From NCBI GenBank assembly GCA_000063525.1, contig CT978603.1, forward strand, positions 491,105 to 555,104: a stretch of 64,000 bases of DNA, written 5' to 3'. The notes under the pieces are model-generated. The model was not told the DNA's origin, did not search any database, and saw only the letters and a list, made by a program, of their open reading frames with translations. Shown one piece after another: positions 1 through 64,000 of this stretch. The translations under genes were made by a program, and so were the position numbers. This stretch comes from Synechococcus sp. RCC307. GTDB taxonomy: Bacteria; Cyanobacteriota; Cyanobacteriia; PCC-6307; Cyanobiaceae. The first letter of the stretch is position 1, and the number at the start of each line of letters is the position of its first letter.

Positions 1-1
1 C

Positions 2-364
2 GTGTTGGTGCGCCTGGATGTCTTGATCAATGGCGACAAGGCCGATCCGCTCACCACGATCGTGCACCGCGATAAGGCCTATGGCGTGGGCAAAGGCTTG
101 GTGGAAAAGCTCAAGGAGCTGATCCCCAGGCAGCAGTTCAAGATCCCGCTGCAGGCCTCCATTGGCAGCCGCATCATTGCGAGCGAAAGCATCAGCGCCA
201 TGCGCAAAGACGTGTTGGCCAAGTGCTACGGCGGTGATATTTCCAGGAAGAAAAAGCTGCTGAAGAAACAGGCCAAGGGCAAAAAGCGCATGAAGGCGAT
301 GGGCAAGGTGGATGTGCCCCAGGAGGCCTTCATGGCCGTGCTCAAGCTCAACGAGAACAAATAG
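2..364 (+). CDS. lepA: Elongation factor 4 (LepA), C-terminal end, cut by the window edge
   Basis: The 120 visible residues are the last part of LepA, a ribosome-bound translational GTPase that back-translocates stalled ribosomes. The signature is the LepA-specific C-terminal domain: [14 protein letters not shown] at about residues 78-91, the basic KGKKRMK tract, then [11 protein letters not shown] just before the stop. The G domain lies left of the window. The reading frame is open at base 2, so the apparent start is only the first in-frame codon. The match to the family tail is strong. Confidence 0.95.
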
Positions 365-369
365 GGGAA

Positions 370-388
370 CCCTGCTTCCAGCAGCGGG
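370..388 (+). terminator. Possible stem-loop after lepA
   Basis: ccctgct at 370-376 can pair with agcag-c-ggg at 380-388 across a three-base loop, with one bulged C. There is no T-run, and the next ORF starts 7 bases on, so this is at best a weak or attenuating terminator. Confidence 0.22.
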
Positions 389-394
389 GCAGTG

Positions 395-589
395 ATGTGG
401 AGCAAGCCAACACGGCAGCAGGGTTTCGTGCTGCCATCGGTTCTATTGCTCGGCTTGGTGATCATCACCAGCGGTTTGGCGCTGCAGGCCATGGCCCTGC
501 AAGGAATGCTGAGCCAACAGCGCGAACTCAAGCGCGACCAAAAAGCCGACGCCGAGTTCTCAGCCGTGATGCGGCAGGCTTTGGATTAA
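395..589 (+). CDS. Short prepilin-like protein (PilX/GspK-like N-terminus)
   Basis: ATG at 395 gives about 64 residues; a GTG at 392 is also in frame. The leader ends QQG and is followed by FVLPSVLLLGLVIITSGLA, a prepilin-type cleavage site and hydrophobic helix. Instead of glutamate at mature +5 it has P-S, as in PilX/GspK-type minor pilins that lack Glu5. After the helix there are only about 35 residues, so this is a very short or truncated minor pilin. It begins 30 bases after lepA, and its 3' part overlaps the next prepilin-like ORF in another frame. Confidence 0.6.
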   Translation: MWSKPTRQQGFVLPSVLLLGLVIITSGLALQAMALQGMLSQQRELKRDQKADAEFSAVMRQALD

Positions 590-990
590 CCGAGGTGCTG
601 GTGAGCGCCGTATTGCTGGGGATCTTCAGCAGCCTGGGCCTTCAGCTGTCGGGTTCCATCGGCCGAGCGGCCCAGCAGCAACAGCAATCGGCGGACCAGC
701 AGCATTGGCTGGCCTTGCAACTGCAGCGTGATGCGGGCTTGTTGATTAGGCAGGGGGCGCTGCTGGCAGTGGATTGCAGCAACGAGAAACAACGCGAGCA
801 GGGCTTGCTGCAGCTGCAGGCTTTGCTTGAGCAGGTTGGCTCCATCGAACCGGCCGAGACGTTCTCAACGCAACGGCAACTCCAGGTTGCTGATGGGCTT
901 TTGCAACTGCAAGTGAGCATTGGCGAGCTGCAACGCCAGCGCGAGTTCAGCCTTCAAGGCTTAGGGGCCTGCATCGATGAGCTTGGTTGA
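397..990 (+). CDS. Prepilin-like minor pilin, start codon unclear
   Basis: The convincing part starts near base 577: AAG followed by FGLTEVLVSAVLLGIFSS, a G/F prepilin cleavage site with Glu at mature +5 and a pilin helix, then a Gln-rich helix and a body to residue 197. No ATG, GTG or TTG lies in this frame between the pilin motif and the GTG at 397, which sits inside the start of the previous gene and would give an improbable leader of about 61 residues. True initiation may be at a rare codon or by coupling or frameshifting from the previous ORF. Reading frame confidence is good, start confidence poor. It overlaps the next ORF by 14 bases. Confidence 0.6.
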   Translation: MEQANTAAGFRAAIGSIARLGDHHQRFGAAGHGPARNAEPTARTQARPKSRRRVLSRDAAGFGLTEVLVSAVLLGIFSSLGLQLSGSIGRAAQQQQQSADQQHWLALQLQRDAGLLIRQGALLAVDCSNEKQREQGLLQLQALLEQVGSIEPAETFSTQRQLQVADGLLQLQVSIGELQRQREFSLQGLGACIDELG

Positions 991-1450
991 GCTGCTCACT
1001 GCTGTGGCGATTGTGGGGATCCTGGCGGGCACCAGCATCAACGCCAGCCGCAGGCCGCTTGCCCATCAGCAGTTGCTGGCCGCGGCGCGTCAACTGGAGC
1101 TGGGCATTGAGCAAGCCCGCGATCAGGCGATGGATCAACAGGCCCCCTGCGCTCTGGCGTTAGGGGAGGCCGGTTGGATTGCACCTCAAGATGGCAGCTT
1201 GCCCGCCTGCAGCGATGCCGTTAGCCCATTGCTCGCGGGTGATCGCGCCAATGGCCTGAGGCTGAATCACAACATCACGGCGCTGCAGTTCACCGCCAAT
1301 GGCTTGGTGCTGGGGGGCGGCACCGTGCGCTTAGCGGTGGATGGTTTGGATCAAGAACGCTGTGTGGTGATCAGCTTGCCGCTGGGCATCACACGCCGAG
1401 GCCTTTGGGAAAACAGTCAATGTGTGCCGCCAGCGTCAGCAGAATCTTGA
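977..1450 (+). CDS. GspH/FimT-like prepilin that starts at the mature N-terminus
   Basis: The protein (157 residues) begins MSLVELLTAVAIVGILAGT, which is the usual xSLVE pilin helix, but the ATG is itself the mature +1 residue. An in-frame stop lies 15 bases upstream (962-964), leaving only G-P-A-S before the Met, so no leader with a G/F site can be built in this frame. The body contains paired Cys and a GspH-like pattern. It overlaps the preceding ORF by 14 bases, suggesting coupled translation. Either it uses no leader or one base change removed it. Confidence 0.65.
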   Translation: MSLVELLTAVAIVGILAGTSINASRRPLAHQQLLAAARQLELGIEQARDQAMDQQAPCALALGEAGWIAPQDGSLPACSDAVSPLLAGDRANGLRLNHNITALQFTANGLVLGGGTVRLAVDGLDQERCVVISLPLGITRRGLWENSQCVPPASAES

Positions 1451-1496
1451 CGCTGGCGTTACAAGAAGGGTGCTGATCTTTGCCAGTGCAACGGCT

Positions 1497-1700
1497 ATGG
1501 CAGTTCCAACGTGGCTTGAGCGGATGATGGCGCTGATGCGTCAAACGGTGCAGCAAACCGGCATCGCTCCCAAACCCCAACCGTTGGCGAAGCCTGAGCC
1601 GCCAAAGGCAGCCCAAGCTTCCGAGCAGATCTTCACTGGTCCAAAAGGCGGGCAGTATGTGCTCACTGCCAGTGGCAAGAAGAAGTATCTGAAAAAATAA
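1497..1700 (+). CDS. Small basic-tail protein (PBCV-specific basic adaptor-like domain)
   Basis: About 67 residues from ATG 1497; the frame is open from 1422 and a GTG at 1470 is an alternative start. The C-terminus has the pattern TGPKGGQYVLTASGKKKYLK, which resembles the short basic adaptor domain (PF08789) fused to many unrelated proteins in viruses and picocyanobacteria. The N-terminal half has a short amphipathic helix and a Pro/Lys/Ala linker. Its molecular role is unknown. It is the last rightward gene before the leftward pilin cluster. Confidence 0.6.
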   Translation: MAVPTWLERMMALMRQTVQQTGIAPKPQPLAKPEPPKAAQASEQIFTGPKGGQYVLTASGKKKYLKK

Positions 1701-1706
1701 GAGGAA

Positions 1707-3266
1707 TTAGGCGCCGTTGGCTTCTTCTAAACTGCTGGCATCCACTTGGTTGTATCCACCACCAGTGAGGTCTGCAAGTTTTTCCATCCAGAGCGATTCA
1801 ATTCCAAGTGCAGTGGTATGCACTTTTAATGTTTTGCTGCGATCTACATTTAGTCCTGCATAGTATTGCGCTGTGGGAGCCTCGTCGGATTCTCTCCAGT
1901 ACCCACCATCACGATCGCGATTGGGCTGGCCATCAGAAAGAAAGTAAAGAGCTTCAGTTTCAGGATCTTCAAACGCTGCCTGGATAGCGTCCCAAGGATC
2001 TGTACCACCCCAATAAGTTGGTGAACGATCATCAAGCGTATATACAAATTCAACGGCAGATTCTCGTACACCTTCATTGCCAAGCCTCACTAAATTTGTT
2101 CCAAAATCATCCCACTCTTTGTGGTTGGTGTTTCCAGACGAGCTGAATGAGCGCAAACCAATTCTTGTATCATCGGGTAGGTTATCCAGTAACACTGCAA
2201 GCTCTTTTTGTAATGATTCCATCCGAGTGAATGCACATCTTCGTCTAGTCGTGAAATAGCCATAGCCTGGTTTATAAAACTTACGTTTGTTGGCATAACC
2301 GTCACCCCACATTACACATGCGCTCATTGAACCTGAGCCATCGACGACGAAACGAACTCTATTACTGGATATATTTTGGAAAAATGCCCCACTAAGGATA
2401 CCTCCATTAGAGTCATCACCTAACTTGTTTATACGTTTGTCAGCTCTGGCGAATGCTGCAAAATATAAATCTTGCTTGGTTAAAGTTTTTGTATTGCTCC
2501 TTTTTTCAAGAAAGCTGGCTTTGATATTGTCGACATCAGGACTTTCTTCAGTGGGGTCTACAAATTTGACGAGTTTGTAATTAGAGTCGGTTTCAATTCG
2601 CAGGGCTGGCTCAAAAGGTTGACGATATGGCGTAAAGCCCTCGCTGAACTGAAAACTGACTCCTGATAAGTAGTTTTCTAGTGGCTCCTCAGCCTTACAT
2701 CCAGGGGTTTTGCATGGAACTCTGCCAATATCGTCCAGCACTATTGATAAGAATAAATTTTCACCTTCGTCATTGTATTTACCATCGAGCTTTAGTGGAG
2801 CCCCACATCTAATTAAGGAATAGCCATATCCATTTGTGTTTGTACTAATGCCGTATATGACTGGGTTGATCAAGTCAATCATTTTTGTCCCAAGAATTGG
2901 CTTAAACGACTTATCGCCTGCAAGCTCTGAACACTTGGCAATGGCATCTGAATAGTGTGAGTCATTTAAATCAAGATGCTCCTTTCCTTCTTCAAAGCCA
3001 GCGGAGTTATCGACTACAAGATGAATACTTCTTTCAATTTCTGACCTCATTAGATTCATTCCATTGGCAGTATTTTGTCTCAGTGTCGCTTTGTCATTAG
3101 TCTCTCTAATTAGAGTCTCTGTTGTACGGAGACCAATTGCGGATGCGCCGATTACCAATGTTGATGCAATGGTCGCAACCATCGCTTCTGTCAAGCTAAC
3201 CATCCCAGATTGATGGTAATGATGTAAATCGTGTGTTTTGCCTAAATGACGTTGGAGTCTTTTCAT
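1707..3266 (-). CDS. Type IV prepilin fused to a von Willebrand factor A domain
   Basis: 519 residues. Residues 1-21 form a basic prepilin leader ending SG, followed by MVSLTEAMVATIASTLVIG; the Glu is at mature +6 rather than +5. A pilin-like region with several Cys (112, 154, 185, 190) follows. About residues 303-519 form a VWA domain: the MIDAS motif DGSGS at 309-313, a candidate Thr at 422 in GGTDPW, and the acidic loop LSDGQPN at 443-449. A metal-dependent adhesion domain on a pilin helix predicts a minor pilin exposed at the pilus tip, by analogy with VWA tip adhesins (PilY1, Gram-positive RrgA/GBS104). The gene is AT-rich and last in the leftward pilin cluster. Domain calls are strong; the role is inferred. 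Confidence 0.85.
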   Translation of the reverse strand: MKRLQRHLGKTHDLHHYHQSGMVSLTEAMVATIASTLVIGASAIGLRTTETLIRETNDKATLRQNTANGMNLMRSEIERSIHLVVDNSAGFEEGKEHLDLNDSHYSDAIAKCSELAGDKSFKPILGTKMIDLINPVIYGISTNTNGYGYSLIRCGAPLKLDGKYNDEGENLFLSIVLDDIGRVPCKTPGCKAEEPLENYLSGVSFQFSEGFTPYRQPFEPALRIETDSNYKLVKFVDPTEESPDVDNIKASFLEKRSNTKTLTKQDLYFAAFARADKRINKLGDDSNGGILSGAFFQNISSNRVRFVVDGSGSMSACVMWGDGYANKRKFYKPGYGYFTTRRRCAFTRMESLQKELAVLLDNLPDDTRIGLRSFSSSGNTNHKEWDDFGTNLVRLGNEGVRESAVEFVYTLDDRSPTYWGGTDPWDAIQAAFEDPETEALYFLSDGQPNRDRDGGYWRESDEAPTAQYYAGLNVDRSKTLKVHTTALGIESLWMEKLADLTGGGYNQVDASSLEEANGA

Positions 3267-3399
3267 GAGAAGAGCCCGGTTGAAGTTGGGCTTGCTTAAA
3301 AGAAGCCCTATCTGTTGTACATCTATTGTCCTTGCTTTTGAATTGTCTTGTTTGAACTGCTAGTGAACTCCAACTGAAAATCAGATGATAGATCCGCAT

Positions 3400-4023
3400 T
3401 TATATTAAGCATTTTTCTGATTCTTCGCTCCAAGTCCCGTTGCTGATATTGCCACTGCCAGAAATTTCTACGCAGCGTATTTTTAACCTGCTCTTTCCTG
3501 ACTTGTTCTTAAGGGATTGGAGGTCATGACTTTTGGAGCGTATCAGAATTGTTAAGATACTCGCTTCAGCGCTTGTTCCGGGAGGGCTTATTTCAAAAAA
3601 TGGCTTTGAAGTTGAAATCTCAACAGCATTTCTGTCTTGCATCCCTTCTCTGCTGATTAATCGATACTCTGGCCCACCAACACACCCCTCTTTCGAATTA
3701 CAGCATGAAATACGTTCATTTAGAAATGCTTGTGTTCCGCTAGGTTGTTGAAACTCCAAGATCTCCCAAGGAGCTTTGAATTGGTTAGAGCTCCCAAAAT
3801 TTATTTCACAGCTTGATTTTGTCTTGCCTACTTTTGCTTGCAGACTGAAGAGGCCTGACTCAACTATTTGGGTGTAATTATCAACTTCACTTTGCTTTGC
3901 AGATCGAATTAAACCAGGAAGGCTCCACTTTAAGCCTAGCGATATTATAATCGTCACCACTAATAATTCTACCAGAGTAAACCCTGCCTTATTGCTTCTC
4001 ATGGATTGGCTGTTGTATAACAT
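3400..4023 (-). CDS. GspH/FimT-like minor prepilin
   Basis: 207 residues, or 200 from the second Met at 4002, which gives the compact leader MRSNKAG. Cleavage before FTLVELLVVTIIISLGL is a textbook type III signal with Glu at +5. The mature body has Cys-rich loops (SCEINFG, ISCCNSKEGC), as in FimT/GspH-type minor pilins that prime pilus assembly. AT-rich like its neighbours and separated from them by 130-160 bases. Confidence 0.85.
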   Translation of the reverse strand: MLYNSQSMRSNKAGFTLVELLVVTIIISLGLKWSLPGLIRSAKQSEVDNYTQIVESGLFSLQAKVGKTKSSCEINFGSSNQFKAPWEILEFQQPSGTQAFLNERISCCNSKEGCVGGPEYRLISREGMQDRNAVEISTSKPFFEISPPGTSAEASILTILIRSKSHDLQSLKNKSGKSRLKIRCVEISGSGNISNGTWSEESEKCLI

Positions 4024-4186
4024 CTTGATGAAAAATTAGGATTTAGTTCGACTGTTCTGTACTCCCAGCGTTGGCTTGCATAGGTTTTTCCTTTATACTC
4101 AGGTGCTAAAGAACTTATATTTCGCAATTAATTAAATTTAATCCTGGTTCATTAAGTGTTTTCAAAGGTTTTTTCAATCGGGCTTG

Positions 4187-4528
4187 TCACGCCTGGTGGT
4201 CTGGAGCTGGAACTTTTTGAGAAAGATGAGCCTCTAGTTCCATTGTTGGATTTTTGCATCCACGTACTTGCTGTTCATTGCTCATATCTTCAAAGCGTAG
4301 ATATGAGTCCTCCATTTGCAGCATCTGAATATTGTTGCTTATCGAAGCCTCGATTCGTTGACGTTCAGCTTGTTTAGCACTGCTTGCTAATGCCGAAGTG
4401 CTGAGTCGGCTTACACCAATCATTATTCCTGCCATGAGAATACCAGCCACCAAAACCTCTACGAGTGTGAAGCCCTCAGGATCACTCGAAACTTTCGAGC
4501 TCAGATATGCTGTTATACGACTATGCAT
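4187..4528 (-). CDS. PilV/GspI-like minor prepilin
   Basis: 113 residues. The leader of 19 residues ends DPEG, followed by FTLVEVLVAGILMAGIMIG, with Glu at +5 and the AxxxxG-type helix usual in PilV/GspI. The mature part is short (about 94 residues), compatible with a small initiation-complex pilin. It lies between the GspH-like and PilX-like prepilins, an order typical of minor pilin operons (H-I-J-K / FimT-PilV-PilW-PilX). Confidence 0.82.
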   Translation of the reverse strand: MHSRITAYLSSKVSSDPEGFTLVEVLVAGILMAGIMIGVSRLSTSALASSAKQAERQRIEASISNNIQMLQMEDSYLRFEDMSNEQQVRGCKNPTMELEAHLSQKVPAPDHQA

Positions 4529-4640
4529 CTTGCATAAGTCTCTGCATTTATTTTGGCAATTTTAGGTTGATTTTTTCTTTGCAACTATAGAAGTCTCCCT
4601 GAAGATTCTCTATCTGTCTGGTTGGTATTACCTGAGATAG

Positions 4641-6302
4641 TTACCATCGTTGGAATGTATCAAACTCTGTTCCACGGATTCCGCGAGTTACCATGCGTCC
4701 AAAGCCAGGAAATCCATTTTTACTCCACTCCCAGAGTTCATCTGCTGCACGTACAACTGTTTTTTGATTCTCTTCTGTTATTAAATGAATGCCCCCTTCT
4801 TGAGCACAAATACTATGAGCCCAGATTACACCATGAAGTATTGCGTTTCCTGTTGTTCGAACTGTTCCGCGTGGCAGATGGATAAATGCGTGAGGAAGAT
4901 TGCTCCCCTCAACGCTGAGAACGTGTGTTGTTGAATCGCAGTCCATTCCTGCTTGCCCCGCATTAGCTGTTATGACGAAGCGTTCAGGCTGCTTATTACA
5001 GGTTTCACCATCTGAAGTTCCACATAGCTTGCTAGAACCTGTGAGCTTGATTTGACCGCTCAAGTTGCTAGACACGTTATCTCCCTGTGGTCTTTCTAGG
5101 TGAATGACAATAGGCCTGTCTTTATTGTCAATCAACACAGTAGTTGTCGAAAGATTTAGGTGCTCAATGAAGACATGGCATTCAAATCCGTCTTGACCTT
5201 CACAAAGTACATCTGAGCCTATGATAACAGTATTAGTATTGTCTGATTGATCTAATGTGACTCTTTCTGGTACGGCAAAAATATCGTTGTTGGTTTTTCG
5301 AGTACACACAATTGAGTTTGGACATTTTTGTTGAAAAGCAAGACTGCCTGGATTTTTCTCGGGATCAGGATCTTCTGGGCTGTCATCAAAGCTCCATATT
5401 CTTGGTGAACCATCAATTTGATCAACTAAATTTGCTTTTGTAAATAGGCTGGTAAGTGGAAGCTTCCTGTTCCAGATAGGCCAAACCTTGTTGCCAAGAT
5501 CATCATCATACGAACCTACTGCTGTTGCTCGATTGCCAGGAGTACAGCTAGCAGCCGATTGATAGTCTGAAGGGTCTTCAATTTCTAATAGAATTAGCCC
5601 AGAATTTTTCTGATTGTTGCTACTGTCTGTTATTTTTGATTGTCCTAATTGCATATAGTTGCCGGCCATGACACCCCAGTCACCCTCCGCTACAACTTTT
5701 GACTCAACATAAAGCGACCGTGTTAGCAAAGTTCTGGCTAGATAGTTGCCATCGCTTTCACCATCGCCACGCGTAACAAATCCCTCTATCTCGAATGTGC
5801 CAATACTCTTTTCACCTCCATTAAGGACGGAGTAGTTTCTGAGGCGATATGCCAGATTGACATCGCCCTGGCCATCATTGCGTTGGGTTTCTGAGGAGAT
5901 TTTAATGCTGTCCCTTGGCCAATTTGTTGGCATGCCGACAGTTGTGTCAGTGCATAGTTCTTGTAATGGATTTGGCCTTGGGTCATTATTGACGGTCTCC
6001 CAGTCCCAGCTTTCATCTCCGTCAATTTCTGGATCGCCTTCATTATTATTAAGCTGCAAATAATATCCTCTGTAGTTATCGTCATCATCCTTGTTGACAA
6101 TGCCTAGGACTCTATTGAAGCCATTGATTGCGGCTGATTGAGCCATCTGTTGATAGCTCTTTGAAGCTCCTATTCTTCTGTTCATGGTGATCTTGCTCAC
6201 CAAGGCGCCTGATCCAGCAACTAGCAAGAGGCCCATCATCAAGGTCATTGCTAGAGCCATGCCCTGCTCGCTTTTTGCTGTTTTTGGGCTGTGCCTCACC
6301 AT
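4641..6302 (-). CDS. Large PilX-like minor prepilin
   Basis: The frame is open to 6377, but ATG 6302 gives the fitting leader MVRHSPKTAKSEQG, followed by MALAMTLMMGLLLVAGSGAL, a PilX-type helix without Glu5. At about 553 residues it is far larger than PilX (about 200). The body is Asp/Asn-rich, and its C-terminal half reads like stacked beta strands (VLSVEGSNLPHAFIHLPRG, then TGNAILHGVIWAHSI), the style seen in large cyanobacterial PilX-type proteins. It starts 10 bases after the previous pilin stop, so the two are probably co-translated. Confidence 0.8.
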   Translation of the reverse strand: MVRHSPKTAKSEQGMALAMTLMMGLLLVAGSGALVSKITMNRRIGASKSYQQMAQSAAINGFNRVLGIVNKDDDDNYRGYYLQLNNNEGDPEIDGDESWDWETVNNDPRPNPLQELCTDTTVGMPTNWPRDSIKISSETQRNDGQGDVNLAYRLRNYSVLNGGEKSIGTFEIEGFVTRGDGESDGNYLARTLLTRSLYVESKVVAEGDWGVMAGNYMQLGQSKITDSSNNQKNSGLILLEIEDPSDYQSAASCTPGNRATAVGSYDDDLGNKVWPIWNRKLPLTSLFTKANLVDQIDGSPRIWSFDDSPEDPDPEKNPGSLAFQQKCPNSIVCTRKTNNDIFAVPERVTLDQSDNTNTVIIGSDVLCEGQDGFECHVFIEHLNLSTTTVLIDNKDRPIVIHLERPQGDNVSSNLSGQIKLTGSSKLCGTSDGETCNKQPERFVITANAGQAGMDCDSTTHVLSVEGSNLPHAFIHLPRGTVRTTGNAILHGVIWAHSICAQEGGIHLITEENQKTVVRAADELWEWSKNGFPGFGRMVTRGIRGTEFDTFQRW

Positions 6303-6312
6303 GGCTGCTAAC

Positions 6313-6798
6313 TTATGTAGAGCAAACAAGGCTTGATTTTGAGGCTGCAAGTTTTTTGTTTCCAGATATAATTTCACTCTCGCCAGTCGCTACATTGATG
6401 CACCCAACTGAATTTTGAGACTGAGATTTAATTTCTATTGGCTTTACTTCAAACGTGTAGCGGTTCCCAGACCGACTTCCTGATGCGGCATAGTGGCCTC
6501 CTTGTAAAACTATGCTTGAAAAGTTTGAGCCTGATGCTGTCCCAGTTGTAGTCATAATTGATGCAATCTCATCGAGGTCGCTCCATCCTTCTGCAGGCCT
6601 GCTGTATTCATCATTGAATGCCGCGGCGTGCATCATGAGTTGGTTTAATGTTGACTCGGCTTCGTCCTGCCGAGTGCTTTGCAGAGTCCCTAAATAGTTG
6701 GGAATGGCAATCGTTGTTAGAACTCCAAGAATCGCTACTGATGCCATTAGTTCTGTCAATGTAAATCCTTTGTTCTTCTGGCAAAATTGCTGCCTCAT
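6313..6798 (-). CDS. PilA/PilE-like prepilin
   Basis: About 161 residues from ATG 6798; a GTG at 6807 is in frame but is overlapped by the ribosome-binding site. The leader ends KNKG, cleaved before FTLTELMASVAILGVLTTIAIPNYLG, a canonical pilin helix with Glu5 and the AIPNY turn. The C-terminal region has two Cys (GCINVAT and SLVCST) able to form the D-region disulfide loop. It lies 86 bases downstream of the likely major pilin and could be a second structural pilin. Confidence 0.88.
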   Translation of the reverse strand: MRQQFCQKNKGFTLTELMASVAILGVLTTIAIPNYLGTLQSTRQDEAESTLNQLMMHAAAFNDEYSRPAEGWSDLDEIASIMTTTGTASGSNFSSIVLQGGHYAASGSRSGNRYTFEVKPIEIKSQSQNSVGCINVATGESEIISGNKKLAASKSSLVCST

Positions 6799-6806
6799 GC
6801 CAAGCA

Positions 6807-6812
6807 CCTCCC
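6807..6812 (-). promoter_or_regulatory. Strong ribosome-binding site deciding the pilin start at 6798
   Basis: On the minus strand GGGAGG lies 8 bases before ATG 6798. It overlaps the alternative GTG at 6807, which makes the ATG the better start. Confidence 0.5.
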
Positions 6813-6832
6813 ACTTGTGTGTGATTTATTTG

Positions 6833-6867
6833 AGGTGGCAGGAAAGGTTATTCCTTTGTTGCCACCT
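6833..6867 (-). terminator. Long hairpin directly after the putative major pilin
   Basis: AGGTGGCA at 6833-6840 pairs perfectly with TGCCACCT at 6860-6867. The interior GGAAAGG/CCTTT adds a second stem around a short TTATT-type loop. It sits 17 bases after the pilA-like stop. On the minus strand no T-run follows, so it looks more like a 3' stabilising or attenuating hairpin than a complete intrinsic terminator. Confidence 0.55.
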
Positions 6868-6884
6868 CTTTAGGCTCACTTTTT

Positions 6885-7400
6885 TTAACCAGCAGGAGTA
6901 TCGTCTGCGCAGTCTGCAGCATCCACATCGCCTATGGCTACTGAGGCTCCTGTTTTTGTGTTTACGTCCCTGCGGCCATTGGCTCCATTCACGCATGCCT
7001 TGGCTGCATATTTTCCGGCTAGATCACTGCCTGTTTTACCCACAGCAGTGATTCCGTAGCTAGGAGCAGTTTGAGTTGCATCTGCTTCAAATGTGCAGTT
7101 TCTGCTGTTGGTTGATGCAGTGGCAATTTCTGACTCCAGTAGAGCTGCAGCTTGTGTTGAACTTGCCAAGTGCTCAGCTCCAACTTGACTGAGGATGTTA
7201 CCAATTTTTTGTGCACATTCTGTTCCTTGTGCTTTGCTTGTTTGACTTAAGAAGTTCGGTAGTGCAACTGCCGACAAAATGCCCACAATCACAATGACGA
7301 CCATCAGCTCCACCAACGTGAAGCCCTTTTGAAGGATATTTTTCTTGCCTTTGGCCTTTTGAAGAAGCGCCAAACGCAGAGAAGGATTTAGAGAAGTCAT
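6885..7400 (-). CDS. pilA: Type IV major pilin-like protein (PilA)
   Basis: 171 residues. A long basic leader (about 25 residues, ending NILQKG) precedes FTLVELMVVIVIVGILSAVALPNFL, the classic pilin N-terminal helix with Glu5. The mature body has paired Cys (GTECAQKIG, NCTFEAD, KACVNGANG, AADCADD) and a small Gly/Ala/Asp-rich C-terminal loop. It is first in the leftward cluster and followed by a hairpin that could keep its transcript in excess, both fitting a major subunit. Several PilA-like genes per genome are usual, so major status is inferred. Confidence 0.88.
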   Translation of the reverse strand: MTSLNPSLRLALLQKAKGKKNILQKGFTLVELMVVIVIVGILSAVALPNFLSQTSKAQGTECAQKIGNILSQVGAEHLASSTQAAALLESEIATASTNSRNCTFEADATQTAPSYGITAVGKTGSDLAGKYAAKACVNGANGRRDVNTKTGASVAIGDVDAADCADDTPAG

Positions 7401-7553
7401 GGTGTCGATGGCGCCATGCGCCTCGGGTACCTGACCTTTCTATCCAGCTGTTTTGCTCTATAGATGTAAGAGCAGCTAGGAGCTACTGAGAGAGTTCTGA
7501 ATCCTTCTCTGAGTAATCCTCAGCCGTGTATTCAAAGCATGCTTTCGCTTTGT

Positions 7554-8282
7554 TCAGCTGCTGGCTTCCTCGAGCCGCATCATGAAGCCCACGCCGCGCA
7601 CGGTGTGGATCAACTTGGGCTCATCAGGGCTCTCCACTTTTTGCCTCAAGTAGCGGATATACACATCCAGCAGGTTGTCGTCGCCATAGAAGCTTTCCCC
7701 CCAGACGCCATGCAGGATCTCTAGGCGCGACTGCACCTTGTTGGGAGAGCGCATCAGGAACACCAGCAGTTGGTATTCCTTGTTGGAGAGCTGGATGCTG
7801 CGGCTGCCGCGGCGCACATCGTGGTTGGCCTGGTTCAGCTCTAAGTCACCAATGCGCAGCACATCGGGTTCGCTGGCTTGGGGCTGCAGGGCATTGGAGC
7901 GCCGTTGCAGCGCCCTGAGCCGAGCTAAGAGCTCTTCGATAGAGAAGGGTTTGACGAGGTAGTCATCGACGCCAGCATCGAGGGCCTCCACCTTGTCTTT
8001 GACTTCGTCGTATCCCGTCAGCATCAGCACAGGTACGCTCATGCCCGTTGAGCGAATGCGCCGGCAGATATCAAGGCCGGTGAAGTCAGGCAGGTTCCAG
8101 TCGAGCAACACCAGATCCGGTGCAGGCTCTCCCCTGAGGGCAATCAGGCCGCTGGCGCCGTCGTTGGCGATCTGCACGGCATAGCCTTCCACCTCCAGCT
8201 CCATACGCAGGAACTCGGTGAGCTTGGGCTCATCATCAACCAGGAGCAGACGTAACTGCTCAGCTTCCGGAGCCATTCCCAC
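7554..8282 (-). CDS. OmpR/PhoB-family response regulator
   Basis: 242 residues. A receiver domain (about 10-125) has the acidic pair in LLVDDEP, the phospho-acceptor Asp in LVLLDWNLPDFTG, Thr in LMLTGYDE and the switch Lys in YLVKPFS. A winged-helix DNA-binding domain (about 140-235) ends with the usual YLRQKVE and HTVRGVGFMM. Start is GTG 8282 or ATG 8276. It lies beside pilA and divergent from the PAS/kinase genes 73 bases away, so it may be their partner and may act on the pili. That pairing is inferred from position. Confidence 0.93.
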   Translation of the reverse strand: MGMAPEAEQLRLLLVDDEPKLTEFLRMELEVEGYAVQIANDGASGLIALRGEPAPDLVLLDWNLPDFTGLDICRRIRSTGMSVPVLMLTGYDEVKDKVEALDAGVDDYLVKPFSIEELLARLRALQRRSNALQPQASEPDVLRIGDLELNQANHDVRRGSRSIQLSNKEYQLLVFLMRSPNKVQSRLEILHGVWGESFYGDDNLLDVYIRYLRQKVESPDEPKLIHTVRGVGFMMRLEEASS

Positions 8283-8354
8283 CGTTGTGGCCTTCTCTAT
8301 TTATAGGTGCGTTAGCGCAATCGCTCCTAATCTGAATTTGATTGCGAGAACGCC

Positions 8355-8750
8355 ATGGCGGAGCAGTGGACTCCAGGCGCTGTTGCGGCCCTGCGCGAAA
8401 AGGAAAACTTGCCCTTTGTGCGTGCTGATGCCAGAGGCAACATCGTTGAGTTCAATGCCCGTTTTGCGGAGGTGTATGGCTGGGTTGAGGGTCAGCTGGT
8501 CGGTGAATCCATTTCAGCGATCCTGCCGCCCAGCTTTCGAGAATTTCATCACGCCGGCTTTGCTCGCTTTCAGCTGACTGAAAGTTCCAAGGTGGTGGGC
8601 CATCCACTCACCCTGGCCACGGTCTGCAGCGATGGCAGTGAAGTGCAAAGCGAGCACTACATCGTTGCTGAGAAATATCCCGATGGCAGTTGGAGCTTTG
8701 CCGCCACATTGCGGCCATTGGAAGGTGAGCACGCTTCAGATCAGGAATGA
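8355..8750 (+). CDS. Single PAS-domain protein
   Basis: 131 residues, almost entirely one PAS domain: VRADARGNIVEFNARFAEVYGW (split here across its first strand and helix), then LVGESISAILPPSF and a C-terminal beta sheet. No effector domain. Its stop overlaps the start of the histidine kinase by four bases (ATGA), so it is translationally coupled and probably serves as a separate sensor module for that kinase. The ligand cannot be told from sequence. Confidence 0.82.
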   Translation: MAEQWTPGAVAALREKENLPFVRADARGNIVEFNARFAEVYGWVEGQLVGESISAILPPSFREFHHAGFARFQLTESSKVVGHPLTLATVCSDGSEVQSEHYIVAEKYPDGSWSFAATLRPLEGEHASDQE

Positions 8751-9838
8751 GTGAGGAGGCCACGCTGGCTCAGTTGCGCCAGTCGCTTGGCCTGCTGCAG
8801 GTGGCGTTTGATGCGGCAGCAGAGGCGATGGTGATTGTTGAGCCTGGCGGGGAGGTGCGTTGGGGGAATCAAGCCGCCGCCGATCTTTGGTCCAATGGCT
8901 TGGCGATCCTGTTGGTGGGCCAGCGGTTGGAGCAGTTGCTTCAACCCATCTGCAGCAGCAGCGGTGTGCCGTTAGCTCTTGAGGCTGCCGAGCATCCGCT
9001 GCAACTCCTCAAGCGTGGGGATGGCTCAGGTGTTTTTGGAATCGCTGATCATTTGCAGCAGTTGGAGTGGCGGCGGATTCAGCAGCCTGGCGATGGCTAC
9101 CTGTTGCTGTTGGCGCGTGATTTGGCTCCGCAAGAGCAGGCGTTACAGCAACAGCGCCAATTTGTGAACCAGTTGGCCCATGAGCTCAACACGCCATTGG
9201 CGATCGTCAACGGCAGCCTGCGGCAGCTGGGCAAGAAGCTGCTGAATTTCGGTGATGGATCACGCGAGCGCTTGCGCCAGGCGCAGCAGGAAACCAGCCG
9301 GCTGGTGCGATTGCTGCGCCATCTTTTGGTGCTGACGGATCTGGAAACAGGCCGCCGCCAGCTACAGCTCCAGCCTTTGGCCCTCAAGCCTTGGCTGCAG
9401 GAGTGGATGGCCCAGCAAGTTCTGCCTGCTTCTGCTGAATTGAATCTTGTGGCTGATGTTGGCGAGAGCGCTGTTATTGCCGCTGATGCCGAGGCATTGG
9501 CCGAGGTGTTGGAGCAATTGCTCGATAACAGCCTGCGTTACAGCAAAGGGCCTGCTCAGATCGAGCTGCAACTGCTGGAGCTGGATGGAGCGAGCGGTTT
9601 GCGCTGGCAAGACCAAGGCCTCGGCATCACAGCTGAACCGCGCAGCCAGGTGTTTGAGCGCTTTGTTCGATTGGAGGAACATCGCGATTTCAACCAGGCC
9701 GACGGAGCTGGTCTGGGACTGGCTTTGTGTGAGGCCTTGATGCAAGCCATGGGAGGCAGCACTGGACTAGAGCCAATCACCAACGAATCGACGGGCACCG
9801 CTTTCCTATTGAGCTGGCCTCAGGCTGGAGGCAAGTAG
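8747..9838 (+). CDS. Sensor histidine kinase, soluble, PAS-like N-terminus
   Basis: 363 residues, no membrane segment. A PAS-like N-terminal region (about 10-125) is followed by the dimerisation helix with the phospho-acceptor His in NQLAHELNTPLAIV (about 143-156). The ATPase domain has the N box in LLDNSLRYSKG, G1 in WQDQGLGI and G2 in GAGLGLALCEAL. The gene overlaps the PAS gene at its start and the opposing receiver gene by 19 bases at its end. Likely a cytoplasmic sensor that phosphorylates one or both nearby regulators. Confidence 0.92.
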   Translation: MSEEATLAQLRQSLGLLQVAFDAAAEAMVIVEPGGEVRWGNQAAADLWSNGLAILLVGQRLEQLLQPICSSSGVPLALEAAEHPLQLLKRGDGSGVFGIADHLQQLEWRRIQQPGDGYLLLLARDLAPQEQALQQQRQFVNQLAHELNTPLAIVNGSLRQLGKKLLNFGDGSRERLRQAQQETSRLVRLLRHLLVLTDLETGRRQLQLQPLALKPWLQEWMAQQVLPASAELNLVADVGESAVIAADAEALAEVLEQLLDNSLRYSKGPAQIELQLLELDGASGLRWQDQGLGITAEPRSQVFERFVRLEEHRDFNQADGAGLGLALCEALMQAMGGSTGLEPITNESTGTAFLLSWPQAGGK

Positions 9839-10188
9839 CGGTTCAAAACGGCTTCAACGTTGTCGAATAGCGCTGCTTTGAGCATCCATCCGTTAGCCCC
9901 AGCTGCTTTGGCTTGCTCCTGTAGCTCAGCGTCGTTCAGTGCGCTGAACATCACAACGGCACCGCCAAAGCCTTGTTGGCGCAGATGCTGCAGGCATTCC
10001 ATTCCGCCCATGCCAGGCATCAACACATCGAGAAAGATCAACGCCGGTTGGGAGTTGTTGATGTCGGTAAGTAGGGCATCAGCACTGCAGTAGCTGCAAT
10101 GGGGTTGGTCGAGATCAGTGAGCTCTGCCCCCAGCAATTCCTGGATGCGGGGATCGTCATCAACGATGGCCACCAGCGCTGAGGACAC
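9820..10188 (-). CDS. Stand-alone response-regulator receiver domain
   Basis: 122 residues from GTG. Only a receiver: acidic pair in AIVDDDPR, phospho-Asp in LIFLDVLMPGMGG, switch residue Ser in VMFSALND, and Lys in WMLKAAL in place of the usual KP. No output domain, as in CheY-like proteins that act by protein contact, for example on pilus motors. It ends tail-to-tail with the kinase gene. Confidence 0.88.
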   Translation of the reverse strand: MSSALVAIVDDDPRIQELLGAELTDLDQPHCSYCSADALLTDINNSQPALIFLDVLMPGMGGMECLQHLRQQGFGGAVVMFSALNDAELQEQAKAAGANGWMLKAALFDNVEAVLNRYLPPA

Positions 10189-10313
10189 AACACAACCCCA
10201 AGGGCTCCGGTTTCAGTGTGGCTTTTTCTGGCCGGTATCTGTCCTGAGAGCTGGCTGAGAAATCCCTGAGTGTGCTTGCGGGGAATCCTTGGCATAACTG
10301 GGATGTGGCTTAG

Positions 10314-10898
10314 ATGAAGCGAGATGCTGGTTTCTCACTTTTGGAGTTGCTGCTGGCCTGCAGCCTTGGATTGCTGGTGTTTGGCGTCGCTGCGTCTGCG
10401 CTTCTCTCAGAGCAAAAGCTTGGTAGCCGCATGGGCGGGCTCCTCCGGCAGCGACAGCTTCTGTTGCGAGCCAATCAACTGATTGCGGCTGATGTGCAGC
10501 GCGGCATTGCTCTGGCTCCTGAACTGGTTAGCCCTTGCCACCTGGCTGGCCGCAAGCGTTGGCTGCAGCTTCTCAACGCCGATGGCTCCATCACCACTTA
10601 CAGCATTGGCAAAGCTCCCAGTGGCATTTGGCAAGGGGAGGTTTTGATGCGCTGCGGGCCGGCCTATGGGCTTGATGGCCGTATCAAAGCTGGCGCTCGA
10701 TCTCTAAACCGAGTGGTGCTGGATGGTCTGGTTCCGTCTTCGCAGGCATGGGCTGGTTGTTCGTTGCCCCAGGCAGAGACCTTCTCAGAAGCACCTGTTT
10801 GCTGGGAGCCCGCGAGTGGTGTGGTGCAGTGGCAGCTCCAGCGCACAAGTAATCGAGTGACCACACAACAAGATGGACAAGCGCTTCTCAAGGGTTGA
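10314..10898 (+). CDS. PilW/GspJ-like minor prepilin
   Basis: 194 residues. The six-residue leader MKRDAG precedes FSLLELLLACSLGLLVFGVA, with Glu at +5. The mature protein has several Cys in loops (SPCHLAG, MRCGPAYG, GCSLPQ, PVCWEPA), as in PilW-type pilins. It lies 74 bases before the secretin gene and probably shares a transcript with it. Unlike the leftward pilins it has the GC-rich composition of the genome. Confidence 0.85.
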   Translation: MKRDAGFSLLELLLACSLGLLVFGVAASALLSEQKLGSRMGGLLRQRQLLLRANQLIAADVQRGIALAPELVSPCHLAGRKRWLQLLNADGSITTYSIGKAPSGIWQGEVLMRCGPAYGLDGRIKAGARSLNRVVLDGLVPSSQAWAGCSLPQAETFSEAPVCWEPASGVVQWQLQRTSNRVTTQQDGQALLKG

Positions 10899-10972
10899 TG
10901 CGATTGCTGCGTTGCCACTGGATTGGCCCTCTCTTGACCGGTACCTTCCGGCTATTGATGATCATGTGATTA

Positions 10973-13255
10973 GTGCATCGCCTCTTCCCAGTTGCCTTGG
11001 CTGCAGCAATGGCGATGCCAATCGTGGAAGTGCGTGCTGCTGCTCGCGCTGATTTAAAAATCATCCGCTTCCCCGGCTCGATTCAGCTCAGGTTGGTGGG
11101 CATGGGGATGAACCCCGATGTGCGCCAAATCAAAACAGCTCGTGGTTGGACGATCGAAGTCAACACAGGCCAAAGTCTTGCTCCACTAGGCAGCCCCAAG
11201 TTCTTCACCATGCCCGATGCGGGTATGGACAGCATCACCTTCGATGGCACGGGCACCCTCTGGCGCTTGGAGGTGAACGCGCTCCAGGGCAACACCTTGG
11301 CACCGCCAGTCATCACGGCCAATGGCCGTGATGTGGAGGTGAGTTTCCAGGCTCAGCCTTTGCCCTCAATGGAGGCTGGCAGTTACGACCTCAATACCCC
11401 GGGCCGGGTTCGCCGCAACACCTACGTGCCTCCGCTGCGTAAGCGGGCAACGGCACCACCTGTTGGAGACATGGCGATCGCCTCAATTGCGATTAAGGGC
11501 AATGAAGTGCGCATGCCTGGGGCTGGAAAGGTTGAGCGCTTGACCCTGCGTAATGCACCGGCACGAGATGTGCTGATGACTCTGGGTCGTGCTGGGGGTT
11601 ACAACGTGGCTTTTTACAGCAAGCAGGGAGAAGAGGGTTCAGCTACTTCCGGCGGAAACCCTATTTCAGTTGACTTTCAAGATGAGCCTATTGAATCCGC
11701 TGTCAATTTGGTGCTCACCTTGGGAGGCTTGCAGGCCAAGCGACAAGGCAACACGCTCATTGTTGGTGAAAAGCTTCCCTCCTTTGCGCGGCAGCTAATG
11801 AGCCGCACGGTTCGGCTCAATCAAGTTTCTGCTGCTCGCGCTACTGAATTTCTGATGAGCCAGGGCGCTACTTTGTATCGCACTAAAGTTTTAGAAGAAA
11901 AACAAGAGGGTGTTGAAGCTGTAGATGTAATCGGTTCTTCTGGCAATCAGGTTAATACTGGACCTAAGACAGAGTTAACTGGTAAAAGTGTTAGCATTCA
12001 AACGGTTGAAGCCGATGGCAGTGCCTCGGGTGCTCTACCGCTCACTGGCTTGACGATTTCTCCAGATGATCGTCTCAACTCGGTTACTCTCACGGCTGAG
12101 CCTGCGTTAGTGTCAATTGCTGAAGGGTATTTAAAAACAATTGATTTGCGGAAGCGTCAAGTTGCTGTGAGGGTCCAGGTTTTAGACGTTAATCTTGATA
12201 ATGTAAAAACAATGAATAATAGCTTTGCCTTGAGGACCGGCAATACTTTCCTCGTCAATCGAGAAGGTGAGATGCTGGTCAACTTTGGTGATTTGAAGCC
12301 TCCTGACACTGAAAGGGCTGGAGTTCCCTCTCTCTACGATGGGTCTACCGGTTCTCCTTTGGTTGGAGCAGGGGCATTCTCTATGCCAGGAGAAGATCAG
12401 GTTTTTCTTGATCAGCCAGTTCGTCAATTCCCTTATCAAGGGGCTGGATCTAGGTATCCATATGGATTTCGGAGAACTTCGCCTCCTTCTCCAGTTCAGG
12501 GAAGCAATTTAAGGGGAAACCTTTATTCCAGGCCTGGCTTTGGACCATTTTCCAGTCCTGGACAGCCTGGCGTGGTCGAAGTTGACAAGGACGGTCTTGT
12601 TACGTTTGAGCCGCCGAAAAACTTCCAGTATCCAAAAGACCAATTTTTTGATTTTGTCAAGGCATTGATTCGCTCTTCTTCTGCCAAGGTGGTGGCAGAT
12701 CCGACACTTCTTGTGCAAGAAAGTGAGTCTTCGAGCGTCGGTGTCGGCACAACAGTTTTTGTTAATTGCTCCTCTAGTACTTCCGCGAATGGGACCCGAA
12801 ACTTTACACCTAAGAAAGAAACAGCTGGCTTGCAGGTTGATGTCAGCGTGTCTCGAATTGATGACAATGGATTTGTTTCTCTTGCGCTCAACCCAGTCCT
12901 CAAGGCTCCTTCAGGATTGCCGGTCCCCGTTAACTGTGGGGGGATTGATTTGCCTACCCGCGATCTTGCGGTAAGGGAGCTTAGGTCGGGAGAATTTCGT
13001 GTTCGCGACGGTCAAACTTTGATTTTGACTGGTGTTATTCAGGAGGAGGTCCTTGAGTCTGTTGATAAGTGGCCTCTGCTGGGAGATGTGCCTTTGATTG
13101 GTCAATTTTTTCGCAAATCTTCGAATACGAGGCAAAAAAGAGAACTGGTCATCGTAGTGACTCCACGAATTTTGGATGACAATCAAGGTGGGAATTATGG
13201 ATATGGTTATCAGCCTTCCACTCAAGAGGCTAAGAAGCTGATTTATCAGCCTTAG
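10973..13255 (+). CDS. pilQ: Type IV pilus secretin (PilQ/GspD family)
   Basis: 760 residues; GTG 10973 follows an in-frame stop at 10967-10969. Signal peptide about 1-22 (ends EVRA). Then an AMIN-like beta domain (about 27-125), an STN/N0-like domain (about 182-268, VERLTLRNAPARDVLMTLGR), a secretin N1-like domain with a long insert (about 276-405), and the secretin channel (about 570-735: VVADPTLLVQESE, VRDGQTLILTGVIQEE, WPLLGDVPLIGQFF, VIVVTPRIL). It forms the outer-membrane pore through which the pilus passes. The 3' half is clearly more AT-rich than the 5' half, and a Pro/Gly/Phe-rich insert lies at about 430-550. Confidence 0.92.
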   Translation: MHRLFPVALAAAMAMPIVEVRAAARADLKIIRFPGSIQLRLVGMGMNPDVRQIKTARGWTIEVNTGQSLAPLGSPKFFTMPDAGMDSITFDGTGTLWRLEVNALQGNTLAPPVITANGRDVEVSFQAQPLPSMEAGSYDLNTPGRVRRNTYVPPLRKRATAPPVGDMAIASIAIKGNEVRMPGAGKVERLTLRNAPARDVLMTLGRAGGYNVAFYSKQGEEGSATSGGNPISVDFQDEPIESAVNLVLTLGGLQAKRQGNTLIVGEKLPSFARQLMSRTVRLNQVSAARATEFLMSQGATLYRTKVLEEKQEGVEAVDVIGSSGNQVNTGPKTELTGKSVSIQTVEADGSASGALPLTGLTISPDDRLNSVTLTAEPALVSIAEGYLKTIDLRKRQVAVRVQVLDVNLDNVKTMNNSFALRTGNTFLVNREGEMLVNFGDLKPPDTERAGVPSLYDGSTGSPLVGAGAFSMPGEDQVFLDQPVRQFPYQGAGSRYPYGFRRTSPPSPVQGSNLRGNLYSRPGFGPFSSPGQPGVVEVDKDGLVTFEPPKNFQYPKDQFFDFVKALIRSSSAKVVADPTLLVQESESSSVGVGTTVFVNCSSSTSANGTRNFTPKKETAGLQVDVSVSRIDDNGFVSLALNPVLKAPSGLPVPVNCGGIDLPTRDLAVRELRSGEFRVRDGQTLILTGVIQEEVLESVDKWPLLGDVPLIGQFFRKSSNTRQKRELVIVVTPRILDDNQGGNYGYGYQPSTQEAKKLIYQP

Positions 13256-13280
13256 AGAGAGCCTCGATTACGGTCGGCCC

Positions 13281-14153
13281 ATGGCATCCCTCTGGCTGCA
13301 ACGCTTCTGGACCTGGCGTCCGCGGTCCCTTTCAGCCCGCTTGGCCCGCGTGGGCCTGTGGGTGCTGCTCTTTTATGTGCTGATTGCCCTGATCAGCCCA
13401 GTGCTCTTTGGCATTGGCCTGCTGCCGGATGTGAACACCGGCCTGGAGAACGAGATCAATGCGCCGCCCTCGCTGGAGCACTGGTGCGGGACCAATCGTT
13501 TGGGTCAAGACGTTTGTGCTCGCACCATTGCTGGCGCCGGTGTGGCGCTGAAGGTGGTGGTGCTGGCGCTCACCTTGGCCTTGATCGTTGGTGTGCCGCT
13601 GGGGATGCTCAGCGGTTATTTCGGTGGGCCGGTGGATCGTGCCTTGGTGCTGCTGATGGACACCGTGTATTCGCTGCCGGTGGTGCTGCTGGCGGTGGTG
13701 ATGGCGTTTCTGTTGGGTCAGGGGCTGCTTAATGCCGCCGCAGCGTTGTGCGTGGTTTATGTGCCGCAGTACTTCCGCGTCGTGCGCAACCAAACGGCCT
13801 CGGTGAAAGCCGAACTGTTTGTGGAAGCGGCTCAGAGCCTGGGTGCTGGGCCGGTGTGGATCATGCGCAAATACCTGTTCCGCAACGTGATCACCTCGGT
13901 GCCGGTGGTGCTCACCATGAATGCGGCGGATTCAGTGTTGATGCTGGGCAGCCTTGGTTTTTTGGGCCTGGGCCTGCCGGCCGTTGTTCCCGAATGGGGC
14001 GCTGAGCTCAAGCAGGCGCTCACGGCGCTGCCCACCGGGATCTGGTGGACCGCGCTCTACCCCGGGGTGGCCATGTTCATCCTGGTGCTGGCGCTCTCAT
14101 TCATTGGCGAAGGCCTTGATGCTTGGGTGAGCGGCGATGAAGCCAGGCCCTGA
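13281..14153 (+). CDS. ABC transporter permease, DppC/OppC family
   Basis: 290 residues with five to six membrane helices. The N-terminal helix is at about 25-45. The dipeptide-permease feature GTNRLGQDVCARTIAGA is at about 70-86. The EAA loop that docks on the ATPase is EAAQSLGAGPVWIMRK. It forms half of an inner-membrane channel for peptides or a similar solute. No DppB partner, ATPase or binding protein lies nearby, so the rest must be elsewhere. Its last 97 bases overlap the convergent glycosyltransferase gene. Confidence 0.9.
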   Translation: MASLWLQRFWTWRPRSLSARLARVGLWVLLFYVLIALISPVLFGIGLLPDVNTGLENEINAPPSLEHWCGTNRLGQDVCARTIAGAGVALKVVVLALTLALIVGVPLGMLSGYFGGPVDRALVLLMDTVYSLPVVLLAVVMAFLLGQGLLNAAAALCVVYVPQYFRVVRNQTASVKAELFVEAAQSLGAGPVWIMRKYLFRNVITSVPVVLTMNAADSVLMLGSLGFLGLGLPAVVPEWGAELKQALTALPTGIWWTALYPGVAMFILVLALSFIGEGLDAWVSGDEARP

Positions 14154-16003
14154 AGCTCAAGAGGCAGCAGGCTTCTGTTGAACCAGGTTTCAGGTCTGGC
14201 TGGTGTGATCAGGCGGAGCAAAACAGGGCCCAAGGCGCGCAGCTCGAAAGGCGCGCGGCGCACTGGCCAGCAACCTGACTTTCCATAGAGGCGCTGCTGC
14301 AGCCAATGCTGTTGCTCTGCGTTGAGCTGTTTCCAGTTCATGCCGATGCGCTGGCCCTTCTGGCAAGCCAGCTCCAGCGGTAGGCCCCAGTGCTGCGTTG
14401 GGATTTGTTTGCCAGTCAGGCGTGCCTCGAGGCCCTCTTCGCTGAGGGCGGTGACCTGTCCCCAGCTCTGCTTGCTTTGAACGGCAAACCAGGGCACAGC
14501 GCTCACCCCAGGCCGGTCCCAGCAGCAGCGCAGCGAGAGCCCCAGCAGCAGGGTGCTGCTGCTCAGCCAAAACAGCGTGAGCCCCAAGGGCGCTGCTGGC
14601 GGCGGCCAGCGCAGCAGGCCCACCAAGGCCAAGCCCTGCACAGCCAGCAGGCCCGCCAGCGGGATCACCAAACCGGGCTCCGCCCCGCGCGTTGGCCCTG
14701 GTGCTTTGGGGGTGACGCGAAAGGTTTTGGGCCTCTTCGCGATGGTGCTGAGCACGGCGCCCACCAGCGGCACCAGGAAAATCCAGCGGTAGAGCTCAGG
14801 CAGCACAGCACCCCTGGCTTGGCCGCTGATCGGCCGGGCCAGCAGCATCTGCGCCGCGTAAAAGGGCAGCGCCACGCTCACAAGGCCGCCGCCATCGAGG
14901 CGAATCGGGGTGCCGCCAGCTAGCACCGCCAGCAGTGGCATCAACAGCAGCAGCAGCTGGGGCAGCACATTGAGCCAGTGCAGGATGCCTTCGGCGAAGG
15001 CCAGCCGTTGCAGCGGGCTCAGCCCAGCGATCTTGAAGGGGTTGGCGCCAGTGCGCAGGATCTGCAGCGTGCCGCTGGCCCAGCGGCAGCGTTGCCGCGC
15101 CATCGCCGCCGCGCTGTGGGGCGCCAGCCCGGCGCTGAGCTTTTCAGCCAGGAAATGCAGCCGCCAGCCGGCTGCAGCCAGGCGGATGCCCGTGGCGAGA
15201 TCTTCGCTGGGGGTGCCCGTTTCAAAGCCGCCAACTGCCATCAAGGCGCGGCGACGCACCACAAAGGAGGTGCCGGCGCAGACCACTGCTCCCACCCCTT
15301 GGCGCACGGGCTCCACCCAGCGGTAAAAGCTCTCTTCATCGGGGAGTAGCCAGCGCTCGAGCTGCAAATTGCGCAGCACTGGATCGGCATTCATGTAGCT
15401 CTGCGGCGTTTGCACCAGAGCGGCACTGCTGTCTTGCTCCAGCAGGCTCACCGTGCGCTCAAGAAACGTGCGCTGCGGCACCACGTCAGCGTCGAGCACC
15501 GCCACCAGCTCGCCATGCAGCAGCGGCAAGGCGGCATTGAGGTTCCCGGCTTTGGCATGGGCGTGCTCAGCGCGGGCCTGATACCGGCAGCCCAGTTGGC
15601 TGGCTAGCCGCTGCAGCTCAGGGCGGTCGGTGTCATCCAGGAGCCACACGGTGAGCGTGGGGTAATCAAGAGCCAGGGCGCCTTGCAGGCTGCGGCGCAC
15701 CACATCCAGCGGCTCACCGCAGCTGGGCAGCAGCAGATCCACAGCCGGGAACCGACCCAGCGGCTGCGGCTTGAGCGGCCTTCTGCGCGCCAGGGAAAAC
15801 CACAGCGGCAGAAAGGCGCTGATCAGCAGCACCAGCTCGCAGCCCAGCAGCAGCAGGCTCAAACCAGCCACCGCTGGGCTTGTGAAATTCAGCGTGGAGC
15901 TGACGCGCCAGAACAGATAACGAGCCATCAACAGGCTCAGCGTCAGCACTGCCCAGCGACGCCATTGCATGGGGTAACGCTGCAGCGCAGCAAATGAGCT
16001 CAT
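14057..16003 (-). CDS. Membrane glycosyltransferase, family 2 (cellulose synthase-like)
   Basis: 648 residues. Two N-terminal membrane helices (about 15-70) precede a GT-A domain with D,D in LLDDTDR and VLDADV, a TPSEDL motif in the TED position, and QRCRW (QxxRW). Several membrane helices follow, and a C-terminal domain (about 515-600) resembles PilZ but with a degenerate motif (ALSEEG instead of D/NxSxxG). Processive synthesis and export of a beta-glycan is likely; the polymer is unknown. No BcsB or other cellulose partner is nearby. The C-terminus overlaps the permease gene. Confidence 0.85.
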   Translation of the reverse strand: MSSFAALQRYPMQWRRWAVLTLSLLMARYLFWRVSSTLNFTSPAVAGLSLLLLGCELVLLISAFLPLWFSLARRRPLKPQPLGRFPAVDLLLPSCGEPLDVVRRSLQGALALDYPTLTVWLLDDTDRPELQRLASQLGCRYQARAEHAHAKAGNLNAALPLLHGELVAVLDADVVPQRTFLERTVSLLEQDSSAALVQTPQSYMNADPVLRNLQLERWLLPDEESFYRWVEPVRQGVGAVVCAGTSFVVRRRALMAVGGFETGTPSEDLATGIRLAAAGWRLHFLAEKLSAGLAPHSAAAMARQRCRWASGTLQILRTGANPFKIAGLSPLQRLAFAEGILHWLNVLPQLLLLLMPLLAVLAGGTPIRLDGGGLVSVALPFYAAQMLLARPISGQARGAVLPELYRWIFLVPLVGAVLSTIAKRPKTFRVTPKAPGPTRGAEPGLVIPLAGLLAVQGLALVGLLRWPPPAAPLGLTLFWLSSSTLLLGLSLRCCWDRPGVSAVPWFAVQSKQSWGQVTALSEEGLEARLTGKQIPTQHWGLPLELACQKGQRIGMNWKQLNAEQQHWLQQRLYGKSGCWPVRRAPFELRALGPVLLRLITPARPETWFNRSLLPLELQGLASSPLTQASRPSPMNESASTRMNMATPG

Positions 16004-16030
16004 AAATTAGAAACATCCACTGGCCTTGCG

Positions 16031-16303
16031 ATGGGCGTTTCGCTACTTCTCATCGGACTCACAGGCTTGTTCTGGTTCCTCGGCATGCGCAATGCCGATG
16101 AGGTGATCGGCATCCTCGAAAAGCTGATGGCCACCTTGCTGTTGGTGCTGACGCTGTGCGTTGGTGGCGGCCATGTGGCCATCAGCTTGCTGCTGTTGGC
16201 GGTGGCCTTGAGCCTGCCCCGTGCCCGCGCCTTTGCCTCCACGCGCTTTCGCTCCAACAGCAAGATCACCCGCGAGAGCGGTGAGTTGTTTTTGCCTTTT
16301 TGA
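16031..16303 (+). CDS. Small two-helix membrane protein, unknown function
   Basis: 90 residues with hydrophobic stretches at about 3-18 and 32-65, then a basic tail ending FLPF. No family recognised. It is divergent from the glycosyltransferase, 27 bases away. The opposite strand holds an open frame of similar length, but the rightward one has the pattern of an inner-membrane protein and fits the gene spacing better. Confidence 0.55.
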   Translation: MGVSLLLIGLTGLFWFLGMRNADEVIGILEKLMATLLLVLTLCVGGGHVAISLLLLAVALSLPRARAFASTRFRSNSKITRESGELFLPF

Positions 16304-16312
16304 GCGGAGCGC

Positions 16313-17002
16313 TCAGCAGCGCAGCTTCACGGTGCGCGGCAGCTCTTCTAAAAGCTCCCCTTCTTCGCTGAGGCCTGGATAGGGGCGGCCCGTGTCGCGG
16401 CACCAGCGCGCCACCTGGGGATAGGCCCACTCAAACAGGGTTTGATCAAACAGCTCTGGGCTAAGGCCTTCGCCTTGGGTGGGGATCAGCCCCGCGGCCT
16501 GGCGCTGGCGCACCGCCTCAAACAGCAAGGTGGCCGCTGCCACGCTCACATTCAGCGATTGCACCATCCCGCTCATCGGGATGAACACCGGCTGATCCAC
16601 CGCATCGCCGGCTTCAGCGGTGAGGCCCCATTTCTCAGCCCCCAAGACAAAGGCCGAGGGCTTGGTGAAATCGCAGCTGCGGTAGTCGACCGCATTGACG
16701 CCCAGCATCGTTCCGTAGATGCGGAAGCCTTTGGCGCGCAGTTCAGCAAAGGCGTCTTTCACCGAATCGTGATCGCGGATCGGCACCCACTTCTGCGAGC
16801 CCTGGGCGGTGCTGTTGAAGGTGCGCGGCCGGCCCTTGAGGCTGACGGCATGGGCTTCAAACACCCCAGTGGCATCGCAAGTGCGCAGAATCGCGGAGAG
16901 GTTGTGGGGTTTCTCCACCGCCTCCATCAGCACGGTGAGATCGGCCATCCGGCGCTTCAGCACCGAGCGCAAACGTTCAAAGCGGCGAGGCAGCAGCGGC
17001 AA
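16313..17002 (-). CDS. trmH: tRNA (guanosine-18-2'-O)-methyltransferase TrmH
   Basis: The frame is open to 17293, but family similarity begins at PLLPRRFERLRSVLKRR. TTG 17002 gives MPLLPRRFER and about 229 residues; a second TTG lies six codons upstream. The SPOUT fold shows NLSAILRTCD, VLGAEKWGL and the knot motif MSGMVQSLNVSVAAA, which binds S-adenosylmethionine. It methylates G18 in the tRNA D-loop. Its start faces the next gene's start three bases away. Confidence 0.9.
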   Translation of the reverse strand: MPLLPRRFERLRSVLKRRMADLTVLMEAVEKPHNLSAILRTCDATGVFEAHAVSLKGRPRTFNSTAQGSQKWVPIRDHDSVKDAFAELRAKGFRIYGTMLGVNAVDYRSCDFTKPSAFVLGAEKWGLTAEAGDAVDQPVFIPMSGMVQSLNVSVAAATLLFEAVRQRQAAGLIPTQGEGLSPELFDQTLFEWAYPQVARWCRDTGRPYPGLSEEGELLEELPRTVKLRC

Positions 17003-17005
17003 CCG

Positions 17006-17356
17006 GTGGCGAGCCAACAATCCACCAGTTTTGACCAGCGGGTGTATGCCCTGGTGGCGCAGATTCCCCCAGGTCGGCTGGCCACCTATGGCCAAATCGC
17101 TGAATTGTTGGGCTGTTGGGGCTGCGCCCGCCAGGTGGGCTGGGCCCTGCGGCGGCTGCAGCTGCCCAGTGAGGTGCCCTGGCAGCGGGTGGTGAACGCC
17201 AGCGGGCGCATCAGCTTTTCGCTGGCCCGGGAAGGCAGCGATTGGATTCAGCGGCAGCTGTTGATCGAGGAAGGCATCCCCGTCAGTGAGCAAGGGGCGT
17301 TGCCCTTGCGGCGCTATCTGTGGACACCGGAGCTGCCCATTCGTATTGAGCCCTGA
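17006..17356 (+). CDS. Alkyltransferase-like protein (MGMT family without the acceptor Cys)
   Basis: 116 residues from GTG 17006. It carries the O6-alkylguanine transferase DNA-binding fold (FDQRVYALVAQIPPGRLATYG, then a helix with GWALRRL). The active site PCHR reads PWQR (about residues 61-64), so the alkyl-accepting Cys is Trp, as in Atl1/YbaZ-type ATL proteins. These bind O6-alkylguanine and flag it for nucleotide excision repair rather than repairing it directly. The stop lies within the start of rsmB. Confidence 0.85.
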   Translation: MASQQSTSFDQRVYALVAQIPPGRLATYGQIAELLGCWGCARQVGWALRRLQLPSEVPWQRVVNASGRISFSLAREGSDWIQRQLLIEEGIPVSEQGALPLRRYLWTPELPIRIEP

Positions 17357-18650
17357 TTCCGCTGTTGGTTTGCCGCCGCGCCTGGTGGCCTGGCGAGTGT
17401 TGGAGGCGGTGGGGGATGGGGCCTATGCCGATCTGGCCCTCGAGCGCGAGCTCAAGCGCAGCAAACTCAGCCCCCGCGATCGCGGTTTGGCCACCGAGCT
17501 GGCCTATGGCGCCATCCGCCAGCGCCGGCGCCTGGATGGTTGGCTTGATCTCCTTGGCAAGGTGCCAGCCGCCAAGCAGCCGCCGCGGCTGCGCTGGCTT
17601 CTGCATGTGGGCCTGCAGCAGATTTTGCTGATGGACCGGGTGCCTGCATCGGCGGCCGTGAGCACGGCGGTGGAGCTGGCCAAACGCGAACGGCTGCAGC
17701 GCTTGGCACCGGTGGTGAATGGGGTGCTGCGCGCGGCGGTGCGGGCCGTTGAGGCCGGCGAAAGCCTGCCTGTGCCCAGTGATCCCCAAAAACGCTTGGC
17801 CCTGGAGCACTCCCTGCCCGATTGGCTTGTCGCCGAGCTGTGGGGGCAGATCGGCCCTGAGCGCACCGAGGCGTTGGCAGCGGCGAGCAACCGCATCCCG
17901 CCGCTTGATCTGCGCTGCAACCGCCTGCGCAGCAGCCGTGAGGCCCTGCTTGAAAACCTTCCAGCTGTGGCCTTAGCGGAGCTGCCCGATGGGCTCACCC
18001 TCACCAGCCGCCCGGGACCGTTGCCGCAGCTGGCTGGTTTCAGCGAAGGCCAGTGGTGCGTGCAAGATCGCGCCGCCCAGCGCATTGCACCGCTGCTGGA
18101 TCCAAAGCCCGGTCAGCGGGTGCTGGATGCCTGCGCGGCCCCCGGCGGCAAGACCACCCACATCGCTGAGTTGATGGGCGATCAAGGCGAGGTGGTGGCG
18201 GTTGATGTGGCGCCAAGGCGGCTGCAGCAGGTGAGCGCCAATGCCGAGCGCTTGGGCTTGAGCTGCATCCGCACCGAAGCGGCTGACGCCACCGACCTCA
18301 CCGATTGGGAGGCCGAAAGCTTTGATCGGGTGCTGCTCGATGTGCCCTGCTCAGGGCTGGGCACCTTGGCGCGCCATGCCGATGCCCGCTGGAACCTCAA
18401 ACCCGATGGCATCGAGGAGTTGGTGGGCCTGCAGCACCAGTTGCTGGAGCAGGGCGCGCGGCTACTCAAACCCGATGGCCGCTTGGTCTACGCCACCTGC
18501 ACGGTGCACCCCGCAGAGAACACAGGCGTGGTGGAGGCCTTTGTGGAGGAAAACCCCGATTGGCAATTCAGTGAGCCGCCAATGCAGCTGTGGCCCGATC
18601 CGCAAGGCGGCGATGGCTTCTTTGCTGCGGTGCTCAGCCTCCGGCGGTGA
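17346..18650 (+). CDS. rsmB: 16S rRNA (cytosine-967-C5)-methyltransferase RsmB
   Basis: About 434 residues from TTG 17346, overlapping the previous stop by 11 bases; GTG 17286 is also in frame. An N-terminal NusB-like RNA-binding domain (about 1-135) precedes a Rossmann methyltransferase: AdoMet motif DACAAPGGKTTHIAEL, motif IV DVPCSGLG, and the catalytic Cys motif YATCTVHPAEN. It methylates C967 of 16S rRNA. Length and motifs match the family. It overlaps the convergent DUF4079 gene by 17 bases. Confidence 0.93.
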   Translation: MSPDSAVGLPPRLVAWRVLEAVGDGAYADLALERELKRSKLSPRDRGLATELAYGAIRQRRRLDGWLDLLGKVPAAKQPPRLRWLLHVGLQQILLMDRVPASAAVSTAVELAKRERLQRLAPVVNGVLRAAVRAVEAGESLPVPSDPQKRLALEHSLPDWLVAELWGQIGPERTEALAAASNRIPPLDLRCNRLRSSREALLENLPAVALAELPDGLTLTSRPGPLPQLAGFSEGQWCVQDRAAQRIAPLLDPKPGQRVLDACAAPGGKTTHIAELMGDQGEVVAVDVAPRRLQQVSANAERLGLSCIRTEAADATDLTDWEAESFDRVLLDVPCSGLGTLARHADARWNLKPDGIEELVGLQHQLLEQGARLLKPDGRLVYATCTVHPAENTGVVEAFVEENPDWQFSEPPMQLWPDPQGGDGFFAAVLSLRR

Positions 18651-19239
18651 ACTGAATCAGGTCGCGGCAGCCGGTGATGCCGACCACGGCAAACAGCACC
18701 GCCCCCAGCACCATGGCGCTGACATGCAGCCGCCGCAGTTGGGTGGTGGATGCAATGCCGCTGCGCGCTGCCAGGGAGAACAGCAGCAGGCCAATCAGCA
18801 ACACGCCCGACCAAAAGTGGGAGCTCCAAAAGGGCAGATCGCCAATGGGAAGCTGCGTTCCCAAGCCAATCAAGCCTCCCCAGCAGAGCAGCGTGAAGCT
18901 GGCTTTGAGCGGATCTGTGCTGACGCGCCATAGGGCCAGCAGGGCGGCCAAGGTGCCCAGCCCTGCGGCCCAGAGCACGGGATTGAGCCCTAGGCCATTG
19001 CGAATCGCGATCACCAGATACGACCACAGCGTGATCACCACGGCGCTACTCACCAGCCAGCGGCCGTGCTGCCAGTGCTCGGTGGGCACGGTGTCTGGGA
19101 GCGCCGGGTTGTAGTCGGTGCGCTTTTCCCGCGCCAGGATCCCCAGCCGGATCGTGGCACCAGCCACCGGGTACACAAACAAGATGGCCAGCACCGGGTG
19201 CAGCAGCCCCAGCCAGTCCAGGGCCGTTAGTTGACTCAC
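18634..19239 (-). CDS. DUF4079 membrane protein
   Basis: 201 residues with about five membrane helices (about 8-28, 61-82, 86-103, 115-130, 137-155, 170-190). The pattern matches DUF4079, a family of cyanobacterial and plant membrane proteins resembling cytochrome b561-like bundles; several His (HP at 14-15, HW at 55-56, HF at 141, H at 170) could bind haem. Function unproven. It starts within the stop of the penicillin-binding protein gene (four-base overlap). Confidence 0.8.
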   Translation of the reverse strand: MSQLTALDWLGLLHPVLAILFVYPVAGATIRLGILAREKRTDYNPALPDTVPTEHWQHGRWLVSSAVVITLWSYLVIAIRNGLGLNPVLWAAGLGTLAALLALWRVSTDPLKASFTLLCWGGLIGLGTQLPIGDLPFWSSHFWSGVLLIGLLLFSLAARSGIASTTQLRRLHVSAMVLGAVLFAVVGITGCRDLIQFTAGG

Positions 19240-21335
19240 TCGAAGGGATTCACTGTTGGTTCGATGATCTCAAGTCCTGGTGCTAGCTCCACGGTGGGAC
19301 CAGGGGTGAGCGGCATCGGCACCACATCAGGCGCTGGGCCCGGTGCCGGTGCGGGCGCAAAGCCGCTATCGATTGGCGGCGGGGCGTCGAGGCCTTCGAA
19401 ATTCTTGATCGCCGCAGGATCTGGCGGCAGGAAAGCGCCGGCGGGTGCCTTGAAGTTGCGAGTTAGCACCGGCTTGGGCGGGAACTGCTGCACCGGCATG
19501 TCCTTCACCACCGGGATCATGAACTGCCGCCAGGCCCAAGCGGCATCGCCACTGGAGCCTTTCTGCTCGCGGTTGTCGTCGTAGCCCAGCCACACGGCGG
19601 TGGTGAGCTGCGGAATTGAGCCGATGAACCAGAGATCGCGGCCGCCTTCTGAGGTGCCGGTTTTGCCGGCCACGGGGCGGTCTTCCAAGTTGGCGGCCAC
19701 ACCGGTGCCGCCGCTCACAACCCGCTGCAGCATCCAGCTCATCGCATCGGCGGTGTCGCTATCCACCGCGCGGGTGGACTTGGCCCCATTGCTCTGGCGG
19801 CTCCAGATCACCTGGCCATTGGAGCCGCTGATGCTCATGAATGGTGTGGGAGGCACGTAGACGCCGCGGTTGGTGATGGCGGCATAGGCACCAGCCATCT
19901 CCAGCACGGTTTGCTCATAGGCGCCAATCGCCAAGGGGTAGTAGCGCCCCAAGGGCCGGGTGATGCCAAGGGAGCGGGCGGTGCTGATCACCGCATCGAA
20001 GCCCACCTTGTCGAGCAGCTGCACCGCCACGGTGTTGAGCGAATTCTTGAGCGCATCAGCCAGGCTCACATTGCCGAAATACTTGTTGCCGAAGTTCTTC
20101 GGGCAGTAGCCACCCCAGCACTGGGCTTTGTCGACAAAGATGTCTTCTGGCTTGATGCCGGCTTTCACCGCAGCGGTGTAGTCGAACAGCTTGAAGGTGG
20201 AGCCCGGTGAGCGCAGGGCCTGGGTGGCGCGGTTGAACTGGCTCTTGTTGAAGTCGTTGCCGCCCACCATGGCGCGCACCAGGCCGGTGCCCGGCTCCAG
20301 CGCCACCAAGGCTCCCTGCTGGCCGCCCCAGGTGTTGTTGGCGATCACCGTTTTGGCTTGCTTTTGCCAGCCGGCATTGAGGCTGCTGCGGATGGTGAGG
20401 CCGCCCACCTCCAGTTGCTCAGGGCTCAGCACCCGCGGCAGCTCCTGGGCCACCCAGCTGGTGAAGTAGGGAGCGGTGCTGTTCCAGAACTTGGGCAGGG
20501 CTGGTTTGAGGTCCAGCGGTGCGGTTTTGGCCTCTTGCTCTTGGGCTGCTGTGATGAAGCCCGCCTCGAGCATTTTGCGCAGCACGGTGTTGCGCTGCTG
20601 GATGGCCAGATCGGGATTCACCAGCGGTGAATAGGCCGACGGGGCCGGCGGCAAACCGGCGATCAGGGCTGCTTGCGGCAGCGTTAGTTCATCAACCGTT
20701 TTGGAGTAGTAAATCCAGGCGGCATCGGCCACGCCGTAGGCACTGGAGCCCAGATAAACGTTGTTGAGGTACTGATTGAGGATTTGCTCTTTGCTGAGCT
20801 GGCGCTCGAGCTTCAAGGCCAGAGCCGCTTCTTTGGCCTTGCGAATCAGGGTTTGATCCTGGTTGAGAAACACCACCCGGGCGAGCTGCTGGGTGATGGT
20901 GCTGGCGCCCTGCTTGACCGAGCCGCTCTGCAGGTTGGTGACCACAGCCCGGCTGATGCCAACGACATCCACGCCGTTGTGTTGGTAGAAGCGCCGATCC
21001 TCCGCGGCGATGAAGGCCTCCTTCACCAGCTCTGGCATCTGGCCAACGGCCACCTTCTCCCTGGAGGCCGGCCCCAGCTTTTGCAACACCTCCCCATCGG
21101 CCGAAAGGATCGTCACCGTGCCGGGGCGGCTGAAGGCGCTGATGCCGCGCGCGTCAGGCAGCAGCCCATCGATTTGCTGCAGCAGCGCTGAGCTGCCAAA
21201 TGCAGCTGTGGTGCCAGCGGCCGCAGCCACCACGCCCGCCAAGATCAAGCGCCTCCGGCGCGGGATCTTCACAGGCCGCCGCGGAGCTGTCCCCTTGTCT
21301 TTGGGTTCGTTGTTCAGCTCAGGGGTGATGGCCAA
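19236..21335 (-). CDS. Class A penicillin-binding protein (PBP1A-type)
   Basis: 699 residues. One N-terminal anchor (about 28-50) follows a basic stretch. Glycosyltransferase family 51 domain: catalytic Glu in AAEDRRFYQHNGVD, then GASTITQQLAR. Transpeptidase domain: SPGSTFK (SxxK), SLN (SxN) and GKTGT (KTG). The C-terminal tail of about 70 residues is Pro-rich and low complexity. It polymerises and cross-links peptidoglycan in the periplasm. Confidence 0.95.
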   Translation of the reverse strand: MAITPELNNEPKDKGTAPRRPVKIPRRRRLILAGVVAAAAGTTAAFGSSALLQQIDGLLPDARGISAFSRPGTVTILSADGEVLQKLGPASREKVAVGQMPELVKEAFIAAEDRRFYQHNGVDVVGISRAVVTNLQSGSVKQGASTITQQLARVVFLNQDQTLIRKAKEAALALKLERQLSKEQILNQYLNNVYLGSSAYGVADAAWIYYSKTVDELTLPQAALIAGLPPAPSAYSPLVNPDLAIQQRNTVLRKMLEAGFITAAQEQEAKTAPLDLKPALPKFWNSTAPYFTSWVAQELPRVLSPEQLEVGGLTIRSSLNAGWQKQAKTVIANNTWGGQQGALVALEPGTGLVRAMVGGNDFNKSQFNRATQALRSPGSTFKLFDYTAAVKAGIKPEDIFVDKAQCWGGYCPKNFGNKYFGNVSLADALKNSLNTVAVQLLDKVGFDAVISTARSLGITRPLGRYYPLAIGAYEQTVLEMAGAYAAITNRGVYVPPTPFMSISGSNGQVIWSRQSNGAKSTRAVDSDTADAMSWMLQRVVSGGTGVAANLEDRPVAGKTGTSEGGRDLWFIGSIPQLTTAVWLGYDDNREQKGSSGDAAWAWRQFMIPVVKDMPVQQFPPKPVLTRNFKAPAGAFLPPDPAAIKNFEGLDAPPPIDSGFAPAPAPGPAPDVVPMPLTPGPTVELAPGLEIIEPTVNPFE

Positions 21336-21371
21336 TGGGCGTGTCCCAGAGAAAAACCGAGTTGAGAAAAC

Positions 21372-22325
21372 CTAGCCGGCACTGCTGAAGCCGCTGTGGC
21401 CCAGGGCCAGTGCGGTGACCAGCATGCCGATCACCAAAAACGGTTGGGCGCTGGCTTGGTACTTCACGTCAAAGGCCACCGGATCACGTAGCAGCCAGAT
21501 GTCTTGGAAGGTGATCTGGGGAATGATCAGCAGCGTCAGCAGCACAGCAGCAAAGTGCTGACCCAGCAGCACCAGGGCCACCACCATGGCGATCTGGAAG
21601 ACATCGATCATCCCGGCGCTGATCCAGCTGGCCCGCTCGATGCCAAACACCACCGGCAGTGATTGCAGACCCAGTTTCCGGTCGCCCTCCACGCTCTTGA
21701 AATCGTTGACCACGGCAATGCCGAGGCCCGCCAGGCTGTAGGCCAAGGTGAGCGCCACGATGCCCCAGCTGAGCTGGCCAAAGAGGGCCTGCCCGGCCCA
21801 CCAGGGCAGGGCGATGTAGCTGGCGCCCAGGGCGTAGTTGCCGAGCCAGCCGTTTTGCTTGAGCTTCAGCGGTGGGGCCGAATAAATGAAGCTCACAAAG
21901 GAGCCGCCCAAGGCCAGCAGCAGCAGCACTGGTGTGCTGTGACCAGCCCAGAGATCGAGGCCATAGGACACGGCGATGCCGGCGATCAGCAGCACCCAGA
22001 TCTGCACCTTCACCTGCCACAAGGGGATCGCCCCGGAGGGGATCGGCCGGTAGGGCTCATTGATCGCGTCGATCTCGCGGTCGTAGTAGTCGTTGATGGT
22101 TTGGGTGAAGCCCGCCAGAAGCGGGCCGCTCATCAACATGCAGGCCAATGACGCCAACACATCACTGGTTTGCCAGTGGAAGTTGCCGCTGGCGGCCGCG
22201 CCACACAGCACCCCCCAAATCAGGGGGATCCAGGTGACCGGTTTCATCAGCTGCAAGCGCAGCTTCCAAATGCTGGAGGTGCCGCTGGCACCTTTCATGC
22301 CAAGCAGCTGACGGGCGTCGCTCAC
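21372..22325 (-). CDS. chlG: Chlorophyll synthase ChlG
   Basis: 317 residues, UbiA-type prenyltransferase with about eight helices. Two Asp-rich sites bind the diphosphate: NDYYDREIDAINEPYRPIP (about 92-110) and NDFKSVEGDRKLGLQSLP. It attaches the phytyl/geranylgeranyl tail to chlorophyllide in the thylakoid membrane, the last step of chlorophyll a synthesis. The DUF2862 gene lies four bases upstream in the same direction, a pairing common in cyanobacteria. Confidence 0.96.
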   Translation of the reverse strand: MSDARQLLGMKGASGTSSIWKLRLQLMKPVTWIPLIWGVLCGAAASGNFHWQTSDVLASLACMLMSGPLLAGFTQTINDYYDREIDAINEPYRPIPSGAIPLWQVKVQIWVLLIAGIAVSYGLDLWAGHSTPVLLLLALGGSFVSFIYSAPPLKLKQNGWLGNYALGASYIALPWWAGQALFGQLSWGIVALTLAYSLAGLGIAVVNDFKSVEGDRKLGLQSLPVVFGIERASWISAGMIDVFQIAMVVALVLLGQHFAAVLLTLLIIPQITFQDIWLLRDPVAFDVKYQASAQPFLVIGMLVTALALGHSGFSSAG

Positions 22326-22329
22326 AAGC

Positions 22330-22542
22330 TCAAGCTGGGGCGATTTCGTCTTGGAAGAACCAGGTTTCCGGGCCCCCTTCCAGCTTCACCTTGACGCCAA
22401 CGCCACTGCCGTCGGTCATCTTGAAGCCGGTCACGGTGCCTTCGGAATTGCCGAGCAGCAGCTTCACCAGATCTGCCGGGATGCGATCACGCACGCGGGT
22501 GATTTTCACCTTGGATCCCACGTTGATGGCAGGCTGGGACAT
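22330..22542 (-). CDS. DUF2862 small protein upstream of chlG
   Basis: 70 residues: a small beta-barrel-like domain ([19 protein letters not shown], then [11 protein letters not shown] and FFQDEIA). It matches DUF2862, found in cyanobacteria often beside chlG; function unknown. The four-base gap to chlG suggests one transcript. Confidence 0.85.
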
Positions 22543-22613
22543 CGACGGTGCTGACTGGGTTTCGCGGCAACCTTACCAGCGCCATCTCGTTCCTTTGTGC
22601 TGCTGGTGCTGCT

Positions 22614-23384
22614 GTGGTTGCTAAACGGATCATTCCCTGCCTCGACATGGCTGCCGGCCGCGTGGTGAAGGGGGTGAATTTCGTGGGCCTGCGCGATGCC
22701 GGCGATCCCGTGGAGCTGGCCTGCCGCTACGACGCTGCGGGCGCCGATGAATTGGTGTTTCTCGATATCGCCGCCACCCATCAAGGCCGCGAAACCCTGG
22801 TGGAGCTGGTGGAGCGCACCGCCTCGCAGCTGTTCATTCCGTTCACCGTTGGTGGTGGAATTCGCTCGCTTGAGGGCATCACGGCGCTGTTGCGGGCTGG
22901 TGCCGACAAGGTCAGCCTGAATTCCTCAGCGGTGAAGGATCCCGAGCTGATCCGCGCCGGGGCCCGCCAGTTCGGAGCCCAGTGCATCGTGGTGGCGATC
23001 GATGCTCGCCGCGGCGCCGGTGGTGGCTGGGATGTCTATGTCAAAGGAGGCCGCGAGAACACCGGCCTCGATGCCATCGCTTGGGCCCAGCAAGTGGTGG
23101 AGTGCGGCGCGGGGGAATTGCTGCTCACGTCCATGGACGGTGATGGCACCCAAAAGGGTTACGACCTTGAGCTCACCGCAGCCATTGCCGATGCGGTGAG
23201 CGTGCCAGTGATTGCCTCTGGTGGGGCGGGCTCTCTGGATCACATCGCTGAGGTGCTGGAGTCCACCGGGGCCGCCGCTGCACTGCTGGCGTCGCTCCTG
23301 CATGACGGCGTGCTCACGGTGGAGCAGATCAAGGCTGATTTGCAGCGCCGCGGTGTGCCTGTGCGGCCGCTGGTGGACGCTTGA
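22614..23384 (+). CDS. hisF: Imidazole glycerol phosphate synthase, cyclase subunit HisF
   Basis: 256 residues from GTG 22614 ([13 protein letters not shown]); the frame is open from 22548. A TIM barrel with both catalytic Asp: IPCLDM at the N-terminus and VVAIDARRG at mid-length, and phosphate loops FTVGGGIRS and [10 protein letters not shown]. With HisH it converts PRFAR to imidazole glycerol phosphate and AICAR in histidine synthesis. Confidence 0.97.
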
Positions 23385-23417
23385 GTTCGTTAAGTTGTCT
23401 GTGACATTTCTTACTAA

Positions 23418-23657
23418 ATGGGGTTCAACGGATTGGATCTGTTACCCGGATTGATTGGTTTATTGCTCGTGGCCGTGGTGATCACCTTGGTGGCCTGGGC
23501 CTTGAATCTGATGCAATCAGCCAGTGACAGCAATGAGTTTTCGTTGATGCTGGCCGGCTGTTTGGTGTGTTCGGCTGCCGTGGGGCTCTCTACCGTGATG
23601 GTGATCAGCCTGACGGGTCCCAACGCGCCGTTGGTTCATATCTTTCATGCCGGCTGA
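23418..23657 (+). CDS. Small membrane protein upstream of menG
   Basis: 79 residues with two hydrophobic helices (about 8-32 and 43-66) joined by an acidic/Ser loop (SASDSNEFS). No family recognised. Its last 11 bases overlap menG, so the two are probably co-translated. Confidence 0.65.
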   Translation: MGFNGLDLLPGLIGLLLVAVVITLVAWALNLMQSASDSNEFSLMLAGCLVCSAAVGLSTVMVISLTGPNAPLVHIFHAG

Positions 23658-24339
23658 AGCCCAGGCAGTACGCCAGCTCTTTGATGAGGTGGCTCCCCAC
23701 TACGACCGCCTCAACGACCTGTTGAGCCTCGGCCTGCACAGGCTGTGGAAGCGCGAAATGGTGCAGCGCTTGGCTCCCGTTGCCGGCGAGCAGTGGCTCG
23801 ATCTCTGCTGCGGCACTGGCGACTTGGCCCTCGTGCTGGCCGAGCGTTTGCGCCGCGGGGGGGCTGTGTTGGCTGTGGATGCAGCAGCGGCTCCATTGCT
23901 GCAGGCCCGCCGCCGCCACAAGCGTTGCCCTTGGCTGCCGGTGGAGTGGCTCCAGGCTGATGCCCTGGCGGTGCCTCGGGCGGCTGCAAGTTTTGACGGG
24001 GCGGTGATGGCCTATGGCCTGCGCAACCTCCCGGATCCAGCGGCGGGTTTGCGGGAACTCAGGCGCTTGTTGCAACGCGATGGCCGCGCGGCGGTCTTGG
24101 ATTTCAATCGCGGCGGCGGGGCAGCCTCAGCGCTGCAGACCCAGGCCTTACGCCGGGTGGTGGTGCCGGTGGCGAGCCAGCTGGGGCTCAAGGAGCAATA
24201 CGCCTATTTGGAGACGAGCATTGCTGAGTTCCCCACCGGCTTTGAGCAAGAGCAGATGGCCCTCTCAGCAGGCTTTAGCTGGGCGCAGCATCGCCCGATT
24301 GCCGGGGGCTTGATGGGCTTGTTGGAACTGCGCTGCTGA
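23647..24339 (+). CDS. menG: Demethylphylloquinone C-methyltransferase (UbiE/MenG family)
   Basis: 230 residues. AdoMet-dependent methyltransferase: FDEVAPHYDRLNDLLSLG is the family N-terminal signature, DLCCGTGDLAL motif I, and AYGLRN the UbiE/MenG motif. In cyanobacteria this enzyme methylates demethylphylloquinone to the phylloquinone used in photosystem I. It ends four bases from the convergent porin gene. Confidence 0.93.
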   Translation: MPAEAQAVRQLFDEVAPHYDRLNDLLSLGLHRLWKREMVQRLAPVAGEQWLDLCCGTGDLALVLAERLRRGGAVLAVDAAAAPLLQARRRHKRCPWLPVEWLQADALAVPRAAASFDGAVMAYGLRNLPDPAAGLRELRRLLQRDGRAAVLDFNRGGGAASALQTQALRRVVVPVASQLGLKEQYAYLETSIAEFPTGFEQEQMALSAGFSWAQHRPIAGGLMGLLELRC

Positions 24340-24342
24340 GCT

Positions 24343-25734
24343 CTACCAGTTGAAGCTCACTTGCAGGCCCGGCACGACCAATGTCTCGTTGTCGCCGGTG
24401 CCCTCGGGATTGACGATCACTTGAACGCCGGGTTGCAGCGCCAGCTCTTGGCTGAGTTGCAGGATGTAGCCCAGCTCGATCATCCCTTCGTAGGTCATGC
24501 GTTGGCCTGAAGCCCTGCCGAGAGAGGGGGAAAAGCTGCTGCGCGTTAAGCCCAGAACCACGGAGTCAAAAGGCCGCTGCCGAATCACCCCCTGAGTGAT
24601 CCAGCCTCCTTCTAGGAACAGGGGCACTGGGTTGATGGCGGGCTCGGTGCCGATGACGGCACTGCCCCAGAGGCGGCTGCCATGGCCTAGGGCAAAGGGC
24701 ACAGGCAGGGTGGCACTGGCAAAGATGCTGTTGGCGCGGTTCTCCCAACGGCTGGGGTTGTTGATTTGCGGGAAACGCCAACTCCCTGAAACGGCGCCGA
24801 GTTGCAGCACGGGATCGGGCAGCTTGTTTTCGAGCCGCATCGGCCGCTTGCAGCCCTGGTGGTGGCGCACCACCACATCGGGATGCTCCTGGCTCATGCA
24901 GATCAGCAGAGGTTCGCCGCTGGTCTCGCTCAGGGCCCAATCCAGCCGCAGCGCCTGCACAAGGCCGTCATCGCGATCCAGGTTGAAGCGCCAGCCTTTC
25001 CAGCGGCCGGCTGGAAAGCCAGTGCGTTGATTGCTGAGCTGATAGCCGCCGTAGTTCACCGTGAGCCGATCGTTGGCTCGCCATTGCAGGCTGGCTCCCA
25101 GTGAGCTGAACGGAACCGTTGGGTAGCCCGGCAGGCTGAGGTTCAGCGTGGAGTTGATCGTCGAGTTGACGTAGGCGTTGTAAACCGGCGATTCCACCAG
25201 TGGATCGAGGCTGAGGTTGTTGCCAAATTTCAGGCTCAAGTTTTCGCTGTCGCGCTGCAGCCAAAGGCCCTGCAGCCAAAACCCTTGCTGCAGTCCTTCG
25301 GTGTCTTCTAGGGCTTGGAGGGGGAAGGCCGCACCAATGTCCTCGCTGAAGTACGGGGGGACACCGATGTAGGTCGCCAGGCTGCTGCGAAAGCTCCAGC
25401 GGTCGAATTCATCTTTGTCGCTGTCCTCTTTACTGAGGCCGCTGCCCAGGCTCCAATCAATGGCCTGCATGTCGATCGAACGGAAGGTTCGTTGCTTGGA
25501 GCCGGTGATGTTGCCCATCGGCTGGTTCACCAAGCTCAGGCTCATGGCCATCCAGTCCGGCAGGCCGAGCATCTCGCCAAAGGTGGCCGCCTCGAGGAGA
25601 CCTCGTGGGGTCTCCATCACCTTGGGCTGTTTCGCTGGTTTGGGTTGATCAGCTGGTTCAGCACCCACCGGTGCCGGGAGCCACGACAGCGATAGGGCCA
25701 GCAGTGCCAGAGAGAAACGACTGCTCAGCGCCAT
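24343..25734 (-). CDS. OprB-type carbohydrate-selective porin
   Basis: About 463 residues from ATG 25734 (MALSSRFSLALLALSLSWL); the frame is open to 25839. A signal peptide to about residue 24, then alternating strands through the protein and a C-terminal strand ending FNW, the outer-membrane barrel signal. Sections such as RFNLDRDDG, GGYQLSNQ and ELGYILQLSQELALQPGVQV resemble OprB barrels. The usual cyanobacterial SLH domain before the barrel is not evident; instead there is a helical region (ATFGEMLGLPDWMAMSLS). Solute unknown. Confidence 0.82.
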   Translation of the reverse strand: MALSSRFSLALLALSLSWLPAPVGAEPADQPKPAKQPKVMETPRGLLEAATFGEMLGLPDWMAMSLSLVNQPMGNITGSKQRTFRSIDMQAIDWSLGSGLSKEDSDKDEFDRWSFRSSLATYIGVPPYFSEDIGAAFPLQALEDTEGLQQGFWLQGLWLQRDSENLSLKFGNNLSLDPLVESPVYNAYVNSTINSTLNLSLPGYPTVPFSSLGASLQWRANDRLTVNYGGYQLSNQRTGFPAGRWKGWRFNLDRDDGLVQALRLDWALSETSGEPLLICMSQEHPDVVVRHHQGCKRPMRLENKLPDPVLQLGAVSGSWRFPQINNPSRWENRANSIFASATLPVPFALGHGSRLWGSAVIGTEPAINPVPLFLEGGWITQGVIRQRPFDSVVLGLTRSSFSPSLGRASGQRMTYEGMIELGYILQLSQELALQPGVQVIVNPEGTGDNETLVVPGLQVSFNW

Positions 25735-25883
25735 CGGTTCAGCCTCCCCAAGCGATTCAGAAATTAGGGGCGGCCTGATGCCAGCGATGGCGAAATGCGA
25801 AAGCTTGTTGAGCGTCCACTGGGCAGCCAGAACAGCCATGGCCAGAGGCTGTGATTAGACCGTGGTGACTGGCTCCGGCGCTC

Positions 25884-27482
25884 TTGCTTCGTCGCTCCTT
25901 TCTGCAACTCGGTGTGCTCGGCGCAGTGATCGGCGGCGCCAGCCTGGAGCTGTTTCAGCAAGCCAAAGCATCAGCTCGCCGTTCCTGGGAGCGGTTCATT
26001 GCTCAGCCGGCGTTTCAGCGGCCCCGCAATGCCGCCACGGTGGTGCTTGAGGTCGCCACGGCACCGATCACGGTGTTGGGGCAGACCGTTGTTCGGGGCT
26101 GCATCCGTCAGCTCAATGGCCAGCGGGGCTACACCACGTCCCAAGCCGATGGCATCAATCTCGAGCTGATCAATCAGCTGCCGGTGCCAACCACCGTGCA
26201 CTGGCATGGCCTGATTCTTCCCAATGCCATGGATGGGGTGCCATTTGTCACCCAACCGCCGATCCCGCCGGGCCAACGCCAACGCATCCACTACTCACTG
26301 GTGCAAAACGGCACCTTTTGGATGCATTCCCACTACGGCCTGCAGACCCAGAGCTTCGTGGCTGAGCCCTTTGTGATCCTTGATGCGGAGCAAGAGCAAT
26401 GGGCTGATCGCACCATCACCGTGATGCTGCGAGATTTCAGCTTCACCCCGGCTAGCCAGATCCTCAGCAACGTGGTGGCTGGCGAGCGCGGCGGTGGCAC
26501 AGCCATGGCTAAACGCTTGGCGGATTTCCCCTGGCACGAGCCGCGCCCGCTGCTCACCCAGCAATGGGATCCGACAAGCCAACGCTTTGGCTGGAAGCAA
26601 GCGGACGGGGTGCTGATGATGGCTCCCGATGTGGTCTACGACGCGCTGCTGGCCAATGAGCGCAGCCTCGATGATCCCGAAATCATTGATGTCGAGCCGG
26701 GCGAGACGGTGGCGATTCGCTGGATTGCAGCCAGCGCCTTTATGAGCTTTTTCCTTGATCTCGGTGAGCTCGAGGGCGAGTTGCTGCGCACCGATGCCAA
26801 TCCCGTGGAGCCGATTCGCGGCTCGGTGTTTCAACTGGCGTTGGCGCAGCGCCTCACGCTGCGGCTGACCATGCCCGATACGCCGGGGGTGTTTCCTCTG
26901 TTGGCTTTGGGTGAGCGCAGCAACTTGCGCTGCGGGGTGGTGCTGCGCAGCAGCCGCAAACTCAAGGCTCCGGCCTTGGCGCCGCAAAGCCAGCAGTGGG
27001 CAGGGTCGTTGGATTTCAGCCAAGACCGGCAACTGCGGGCCAAGACCCCGTTGGCTGTGCGAGCGGCCGACAACACCATCCCTGTTGCGTTGACTGGCCC
27101 TGCCCCCAAATACACCTGGGGCCTCAACCATCGCTTTTACCCCTACCGCGATCCCTATTGGGTGGACGAGGGCCAGCGGGTGGAGATGGTGTTCACCAAC
27201 CCCACGCCCATGGGGCATCCCATGCATCTGCATGGCCATGAATTCCAGATTTTGGAAATCGATGGTGAGCCTGTGGCCGGACCCATGCGGGACACGGTCT
27301 ATGTGCCCAAAGGCGGCCGCTGCCGCATTGCCTTCGATGCCAACAACCCTGGGATCTGGGCCTTCCACTGCCACATCAGCTACCACCACGTGCGCGGCAT
27401 GTTCAATGTGGTGGCCTACCGCTCGGCTGACCTGAGCTGGTGGGATCCAGCCGGCTTTGGCCACGAGTATTTGCCTTTTTGA
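25884..27482 (+). CDS. Periplasmic multicopper oxidase, twin-arginine exported
   Basis: 532 residues from TTG 25884. The N-terminus LRRSFLQLGVLGAVIG is a Tat signal (RRSFLQ). Three cupredoxin domains with all copper motifs: HWHG, HSHYG, HPMHLHGHEF and HCHISYHHVRGM, the last supplying type 1 Cys/His and an axial Met. It oxidises a reduced substrate (phenolic, Cu(I), Fe(II) or Mn(II)) with O2. The substrate cannot be told. No copper-resistance partner is adjacent. Confidence 0.92.
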   Translation: MLRRSFLQLGVLGAVIGGASLELFQQAKASARRSWERFIAQPAFQRPRNAATVVLEVATAPITVLGQTVVRGCIRQLNGQRGYTTSQADGINLELINQLPVPTTVHWHGLILPNAMDGVPFVTQPPIPPGQRQRIHYSLVQNGTFWMHSHYGLQTQSFVAEPFVILDAEQEQWADRTITVMLRDFSFTPASQILSNVVAGERGGGTAMAKRLADFPWHEPRPLLTQQWDPTSQRFGWKQADGVLMMAPDVVYDALLANERSLDDPEIIDVEPGETVAIRWIAASAFMSFFLDLGELEGELLRTDANPVEPIRGSVFQLALAQRLTLRLTMPDTPGVFPLLALGERSNLRCGVVLRSSRKLKAPALAPQSQQWAGSLDFSQDRQLRAKTPLAVRAADNTIPVALTGPAPKYTWGLNHRFYPYRDPYWVDEGQRVEMVFTNPTPMGHPMHLHGHEFQILEIDGEPVAGPMRDTVYVPKGGRCRIAFDANNPGIWAFHCHISYHHVRGMFNVVAYRSADLSWWDPAGFGHEYLPF

Positions 27483-27577
27483 GGAGTTTTTCGTTCGGCT
27501 TCCACTCCAGAGCGTTCGGCAGATTTGGCGGCTCTGGTGCCATAGATTAAGGAAATCTGAAGAAGTAGGTCGAGGCC

Positions 27578-27991
27578 GTGGAGGCTCCGCTGCTATTTCC
27601 GCTACCCGAGATCGAGCCCCGCATTCAGCAGTTGCTGGAGCGGACCTTGGCCATGAATGGCCTGCTTGTGGTCACTGAAGCGCGCTACGGGGTGTCTGTG
27701 GAGTCTGGTGCTCCGCCGCCGCACGAGCCGGATCCGGTCGAGTCGATTCGCTTTGTGCCCTTCGCCAAGATCGAAGCCTTCAACAGCGTGTTGCGCCGGC
27801 GCCCCGATGGCGGCGATCTGGCCGAGCAGATCTGCAGCTTGCTCTTAGACCACTACGGCAGCAGCGCCAAACCCGTGCTGCTGTTGCGCCGCAACGGCGA
27901 CCACTGGCTGGGGATGCTGGATTACTGCCCGGAGTCGCGGGAGCGCCAGCACCGCATTACCCACTTGCACCGCTGCTTGGCCGCCTCCTGA
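27578..27991 (+). CDS. Conserved-looking hypothetical protein
   Basis: 137 residues from GTG, soluble, mixed alpha/beta, with an N-terminal amphipathic helix (EIEPRIQQLLERTLAMNG) and a strand-rich C-terminus (PVLLLRRNGDHWLGMLDY). No domain recognised. About 95 bases after the multicopper oxidase and in the same direction. Confidence 0.55.
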   Translation: MEAPLLFPLPEIEPRIQQLLERTLAMNGLLVVTEARYGVSVESGAPPPHEPDPVESIRFVPFAKIEAFNSVLRRRPDGGDLAEQICSLLLDHYGSSAKPVLLLRRNGDHWLGMLDYCPESRERQHRITHLHRCLAAS

Positions 27992-28109
27992 TCGGCCGAA
28001 ACCGCTTGGGCCGGCGTTGCTCGGGGCTGGGTAGGCGCAGCTGCTCGTCAGCCCATTGGGATGTCAGGGCTGAGAGCAGGTCGTCGCGGTTGCCAAAGAG
28101 CCGAAGCAT
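27957..28109 (-). CDS. Possible small basic protein
   Basis: A 50-codon frame starting MLRLFGNRDDLLSALTSQW and ending in an Arg/Pro/Ser-rich tail. It fills most of the 220-base gap before glyQ and overlaps the previous gene by 35 bases tail-to-tail. The N-terminal half has an ordered helix-like pattern, but the basic tail may be a GC artefact. Confidence 0.3.
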   Translation of the reverse strand: MLRLFGNRDDLLSALTSQWADEQLRLPSPEQRRPKRFRPIRRRPSSGASG

Positions 28110-28212
28110 GCTGATTTATTGAGAACGTCTCGCAACTCAAGCAGGGTTGCGGGCTGAATTGCAAGTGATTCGCAACAGCAGTTGATCTTCGGCCTGCAGA
28201 ATTGCCCAGGCC

Positions 28213-29094
28213 ATGCCGATTGCTGTGCAGTTTCAGGACATCATTTCCACCCTCCAGCGCTTCTGGGCGGATCAGGGATGCCTGGTGCTGCAGCCCTACG
28301 ACACCGAAAAAGGGGCGGGCACCATGAGCCCCCACACCGTGTTGCGCGCCATCGGCCCCGAGCCCTGGGCTGTGGCCTACGCCGAGCCCTGCCGCCGGCC
28401 CACCGATGGCCGCTATGGCGATAACCCCAACCGGGCCCAGCACTATTTCCAGTTCCAGGTGCTGATCAAGCCATCACCCGATGGCATCCAGGAGACCTAC
28501 CTGCGCTCCCTGGAAGCCCTTGGCATCAAGGCGGCTGATCACGACATCCGCTTTGTTGAGGACAACTGGGAATCCCCCACCCTTGGAGCTTGGGGTGTGG
28601 GCTGGGAGGTGTGGCTCGATGGCATGGAGGTGACCCAGTTCACCTACTTCCAGCAGTGCGGCGGCATCGATTGCAAGCCGGTGTCGATTGAGATCACCTA
28701 TGGCCTCGAGCGTTTGGCCATGTATCTCCAGGATGTGGAAAGCCTGTGGGAGTTGCAGTGGGACAGCCAGCGCAGTTATGGCGACATCTGGTTGCCGTTT
28801 GAGAAGGGCCAGTGCACTTACAACTTCGAAGCTTCCAACCCGGAGCGCCTGTTCAAGCTTTTTGAGATCTACGAAGCGGAAGCCAAAGACCTCTGCGAGC
28901 AGGGCCTGGCGGCGCCGGCGCTGGATTGGGTGCTCAAGTGCAGCCACACCTTCAACCTGCTGGAGGCACGCGGAGTGATCTCGGTGACCGAGCGCACCGC
29001 CACCATTGGCCGAATCCGCAACTTGGCCCGTCAGGTGGCGGAGTCGTGGCTGGCCGAACGAGAAGCCCTTGGCTTCCCGCTGCTCAAGGGTTAA
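28213..29094 (+). CDS. glyQ: Glycyl-tRNA synthetase alpha subunit
   Basis: 293 residues. Class II synthetase catalytic chain with [20 protein letters not shown] (motif 1/2 region), [16 protein letters not shown] and [14 protein letters not shown] (motif 3). It pairs with GlyS, not in this window, to charge tRNA-Gly. Length and sequence match the family throughout. Confidence 0.97.
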
Positions 29095-29141
29095 TTCCTG
29101 CGGGCCAAGGGGGAACGCTGAGCTGGCCATGAACGTCGCTG

Positions 29142-30995
29142 GTGGCCCGAGCTTGGAGGGCTGGCTTGCTTCTGGTGCCGCTGGCCTTGGGCTGGTGCTG
29201 GTGGCGCTGGCCCAGGCCAACACCGGCTGATCCGGTTCATCTGGCGCCTCAATCGGTTGTGTTGGAAGGGCGCATCCAGCGGCCACCCCGCCGTGTGGCT
29301 TCTGGTGCCTGCAGCGCGGTGTTGCAGCTCGAGGGGGCCCATCAAGGGCGCAGCCAGCTGTGGTTTCGCCAGTGCCCCAAGCAGCTTGATCCCGGTTGGC
29401 GTTTGCGCGTGGCTGGCACGCTGCGCCAGCCCAAGCCGCCGCTGCATCCCGTGCTGGGTGATCGAGCGGCACAGCTGGCCAGGCAAGGCATTTTCAGCAC
29501 GCTGGCCGTGCAGCGCTACGAGCTGCTGGAGCGCCAAACGCAGCCGTTATGGCAGTGGCGGCAGCAACTTGCCGGGCGCTTGCAGGCCTCTGCCGGCCCT
29601 CGCCATGGAGCGCTGTTGTCGGCGCTGGTGATGGGCCGGGCGATGGCGCCTTTGCCTGATGCGATCACCAACTCGTTTCGCGCCGCTGGCCTCAGCCATG
29701 CCTTGGCCGCCAGCGGGTTTCATCTCTCGGTGCTCTTGGGCGTTGTGCTGGCCCTAACGCGGCGAGCCCCGCGCCTGCTTCGAGTGATCAGCGGGGCTGC
29801 GGCATTGGGGCTGTTTGTGCTGTTGGCAGGGCCGATGCCATCGGTGCTCAGGGCGGTGTTGATGGGGGCCATAGCGCTATTGATTCGTGAATCCGGTGAA
29901 CGGGCACGGCCTTTGGGGCTGCTGCTGGTGAGCTTGCTGGCTCTGCTGTTGTGGCAGCCCGCTTGGCTGTTGGATCTCGGCTTTCAGTTCAGTGCCGTGG
30001 CCACCGCTGGCTTGGTGCTCACCGCCCCTCGGCTGCAGCAGCAGCTGCCGGCTGCCCTGGCGGTTCCGATCGCCGCATGCCTGTGGACATTGCCGCTGCA
30101 GCTCCTGCATTTCGGCGTGCTGCCGCTCTACGCCGTGCCGGCCAATCTGCTGGCGGCACCACTGCTCACCCTGCTCACCACCGGCGCCATGGCGGCGGCT
30201 CTGGCGGCGCAACTCGTGCCCCCGCTGCTGCCAGTGATCACTGCTTTGTTGCAGTGGCCTGCCGAACTGTTGCTGCTGCTGGTGCAGGGCGCGGCGGCTC
30301 TGCCTTTGGCCCAGCTGGCCTTGGGCCAACCGCCGCTGGTGCTGGTCCTGCTGTTGAGCTTGGGGTTAATGCCTTGGCTTTTGGGATGCAGTGGGCCCTG
30401 GCGACGCTGGGGCGCAGGGCTGGTGCTGATCAGTTGCCTCTGGCAAGGGCAGCGTTTGATAGCTGATGAGCTTCTTGAGTTGCCGGTTGGGAAGGGCAAC
30501 CTGGTGCTCTTGCGCCATGGCGGCCGCGGCGCCTTGGTGAGCCGCGATGCAGGGCCCCGCAGTTGCAGCCAAGCCCAACGTTTGCGCCAGGCCCTGGGCT
30601 TACCGCGGCTGGATTGGGTGGTCCTCTTGGATCCAGTTCCAGCTGATGATTTCGGCTGCTGGCAGAAGTTGAGCTCGCAGCTGCAGGTGCTGCCGTGTGG
30701 TGAGCTCAGCAGCCCTGGCTTGGTGTTTCGCAGTCAGGTCCAGGTCCCTGGTGAGGCGCTGCTGCAGCTGGGGCGCCGCTGCTATTGCCTCCGCCAACAG
30801 GGCGTGAGCGCCAACATGGGCGCCCTTGCGGCCTGCGGTCAGTGCCCCACCACGAAGGGAGGCCCACCAAAACCTGCGTCCAGTGCGGCCGCCCGTTTCA
30901 GTGGCGCAAAAAATGGAAGGCCGTGTGGGACGAGGTGCGTTACTGCTCTGAGCGCTGCCGCCGCGAGAGCAAGCGTCGCAGCCCCTAGGCCCTAA
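29142..30995 (+). CDS. comEC: ComEC/Rec2-type DNA-uptake channel, 3' end overlaps another gene
   Basis: 617 residues from GTG 29142. Two N-terminal helices, an OB-like DUF4131 region (about 40-125), then the competence core with [18 protein letters not shown] (about 185-202) and about eight to ten membrane helices to about 440. Only a short soluble remnant follows where other ComEC proteins carry a metallo-beta-lactamase-like domain. It conducts one DNA strand across the inner membrane. The last 50 residues are translated from DNA that also encodes a DUF2256 protein in another frame and look unnatural (Ala/Arg/Pro-rich). Confidence 0.85.
30842..30988 (+). CDS. DUF2256 small zinc-ribbon-like protein, nested in comEC
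   Basis: 48 residues from GTG 30842. The core [20 protein letters not shown] followed by [14 protein letters not shown] has two CxxC/CxxxC pairs, matching the DUF2256 family of tiny putative zinc proteins. The frame lies wholly inside the comEC ORF. The family match is far stronger than the comEC frame here, so this is the real product of the stretch. Confidence 0.85.
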
Positions 30996-31023
30996 CCTGC
31001 GGTTTCAGGGTTTTGCCCTGGTT

Positions 31024-31108
31024 GGAGAGGTGGCTGAGTGGTCGAAAGCGAACGACTCGAAATCGTTTGAAGGGCAACCTTCCGTGGGTTCGAATCCCAC
31101 CCTCTCCG
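31024..31108 (+). tRNA. tRNA-Ser (anticodon CGA)
   Basis: Acceptor stem GGAGAGG/CCTCTCC, anticodon stem AACGA/TCGTT around loop CTCGAAA (anticodon CGA, reads UCG), a long variable arm typical of tRNA-Ser, and GGTTCGAATCC in the T arm. The 3' CCA is not encoded. Confidence 0.97.
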
Positions 31109-31274
31109 TTTATTTCCTGGAATTGTTGATCTCAGGTGGCTGTTTCACTGAAGAAGTCATTGATTTTATTAGTTCCTAATCTGGCCCTGGTCGGGTCCAT
31201 TGATTGACTGGCACAGAGTTCTCAAGTCAGGCTTTCTTTTGGATTAGGGGTTAGGTAAATTAGGTATCAGCTTC

Positions 31275-32585
31275 ATGTTGCATCGGCCAGCTCTGGCGCT
31301 CTGTTTGGCCGTACCTCTGCTGACGTCAATCGGCACCCAGGCAGCCCCGGCTCGGCCAGATGGACCCTGGGGTCGTTCAGTTAGTTCAAGCATTGATAAT
31401 GATGCCTCTGATCGCTATCAATGGCGGGCATGCAAGGCTGTAGCTGGTGCATTGGAGGCGGGGCAATCCGTTAGGTGTGAAACTCTTGTTGATGCGGATA
31501 ATCAATCTAATTCGACTGTTCAGAAGATCTTTGTAACTGGCGCCTCCTATGCGACGAGGATATTTCCTCTCCTGAATTCGGCATCGCTTTCTGATGGCAT
31601 CCAAAAGATGCTATGGATGGATTCGAAGAGCTTTATTGTTTCATTTGCCCATGATTATCTCAATGAATATGTTCTAAAACAGATTCCATTCTTGTCTCAG
31701 ACTGAATTTGGGGTTGGCTTTGAGTCTGATGCTGACATGACTTACTACCTAAATAGTTTGATCAGCCTTGCTCAGCTTGGATCTGATGATAACGGTTATC
31801 CCCTAGGCCTTCTTTTCGCTCAGGGGAGTGCTAAGGGTGCCTATTCGGGGTCGGCTGTTACTAATTTAGGGCTTGGTTTGCGTAGACGGCTAAGAGATAA
31901 TGCAATGCTCGGTGCAAATGCTTTCTGGGATTACCGCTTTACTAATTACAGTTCTTCTTATAGTCGATGGGGCGCTGGAGCAGAGTTGTGGTGGGATGAT
32001 TTCAAGTTGACTAATAATTGGTATATCGCTGGAACTGGCATCAAGCGCATCACAACCAGCGGACGTGCCTATACAGATACAACATCGTTGGCGGCAGGTA
32101 CATATGATGAAACCACGCTTTTGGGTGCTAATACATTTGACGAACGTGTTGTTCCTGGCTGGGATGTTGCCTTGAACTATCGTCTTCCAAGTTATCCACA
32201 GCTTTCTTTGGGAATTAGAGGTTTCCGCTGGGACTACATGCGCAAGAGTGATAACTCAGGTGTTGAAGGATCTGTGAATTGGCAAGCCACTCCTCACACT
32301 AATTTGTCAGCCTGGATTTCAAGCGAGATTCCGGCCTATCCGGCACAATCTAATGCCCAGCTATCCAGTGGTGATGATGTCTATGTGGGGGTGCGTTTCA
32401 ATGTCCAATTAAAGCCAGTGACTTACAAAACAGGCAGTAATCGCATTCGTGAAAACCTGCTGACTCAGATGAGGCAGCCCGTTCAGCGTCGTAATGATGT
32501 TCTTTTGGAGCGTTGGAAGCCTAAGCAGAAAAAGACTATTGGTGGTGTGAATGGATCATTCATCAATCAAGCTGCTGGTATCTAA
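31275..32585 (+). CDS. Inverse autotransporter (intimin/invasin-type) beta-barrel without passenger
   Basis: 436 residues. Signal peptide about 1-23. The barrel shows the type Ve pattern: NLGLGLRRRL, MLGANAFWDYRF, YSRWGAGAELWWDDFKLTNN, then DERVVPGWDVALNYRLPSYP and GIRGFRWDY, with the closing LLTQMRQPVQRRNDVLLE that normally leads into Ig-like passenger domains. Here only about 25 residues follow, so the surface-exposed passenger is missing. No LysM domain precedes the barrel. The gene is AT-rich and sits just after tRNA-Ser. The barrel call is strong; the role without a passenger is unknown. Confidence 0.82.
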   Translation: MLHRPALALCLAVPLLTSIGTQAAPARPDGPWGRSVSSSIDNDASDRYQWRACKAVAGALEAGQSVRCETLVDADNQSNSTVQKIFVTGASYATRIFPLLNSASLSDGIQKMLWMDSKSFIVSFAHDYLNEYVLKQIPFLSQTEFGVGFESDADMTYYLNSLISLAQLGSDDNGYPLGLLFAQGSAKGAYSGSAVTNLGLGLRRRLRDNAMLGANAFWDYRFTNYSSSYSRWGAGAELWWDDFKLTNNWYIAGTGIKRITTSGRAYTDTTSLAAGTYDETTLLGANTFDERVVPGWDVALNYRLPSYPQLSLGIRGFRWDYMRKSDNSGVEGSVNWQATPHTNLSAWISSEIPAYPAQSNAQLSSGDDVYVGVRFNVQLKPVTYKTGSNRIRENLLTQMRQPVQRRNDVLLERWKPKQKKTIGGVNGSFINQAAGI

Positions 32586-32623
32586 ACTTTTTTCTTTGAC
32601 CAGCCTCGTCGCGTCTTAAATTC

Positions 32624-33520
32624 ATGCCTTATTCTCCCAACCCCAGATCCCAAGCAGCCTTCTTTAGGAGATCTTTCAAGGCCCTTTTGGCTTGTGCTTC
32701 TGCCGCTGCGTTGTCTGTCACAGCTGCTAAGGCACAAGAAGACGAATTAAATGTTGTATGTCCTCCCACAGATACAAGGCCAAATTTAGGCGTAGTGGCC
32801 ACGTCTGAAGCGTATTGTGCTGGAACGCCTGAAAAGTATCAACTCATTATTTATGAGATGGGTCTATGCACTTCTAATCCAACTTCTTCTAACGTATTGG
32901 ATCAGTCTTCCTGTACGCCAACATTTAGATCTGAAGGTGGTACTACTGTGAACTTGGCTGGTGGTGCGGTCATTGATCTTGGGTCAAGCGAAGAATCTGA
33001 TCTGGGGAGGCCTGAGGACAACTCTTATTCATACGCCTACATTATTATTTCTAATAGATTTGTCTTGAGGGCTAAGTGGGGGAATACAGATGGAATTACT
33101 TATTATTCAAATCCTGGCGGATTGAATAATGTCAGTTTATCTCCTCCCGCTCTTGACTTTGTTGAGGATCTGTCAAGCTTTGATGAAGGGTTTGATCCGG
33201 TTTACCCGCCTATTATTGTTAGAGGCGGTACATTGGCTGCTTTGCTATTGAAATCTGATTTAACTCCAGCATCCAATGGATTAGAGGTTGGAAGACTGGT
33301 GGGAACTTTTAAGCCTCAAGCCAGCTTAGTGATTGATGAAGCAGTTAAAGGTCTGAAGGTCGAGCTCACTGTTTCGAATAGCGGTTTGACCGTTGGAGTC
33401 GGCGAAAATCCTGGCGACTTTAATGGTCCTCCAAGTGATCCTCGTGCTTTTAATTGCTATCAGCAGCCTTGTAGTTATGGGTCAGGTCCTTTTCAGCCAA
33501 CATTCACCTTGATTAAGTAA
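32624..33520 (+). CDS. Exported protein of unknown family, downstream of the inverse autotransporter
   Basis: 298 residues. A basic N-terminus and a Sec signal peptide ending AAKA at about 37. The mature part is acidic, rich in Ser, Asn and Pro, with about eight Cys arranged in pairs (VVCPP/AYCAG, GLCTSN/SSCTP, FNCYQQPC), suggesting disulfide-bonded extracellular or periplasmic domains. Predicted beta-rich. It lies 38 bases after the barrel gene in the same AT-rich islet, so the two may be co-transcribed and may work together. No family recognised. Confidence 0.7.
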   Translation: MPYSPNPRSQAAFFRRSFKALLACASAAALSVTAAKAQEDELNVVCPPTDTRPNLGVVATSEAYCAGTPEKYQLIIYEMGLCTSNPTSSNVLDQSSCTPTFRSEGGTTVNLAGGAVIDLGSSEESDLGRPEDNSYSYAYIIISNRFVLRAKWGNTDGITYYSNPGGLNNVSLSPPALDFVEDLSSFDEGFDPVYPPIIVRGGTLAALLLKSDLTPASNGLEVGRLVGTFKPQASLVIDEAVKGLKVELTVSNSGLTVGVGENPGDFNGPPSDPRAFNCYQQPCSYGSGPFQPTFTLIK

Positions 33521-33617
33521 ATCTCAGGAGGTAGGCTAATTTCAAGAATATTGGCATGTTTGCTCTCCTTGTTTATAGCAAGTTTTTTGTTTGCTCTTGT
33601 TTAATTTTTTTGGTTCT

Positions 33618-34067
33618 TTAGTGACAGCCTTGTACAGATATTCGGTAGCTGAAGCCGGAGGCTCCGGGGTCTTTGCTGGCGCCAATTTTGAAATTCACTT
33701 GGCTCACAGCCTTGCCGCTTGGGACTGTGAAAGGCCCAAACATGCTGCCGGTCCCCACCGGTGGCTTCATTGATTCATCGACCACGCGCAGGTTCGAACC
33801 ATCGCTGAATTTGAGGTAAGCCTCGATCGGATAGGTGGCCTGTTCGGTGGATTGCGCTGTGAAGAACAGCTTGTAACTGCGGTAGGGCTGGTTGACGCTG
33901 AAATCCGTGTTCCAGTTCGTGCGGCCTAACGCCATCCGCAAAGGAGAAACCTTCGGTCGATCCACCCGCTTGGTCACGGTGGTGTTGCCGTCACCGCCGA
34001 TCGGTTGGAGGAACTCGCAGTTACCGGAGGCCAATAGCAGCCCGCTCAGGCTGGCTAGTAGGAGCAT
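33618..34067 (-). CDS. Small exported protein, unknown function
   Basis: 149 residues. The N-terminus MLLLASLSGLLLASG is a short signal peptide; the Cys at about 17 is preceded by N, so a lipobox is not convincing. The mature part reads as a beta-sandwich (YRSYKLFFTAQSTEQATY, PIEAYLKFSDGSNLRVVD, GPFTVPSGKAVSQVNFKIG) and ends with Cys near the C-terminus. No family recognised. It is GC-richer than the islet to its left. Confidence 0.6.
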   Translation of the reverse strand: MLLLASLSGLLLASGNCEFLQPIGGDGNTTVTKRVDRPKVSPLRMALGRTNWNTDFSVNQPYRSYKLFFTAQSTEQATYPIEAYLKFSDGSNLRVVDESMKPPVGTGSMFGPFTVPSGKAVSQVNFKIGASKDPGASGFSYRISVQGCH

Positions 34068-34097
34068 CGATCAAGGCCTCACAGGGTTGCCTCTTCT

Positions 34098-34340
34098 TTA
34101 GCTGTGAAACAGCAGCACGAGGCCTTGGCGCACCTGGTGAAATTCCCGTTCTTCGCGGCTGAGATCAAGACCCACCGTCATGCCTTCTTCGAGGGCTTGC
34201 TCAAACGGCGGGCTGGTGGGCACCACCTTGCCGGTCCAAAGGGCTGCAATGCCGACCGGTGTGGCGTGCCAGGAGAAGCGGTCGGTGTTGCCAAACAACG
34301 ACTCCGGAAGCGATTCCTCCAGCAGCGAACGTAGTGCCAT
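34098..34340 (-). CDS. Small soluble protein, unknown function
   Basis: About 80 residues from ATG 34340 (MALRSLLEESLPESLFGN). It contains SWHATPVGIAALWTGKVVP, then an acidic helix and LSREEREFHQVRQGLVLL. No family recognised. It lies 30 bases from the exported protein gene in the same direction and divergent from the glycosyltransferase. Confidence 0.55.
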   Translation of the reverse strand: MALRSLLEESLPESLFGNTDRFSWHATPVGIAALWTGKVVPTSPPFEQALEEGMTVGLDLSREEREFHQVRQGLVLLFHS

Positions 34341-34431
34341 CGTCCCCACAACGTGGCATCAGCCTGCTGGCCTGCTTTGGAGGCGGCAAGCAAGCTTCAG
34401 AACTTGTATCTAACCCGGATAGGCTCCGGCC

Positions 34432-35610
34432 ATGGCCCTGTTCCCCTTCCCCACTGCCCTGGTGCATGAGTGGTTTAGCCCGCGCTCGGTGGGTGGGGCT
34501 GAGTTGGTGGTGCAGCAACTTGATCAGCTGTTAGATCCGCAGCTGTTTTCCTTGGTGGATGGCGAGAGCGGCCGGCCCCAGAGCTGGTTGGCGGGCCGCC
34601 AGATCGAAACCTCCTTCATCCAAAAGCTGCCCTGGGGCCGCAGCCATGTGCAGCAGTACTTACCGCTCTTGCCCTTAGCGATTGAGCAGCTGGACCTCTC
34701 GGGCTATCCGCTGGTGCTGAGCAGCAGCCATTTGGTGGCTAAGGGCGTGCTCACGTCGCCTGAGCAGCTGCATGTGAGCTACGTGCACACCCCCGTGCGT
34801 TACGCCTGGGATCAGATGCATGCTTATTTGCGCAGCTCGCGCTTGGCTCAAAGCCCCCTGGGGCCATGGATCCGTTGGCAGCTGCACCAGTTGCGCCAAT
34901 GGGATGTGCTCAGTGCCAGTCGGCCGGATCGCTTGATTGCCAATTCCCGTTTTACGGCCCAGCGCATTGCCCGTTACTGGGGCCGGAGCTCCACGGTGTT
35001 GCCGCCACCAGTGGATGTGGAGCGCTTCGATTGGCAACAACCCCGGGAAGATTTTTATCTCTCGGTCTGTCGATTGGTTCCCTACAAGCGCGTGGATCTG
35101 GTGGTGCAGGCCTGCCGGGAGCTGGATCTGCCCTTGGTGGTGGTGGGCGATGGACCAGAACGCTCGCGGCTGGAGGCCATGGCTGGCCCGTCAACGCGGT
35201 TCCTAGGTCGCTCGTCGGCGCACGAGGTGGAGCAGCTCTTGGCCCGCTGCCGCGCTTACGTCTATGCCGGTTTGGAGGATTTCGGCATTGCTCCAGTAGA
35301 GGCCATGGCCTCTGGGGCACCGGTGGTGGGGTTGGGGCGCGGCGGCCTGCTGGATTCGGTGCGTTGCCTCAGCCAAGAGCCGGCTCAGGCCACGGGGCTG
35401 CTGTTTGCGGAACAGCAGCTCGGCGCTGTGAAAGCGGCACTGGAGTCCTTTGAAAGCAATGGGCTCTGGCGGCAGCTGCCGGCTGAGCGGCTGCGACTGC
35501 ATGCCAAGGGATTCTCTGAAGAATCCTTCCGGCAACGTTTAAGCTCGCTGCTCATTGATTGGGTCAACCAACACGGGATCGGTTCCCACTCCGCTGTGCC
35601 TGTGGGGTAG
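34432..35610 (+). CDS. Glycosyltransferase family 4
   Basis: 392 residues, GT-B fold. The N-terminal domain has HEWFSPRSVGGAELVVQQL and SYVHTPVRYAWDQM. The C-terminal donor site has SVCRLVPYKRVDLVVQA, VVVGDGPER and the E-x7-E motif EDFGIAPVEAMASGAPVVG. It transfers a sugar from a nucleotide donor to a growing surface glycan. The following gene is an initiating sugar-phosphate transferase, so a lipopolysaccharide or exopolysaccharide role is likely. Confidence 0.92.
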   Translation: MALFPFPTALVHEWFSPRSVGGAELVVQQLDQLLDPQLFSLVDGESGRPQSWLAGRQIETSFIQKLPWGRSHVQQYLPLLPLAIEQLDLSGYPLVLSSSHLVAKGVLTSPEQLHVSYVHTPVRYAWDQMHAYLRSSRLAQSPLGPWIRWQLHQLRQWDVLSASRPDRLIANSRFTAQRIARYWGRSSTVLPPPVDVERFDWQQPREDFYLSVCRLVPYKRVDLVVQACRELDLPLVVVGDGPERSRLEAMAGPSTRFLGRSSAHEVEQLLARCRAYVYAGLEDFGIAPVEAMASGAPVVGLGRGGLLDSVRCLSQEPAQATGLLFAEQQLGAVKAALESFESNGLWRQLPAERLRLHAKGFSEESFRQRLSSLLIDWVNQHGIGSHSAVPVG

Positions 35611-35675
35611 GTGATCCAGATCCGGTGGGATTGTCACATGACAGTCCGTACGGTGCAGTCAGGTCTGTTTACGCG

Positions 35676-36371
35676 ATGCTTTCAAGACCAGCCAGCCTTC
35701 TGAATACAGGCGATCGCCTTGGGCTGAGTGGTCTTGTACAGCGTCGTGTCCGTCCGCTGGCAACGCTGAAGCGCAGCGGTGACATTGCGTTTTCGCTGGC
35801 CATGTTGAGCCTGGGTTCCCCAGTGTTGCTCAGCGTGGCCCTGCTGGTGAAGCTCACCTCCCCGGGCCCCGTCTTTTTCGTTCAAAAGCGCATAGGGCGC
35901 CGTTTTCAGCGCTTTGGCTGCATCAAGTTCCGCACCATGGAGCTCGATGCGGATCGCCGGTTACAGGAGCTGCTGGAGTCCTGCCCCCAGCTGCGGGCGG
36001 AGTTTGAAAAAGACCACAAGCTGCGCCGTGATCCGCGCATCACGCCGATTGGTCAGTTTTTGCGGCTCACCAGCCTCGATGAGCTGCCCCAGTTCTGGAA
36101 CATCCTGCGCGGTGAAATGAGCGTGGTGGGTCCGCGCCCCATCGTTGAGCAGGAAATTCCCCGTTATGGCCCGGCCATGGAGCAGGTGCTGAGCGTGCGC
36201 CCTGGCCTCACGGGTCTGTGGCAAGTGTCTGGCCGCAACAACGTCAGCTATCAGCGCCGCGTGCTGCTCGATCTCACCTATGTGAACCGCCGCAGCCTCG
36301 GCCTTGATTTGCGCATCCTTTGGCGCACGGTCTTGGTGGTGCTGTTCCCTGCCAACAAGGGCGCTTACTAA
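35676..36371 (+). CDS. Undecaprenyl-phosphate sugar phosphotransferase (WcaJ/WbaP-type)
   Basis: 231 residues from ATG 35676; the frame is open from 35559. One hydrophobic hairpin (about 35-58) is followed by the bacterial sugar transferase core: [32 protein letters not shown], and [13 protein letters not shown]. It attaches the first sugar phosphate to the lipid carrier at the inner membrane. This is the short form without the N-terminal helical bundle. It overlaps the convergent cbiB gene by four bases. Confidence 0.93.
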
Positions 36372-37303
36372 GCCAGCAGAGCCACCACGCCGCTCAGTCC
36401 TAGCCACAGCAGAGCGCTGCGTTGGCTCACATCCAAGATGGCCTGAACGCCTTTCTCATCAGCCGCTCGCCCGCCCTCATTCAGCAGCGGTTTGGCCCGC
36501 TCAATGCCGCCATAGCGGTTCAGCCCGCCAAGCCGCAAACCAAGAGCATGGGCATAGGCGGCCTGGGAGACCCCAGCATTGGGGGATGGATCGCTGGCGC
36601 CATCGCGCAGAGCTGGCCCCAATTGCCCCAGGCTGAGGGCCAGCAGCCGGCAGGGCAGCCAGGTGAGCCCATCATCCAAGCGAGCACCGGCGGTGCCAAG
36701 CCACTGCAGCCGCCCGCGGCGGTAGCCGAGCATCGAATCCAACGTGCTGCTGGCTTTAAACGCCCAAGCCAGGGCCAAAGGGCCAGGCAGCGCTGGATTG
36801 AGGCCCCACAGCCCAGCGCCGATCAGCATCCAAAACAGCGGCGCAAACAGGCCGTCGACCGCATTTTCAGAAGCTGTTTCTGCCAGGGCCCGCAGCAGCT
36901 CTGGGGCCGGTAAGCCATCCACATCGCGCCCCACAATCCAGGCCAGTTTTTGCCGGGCCTGCTGCAGCTGAGGCGGTGCGCTGCTGAGGGGCTTGATCAC
37001 GTCTTCCACGGCCAGCCGCAGGCTGCGTCCGGCCAAGGCACTCGCCAAGGCAATTACCAATAGGGGCATTGCCCATGGGCTGCGCAGGCTGAGCTGCTCC
37101 AGGGCCCAACCGGCGGCCGCGCTCCCGCTGACCAGCAGAGCCGTGATCAGGCCGCCCCCAAGCCGCAGCGCCCAGGGGCGATCACCACCAAGGGCTTCCA
37201 CCCAGAGGCGCAGCTGCGCAATCACAGCGCCCATCACCTGCACGGGGTGCAGGCACCAGCGCGGATCGCCGATGAGTCGATCCAGGCCGCAGGCTGCGGC
37301 CAC
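36368..37303 (-). CDS. cbiB: Adenosylcobinamide-phosphate synthase CbiB/CobD
   Basis: About 311 residues from GTG 37303; the frame is open to 37432 inside ilvC. Family motifs: GLDRLIGDPRWCLHPVQVMG at the N-terminus, GRDVDGL, ETASENAVDG and SPNAGVSQAAYAHALGLRLGG (given across two blocks). A membrane enzyme that adds aminopropanol phosphate to adenosylcobyric acid in cobamide synthesis. It lies 14 bases after ilvC in the same direction. Confidence 0.92.
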   Translation of the reverse strand: MAAACGLDRLIGDPRWCLHPVQVMGAVIAQLRLWVEALGGDRPWALRLGGGLITALLVSGSAAAGWALEQLSLRSPWAMPLLVIALASALAGRSLRLAVEDVIKPLSSAPPQLQQARQKLAWIVGRDVDGLPAPELLRALAETASENAVDGLFAPLFWMLIGAGLWGLNPALPGPLALAWAFKASSTLDSMLGYRRGRLQWLGTAGARLDDGLTWLPCRLLALSLGQLGPALRDGASDPSPNAGVSQAAYAHALGLRLGGLNRYGGIERAKPLLNEGGRAADEKGVQAILDVSQRSALLWLGLSGVVALLA

Positions 37304-37317
37304 CAGCCACCAACTGC

Positions 37318-38358
<1,041 letters not shown>

Positions 38359-38961
38359 TTAGGCCTCGCTGGGATGGCTGATGACGCGATCGATCAGACC
38401 GTAGGCCTTGGCATCGTCGGCGCTCAGGAAATAGTCCCGGTCGGTGTCCTTGGTGATCTTCTCGATCGTCTGGCCGCTCATGTCAGCCAGCTGCTTGTTG
38501 AGCTGATCTTTCATGCGCAGGATTTCGCGCGCTTCGATCTCGATGTCACTGGCCTGGCGCTGGGCGGTGCCGCCCAGGGGCTGGTGAATCATGATCCGGC
38601 TGTGGGGCAAAGCCACCCGTTTGCCCTTGGTGCCGGCGGCCAGCAGGAAGGCCCCCATCGAGGCAGCCAGACCCACGCAGATCGTCACCACATCCGACTT
38701 GATGTATTGGATGGTGTCATAGATCGCTAGGCCAGCGGTGACCGATCCACCGGGCGAATTGATGTACAGATAGATCGGCTTGCTGCTGTCGTCGGAATCG
38801 AGATACAGCATTTGGGCCACAAGGGCATTGGCGACACCGTCGTTGACTTCGCCGCCCAGGAACAGGATTCGCTCAACGCCGAGGCGGGTATAGATGTCGA
38901 CCCAGCGCTCGTATTGGCTGCCGGGAAGGCGGTAAGGAACGGAAGGAGTGCCGATGGGCAT
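38359..38961 (-). CDS. clpP3: Clp protease proteolytic subunit ClpP3-type
   Basis: 200 residues with the full Ser-His-Asp triad: [14 protein letters not shown] (Ser), [10 protein letters not shown] (His) and KDTDRDY (Asp). It lies 40 bases after the inactive paralogue clpR, the order of the cyanobacterial clpR-clpP3 operon, so it is probably the active subunit of the mixed ClpP3/R core that works with ClpC. Confidence 0.92.
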
Positions 38962-39001
38962 GGCTGATGCGCAGGTGAGGTGAACAGATGAATGGGGACG
39001 A

Positions 39002-39676
39002 TCAGACGGCGACCGGCAGCTCCTTGCGGCTGCTCAGCACCCGGTCAATCAGGCCGTAATCCATGGCTTGATCTGGGGTCAGGTAGGTCATCCGATCGGA
39101 ATCAGCGGTCAGCTGCTCAACGGTGCGGCCGGTGTTCTCCGAGAGCATGGAGAGCATCGTGCGCTTGTTGTGCAGCACCTCTTGGGCGCGGATCTGAATG
39201 TCGGTGGCTTGGCCGCGGGCGCCGCTGCGGGGCTGGTGCAGCACGATCGAGGCGTTCGGAAGTGAGGCCCGTTGGCCCTTGGCGCCGGCCGAGAGGATCA
39301 TCGCGGCGGTGCCCATGGCCTGGCCGATGCAGATGGTGTGCACCGGTGGTTTGACGTAGCGGATCGTGTCGCAGATGGCGAAGGCTTCGGTTTCAAAACC
39401 GATGGCATCGCCCGAATACCAGCTGGTGCCGGTGGAGTTGATGTAGAAGAAAATCGGCTTGTCGGGGTTGTCAAACTCCAGGTAGAGCAGCTGAGCAATG
39501 ATCAGCTCGGTGACATCCACGCCCATCTGGCGTTTGGCATCGTCATCGGAGAACAGGGGCAGTCCCAGATAAACGATTCGCTCCTTCAGCAGCAACGAGG
39601 GCAGGTCCGGCGGAGGGGTGCGGAAGCTGGCCCCACCTGAGTCGCCGTAGGGCGCCGACACCGATCGGATATCCAT
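39002..39676 (-). CDS. clpR: Inactive Clp subunit ClpR
   Basis: 224 residues, ClpP fold. The position of the catalytic Ser in GxASM reads GQAMGTAAM, so the nucleophile is missing; the His motif is IVLHQPRSG and an insert [19 protein letters not shown] follows. Loss of Ser marks ClpR, which forms mixed rings with ClpP3 in cyanobacteria and plastids. It is the first gene of the pair. Confidence 0.93.
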
Positions 39677-39700
39677 GGCGAGGAGATTGATCGGCTGAGC

Positions 39701-40828
39701 CTAGCGAGCATCTGCCGTTCGGGCGAAAACCATTCGGCCTGCCGGTGTCTGCAAGGCGCCGGTCACCGTCACTTCGCGCCGCTCGCCAATGCTGCCTCTG
39801 CCAGATTCGACCACCACCATCGTTCCGTCTTCCAGGTAACCCACGCCCTGGTCGGCTTCTTTGCCCTCGCGCACGATTTTGAGCTGCAGCAGGTCGCCCG
39901 GTTGCACCTCAGGCCGCAGGCTGATCACCAGCTCGCTGAGGTTGAGCGCCCGCAGGTTTTGCACCTGAGCCACCTTGGCCAGGTTGTAGTCAGTGGTGAG
40001 CAGCAGGCCGCCGGTGTCACTGCAGAGCTTCAGGAGCTTGTCGTCAACGCCATCGCCTTCGTAGCGGGTGCTGTTGACGATCAGCCGGCGGCCGTAGCTG
40101 TCGCGCAGCTCAGCCAGCAGCTTGAGGCCGCGGCGGCCCTTGCTGCGTTTGTCGCTGTTGCCCGAATCAGCCAGCTGCTGCAGCTCATCGATCACGCACT
40201 GGGCCACGATCACCTGCCCCTCCAGGATTTCGCTTTCCAGCAGGCCCCTAAGGCGGCCATCAATGATCAAGCTGGTGTCCACAATTTTTGGGCTGGCGGG
40301 CTGCAGCACCCCATCAGCCACAAGCAGCGCTTCGGTGCTGCTGGGGTTGAACAGCCGCAGCAGGGTGCGGCCATGCACTTCGGCGAGGTTGTAACCGCTG
40401 ACGCCGAAAAAGACGTTGCTGAGCACGGCGGCCAGGGGCTTCACAAAGCCCACTTCCCATGGCAACGGCAGCAGCAGAATTGGTGCCAGCAGCAGATTGG
40501 CCACCAGCAGTCCCAAGATCAGCCCCACCGCCCGGCTGATCAGCAGGTCGGTGGGCATGGTGCGCACCTGGCGCATCAGCTGGGCTCGCAGCCGTTGGAA
40601 CAGGAAGCCGGCAATCAGGCCAAAGAAGGCGCCAAAGCCCCCCATCACCCACTGCAAGCCTTCCAGGTTGGTGACCTGGATCAACATGCGCGGCGGCAGC
40701 AGATCCACCCCGAGGAAGCCAGCGGCAGCCCCGGAGATCACAAACAACAGCAGGAGCAGAGCTTCCACAATCAGACTGGAGGGACGCGGCGAGCGCGATC
40801 TGCGCGAATTTGCCAGGGAGATTGCCAT
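39701..40828 (-). CDS. Membrane PIN-TRAM domain protein (YacL-like)
   Basis: 375 residues. Four membrane helices in the first 150 residues, then a PIN nuclease domain with acidic residues in KIVDTSLIIDGR, VIDELQQLAD, YEGDGVDDKLL and LLTTDYNLAKVA, and a C-terminal TRAM domain (about 310-375). Probably a membrane-tethered ribonuclease; the substrate is unknown. Its start codon shares the CATG at 40826-40829 with hemW on the other strand. Confidence 0.9.
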   Translation of the reverse strand: MAISLANSRRSRSPRPSSLIVEALLLLLFVISGAAAGFLGVDLLPPRMLIQVTNLEGLQWVMGGFGAFFGLIAGFLFQRLRAQLMRQVRTMPTDLLISRAVGLILGLLVANLLLAPILLLPLPWEVGFVKPLAAVLSNVFFGVSGYNLAEVHGRTLLRLFNPSSTEALLVADGVLQPASPKIVDTSLIIDGRLRGLLESEILEGQVIVAQCVIDELQQLADSGNSDKRSKGRRGLKLLAELRDSYGRRLIVNSTRYEGDGVDDKLLKLCSDTGGLLLTTDYNLAKVAQVQNLRALNLSELVISLRPEVQPGDLLQLKIVREGKEADQGVGYLEDGTMVVVESGRGSIGERREVTVTGALQTPAGRMVFARTADAR

Positions 40829-42065
40829 GAGTGTGCCGCTTCCCGCGGGTCGGCGCCCGCCCCGGAGCCTGTATCTCCATATCCCCTTTTGCCATCGGCG
40901 CTGTTTTTACTGCGATTTCCCGGTGGTTCCCCTGGGTGATCAGGCCGATGGCAGCCGCTCCCAGTCGATTGCTGATTACCTCCATTGGTTGCTGCGCGAC
41001 CTTGCAGCAGCGCCTGCAGGCCCGCCCCTATCGACCGTTTACATCGGTGGCGGCACCCCATCGATGCTGTCGCCTGATCAGTTGGCGCAACTGCTGGCGG
41101 CGGTTCGTAGCCACTGGGGCTTGGCACCGGGCGCTGAGCTCACCTTGGAAATGGATCCGGCCAGCTTTGATCGTCAGCGTCTTGAGGCGGTGCTGGCGCT
41201 GGGCATCAATCGCGTCAGCCTCGGCGGGCAGAGCTTTGACGATGCCGTGCTTGAGCAGCTGGGGCGCCGTCACCGCGCCAACCAACTGCGGGAAGCCTGC
41301 AGCTGGTTGCGGCAGGCCCAGCAGCAGACGCTGCTGCAGAGCTGGAGCTTGGATTTGATCGTCAACCTGCCGCAGCAGAGCTTTGAGGCCTGGGATTGGG
41401 AGTTGAGCCAGGCCTTGGCCCAGGCGCCTCCCCATTTGTCGATTTACGACCTGATCGTGGAGCCCGGCACGGTGTTTGCCTGGCGCCAAGGCCGCGGAGA
41501 GCTGCTGCTGCCGGACGACGATCAGGCCGCCGATCGCTTGCAACACACCCACCAGCGGCTGCAGGCGGCGGGATATGGCCATTACGAGGTCAGCAGTTGG
41601 GCCCTGCCCGGGCAGGCCAGCCGCCACAACCGCGTCTATTGGAGTGGGGCGAGCTGGTGGGCCTTGGGGCTCGGGGCCACCTCTGGTGTGGGCACAGAGC
41701 GCCTGGCGCGCCCGCGCACGCGTGATGCCTACAGCGAGTGGGTGCAAGCGGATGCTGGCCGCCAAGGCGATGGCCCAGCCGCCGGCTGGCCTCCTGTTGA
41801 GGATCTGCTGCTAGTGGGTCTGCGCCGCCGTGAGGGGGTGGATCTGGCCTGGCTGCACCAGACGGGGCTTGGGGGGCTTGAGCGCGCTTGGCTTGAGCGC
41901 GTGTTGGCCGGCTGGATTGAGCGCGGTGTGGTGGAGCTCAGCGCTCAGCGTCTGCGCCTGGTGGCCCCGGAGGGCTTCAGCCTCAGCAATGCGGTGCTGA
42001 GTGATTTGCTGGCGGCACTGGAGCGCTCTGAACCCCTTGCACCCACTGGCGCAAGGCTTGGCTGA
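40827..42065 (+). CDS. hemW: Radical SAM haem chaperone HemW
   Basis: 412 residues from ATG 40827; the frame is open from 40416. The 4Fe-4S motif is CHRRCFYC (CxxxCxxC) in SLYLHIPFCHRRCFYC. Then YIGGGTPS, NRVSLGGQSF and SIYDLIVEPGT, and a C-terminal HemN-like domain. The residues diagnostic of true coproporphyrinogen dehydrogenase HemN are absent and the protein is of HemW length. It inserts haem into respiratory proteins. Overlaps convergent panB by 83 bases. Confidence 0.9.
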   Translation: MSVPLPAGRRPPRSLYLHIPFCHRRCFYCDFPVVPLGDQADGSRSQSIADYLHWLLRDLAAAPAGPPLSTVYIGGGTPSMLSPDQLAQLLAAVRSHWGLAPGAELTLEMDPASFDRQRLEAVLALGINRVSLGGQSFDDAVLEQLGRRHRANQLREACSWLRQAQQQTLLQSWSLDLIVNLPQQSFEAWDWELSQALAQAPPHLSIYDLIVEPGTVFAWRQGRGELLLPDDDQAADRLQHTHQRLQAAGYGHYEVSSWALPGQASRHNRVYWSGASWWALGLGATSGVGTERLARPRTRDAYSEWVQADAGRQGDGPAAGWPPVEDLLLVGLRRREGVDLAWLHQTGLGGLERAWLERVLAGWIERGVVELSAQRLRLVAPEGFSLSNAVLSDLLAALERSEPLAPTGARLG

Positions 42066-42795
42066 ACAGCTCGCGGCCATCCAGCAACGCGGGCGAAAAC
42101 GGGGGCTGCTGCGGGGTGAGCCCCAGCAGATCAGCGCTGACGCGCACTTGGCCATCGCAGCCCTCACCGGCGCCGATGCCGATCACCGGCACGCTGAGTT
42201 CAGCGCTGAGCCGCGTGGCCAGCTCGGCCGGCACATGCTCGAGCACCAGGGCAAAGCAACCGGTTTGCTGCAGCTCCAGGGCCCGTTGCCACAGGCGCTC
42301 TTGCGCCACCGGGTCGGTGGCTTGGCGCCGGTAGCCCAGTTGATGCACCGATTGCGGCGTGAGCCCCAGATGCCCCATCACGGGGATGCCGCTGCGCACC
42401 AAGCGGTCGATCACGGCGATGGTTTCGGGTTCCCCGCCCTCCAACTTCACGCCGGCGCAACCGGTTTCCTTGAGGAAGCGGCCCGCGGCAGCCACGGCCT
42501 GATCCGGGCCGCACTGGTAGCTCAAAAAGGGCAGATCGCTGACGATCGGGGTGTGCCGTAGGCCCCGTTCCACCGCCGCGGTGTGCTGCACCATCGCCTC
42601 AAGCGTCACCGGCAAGGTGGTGGCATGGCCGAGGGCCACCATCGCCAGGGAATCGCCCACCAGCACAAGATCCACCCCAGCGGCCTCAGCCCAACTGGCG
42701 CTGAGGGCATCCCAGGCGGTCAGCACGGCAATCGGTTGCCGCCGTTGCTTGCGTTGCCGCAGCTGCTCGCCGAGTTGGCGGGGCGTGAGGCTCAA
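41983..42795 (-). CDS. panB: 3-methyl-2-oxobutanoate hydroxymethyltransferase PanB
   Basis: 270 residues, TIM barrel: LTAWDALSA, LVGDSLAMVALGH (metal site), SDLPFLSY, GVKLEGG, VMGHLGLTPQSVH and VIGIGAGEGCDGQV. It forms ketopantoate for coenzyme A synthesis. The usual GHATTLPVTLE is present. The C-terminal 28 residues overlap the end of hemW and may be an extension beyond the family core. Confidence 0.96.
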   Translation of the reverse strand: MSLTPRQLGEQLRQRKQRRQPIAVLTAWDALSASWAEAAGVDLVLVGDSLAMVALGHATTLPVTLEAMVQHTAAVERGLRHTPIVSDLPFLSYQCGPDQAVAAAGRFLKETGCAGVKLEGGEPETIAVIDRLVRSGIPVMGHLGLTPQSVHQLGYRRQATDPVAQERLWQRALELQQTGCFALVLEHVPAELATRLSAELSVPVIGIGAGEGCDGQVRVSADLLGLTPQQPPFSPALLDGRELFSQALRQWVQGVQSAPVPPANHSAPHC

Positions 42796-42829
42796 GACAT
42801 CTCCAGGCGTGAGCCATTGCTAACATCAG

Positions 42830-42932
42830 GGGGACTCGGACCCATGCGGCTCCGACGCCTAAACCTGGTCAGATCCGGAAGGCAGCAGCCACACGGGATG
42901 CTCGAGGCAGGCGTGGACTCCGGGTCACCCCT
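42830..42932 (+). ncRNA. ffs: Signal recognition particle RNA (4.5S, small bacterial type)
   Basis: The conserved core GGTCAGATCCGGAAGGCAGC lies at about 42868-42887, the Ffh-binding tetraloop and asymmetric loop. The flanks GGGGACTCGGACCC and GACTCCGGGTCACCCC close the long stem. Divergent from panB and 20 bases from the ftsZ stop. Confidence 0.96.
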
Positions 42933-42952
42933 TCACAATCTGAGCTCAAGAC

Positions 42953-44125
42953 TCAGTCTTGATCGCGGTTCTGGCGGTTCTGCAGGAAGGCCGGGATGCG
43001 GACGCCGTTATCGTTGATCTCCAGGTTGGCCTGGGCTGCGGTGTCGCTGAGCTCGGTGCGCAGAGTGCGTTGGGGCACGTATTGGTTGCCGCCTTCAAAG
43101 CCGGTGGCGATCACGGTGACGTGAATTTCACCCTCCAGCGCTTCATCCACCACGGCGCCCACGATGATGTTGGCCTCAGGATCCACCACGTCGTAGATCA
43201 CTTCTGAGGCGGTGGTCATGTCCTCAAGGGTCATGTCGCGGCCGCCGCTGATGTTGATCACACAGCCCTTGGCGCCATCGATGCGGGCCGACTCCAGCAG
43301 CGGGCTGCTCATGGCCGCCATGGCGGCTTCTGAGGCGCGTGAGCGGCCTGAGCCCACGCCGATGCCCAGCAGGGCGGTGCCGGCGGAGGCCATCACCGAG
43401 CGCACGTCGGCGAAGTCCACATTCACCAGGCCGGGTTTGGTGATGATGTCGCTGATGCCTTTGACGCCACTGCGCAGCACTTCATCGGCGGTGCGGAAGG
43501 CTTCTTGCAGGGGAGCCCCGGAGATGGCATCGCGCAGCCGGTCATTGGGGATCACGATCAAGGTGTCCACGTGCTCAGCCAAGCGGGCAATGCCTTCCTC
43601 GGCTTGGCGCATCCGCTTGCGTCCTTCAAAGGTGAAGGGCTTGGTGACGATGCCAACGGTGAGGGCGCCGGATTCTTTGGCCACTTCCGCCACGATTGGA
43701 GCAGCGCCGGTTCCGGTGCCACCGCCCATGCCGGCGGTGATGAACACCAGGTCGGTGCCTTCCAGGGACTGCTGCAGATCAACGCGGGATTCTTCCGCGG
43801 ACTTCTGGCCGATGGAAGGGTTGCCGCCTGCCCCGAGGCCGCGGGTGAGCTTCATGCCCAGCTGCACGCGCTGGCTGGCCGCTGAATTGAGCAGTGCTTG
43901 GGCATCGGTGTTGAGCACCCAAAAGCCAACGCCATGGAGCTCGGAGGCGATCATCCGATTGATGGCATTGCTGCCGCCACCTCCAACACCGATGACTTGA
44001 ATGCGGGCGTTCTGACTGGGCACGATTCCTGCTGCGGCTGCGCTGAATTTGGTATCTGGACTGCCAGAACTTGCGTTGGCTTCACGTTCCATGGCAGTGC
44101 CCACACCATTCATTGGCTGCAGCAT
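42953..44125 (-). CDS. ftsZ: Cell division protein FtsZ
   Basis: 390 residues. Tubulin-like GTPase with [17 protein letters not shown], the GTP signature [17 protein letters not shown] and the T7 loop [12 protein letters not shown] non-conserved N-terminal 38 residues precede the core, and the C-terminal tail ends [14 protein letters not shown], the family tail that binds division partners. It polymerises into the Z ring. Last gene of the leftward wall/division cluster. Confidence 0.98.
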
Positions 44126-44204
44126 TATCGAGGAATGACCGAATGGTCAGAAGTTGATGCGACAGGTTCGCCCCGAATCGCGCAATTCGCAATATTTGGC
44201 TGTG

Positions 44205-45020
44205 TCAGTTTTCTGACGACTTCGGCGGCACCAGCATCAGTTCGGGTCGTTCGGGATCGCTGAGATCCAAGGCTTGGGTTGGCTCTTGGGCTAATGGTTG
44301 CTGTTCTGCCAGATGCGAGAGCACCTCAAGTTGTCTGGGGAGCCGTTGATCCAAGCTGCCAAAACGCACCGGGCCTAGAGCTCTGCTTTGCATCCAGAGC
44401 TCGCCATTGCGCCTGAATTCCATCTGGCTGATGGCCGCAGCAGGCGGAAGCTCCCGCAGCAGCAGGGCGATGGTGCCGGCATGCCTTGGCTGCCAGCCCA
44501 GCACACGCAGGGCCGGCACCGCTTCACCCCGGGCTTGTTCTTGTTGCGCCTTGCTGATCCATGCCCCGGTGCGATCGACATAGCCCGTTTCCCGGCCTTG
44601 AGGCGTGTGCCGCACGGCGCGGGCCACGGCTTGCCTGAGGCGGAGATCGATCAGCAGTTGGGGCGGCCAGAGCTGGCGCTGCAGGCGGATGTCCTCCACC
44701 GGCAGCTTGGCCCCCAGGCGCTGCTGCAGGCTGGCGCCATCGAGGCTCAACAGGGCAACAGGAAAGCGCAGCCCAGCGGCGCTGATCACCTGCTCTCGGT
44801 TGAAGGGGGAGCGGCTGGTGAGTTGCACCTGCTCTGGTGTGCGCAGCAGCCAGCCATGGCGCAGCAGCAGCCAACCCAGTCCAGCGCTGGCGCTCAGCAA
44901 CAGCAGCAGGCTCCACAGCTGCGCGGCGAAGTGAACTCGTTTGCGACGGCGTAAGTCCCGGCGGCGCTGCAGCTCAGCACTGGCCGGCCGTTGGGGGCGC
45001 GCTGGGCTGCGCACACTCAC
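44205..45020 (-). CDS. ftsQ: Cell division protein FtsQ/DivIB
   Basis: 271 residues from GTG 45020. A basic cytoplasmic tail, one membrane helix (about 33-55), a POTRA domain (VQLTSRSPFNREQVISAAG, about 65-130) and a beta domain. It links the divisome across the inner membrane to periplasmic wall synthesis. Four-base overlap with the gene before it, 80 bases before ftsZ. Confidence 0.88.
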   Translation of the reverse strand: MSVRSPARPQRPASAELQRRRDLRRRKRVHFAAQLWSLLLLLSASAGLGWLLLRHGWLLRTPEQVQLTSRSPFNREQVISAAGLRFPVALLSLDGASLQQRLGAKLPVEDIRLQRQLWPPQLLIDLRLRQAVARAVRHTPQGRETGYVDRTGAWISKAQQEQARGEAVPALRVLGWQPRHAGTIALLLRELPPAAAISQMEFRRNGELWMQSRALGPVRFGSLDQRLPRQLEVLSHLAEQQPLAQEPTQALDLSDPERPELMLVPPKSSEN

Positions 45021-45427
45021 AGCTCGCAGCGGGAGCGGCTCATCAGCTGCTCAATCCAATCGCGGGCGCGATCGGCATCGGCAAAGGCCAAATCCCGCTG
45101 ATCGCCGCTGCCAATCAGGCGCAGGCGGCAGGGCCCATGGCTTTCGTCGGTGAGGGGGGCATCGCCGGAGCTCAGCGCCAACAGCTCAACGAGTTCCAGC
45201 TTGCAAACCTCAAAGCGGCCCTCCTGCTTGAGTTTTCCGGCCTCAAAGCTGCTCCACTCGAGCCAACCATCCTTGAGGCGAGCGGCGCCGCTGCCATCAA
45301 GCTTCGACAGTTCCGATTCGCTGGCCCACTCCAGGAACAGCCGCTGGCGGCGCCGTTCCAGCCAGCCGAGGGCCGTCAACACCACAAAGGCCACCAGCAG
45401 CGGCAGCCACATCAGTCCGTGGCTCAT
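45017..45427 (-). CDS. Membrane-anchored protein between ddl and ftsQ, unknown function
   Basis: 136 residues. One N-terminal helix (about 5-22), then a soluble mixed domain ([51 protein letters not shown]). No family recognised. It overlaps ddl and ftsQ by four bases each (ATGA/GTGA), so all three are translationally coupled. A role near the divisome or wall is inferred from position only. Confidence 0.75.
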
Positions 45428-46461
45428 TGGGCTAGCTCCAGCAGTTGATGCACAAGCTCCTCCAGCGGAACACCACTCGCCTTCCAGAGCATGGGGTACA
45501 TGCTTTGGCTAGTGAAGCCGGGCAACGTATTGATTTCATTGATCAGCAGGTTGCCGCTGGCTTCCTCGTAAAAGAAATCCACACGGCTGAGGCCGCTAGC
45601 CCCCACCGCCTGCACCGCTTCGATCGCCAAGTGCTGGGCGCGGCTGCTGATGGCTTCGGGGAGATCGGCGGGAATCTGCGTGCTGCTGAGCCCTGAGGAG
45701 TACTTGGTTTCGTAGTCGTACCAATCGGCGTCAAAGCTCACCTCACCCAGCACCGAGGCTTTGAGGTGTTGGCCTCCCAGCACGGCGCACTCGAGCTCCC
45801 GCACCTGCAGACCCTTCTCCACGAGCAAGCGGCTGTCGTGGCTGGCGGCGAGATCCAATCCCGCTTGCAGTTCGCTGCGGTTGGTGGCTTTGCTGATCCC
45901 CACCGAAGAGCCCAGGTTGGCGGGCTTGATGAAGCAGGGATAGCCCAGTTGCGTCTCCAGCTCCTCAAGCAGTTGGCTGTTGCTGACCAGCTCGCTGGCC
46001 AGCACGGGCCGGTAGGGCCCTTGGGGCAGGCCAGCGGCCGAAAAAGCTGCCTTCATCGCCAGCTTGTCCATGCCCACGGCTGAACCCAGCACGCCAGAGC
46101 CCACAAAGGGGCGCTGCATCAGGCTGAATAGCCCCTGGATGGTGCCGTCTTCGCCATTGGGGCCGTGCAGCACCGGGTACCAGATCTCCACCTCCAGGCA
46201 GCCATCGGGAAAGCCACTGAAGCCCGGCCGGCTGCCATCGTCAGCGAGGGCCTGGCCGCTGCTGAGCACCTGGCGGGCCGTGGCATCACCCCACCAGCGG
46301 CCCTGGCGATCGATATAGACATGCTGAACGCGGTAACGCTCCTTGTTGGCACCGCTGGAGAGTCCTTCGGCCACGGTGGCGGCGGAGCGAATTGAGACGT
46401 CGTGCTCGCCGGAGGCGCCGCCAAAGATGAGCCCGACAACCTTGGATTGCTGGCTGCTCAA
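45424..46461 (-). CDS. ddl: D-alanine-D-alanine ligase
   Basis: 345 residues, ATP-grasp ligase: [19 protein letters not shown] at the N-terminus, [43 protein letters not shown] and the metal site [13 protein letters not shown]. It makes the D-Ala-D-Ala dipeptide for peptidoglycan. Eighteen bases downstream of miaB. Confidence 0.97.
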
Positions 46462-46479
46462 GGCTCTAGAGCGGGGAGC

Positions 46480-47841
46480 TCAACGTACCAGCGCTGGCTG
46501 GGCTTGGGCAGACCCGCTGAGGGAAAACGCGCGCACCTGCTCAATGCGCACCGGCACCGTGTCGCCAACGCGGTGGCTCCCAGCTGGGAAGAAGGTGAGC
46601 CGGTTGGTGCGGGTGCGGCCCATCAACTGGGTGTTGTCTTTCGGGTTGATGCCTTCAGCCAACACCTCTTCAACCCGGCCCAAGTAACGCTGGCTGCAGG
46701 CTTTGGCTTTGCGCTCCACCAGGGCGTTGAGCTCCTTGAGGCGCTCCACCTTGACGTGCTCCTCCACCTGATCGGGCCAGTCGGCTGCCGGTGTGTTGGG
46801 CCTTGGCGAGTAGGCGGCGGTGTTGAGCAGGTCAAAGCCAATCTCATCCACCAGCTCCAAGGTGCGGCGGAACTGGGCATCGGTTTCGCCCGGGAAGCCC
46901 ACGATCGCGTCGGCACTGATGGCGGCATCGGGCATCAGCTTGCGGATCTGCTCGACGATGCGGCGGTAGCGGGCGGTGGTGTAGCCGCGCGCCATGGCTT
47001 TGAGCAGCTCGTCGTCGCCGCTTTGAAACGGCACATGGAAGTGCTCACAAACCTTCGGCAGCTCGGCGCAGGCCTCAATCAAGCGCTCGGTGAAGTAGCG
47101 GGGGTGGCTGGTGGCGAAGCGAATCCGCTCAATGCCCTTCACGTCGTGGACGTGGTGCAGCAAATCGGTGAGGGTGTTTTGGCGCCGGCCCTCCGGCGTG
47201 ATGCCCGGCAGATCCCGTCCGTAGGCATCAATGTTTTGGCCCAGCAGGGTGATTTCTTTGTAGCCGCTGGCCGCTAGCCCTTCCATCTCCAGGCGGATGG
47301 CTTGGGGCAGGCGTGATTGCTCTTGGCCGCGCACCGAGGGCACCACGCAGTAGGTGCAGCGCTCGTTGCAGCCATAGATCACGTTCACCCAGGCGCAGAG
47401 CGAGCTATCGCGCCGGGCTGTGGTGATGTCTTCCAGGATGTGATGGTCGTCGGTGGCCACCACCTGCTGGCCGGCTTCCACTTGGCTCAGCAGGGTGTCG
47501 AGCCGGTTGGCGTGTTGCGGGCCCATCACCAGATCCAGCTCGGGCACGCGGCGCAGCAGGGACTCCCCCTCCTGCTGCGCGACACAACCGGCCACCACCA
47601 AGGTCAACGCTGGGTTGTCGCGTTTGCGCCGGGCCTGACGACCCAGGTAGCTGTAAACCTTCTGCTCGGCGTTATCGCGAATCGTGCAGGTGTTGTAGAG
47701 CACCAGATCCGCCTGATCTTCGCCGCTGCCGGCGCAGTACCCCATGGACTCCAAAATGCCGGCCATCCGCTCGGAATCGGCCTTGTTCATCTGGCAGCCG
47801 AAGGTGGTGATCCAGTAGGTCCCTCGAGAGGAGTCGGCCAT
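46480..47841 (-). CDS. miaB: tRNA-2-methylthio-N6-dimethylallyladenosine synthase MiaB
   Basis: About 453 residues from ATG 47841 ([19 protein letters not shown]); the frame is open to 47940. The N-terminal domain has three cluster-binding Cys in FGCQMN, NTCTIRD and AGCVAQQ; the radical SAM motif is [12 protein letters not shown]; a TRAM domain lies at the C-terminus ([13 protein letters not shown]). It thiomethylates A37 of tRNAs reading UNN codons. Confidence 0.96.
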
Positions 47842-47927
47842 GGGTGGATGAGGCTCAACCCAGTCTTGACCATGGCCGGTGAACTGACGTGGCAGGGTGA
47901 GACACGACGGTCTTGGGTTGGCTTGCG

Positions 47928-48968
47928 ATGCGCTGGTCACTGCGTCGTTTCACGCTGACCAAGCAGGTACCTCTCACCATCAGCCGCGGCACCACCGCTG
48001 CTGTGGAGCACCTGCTGTTGGAGCTTGAACACGGCGGCCTGATCGGCCGCGGCGAAACCGGTGGCTTTGACACCGGTCAGCGGGTTTTCAGCACCGCTCA
48101 GCTCGAGCAGGAGCTCACGGGCTGGTTACCGCAACTGGAGGCTGCTGGCTGGCAGGAGCCGGCCCATTGGCCGGCATTGCTGGCGCCGCTGAGTGCGCCC
48201 GCACGCTGCGCGGTGGATTTGGCCTTGCATGATCTCTGGGGGCAGCTGTTGGCCCAGCCGCTGTGGCGGCTTTGGGGCCTGGACCTGCGCGGCTGCCAGC
48301 CCACCAGCGTCACCCTCGGGCTGGCGCCTGTGGAGAAGGTGCTGGAACGCTTGAGCCGTTGGCGTCAGCAGCTGCCGGCCAGCCGGGTGAAATTGAAGTT
48401 GGGCAGCCCCGATGGCCTCAGCCATGACCAGGCTCTGGTGGAGGCCCTGTTGCCAGTGCTGGGCGGGGCTGAGTTGCAGGTGGATGCCAATGGCGGCTGG
48501 AGCCTGGAGGGCGCGCGCCAAATGCTGCCTTGGCTGGCGGAACGTGGGGTTGTGCTGGTGGAGCAGCCGTTAGCGGCCAGCGATGGCGATGAGCAGGGGT
48601 TTGCGGCCCTGCAGGGGGCGGCTCCGATTCCCTTGGTGGCCGATGAAAGCTGCTGGAACCTCGAGGATTTGTTGCGGCTGGCGCCCCACGTGCAGGGGGT
48701 CAACCTCAAGTTGCTCAAAACCGGTGGTTTGAGCGAGGCGCTGTTGATGGCGCAGCTGGCCTCGCGGTTGGGCCTGAAGTTGATGCTGGGCTGCTACTCC
48801 GATAGCGCCCTGCTCAATGGTGCTGCCGCCCAGCTGCTGCCCCTGGTGGAGTGGCCCGATCTCGATTCCCATCTCAACTTGGCTGATGACCCCTTCTCTG
48901 GCCCGCTGGCCCAGGGGGATCTGCTGCAGCCCAGTAGCGGGGCTGGTTTGGGGGTGCGGCCATGTTGA
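47928..48968 (+). CDS. dgcA: Enolase-superfamily epimerase/racemase (dipeptide epimerase- or DgcA-like)
   Basis: About 346 residues from ATG 47928. Catalytic set of the dipeptide epimerase branch: KLKLG (KxK, about 149-152), VDANGGWSL (Asp), LVEQPLA (Glu), ADESCW (Asp), and the second Lys in NLKLLKTGG. MenC lacks this KxxKTGG form. Because the next gene is a DUF1611/DgcN protein, a D-glutamate-linked role (N-acetyl-D-Glu racemase, DgcA) is the best guess; L-Ala-D/L-Glu epimerase in wall recycling is the main alternative. Confidence 0.78.
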
Positions 48969-50017
48969 GCCCCGATGCACCGGTGCTGCTGCTGCAGCAC
49001 GGCGGCCTCTTTGATCTGTCCGGCAAAACGGGCCTGGCGTTTTTGCGCTACCGCCAGGGCCCTGTGGTGGCTGTGTTGGATCCAGGCCATGCCGGCGCTG
49101 ATCTGCCCTTGCTCACCGGGATCCCTCGTCCGGTGCCGGTGGTGGGGTCGGTGGCTGAGGCCATGGTCTATGGCCCCCAGGTGGCGGTGGTGGGCTTGGC
49201 GCCTTCCGGTGGTGTGCTGCCAGAGCCGGTCCGCCAATCGGTGCTGGAGGCGTTGCGCAGCGGCTTGAGTGTGGCCAGTGGTTTGCACACCCAGCTCGCG
49301 GCTGATCCGGAGTTGCAGGCTGCGGTGCAACCGGGCTCCTGGATTTGGGATCTGCGGCAGGAGCCGGCTGGCCTTGGTGTGGCCGCGGCGCGGGCAGCGT
49401 CTTTGCCCTGCCGGCGGATCTTGGCCGTAGGCACCGACATGTCGGTTGGGAAGATGAGTGCAGCCCTGGAGCTCACCGCTGCTGCACGCCAGCGCGGACT
49501 GGATGCCCGCTTTGTTGGCACGGGTCAGGCCGGGATTTTGATTGCTGGCGGCGGCGTGCCGCTGGATGCGGTGCGGGTCGATTACGCCGCTGGCGCCGTT
49601 GAGCAGGCCGTGTTGCAGGTGGCTGAGGGGGCTGGTGAGGAGTCGATCGTCTTTGTGGAGGGCCAGGGCTCCTTTTGTCATCCAGGCTCCACCGCCACGT
49701 TGCCGTTAATGCGCGGCAGCCAGGCCAATAGTTTGCTGTTGGTGCACCGCGCCGGGCAGCGCAGCATCCGCAACTTGCCGGAGATCGCCTTGCCGCCGCT
49801 GCCAGAGCTGATCGCGGTGGTGGAGGCGTTGGCGCGCCTAGGGCGGCCGCCGGGGCTCGCGCCCGCGCGGGTGAAGGCGATTGCCCTGAACACAGCACAA
49901 CTGGATGACCGTCAGGCTGCAGCTGCCATCGAGCAAACAGCCCAAGACACGGGGTGTTGTTGCGCTGATCCTGTGCGTGGTGGAGCTGACCGTCTGCTGG
50001 AAGCGTTGCTCAGCTGA
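48962..50017 (+). CDS. dgcN: DUF1611 protein (DgcN-like acyltransferase)
   Basis: 351 residues. An N-terminal Rossmann-like domain (about 1-130) and a C-terminal P-loop-like domain with AVGTDMSVGKMSAALEL (about 158-174), FVGTGQAGILIAG and FVEGQGSFCHPGS. This is the DUF1611 family, whose marine member DgcN was reported as a D-glutamate N-acetyltransferase. It overlaps the epimerase gene by 7 bases, so the two are one unit. Substrate assignment is inference. Confidence 0.8.
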   Translation: MLSPDAPVLLLQHGGLFDLSGKTGLAFLRYRQGPVVAVLDPGHAGADLPLLTGIPRPVPVVGSVAEAMVYGPQVAVVGLAPSGGVLPEPVRQSVLEALRSGLSVASGLHTQLAADPELQAAVQPGSWIWDLRQEPAGLGVAAARAASLPCRRILAVGTDMSVGKMSAALELTAAARQRGLDARFVGTGQAGILIAGGGVPLDAVRVDYAAGAVEQAVLQVAEGAGEESIVFVEGQGSFCHPGSTATLPLMRGSQANSLLLVHRAGQRSIRNLPEIALPPLPELIAVVEALARLGRPPGLAPARVKAIALNTAQLDDRQAAAAIEQTAQDTGCCCADPVRGGADRLLEALLS

Positions 50018-50028
50018 CCACGGAGAAG

Positions 50029-50102
50029 GGCGAGCGAGGGGATTCGAACCCCCGAATAGCGGCGCCACAAGCCGCTGCCTTAACCACTTGGCGACGCCCG
50101 CC
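50029..50102 (-). tRNA. tRNA-His (anticodon GTG)
   Basis: On the minus strand: acceptor stem GCGGGCG/CGCTCGC with the extra G at -1 opposite C73, the tRNA-His hallmark. Anticodon stem GCGGC/GCCGC around loop TTGTGGC (anticodon GTG) and T arm GGTTCGAATCC. CCA not encoded. Confidence 0.97.
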
Positions 50103-50142
50103 GTGGAGACCAGAATCTACCAGCGGCCGGTTCTGCTCGAGC

Positions 50143-50529
50143 GTGCGTTTTTCCCTCCCTCTCGTGTTGCTGCCTGCAGCCGGTGCCTTGCTTTGGATCG
50201 GTAATCCTGGGCCTCAAGATTTCGCTGATTTTGCGGGCCGGGAGCTCAGCGAACGGGGCATTCAGGAGTTTTGCCGCGATGGGGTGTTGCCGTTGATGAT
50301 GAACCTGATGGTGGATAACTGCCCTCGCCTGTTTCGCGATCAACGCGAAGCCCTCGGTGATCTGGCCTTGCAGCTGAGCCAGCGGCGCAATTTTGGTTTC
50401 TTTAGCCTCTACAAAACAGAGGTTGGGGCATCGGGTTTGTTGGCTCAGTTGCCCTTGCCCCGCTATTCCCTCGAGACCCTCGCTGTGGCTGGACAATTCA
50501 TCGTGCTGCGCGCTGAGAGCGTGGATTGA
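50143..50529 (+). CDS. DUF4359 exported small protein
   Basis: 128 residues from GTG. A short signal or anchor (SLPLVLLPAAGALLWIG), then a domain with paired Cys (EFCRDG, DNCPRLF) and RNFGFFSLYKTEV near the middle, matching DUF4359, a cyanobacterial family of unknown function. Its stop overlaps the next start (TGATG). Confidence 0.78.
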   Translation: MRFSLPLVLLPAAGALLWIGNPGPQDFADFAGRELSERGIQEFCRDGVLPLMMNLMVDNCPRLFRDQREALGDLALQLSQRRNFGFFSLYKTEVGASGLLAQLPLPRYSLETLAVAGQFIVLRAESVD

Positions 50530-51869
50530 TGGGTCTTCGCGACCTCAGAGCTGAGCTGTCCCAGCTCGATGTGATTGATCAAGGGCCGCTGCTGCAGCAG
50601 CTCTCCCACGACCAATTCAGTTTTTCGCCTTCGTTGGTGCCGCGCCTGCAGCCCTGCTGCGCCGATCTGGTGGTGCGTGTTTCCAGCACCGCGGAGGTGG
50701 TGCAAGTGGCAGGTGCTTGTGCTCGCCATGGCGTGCCGCTCACCCCACGGGGGGCCGGCACCGGCAACTACGGCCAAGCCGTTCCTTTGGAAGGCGGCGT
50801 GGTTCTCGACACCTCGGCGATGCAGCAGGTGCGGCAGTTTGACCCGCTCAGCGGCGTGCTCACCGCAGAGCCGGGCTGCCGATTGCTCGAGCTCGATCGC
50901 TATCTGCAGCCCCAGGGTTGGGCCTTGCGTTTGGCCCCCAGCACCTGGCGCACCGCCAGCTTGGGGGGCTTCATCGCCGGCGGCTCCAGTGGGGTGGGCA
51001 GTGTGCGCTGGGGGCTCTTGCGCGATCCAGGCAATCTGCTGGGCCTGGAGGTGGTGACGGTTGAGCCGGAGCCGCGGGTGCTGCAACTCGATGCCGCTGC
51101 CGCCCGCGGGCTGAACCATGCCTATGGCAGCAACGGCATCTTCACGGCGATCACGGTGCCAACGGCGCCATGGCAGGACTGGCAAGAAGTGGCGCTGGTG
51201 GCAGAGAGCTCAGCGGCTGCCTTGGCCTTAGGGGAGCAACTCACGGCTGCGGCGCTGGAGATCGATGGCCTCTGTTTTTTGGAGCGGCGCTTGCTGGAGC
51301 GCATGCCCGCCCTGGGCAGCAGCCCTTGGCCAAGTGGTGATGCCCTGCTGCTGCTGGCGGCTCCGGCGGCATTGCCGCTGATTGAAACCATGGCCAGCGC
51401 TGCCGGCGCCGAGCTCTGCTGGCAGCGGCCGCAATGGCCCCCCCGCGGCTTGCTGCTGCGTGAGCTCTGCTGGAACCACACCACCTTGCAGGTGCGCGCC
51501 AATGCGCCGCAGTTCACCTATCAACTGGTGCTGTTGCCCGATCCAGTAGGGCCCTTCATCGAGGCCATCGCGGAGCGCTGGCCGGGCTGGGTGCATTGGC
51601 ATCTCGAGCGGGTTCGCCAAGGCGGACGGCTGCGCTGGGTGGGTTTGTTGCCCTTCCAATGGCGCGGAGAAGCAGCCCTCGCGGAGCTCAATGGGGCGCT
51701 GAAAGCAGCCGGAGGATTGGTCTTTAACGCCCACGCCATCACGGTGGAAGACGGCGGTTTGGGTGTGGTGGATGCCGATCAGGTGGCCGCCAAACGGGCC
51801 TATGACCCAGCCGGGCTCTGCAATCCAGGCAAGTTGCGGGGCTGGAGCTCAGGGGCAGTCGAGGCTTAG
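50529..51869 (+). CDS. FAD-binding oxidase (GlcD-like, FAD-PCMH family)
   Basis: About 446 residues from ATG 50529; a TTG at 50526 is also in frame. The PCMH-type FAD domain has PRGAGTGNYGQAVPLEGGVV, GVLTAEPGCRLLELD and LGGFIAGGSSGVGSVRWG. The C-terminus YDPAGLCNPGKL is typical of glycolate/lactate dehydrogenase-like flavoproteins. Substrate unknown; no GlcE/GlcF partner nearby. It overlaps the convergent pentapeptide gene by 21 bases. Confidence 0.88.
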   Translation: MGLRDLRAELSQLDVIDQGPLLQQLSHDQFSFSPSLVPRLQPCCADLVVRVSSTAEVVQVAGACARHGVPLTPRGAGTGNYGQAVPLEGGVVLDTSAMQQVRQFDPLSGVLTAEPGCRLLELDRYLQPQGWALRLAPSTWRTASLGGFIAGGSSGVGSVRWGLLRDPGNLLGLEVVTVEPEPRVLQLDAAAARGLNHAYGSNGIFTAITVPTAPWQDWQEVALVAESSAAALALGEQLTAAALEIDGLCFLERRLLERMPALGSSPWPSGDALLLLAAPAALPLIETMASAAGAELCWQRPQWPPRGLLLRELCWNHTTLQVRANAPQFTYQLVLLPDPVGPFIEAIAERWPGWVHWHLERVRQGGRLRWVGLLPFQWRGEAALAELNGALKAAGGLVFNAHAITVEDGGLGVVDADQVAAKRAYDPAGLCNPGKLRGWSSGAVEA

Positions 51870-52319
51870 GCGCGTTTCCCCTTTGGCTTTGCGGCAGAGG
51901 GTGATTTGATCATCGCGATCGAGCAGGGCGCCGGTGAAATCAGCACCCTCGATCTCGGCTTTGGCAAAGCTGCTGCCATTGGCCACCACGCCACTGAGGT
52001 TGGTGCCGCTGAGGTTGGTGCCGGTGAAATCAGCGCGGTCCATCAGTACATCGCTGAGATCGGCGCCGGCGAAGTTGGAGCCCGCAAAAGCCCCTTGGGT
52101 GAAGATCGCCCCGTGCAGCTTGGCGCCGCTGAAATCAGCATTGCGGACCACGGCACCGGCAAAGGAGCTGCCCTCGAGATCTTGGCCGCTGAAATCAGCG
52201 TCGCTTTGGTTGGTGAGGGTGTAGTCGGTTTTTTCCAGATAGCTGCCGCTGGCCATGGCCGGTTGCAGGGGCCACAGCAGGCTGAGGTTCAACAGCAGCA
52301 CAACAAGCAGGCGCAGCAT
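51849..52319 (-). CDS. Exported pentapeptide-repeat protein
   Basis: 156 residues. Signal peptide about 1-23 (LWPLQPAMA). About 15 A(D/N)LXX-type repeats (ADFSG, SNFAG, ADLSD, ADFTG, TNLSG) build a right-handed beta helix from about 38 to 132, then a Cys pair (TLCRK, LDCP) at the end. It resembles thylakoid-lumen or periplasmic pentapeptide proteins of cyanobacteria; function unknown. The start touches the folC stop. Confidence 0.88.
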   Translation of the reverse strand: MLRLLVVLLLNLSLLWPLQPAMASGSYLEKTDYTLTNQSDADFSGQDLEGSSFAGAVVRNADFSGAKLHGAIFTQGAFAGSNFAGADLSDVLMDRADFTGTNLSGTNLSGVVANGSSFAKAEIEGADFTGALLDRDDQITLCRKAKGETRLSLDCP

Positions 52320-53521
52320 CAGCCTTCGGCAGGGGGCTCCAGTGTGGGCCAGAGCTGGCCTAAGAGGTAGAGCGATCCGGCAATTACCGGTTCACAGGCC
52401 GCGGGCCAAAGCTGCTCGAGGGCCTGCTCAGCTGAGGGGCTGTCATGCACGCCGGGGATCGTCAGCTCAGCGGCTTGCCAGCTGCGGCAGCCTTCGATCG
52501 GCACCATCCAGGCGCGATCCCCTGGGGCCATCAGGGCGCGAACGATGGCGGGCCCATCTTTGTGGCGCTGAATGCCCAGCAGCCAATGGCGCGGTTGCCC
52601 CGGCGCCAGCTGGTTGAGTTCGCGGCGGAGTCCCTCAGCGGCTGGGGGGTTGTGGGCGCCATCAATGAGCACCGGCTGGCCGCGCCACTGGCGACGCTGC
52701 AGGCGGCCGCTCCACTGGGCCTGGGCCAAGCCTTGGGCCATGGCCTGAACACTGATTGGCCAGCCCTGGCGGGCCAGCTCTTGGGCCATGGCTAGGGCCA
52801 CAGCGGCATTGCTGCGCTGCCAACTGCCGGCCAAGCCCAGGGGAACCTCGGCGGCCAGCGGTTCCACCCAGTGCAGCTGGCAGCCCCGCTGCTGCGCCTG
52901 CTGCTCCAGCACCTCGGCCACGGAGTCTGGCTGCGGGGCGCTGAAAGCCACGGCCCCGGTGTGAAAGATGCCGGCTTTTTCGGTGGCGATCGCTTCGAGC
53001 GTGGAGCCCAGGTGTTCGCGGTGGTCCAGGCCGATGTTGGCGATGCCGAGCACCGGCCGGTTGGGGTGGCAGGTGGTGGCATCGAGGCGGCCGCCCAGGC
53101 CCACCTCCAGCACCGCTAGATCAACCTGGGCCGCGGCGAAATGATCCATCGCTGCCGCCGTGAGCAGTTCAAATGGGGTGAGTTGATGCTGTTGGCCCAG
53201 GGACTGCCAGCGCTGCAATAGCGAGCGCAACTGCTCGGCGGCAATCCACTGATTGCCAATGGCGATCCGCTCACACCAACTGATCAGATGCGGCGAGCGA
53301 TAGAGACCAGCCTTGAGCCCCGCGGCCTGCAAGATCGCCCCCAAGGCTGTGCAGATCGAGCCCTTGCCATTGGTGCCGGCCACTTGCACGGCAGGAAAGC
53401 GCTGCTCCGGGTGACCGCCAGCGGCCAGGGCCTGATGCAGGCGATCGAGACCTAGATCGATGCCGCGGCGGCTGAAGGGTTCGAGCAGATCGCCCAGCTC
53501 GACCGGATCGGGCAGCTGCAC
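52319..53521 (-). CDS. folC: Folylpolyglutamate/dihydrofolate synthase FolC
   Basis: 400 residues, Mur-ligase-like: P-loop VAGTNGKGSICTALGAILQ, SPHLISWCERI, DLAVLEVGLGGRLDATT, NIGLDHREHLG, and the C-terminal domain with IDGAHNPPA. It adds glutamates to folates. It ends at the pentapeptide gene and starts two bases after the argD stop. Confidence 0.95.
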   Translation of the reverse strand: MQLPDPVELGDLLEPFSRRGIDLGLDRLHQALAAGGHPEQRFPAVQVAGTNGKGSICTALGAILQAAGLKAGLYRSPHLISWCERIAIGNQWIAAEQLRSLLQRWQSLGQQHQLTPFELLTAAAMDHFAAAQVDLAVLEVGLGGRLDATTCHPNRPVLGIANIGLDHREHLGSTLEAIATEKAGIFHTGAVAFSAPQPDSVAEVLEQQAQQRGCQLHWVEPLAAEVPLGLAGSWQRSNAAVALAMAQELARQGWPISVQAMAQGLAQAQWSGRLQRRQWRGQPVLIDGAHNPPAAEGLRRELNQLAPGQPRHWLLGIQRHKDGPAIVRALMAPGDRAWMVPIEGCRSWQAAELTIPGVHDSPSAEQALEQLWPAACEPVIAGSLYLLGQLWPTLEPPAEG

Positions 53522-53522
53522 G

Positions 53523-54725
53523 TCAGGCCGCGAGTTTGCTGAGGGCCTGATCCAAGCGCTGCAGAGCCTGGTGGATTTGGCGGCGGTTGATCACCAGGGG
53601 GGGCACAAAGCGCACAACTTGGCTGCCAGCCGGCACCAGCAACAACCCCTCTGCCATGGCGGCCTTGACCAGATCGATGGCGCTGATGCTGTCATCACGC
53701 AGCAGCAGGCCGCGAATCAAGCCCCAGCCCCGTTCACCAGCCAGCAGCTGCGGCCATTGCTGCACCCGTTGTTGCAGGCCCTGCTGCAATTGCTCGCCCC
53801 GTTGCTGCACGTTCTCCAGCAGGCGTCGCTGCTGCAGTTCGCGGGCCACGGTGAGGGCAGCGCGGCAGGCCAGGGGGTTGCCGCCAAAGGTGCTGGCGTG
53901 ATCCCCCGGCTCGAAGACGGCGGCATGGTTTTTCACTGCCAGAGCGCCAATCGGGAAGCCACCGCCAAGGCCCTTGGCGGTGGTGAAGGCATCGGGCTCA
54001 ATGCCCAGCTGCTGGTAGCCCCAGAGGGTGCCGCTGCGGCCCATGCCCACCTGCACCTCATCACTGATCAACAGCAGTTGGCGCTCATCACAAAGCTGGC
54101 GCAAGCGACTGAAGAACGCACGGTCGCCCGGCAGGATTCCGCCTTCCCCTTGCAGCGGTTCCAGCAGCACCGCCACTGCGCGATCGCTGTGCTGCTGCAG
54201 CGCGGCCTCCAGGCTGGGGATGTCGTTGTAATCGAAGTAGGCAAAGCCCTCGGGCAGGGGCTCAAAACCGCGGTGGTATTTGGGCTGGCCGGTGGCGGTC
54301 ACCGCCGCCAGGGTGCGGCCATGAAAGCTGGAGCGGGCTGTGAGGATCAGCGGCTGGTTGATGCCGCGGCGGCTGTGGCCGTATTTGCGGGCCAACTTGA
54401 TGGCGGCCTCATTGGCCTCGGCACCGGAGTTGCAGAAAAAGACCTGATCGCAACAGCTGTTGCCTGCAATCCAGCTGGCTAGCTGCTCCTGCTCACCGAT
54501 GGCATAGAGGTTCGAGACGTGCTGCAGCTTGCGCAGCTGCTGGGTTAGAGCCCGGCGCAGGGCCCGGTCGCTATGGCCCAAGGTGCAGGTGGCAATGCCG
54601 GCAACGCAATCGAGGTAGCGGCGTCCTTGGCTGTCATGCACCCAAACCCCTTGGCCACGTTCCAACTTCACAGGGAAGCGGCCGTAGGTGGCCATCACAG
54701 CGGTAGATTGATCCTGCGGGGGCAT
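53523..54725 (-). CDS. argD: Acetylornithine aminotransferase ArgD
   Basis: 400 residues. Class III aminotransferase: FFCNSGAEANEAAIKLARKY, SSFHGRTLAAVTATGQ, LLISDEVQVGMGRSG (PLP-binding Asp) and TTAKGLGGGFPIGAL (Schiff-base Lys). It makes N-acetylornithine in arginine synthesis. ATG 54725 lies inside the acceptor stem of the divergent tRNA-Leu; the next ATG (54695, MATYGRFPVKLERG) would clear the tRNA. Confidence 0.95.
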   Translation of the reverse strand: MPPQDQSTAVMATYGRFPVKLERGQGVWVHDSQGRRYLDCVAGIATCTLGHSDRALRRALTQQLRKLQHVSNLYAIGEQEQLASWIAGNSCCDQVFFCNSGAEANEAAIKLARKYGHSRRGINQPLILTARSSFHGRTLAAVTATGQPKYHRGFEPLPEGFAYFDYNDIPSLEAALQQHSDRAVAVLLEPLQGEGGILPGDRAFFSRLRQLCDERQLLLISDEVQVGMGRSGTLWGYQQLGIEPDAFTTAKGLGGGFPIGALAVKNHAAVFEPGDHASTFGGNPLACRAALTVARELQQRRLLENVQQRGEQLQQGLQQRVQQWPQLLAGERGWGLIRGLLLRDDSISAIDLVKAAMAEGLLLVPAGSQVVRFVPPLVINRRQIHQALQRLDQALSKLAA

Positions 54726-54799
54726 GGCGGAATTGGTAGACGCAGCGCACTCAAAATGCGCCGGCTTCGGCTTTGTCGGTTCGAGTCCGACTGCCCCTA
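54718..54799 (+). tRNA. tRNA-Leu (anticodon CAA)
   Basis: Acceptor GGGGGCA/TGCCCCT, anticodon stem GCGCA/TGCGC around CTCAAAA (anticodon CAA, reads UUG), a variable arm with CGGCTTCGG, and GGTTCGAGTCC in the T arm. Its 5' end overlaps the argD start region and its 3' end the murA stop, both on the other strand. Confidence 0.96.
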
Positions 54800-56098
54800 T
54801 CCAACGTCGTGACGCTCAATCGACGCACCCACGCTCCTGAGCTTCTCTTCCAGGCGGTCATAGCCGCGATCGAGATGCTTGAGGCCTTGCACCAAGGTGG
54901 TGCCTTCAGCGGCGAGGCCCGCGAGCACCATGGCGGCTGAAGCGCGCAGGTCGCTGCCGGTCACTGGGGCTCCACTGAGGAAGGGAACACCTTCGATGAA
55001 GGCGGTGTTGCCTTGGGTGCGGATGGCGGCGCCCATGCGTTGCAGCTCAGCCACATGCTGGAGCCGGTTTTCAAAGATCGCTTCGGTGATCACGCTGGTG
55101 CCCTCGGCCGTGGCCAGCAAGCTCATGAACGGCGCCTGCAGGTCGGTGGGGAAACCAGGGAATGGCTGGGTGCGCAGATCAACGGCGCGTACGCGATCGG
55201 CCGAAATGGTCATGCCGATGCCATCGGATTCGAGCGTGCAGCCCGCCTCTTCAAGCTTGCTCAGCACGGCGCCGAGATGCTCAGGAATCAGCGGAGTGAT
55301 GCGCAGCTTGGAGCGGGTGATGGCACCAGCCAGCAGCAGGGTGCCAGCTTCGATGCGATCGGGGATCACCATGTAGTCGGCGCCATGCAGGCGCTCCATG
55401 CCAACGATCGTGATCGTGGGGGTGCCAGCTCCGCGCACCTTGCCGCCCATGGCGATGATCAAGCCGGCGAGGTCCACCACCTCTGGCTCTTGTGCAGCGT
55501 TTTCAATCGTTGTTTCGCCGTCGGCCAGGGCGGCGGCCATCATCAAGGTTTCGGTGGCGCCAACGCTGGGGCAATCCAGGTGGATCTTGCCGCCGGTGAG
55601 GCGATGCCCGCGGCCTGGAACAACAGCTGAGACCACGCCGTGTTCGATCGTGACCTGAGCGCCGAGGGCTTTAAGACCTTTGACGTGCTCGACCACGGGA
55701 CGTGCGCCGATCTGACAGCCACCGGGCAGGGGCACCCGGGCCACGCCAGTGCGAGCCAGCAGGGGACCGATGCAGAAGAAACTGGCCCGCAGGCCGTTTA
55801 CCAGTTCATAGGGCGGTGACGACTGGTTGAGCCCAGAGGCGTTGAGTTCAACGAACCCGTCGCCCCGGTTCATGGTGACCCCGAGCGACTCGAGGATTTC
55901 GCCCATGCCCTGGATGTCCGAGAGGGCCGGCATGTTGCGCAGCTTGAGATCGTCGCTGCTGAGCAGGCAGGCGGCCATCAACACCAGGGCTGAGTTCTTG
56001 GCGCCGCTGACGCGAATCTCTCCTGCTAAGCGCCGACCGCCTCGAATTTCAAGGTGCGGAGTGAGAGCTTTTTGAGACGGCGCAAGAATGACGTTCAT
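54797..56098 (-). CDS. murA: UDP-N-acetylglucosamine 1-carboxyvinyltransferase MurA
   Basis: About 433 residues from ATG 56098 ([13 protein letters not shown]); the frame is open to 56125. EPSP-synthase-like fold with [17 protein letters not shown], the catalytic Cys in [29 protein letters not shown] and [15 protein letters not shown]. It starts peptidoglycan precursor synthesis. The stop codon overlaps the last three bases of tRNA-Leu(CAA). Confidence 0.97.
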
Positions 56099-56324
56099 CG
56101 GCAATGTGGCCGTCTGGACCCACATCTTGACAATCGCAAGTGAGACCGTCTAGACGGCCGGCCGTTGAACTGTCTTGATTGGCTCACTTCGGGTGGGCCC
56201 TGGGGGCGTTCAGCCATGGTTTATGGTTGTCAGCTGCCAGCTCGGCGGGCTCGGAAACGCGTCCCGGTGAGTTCCTTTCCAAGGCTGATTAACCCTGCTA
56301 CTGCAGGGGATCTGGGTAACGCCA

Positions 56325-56408
56325 GCGGATGTGGCGGAATTGGTAGACGCGCTAGTTTCAGGTACTAGTGGTGGCAACATCGTGGGAGTTCAAGTCTCCC
56401 CATCCGCA
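56325..56408 (+). tRNA. tRNA-Leu (anticodon CAG)
   Basis: Acceptor GCGGATG/CATCCGC, anticodon stem CTAGT/ACTAG around TTCAGGT (anticodon CAG, reads CUG), a long variable arm and T arm AGTTCAAGTCT. The 226 bases upstream, back to murA, hold no gene that I can see; a short GC-rich inverted repeat (ccctg/caggg) lies near 56293-56309. Confidence 0.96.
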
Positions 56409-56508
56409 CTTCAATTAGTTGTTACCGATAACAACTGCGCTCTATAGATTTTGCTTCTTTTTTTGGGGGCCATTCTTGGCATCCTGAAGAAGACAAGGGC
56501 ATTTTTCA

Positions 56509-56757
56509 GTGATCGTCCTCAAAATCAGTAATGCCTCGGACGTTGTGGCTTCCAAGGTGGGTCGCTTCTTGGAGCGCTTAACTCCCGACAGCCTCGATGA
56601 AGCGAAGGTGGAGGAAGAGGTGATCAAAAAGTTGGTGGAAAACCTGCGCACCGAAGGCATCGAGGGTTCGGTGGCTTCGGTGAAGGGCTTGGATCTCAGC
56701 CCCGAAGGCATCGTGATGAAGAACGACATTCACCTGCGCCGCTTTGAGCAGATTTGA
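56509..56757 (+). CDS. Small acidic protein, unknown function
   Basis: 82 residues from GTG 56509. A mixed alpha/beta pattern (VLKISNASDVVASKVGRFLE, then an acidic helix DEAKVEEEVIKKLVENL and GIVMKNDIHLRRFEQI). No family recognised. It overlaps the next gene by 14 bases, suggesting joint translation with the RNA methyltransferase. Confidence 0.65.
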   Translation: MIVLKISNASDVVASKVGRFLERLTPDSLDEAKVEEEVIKKLVENLRTEGIEGSVASVKGLDLSPEGIVMKNDIHLRRFEQI

Positions 56758-57583
56758 CGGTCGCCCCGCTGATCTGATCAGCAGTCGCCGCAATCCCCTG
56801 GTGCAGCAGGTGCGCGCTTTGCAGCAGCCGCGCGGCCGCCGCGAGCAGGGCTTGCTGCTGCTGGAGGGCACCCATTTGCTGCAGGAATGCCGCCGTCTTG
56901 GGCTGCCCTTAGATCGTTTGATCGCCACAACCCGCTGGCAAGAGCAACACCCAACGCTGCTGGGGTCTGAGCCATTGCAACCGGTCAGCCCTGAGGTGTT
57001 GCAGGCCATGGCCAGCACCGATAGCCCGGATGGGGTGATCGCCCTGTTGCCCCATCCAGCTCCTGGGCTGCAAGCTCCGTCTTGGCCGCAGGCCAAATCG
57101 CCGCTGCTGTTGGCCTTGGACCGCGTTCAAGATCCCGGCAATCTCGGCACGATCCTGCGCACCGCCCTGGCTGCTGGTGTGGATCGGGTTTGGTTGGGCG
57201 GTGGCGCCGACCCCTGGCAGCCCAAGGTGCTGCGAGCTTCTGCTGGTGCTGCCTTGGAGCTCTCCATGCAGCGGCTTGATGATTTGGCTCCTGTGCTGGC
57301 CATGGCCAGAGAGCGGGGTGTGGCTTGTTATGCCGCACTGCGCGATGGCGGCCAGCCCTATTGGCAGCCCGATTGGCATCAGCCCAGCCTGCTGCTGCTG
57401 GGAAATGAAGGCAGCGGCTTGGATCCAGCCCTGGTGCAGCAGGGCGTCACAGCCCTAACGATTCCACATCACGCGGCGGTGGAATCCCTCAATGTGGCCG
57501 TGGCAGCGGGCGTGCTGTTACTGGAGCGCGTAAGGCAGGGGCACGACAGGAGAGAATCGGCGGCAACTGCGTTGGGCGCTTGA
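56744..57583 (+). CDS. TrmH/SpoU-family RNA 2'-O-methyltransferase
   Basis: 279 residues from TTG 56744. The N-terminal substrate-binding domain has SRRNPLVQQVRAL and LLLEGTHLLQE. The SPOUT core has DPGNLGTILRTALAAG, LLGNEGSGL and the knot IPHHAAVESLNVAVAAGVLL. Domain layout is that of RlmB/TsnR-like rRNA ribose methyltransferases; the target nucleotide cannot be told. A separate TrmH lies at 16313. Confidence 0.9.
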   Translation: MSRFDGRPADLISSRRNPLVQQVRALQQPRGRREQGLLLLEGTHLLQECRRLGLPLDRLIATTRWQEQHPTLLGSEPLQPVSPEVLQAMASTDSPDGVIALLPHPAPGLQAPSWPQAKSPLLLALDRVQDPGNLGTILRTALAAGVDRVWLGGGADPWQPKVLRASAGAALELSMQRLDDLAPVLAMARERGVACYAALRDGGQPYWQPDWHQPSLLLLGNEGSGLDPALVQQGVTALTIPHHAAVESLNVAVAAGVLLLERVRQGHDRRESAATALGA

Positions 57584-57591
57584 CCGCGGCG

Positions 57592-59019
57592 ATGGACTAC
57601 GACCTGATCGTGATCGGGGCCGGCTATGGCGGCTTTGATGCAGCGAAGCACGCTGCTGAGAAGGGCCTGAAGACGGCCATCATCGAGAGCCGCGAAATGG
57701 GCGGCACCTGCGTCAACCGCGGTTGTGTGCCCTCTAAAGCGCTATTGGCTGCCAGCGGCCGGGTGCGTGAGCTCAGCGATGGTGAGCACCTCTCCTCTTT
57801 TGGCATCACGCCGGGCACCGTTCAGTTCGATCGCCAGGCGATCGCTGATCACGCCACCCAGCTGGTGGAGAACATCCGCGCCAATCTCACCAAATCCTTA
57901 GAGCGCGCTGGCGTCACCATCGTGCGCGGCACGGCCCAGTTGGCCGGCCCGCAGCAGGTGGCTGTGCGGCAGAGCAATGGTGTGGAGCGGGTGCTCAGCG
58001 CCACCGATGTGCTGATTGCCACGGGCTCCGATCCCTTTGTGCCGCGCGGCATTGAAACCGACGGACTCACGGTGTTCACCAGCGATGACGCCGTGCGCCT
58101 CGAAAGCCTGCCCCAGTGGCTGGCGATCATCGGCAGTGGCTACATCGGCTTGGAATTTGCCGATGTCTATACAGCTTTGGGCTGTGAAGTCACGATGATC
58201 GAGGCCCTCGATCGGGTGATGCCCACCTTTGATCCCGACATCGCCAAATTGGCAGGCCGCAAGCTGATTGAAAGCCGCGATATCGACACCCGCTCCGGTG
58301 TCTTTGCCTCCAAGGTGATCCCGGGCAGCCCGGTCAAGATCGAGCTGATTGATGCCGGCACCAAAGAATTGGTGGAAGTGCTGGAAGTTGATGCGGTGCT
58401 GGTGGCCACCGGCCGAGTTCCCACCAGTGCTGATCTCAACTTGGCTGCTGTGGGGGTTGAGAGCGAGCGCGGCTTTATTCCCGTGGATGACGGGCTGCGG
58501 GTGCTCGCTGGCGGCAATCCCGTGCCCCATCTCTGGGCCGTTGGCGATGTGACCGGCAAGTTGATGCTGGCCCACACCGCAGCCGCCCAGGGTGTTGTGG
58601 CGGTTGAGAACATCTGCGGCGGAAACCGCACCGTGGATTACCGCTCGATTCCAGCGGCCACCTTCACCCACCCTGAGATCAGCTCGGTCGGCCTCAGCGA
58701 GGCCGATGCCAAAGCCATCGCTGCTGAGCAGGGCTTTGAACTGGGCAGCGTGCGCAGCTACTTCAAGGCCAACTCCAAGGCCCTGGCGGAGCTGGAGAGC
58801 GATGGCTTGATGAAGCTGCTGTTCCGCAAAGACACCGGTGAGGTGCTCGGTGCCCACATCTTTGGTTTGCACGCCGCTGATCTGATTCAAGAGGTGGCCA
58901 ATGCCGTGGCCCGCCGCCAGTCGGTGCGTGACCTCGTTTATGAGGTGCATACCCATCCCACCTTGAGTGAGGTGGTGGAATCGGCCTACAAGCAGGCCGC
59001 CCATGCCCTTGCTGCTTGA
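57592..59019 (+). CDS. lpdA: Dihydrolipoamide dehydrogenase
   Basis: 475 residues from ATG 57592 ([14 protein letters not shown]); TTG 57580, overlapping the previous stop, is also possible. FAD motif GAGYGG, redox disulfide [19 protein letters not shown] motif [17 protein letters not shown] motif [16 protein letters not shown] and the C-terminal [10 protein letters not shown] active-site base. E3 of 2-oxoacid dehydrogenase and glycine cleavage complexes. Confidence 0.95.
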
Positions 59020-59027
59020 GCTCCGCC

Positions 59028-59912
59028 ATGGAAATCCGTCGCCGGCCGCCCAACCCCAAGGTGCGTGTGGCCCATCTGGAATACGCCGTCCCCCACGACG
59101 ATGAGGCCCCGCGCCACATCCTTGAGGAGATCGTTTGGGAGAAAGACCGCGAAGTCGCCCAGGCCCGTGAGCGGGTGCCACTGGAGAAGCTGAAATCCCA
59201 GGTGGCGGCCTTGCCGGCGCCCCGTGATTTCGTCGCTGCGTTGAAGGCCAGCTGCCGTAAGCCGGCAGTGATTGCTGAGGTGAAAAAGGCTAGCCCCAGC
59301 AAAGGGGTAATCCGCGAAGACTTTGACCCCGAGGCCATCGCCAAGGCCTATGCCGAAGGTGGAGCCAGCTGCTTGTCGGTGCTCACCGACAAGCGCTTTT
59401 TCCAAGGTGGTTTTGAGGTGCTGGTGCAGGTGCGCCAGGTGGTGGATTTGCCCCTGCTCTGCAAGGAGTTCATCCTCAGCCCCTATCAGCTGTATCAGGC
59501 CCGCGCCGCTGGCGCTGATGCGGTGCTGTTGATTGCAGCGATCCTCACCGATCAAGACATCAGCTATCTGCTCAAAGTGGCCCGCAGCCTTGGTTTGCAG
59601 GTGCTGCTGGAAGTGCATGACGCCGCTGAGCTGGAGCGTGCGCTCGGCTTTGAGGGCGTGCAGCTGATCGGCATCAACAACCGCGATCTCACCAGTTTTG
59701 ACACCGATTTGGCGACAACAGAAACGCTGACGGCTACCTACGGCGAGCAGTTACGTCAAAGCGGCGCGCTGCTGGTGAGTGAATCGGGTTTGTTCAGTCG
59801 TGATGATCTCGATCGGGTGCAGAGCGCTGGGGCCGATGCGGTGCTGGTGGGTGAGGCCTTAATGCGCCAAAGCGATGTACAGCAGGCCCTGGAAACGTTG
59901 ATTAGCGGTTGA
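59028..59912 (+). CDS. trpC: Indole-3-glycerol phosphate synthase TrpC
   Basis: 294 residues from ATG 59028; a TTG at 59016 is in frame. An N-terminal extension typical of cyanobacteria ([14 protein letters not shown]) precedes the TIM barrel: [58 protein letters not shown] and [11 protein letters not shown]. Monofunctional. Eight bases after lpdA. Confidence 0.97.
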
Positions 59913-60004
59913 TTTCTGCTGCGTGACGTTGATTAGGGGATAGGGAGTACCGCAACAATTGTTCTGAATCGGTTGAATGGAAAAAGGCTCAGAGTCTCTG
60001 CAAA

Positions 60005-61654
60005 TTATTTCTCATCCAATTTCCTCATTAGGGCATCGAGGCGCTCATTGAGTTTCAAGATCTGGAGCTCTTGCTGTTGAATTTTTTTGGTGTTAGCTGA
60101 CAGCGCTAATTCCAATTGCTCCTTTTCTTTGGTGATGCTTTCTAGACGCTTTAGTGCAGTTGCTTCAGCTGAATCAATCTCATCAGCACTGCTTTTGGCA
60201 GCTTCAGCTGTTTGGCGCAGAAGCTCAATTTCAGCCTCCAACTGTGACAACCGTTGCTTGAGGAGTTGCTCATTGGAAGTTGTTGGAATTGGACTTGGTT
60301 CACTGCTCTTAGCCATGAGAACGGATTCTTGTCCTCTTTTGGTGACGGATCCCTGGCTGTTGCCCAGCTCAAACAGGCTGTTGCCGCCGATGTTGTTCAT
60401 GCCCGGGATGACAGCCAATTCTGCTTGCTTGGCTTTTGATGGTGCACCGCCAAAACCAAAGGAGAAGCCCAAACGTCCCATGGCTCCGCTATTGACGGTG
60501 TCGGTGGCTGTCATGGCAACACCGCCGTTAAAGAAGAAGCGTTTGGCGACCTTTGCTGCGCAGCCAATGGATCCTGCGTACTGACCGCCATAGGTACCAG
60601 TACCGACACCACAACGCACTGATTCATCGGGTAGCAGTGTCGTGATTGGAATTGAGCCCATCGCAGCGCTGAGTGCTCCAACAGCGCCAATGGAATCAAC
60701 AACGTCGTCAGGGCTGTAGCTGGTGGTGCCCAAGGTGCCGGTTTGATCTGTTGTGACAAAGCGCTTTTCACCAGGTTTCTGATACCCCGAGCCAATGAAT
60801 CCTCTGGGGTGTAGTCCCGGCAGGCTGTATGGAGAAGCTGCACTACCCAGCGACACCTCAAAAGGCCTTGTCGTGACAGCATTCATACCAATGGCTGTGG
60901 AGCCAAAGGCTCTGGCTGTTGCGCCGGGGCCAAAAGCGGAGCCGTAGTCGGAGTAAGAGCTCGAGAAGGCTCCAACAGCAAAGGCTTGTGTACCAAAGGC
61001 AATGGCACCAGATCCGATTGCCGCGGATTCGATTCCATCAGCCAGGGCGGCTGGACCGATCGCGATGACATTGCTGCCCTGGGCGTAAGCACCAGTGCCG
61101 ATGGCTAGACCGTTGGTACCGATGGCTCTTGATGCCGCACCAAGGGCTACGACATTGGTGCCATAAGCAAAGCCGTCGGTGCCGATTGAAACGACGTTGG
61201 TGTTGTAACCAAAGGCTTTAGCTCCAGTGCCGATGGCAATCACATTGCGGCCCTCTGCTACAGCATCAGTCCCTTGTGCGACGGCGTTGAAGCCAATGGC
61301 TCTGGCATTGGGCCCGTGGGCCGATGTGTTAACACCATTTGCATAGGCGTTTGTGCCAAAAGCAAGGGAGTTATTGCCTCGGACATATGTATCTGTGCCA
61401 ATGGCCATCGCATTGACGGAGTGATTGTGAGACATCGTTCCATGGACCAAGGAATTAGTACCCATGGCGATGGAATTAATGCCGCCGGCTTGAGCCTCTG
61501 TTCCGGAAGCAATCGAATTGATGGCTAGGGCCTCTGAGTTGGTGCCGTAGGCAAAGGCGTTGATTTGGTAGGCGTTGGAGTTGGTTCCATAGGCATAAGA
61601 AATCAGCTTGCCAGGCTGTGGCATTGGTGCCAGTGGCTGATGAGTTATCGCCAA
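60005..61654 (-). CDS. YadA-like trimeric autotransporter, C-terminal part: head repeats, anchor and coiled coil
   Basis: Of 549 residues, about 1-15 are out-of-frame filler. Residues 16-260 are 14-residue head repeats (AIGTGAKAFG style). A linker to 315 precedes a YadA-type membrane anchor at about 316-402 (DSIGAVGALSAAMG, GVGTGTYGGQYAGSIG, MGRLGFSFGFGG). Normally such proteins end there. Here about 147 residues follow: a Pro/Ser linker and a heptad coiled coil at 461-549 (EQLLKQRLSQLEAEIELLR), which would lie in the periplasm. Its frame equals that of the segment at the window edge, and the segment between is shifted by one base near 61614. Confidence 0.85.
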   Translation of the reverse strand: MAITHQPLAPMPQPGKLISYAYGTNSNAYQINAFAYGTNSEALAINSIASGTEAQAGGINSIAMGTNSLVHGTMSHNHSVNAMAIGTDTYVRGNNSLAFGTNAYANGVNTSAHGPNARAIGFNAVAQGTDAVAEGRNVIAIGTGAKAFGYNTNVVSIGTDGFAYGTNVVALGAASRAIGTNGLAIGTGAYAQGSNVIAIGPAALADGIESAAIGSGAIAFGTQAFAVGAFSSSYSDYGSAFGPGATARAFGSTAIGMNAVTTRPFEVSLGSAASPYSLPGLHPRGFIGSGYQKPGEKRFVTTDQTGTLGTTSYSPDDVVDSIGAVGALSAAMGSIPITTLLPDESVRCGVGTGTYGGQYAGSIGCAAKVAKRFFFNGGVAMTATDTVNSGAMGRLGFSFGFGGAPSKAKQAELAVIPGMNNIGGNSLFELGNSQGSVTKRGQESVLMAKSSEPSPIPTTSNEQLLKQRLSQLEAEIELLRQTAEAAKSSADEIDSAEATALKRLESITKEKEQLELALSANTKKIQQQELQILKLNERLDALMRKLDEK

Positions 61655-63158
61655 GGGCTTCGCAGCTATCGCCGTAGCAGAGTGAATCTCTGGCCGCAGA
61701 TGTTGTTAGTGCAAAATCACCAAAAGCAAAGGAGCTATCCCCGATGGCTTCTGCTTGGATGCCAAAGGCAAAGGCATCGTTGCCTTCTGCGTAGGAATTA
61801 GGGCCAGCAGCAAAGGCATTGATGCCTGAGGCTTTGGCATTGGGGCCAATGGCAAAGGAGTTGACCCCATCAGCTTCGGCAAAACTGCCGATGGCAAAGG
61901 CATTGGTGTCATTGGCATTAGACCTGGCGCCTAAGGCGAGTGAGTCAATGCCGGTGGACTGACTGCAGACACCAACGGCAATGGAGTTGAAGTTGGTGGC
62001 TTGGGCAAGGACGCCCCAGGCCATGGAGTTGCTGCCACTGGCGAGTGCTTTGACACCTGCCGCATAGGCATTGGCTGCAATGGCGCAGGCTTCATAGCCA
62101 ATGGCAACACCGTCGACGGCAGCGGCATTGGCGCGGGTGCCAAGGGCGGTTGTGCGCAATCCGGATGCTGAGGAGAGAACACCAAGGGCAACACCATCGG
62201 TTCCATTGGCTTGAGCTGAGGATCCAGCCGCCATGGAGTTGATGGCCGTGGCGGAAGCATTGAAACCAATGGCAACCGTGAGTTCGTTAGAGGCGATGGC
62301 GCGGGTGCCAATAGCTGTTGAGGAAAGGCCTGATGATGTGCTTTCAACACCAAAAGCCAGGGAATTGGAATCACTAGCTTGCGCTTCTAATCCAACCGCA
62401 AATGAGTTAGCTCCTGTGGCTTTGGCCATGGTGCCAATAGCGGTCGCATTTTCAGCACTGGCGATGCTTTCCACGCCAAAGGAATAGGCATCGAGATTAG
62501 TGGCTTGTGATGAGGTGCCGAGGGCAATGGAATTGATACCGCTAGCGATGGTGTTGGTGCCGATGGCAAAAGCGGAGGCACGGCTCGCATTGGCTTGCAA
62601 GCCTGTGGCGAAAGCATCTCGAGCTGTGGCACGGGTACCAGTGCCAAAGGAGATGGCGTTATTGCCTGTAGCAAGTGAGTTGTAACCGGCGGAGATGGAG
62701 TCTGTGCCGCTGGCATTGGAGAAAGCAGCCAGTGCCATGGCCCCATTGGCGGTGGCTTTGGCTTGCGCGCCAGCTGCAAACGAGCGAGTTTGATTGGCCA
62801 AACTGTTGAAGCCAATTGAGATGGCATATGCGCCGGTCGCTTCTGCCTCACCACCCATGGCAATGGTTTGAATCCCTGTTGCACGGCTGCTGGGCCCGAT
62901 GGCAATAGCCCCGGTTTTGCTGGCTTGCGCTTGGGTGCCGGAGGCGATTGATGAGACACCAGATGCTTGTGAGTCTGTGCCGGTAGCCATGGCATTGATG
63001 GCACTGGCATTGGCTCTGGTTCCGTAGGCCAGGCTGTTGGTTTGCAGCGCTTTGGACTGAAAACCAAGCGCCATGGAGTTGTATCCGATCGCTTCTGCCT
63101 CAAGACCAGCTGCAAAGGCGTCGTCGTAGAAGGCGTTGCTTCTGGTGCCAATCGCCAT
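61476..63158 (-). CDS. YadA-like trimeric autotransporter, middle head segment in a shifted frame
   Basis: About 515 meaningful residues of Hep_Hag/YadA head repeats, 14 residues each (GSNSMAWGVLAQAT style), coding without interruption from about 63224 to 61614. Downstream of 61614 the frame turns into nonsense (QADFLCLWNQL), while the C-terminal segment takes up the repeat exactly. One extra base at 61614-61615 explains this: removing it restores ATAGKLISYAYGT with perfect 14-residue spacing. It is one piece of a single gene, not a separate one. Confidence 0.75.
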   Translation of the reverse strand: MAIGTRSNAFYDDAFAAGLEAEAIGYNSMALGFQSKALQTNSLAYGTRANASAINAMATGTDSQASGVSSIASGTQAQASKTGAIAIGPSSRATGIQTIAMGGEAEATGAYAISIGFNSLANQTRSFAAGAQAKATANGAMALAAFSNASGTDSISAGYNSLATGNNAISFGTGTRATARDAFATGLQANASRASAFAIGTNTIASGINSIALGTSSQATNLDAYSFGVESIASAENATAIGTMAKATGANSFAVGLEAQASDSNSLAFGVESTSSGLSSTAIGTRAIASNELTVAIGFNASATAINSMAAGSSAQANGTDGVALGVLSSASGLRTTALGTRANAAAVDGVAIGYEACAIAANAYAAGVKALASGSNSMAWGVLAQATNFNSIAVGVCSQSTGIDSLALGARSNANDTNAFAIGSFAEADGVNSFAIGPNAKASGINAFAAGPNSYAEGNDAFAFGIQAEAIGDSSFAFGDFALTTSAARDSLCYGDSCEALGDNSSATGTNATAWQADFLCLWNQLQRLPNQRLCLRHQLRGPSHQFDCFRNRGSSRRH

Positions 63159-64000
63159 GGTGTTGGAGCCGGTTGCTTTGGCATTGCTGCCAATGGCCAG
63201 GGCGTTGTCGTTGAGGGCTTGTGCAAGGCGCCAGCTGCAAATGTTTCAGTGCTCACTGCATTGGCGTAGCGGCCGATGGCAATAGCTCCATTGCTGTTGG
63301 CAAGGGCATTCACACCCAGGGCCATGGCGTAGTTGGCTGTTGCCGATGCGTTGGAGCCAAAGGCGAGAGCGCCATTCTGGCTAGCACGGGCAAAGGTGCC
63401 GATTGCGGCGGTGTTTAAGGCCGTGGCATTGGCAAGAACGCCAATGGCCATGGAATTCTCACCATTGGCGAAAGAACCAGCGGCAATGGCCACAGCATTG
63501 ATACCTTCTGCTCTGGCCTTAACACCAAAGGACTGGGCATTTTCTTGGCTGGCGATGGAGTCAACACCAATGGCGATGGAGTTATTGCCTGTGGCGCTAG
63601 CATCCGAGCTGATGGCGGTTGCGTTGGTGCCTGATGCGATGGAGCAGGTGCCAAAGGCAAGTGAATTACCGCCTTGTGCATTGGCAAAGACGCCCAAAGC
63701 AACAGAGTTGTCACCACTGGCATTGGCTTTCACCGCCAATGCTGATGAATTCACACCATTGGATGTGGAGAAATAGCCAATGGCCATGGAATTGGCACCA
63801 GTGGAGGAGGCATTAACGGCAATTGCTGTTGAGTTGGTTCCAATGGAAGAAGCATTGGTGCCGAGTGCTAGGGAACTTGTTTCTTTGGCAAAAGACTTAA
63901 CACCAATGGCTAAGGAAGACTCACCATTAGCATTGGCACTAGCTCCGATTGCACCAGCATTCACCCCGCAAGCGCGAGCGTTAGGGCCGATCACGATGGA
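62387..64000 (-). CDS. YadA-like trimeric autotransporter, upstream head segment, open at the window edge
   Basis: Head repeats run from the window edge (SIVIGPNARACGVNAGAIG) to about 63225, after which the frame degenerates (LHKPSTTTPWPLAAM). One missing base near 63224 explains it: inserting a G after GCCTTG gives AGALAQALNDNALAIGSNA in register with the middle segment. The N-terminus and signal peptide lie beyond base 64000. Repeat composition: Ala, Gly, Ser, Asn. Confidence 0.75.
   Translation of the reverse strand, partial: SIVIGPNARACGVNAGAIGASANANGESSLAIGVKSFAKETSSLALGTNASSIGTNSTAIAVNASSTGANSMAIGYFSTSNGVNSSALAVKANASGDNSVALGVFANAQGGNSLAFGTCSIASGTNATAISSDASATGNNSIAIGVDSIASQENAQSFGVKARAEGINAVAIAAGSFANGENSMAIGVLANATALNTAAIGTFARASQNGALAFGSNASATANYAMALGVNALANSNGAIAIGRYANAVSTETFAAGALHKPSTTTPWPLAAMPKQPAPTPWRLAPEATPSTTTPLQLVLRQKRSDTTPWRLVFSPKRCKPTAWPTEPEPMPVPSMPWLPAQTHKHLVSHQSPPAPKRKPAKPGLLPSGPAAVQQGFKPLPWVVRQKRPAHMPSQLASTVWPIKLARLQLARKPKPPPMGPWHWLLSPMPAAQTPSPPVTTHLLQAITPSPLALVPVPQLEMLSPQACKPMRAVPPLLPSAPTPSLAVSIPLPSAPHHKPLISMPIPLAWKASPVLKMRPLLAPWPKPQELTHLRLD

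Follow-up and report, generated by a model that had tools for sequence, protein, structure and literature searches.

Two adjacent genes in Synechococcus sp. RCC307 probably encode a split inverse autotransporter of type Ve, made of two polypeptides: a barrel that lacks a covalent passenger, and a separate passenger that docks on a class-specific tail of the barrel by β-strand addition. An earlier note on this DNA had suggested that the exported protein was the passenger that the barrel lacks, supplied as a polypeptide of its own. In silico, the barrel and its partner are linked across genomes (they are adjacent and they co-occur), the tail and the partner are matched and covary, and the tail is predicted to dock as a strand, all of which support that suggestion.

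The barrel gene and the partner gene

The window (the entire stretch of 64,000 nucleotides that we analyzed) includes these features:

31275..32585, + strand: gene for the passenger-less inverse-autotransporter barrel, 436 amino acids
31551..32495, + strand: IAT_beta domain (Pfam match; barrel residues 93-407)
32469..32513, + strand: conserved linker and its terminal strand, MRQPVQRRNDVLLER (barrel residues 399-413), which aligns with SRYDLVDRNNNIVLEY of YeeJ and SRYDNPQRNNLPTLEY of YchO from E. coli K-12
32514..32582, + strand: C-terminal tail of the barrel (residues 414-436), with the end NGSFINQAAGI, the proposed docking strand; tail class tracks partner class, and a homologous tail is predicted to be a β strand on the partner
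32586..32623, + strand: spacer of 38 nt between the barrel's stop codon and the partner gene
32624..33520, + strand: exported Cys-containing partner, 298 amino acids, the proposed separate passenger, from a family that is found next to barrels
32624..32734, + strand: export signal of the partner (residues 1-37), with n-, h- and c-regions by inspection, ending in AKA before a Q
33332..33376, + strand: partner residues 237-251 (IDEAVKGLKVELTVS), the candidate tail-docking strand, which has the highest association with the tail and includes the strand predicted at residues 206-212 of the mature model

The barrel matches the full PF11924 domain (positions 3-279 of the profile's 279, E = 5e-72). 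IAT_beta was its sole Pfam match at E ≤ 10; no POTRA domain was found in the barrel, and no TPS domain in either member of the pair. The chain ends just 23 residues after the VLLER strand of the linker, and a same-chain C-terminal passenger is absent. Related barrels end 10-23 amino acids past VLLER. Among the loci we compared, no complete barrel had a fused passenger and no natural fusion of the barrel and partner genes was seen. We rejected a phage origin for the barrel, which is on no viral contig.

The start of the barrel gene is 165 nt downstream of a tRNA-Ser. As the earlier note had described, 38 nucleotides separate the two genes, and both are AT-rich (47.2% GC for the barrel gene and 44.5% for the partner gene, versus 59.7% for the window). 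Another AT-rich stretch lies at 2001-7000 (41-46% GC), amid parts of the window with 60-66% GC. A small exported-looking protein with no family match is encoded at 33618-34067 on the − strand, convergent with the partner gene.

The partner is a real gene, as judged by conservation: a profile search of 200 Cyanobiaceae genomes found relatives in 27. Its N-terminus (FFRRSFKALLACASAAALSVTAAKA, followed by Q) looks by inspection like a typical export signal, and the mature protein has 261 amino acids and a pI of 4.3, so it was correctly described as acidic and exported. The β-rich pattern that had been noticed in the sequence is borne out by an all-β AlphaFold model (pLDDT 85.2, pTM 0.86). The count of about eight cysteines was slightly too high: there are seven, one of which is in the signal peptide, leaving six in the mature chain. 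Four of these (C46, C65, C82, and C97) are invariant in alignments of the family. The signal peptide also contains a twin-arginine-like RRSFK, which is absent from most of the relatives that we compared, so we rejected Tat export as a feature of the family.

We found no family match for the window's partner in Pfam or NCBIfam (E ≤ 10), and no known family from these databases that is common to the members of the partner family. The PDB contains no relative by sequence (best E = 0.76). A Foldseek search of the PDB and of viral models gave no match at E ≤ 0.001, and VIA-align gave Z scores under 5, so we do not claim any fold for the partner, either known or new. We also considered the MbnP-like proteins with four cysteines (TIGR04052) as relatives, and rejected them by profile (no NCBIfam match at E ≤ 10). 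MbnP was absent among the 50 members of the partner family that we scanned, hhalign against six MbnP proteins gave a probability of 0.3%, and a structure comparison of MbnP (7l6g) with the tail-docked model gave Z = 4.3, which is below the level of meaning.

Barrels and partners occur together

The same closed genome (2,224,914 bp) has a second barrel-partner pair at about 2,138.8-2,140.9 kb (positions 38-2205 of locus L002), with the same gene order and a similarly short spacer. Its tail is different (ENGSITSIAQGI), and its partner is about 25-31% identical to the window's.

Passenger-less barrels (PF11924 matches that are full-length or cut by the end of a contig) are present in 25 of the same 200 Cyanobiaceae genomes. 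All 25 also encode a partner, while two genomes have the partner only and 173 have neither (Fisher exact test ignoring kinship, P = 8e-30). Within genera, presence of the pair is patchy. Another 8 genomes have just partial matches to PF11924, in longer open reading frames (450-1398 amino acids), and all of these lack the partner.

Because the partner family is so variable, a scan of the genome contigs with the window's partner as a single sequence gave no match. The alignment of partners was too diverse for a pattern search, so we used the barrel alignment instead, which identified 66 named loci. In 62 of the 66, the next gene is a partner by profile, on the same strand as the barrel and mostly less than 60 nt away. 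In L052 and L087, the gene after the barrel encodes an exported protein that has diverged yet has a motif of the same kind (YE[IM]GFRDS). The sequence of the other two loci (L094 and L099) is cut off or masked, which leaves an adjacent partner in 64 of 64 assessable loci. In other words, the co-occurrence search that the earlier note proposed finds the two families together and adjacent almost perfectly.

There are variations on this arrangement. Where the tails are of the W.[AV]R[VL] type, the barrels are followed by diverged partners with a YE[IMV]GF motif (L052:7006-7758, L087:4720-5430, and L105:332-1093), in which the four conserved cysteines are mostly missing. Two partner genes lie in tandem behind one barrel in L011/L027, L012, L038, L047, L050, L058, and L063, and in certain genomes, each of two barrels has a partner of its own. 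Some genomes also have unpaired partners elsewhere (L103, L107, and L108). As evidence against matching, the class of the unpaired partner does not fit the tail of the barrel that is present in two cases (G037/L107 and G087/L103), both in draft genomes. In the two genomes that have the partner only, the family members are very divergent and lie in operons with type IV pilin-like genes and no barrel (L119, which is G118:C1:54000-66000, and L120). The pilin next to a divergent member has a long GN repeat.

The class of the tail tracks the class of the partner

Past the conserved VLLER, the barrels end in short strand-like tails of about 10-20 residues. The types of tails include F.NRAKG, F.NRVGG, FQVRGG, MEVGG, VKFKG, W.ARV, TFTVRVSAQGT, and others. 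We compared tails to partners across 74 pairs and across a subset of these with close barrels (n = 33).

Distances between tails are correlated with distances between partners (Spearman-Mantel rho = 0.65, 0 of 2,000 permutations). The partial correlation, given the barrel core, is also 0.65 (0 of 2,000 permutations), and the value for the close-barrel subset is 0.74. The barrel core itself has little association with the partner (Mantel correlation of 0.08, which 364 of 2,000 permutations reach). No other 15-residue segment of the barrel exceeds 0.17 over the 74 pairs, or 0.33 in the small subset. At third codon positions in the 39 nt directly preceding the tail, the correlation is 0.06 with the partner versus 0.59 with the core.

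We defined eight motif classes for the tails after seeing them; tabulated against unsupervised clusters of partners, these classes gave a nearly one-to-one table. On the tree of barrels, the class of the tail and the class of the partner each change 22 times, and in phylogenetically independent contrasts, 10 of 10 switches agree (P = 0.002). Barrels that are over 90% identical may carry partners that are under 30% identical, and the tail follows the partner (L065/L095, L050/L069, and L063 within the V group).

This association could arise in part from swapping of cassettes whose breakpoints fall at the conserved VLLER codons. Taken further, the tail and the partner might merely be co-inherited: recombination between conserved barrel ends would swap a single cassette, with no physical contact between its products. 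The association does start exactly at the end of the VLLER codons, which is where a homologous-recombination breakpoint is expected, and barrel cores that are at least 90% identical carry unrelated partners. However, within partner classes, tails are 53-74% identical while partners are down to 36-50%. Because tails of same-class pairs are still 60% identical where the partners are under 50% identical, and the spacers are randomized (their similarity is that of shuffled DNA), passive co-inheritance alone does not explain the matching well. Also, one strand of the partner is a better correlate of the tail than the entire partner is: the segments of the partner that are best associated with the tail center on IDEAVKGLKVELTVS (rho = 0.697, partial 0.52). 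Given that AlphaFold specifically docks the tail as well (see below), we consider co-inheritance without contact to be unlikely.

A predicted docking strand

To model docking, we used locus L065, in which the end of the barrel, the stop codon, and the partner share one frame, and we read the stop codon as glycine. The alignment for this model had 18 paired read-through rows as well as rows for the partner only. In the AlphaFold model, a β strand lies exactly at the tail TFQNRAKGV (residues 31-39), although the read-through tethers the tail to the partner, which limits the model as evidence of docking. The pLDDT is 86 over residues 31-40 and under 50 in the flanks (up to VLLER on one side, and the spacer and signal peptide on the other). 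Since DSSP assigns a strand only where there is a pairing partner, the modeled tail must be paired. The best candidate for the tail's docking site is the stretch IDEAVKGLKVELTVS. The earlier note had also proposed a check for contact with the barrel, and in silico, covariation of the tail with the partner and the predicted docking strand in the tethered model provide an answer.

How a split autotransporter might work

In E. coli K-12, the counterparts of the linker QPVQRRNDVLLER by alignment are DLVDRNNNIVLEY in YeeJ and NPQRNNLPTLEY in YchO. The equivalent strand of intimin makes a β sheet with loops on the extracellular face, and the passenger begins directly afterwards (PMC13078405). By homology, then, the tail should lie outside the cell, at the position where a passenger begins.

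Our proposal is that the barrel inserts into the outer membrane and that its conserved linker threads the pore, as in intimin. The short C-terminal tail would emerge outside, where the covalent passenger normally starts. The passenger would be replaced by a separately exported, disulfide-containing β protein, which would bind the tail non-covalently as an added strand. Matched classes of tail and partner would be swapped together beneath a conserved barrel, and because of this swapping, the partner is likely to be exposed on the surface and to be diversifying (for adhesion or for interactions with phages or grazers). We infer this biological role, as well as the partner's location outside the cell and its passage across the outer membrane. 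The partner might cross with the help of the barrel and BAM, or by a type IV pilus or secretin; divergent relatives are encoded in a pilin-like operon, which makes the pilus route worth considering. To our knowledge, no known route takes a folded, disulfide-bonded second polypeptide through a barrel of 12 strands, which counts against a split autotransporter.

Alternatively, the partner might be periplasmic and bind the barrel from the inside, as a chaperone, plug, or assembly factor, with the tail reaching into the periplasm. This would fit with its export signal and conserved cysteines, with the lack of any known outer-membrane export signal, and with barrels that have no covalent passenger to carry out. 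But the linker, with its terminal strand, is shared with canonical members of the family, in which the linker strand is extracellular. Across the same 33 loci, partners vary much more than barrels do (mean identities of 33% and 82%), and such variability is typical of exposed proteins. We view a periplasmic partner as improbable. An ordinary operon for two exported proteins with unrelated functions would account for the short spacer and the common composition of the genes, but it is very hard to reconcile with near-perfect co-occurrence despite patchy presence, or with the matching of tail and partner classes.

We are evenly divided as to whether the pair exemplifies a new kind of two-component surface display in marine picocyanobacteria. 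In such a system, a conserved barrel would present an "address" strand, and exported passengers of many classes would dock only on the matching strand. With this modular lock and key, the cells would alter their surface by swapping cassettes of tail plus partner, and a cell could have several orthogonal pairs.

Comparison to known systems

The window's barrel belongs to the same family (PF11924) as the type Ve inverse autotransporters intimin, invasin, and YeeJ, and has the same linker motif. Unlike those proteins, barrels of the window's type have no covalent passenger, a tail of 10-23 amino acids, and a separate gene for the partner. Two-partner secretion (type Vb) also uses separate polypeptides for the barrel (TpsB) and the passenger (TpsA), but TpsB has POTRA domains and 16 strands, while the window's pair has neither POTRA nor TPS domains. 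In donor-strand complementation in chaperone-usher pili, a short strand from one protein completes the β fold of another, much as we propose here. The window's pair has no match to fimbrial or chaperone families, and would work like these pili without being a member of their family.

The earlier note knew of no described inverse autotransporter with two genes, which was not quite right. Tsai et al. (2010, PMC3008723) reported that cyanobacterial Int/Inv proteins are barrel-only and named non-covalent passengers as a possibility. They described two operons, for Yfr4 and Ahy1, with passenger-like downstream ORFs, and found the genomic context of other short members to be uninformative. Their barrel-only cluster E very likely includes the same barrels that we studied, but they described neither a partner nor a genomic pairing for it, nor any specificity of the tail. 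As in the window, the Yfr4 and Ahy1 operons have an inverse-autotransporter gene followed by exported ORFs, which were proposed to be extra passenger parts. Those ORFs have repeats like those of classical passengers, while the window's partner matches no family in Pfam or NCBIfam. A 2015 survey (PMC4365693) listed intimin/invasin barrels in Prochlorales and Synechococcus, with no partner, and according to a 2019 review (PMC6555100), only type Vb has separate chains. Neither the partner family nor the matching of tails was described in the open-access literature that we searched. Within that literature, the barrel-only cyanobacterial members and the idea of a non-covalent passenger have been known since 2010, and the partner and the proposed docking tail are new.

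Implications

Type Ve is defined by a passenger that shares a chain with the barrel. A split form in which a strand docks specifically, if true, would answer what the barrel-only members do, a question that has stood since 2010. The correspondence from tail class to partner class amounts to a code that can be read from sequence, and matched pairs of tails and partners could serve as orthogonal tags for protein display. Prochlorococcus and Synechococcus dominate photosynthesis in the ocean. The partner appears to be a component of their surface that diversifies quickly, which makes it a candidate for interactions with phages, with grazers, or between cells.
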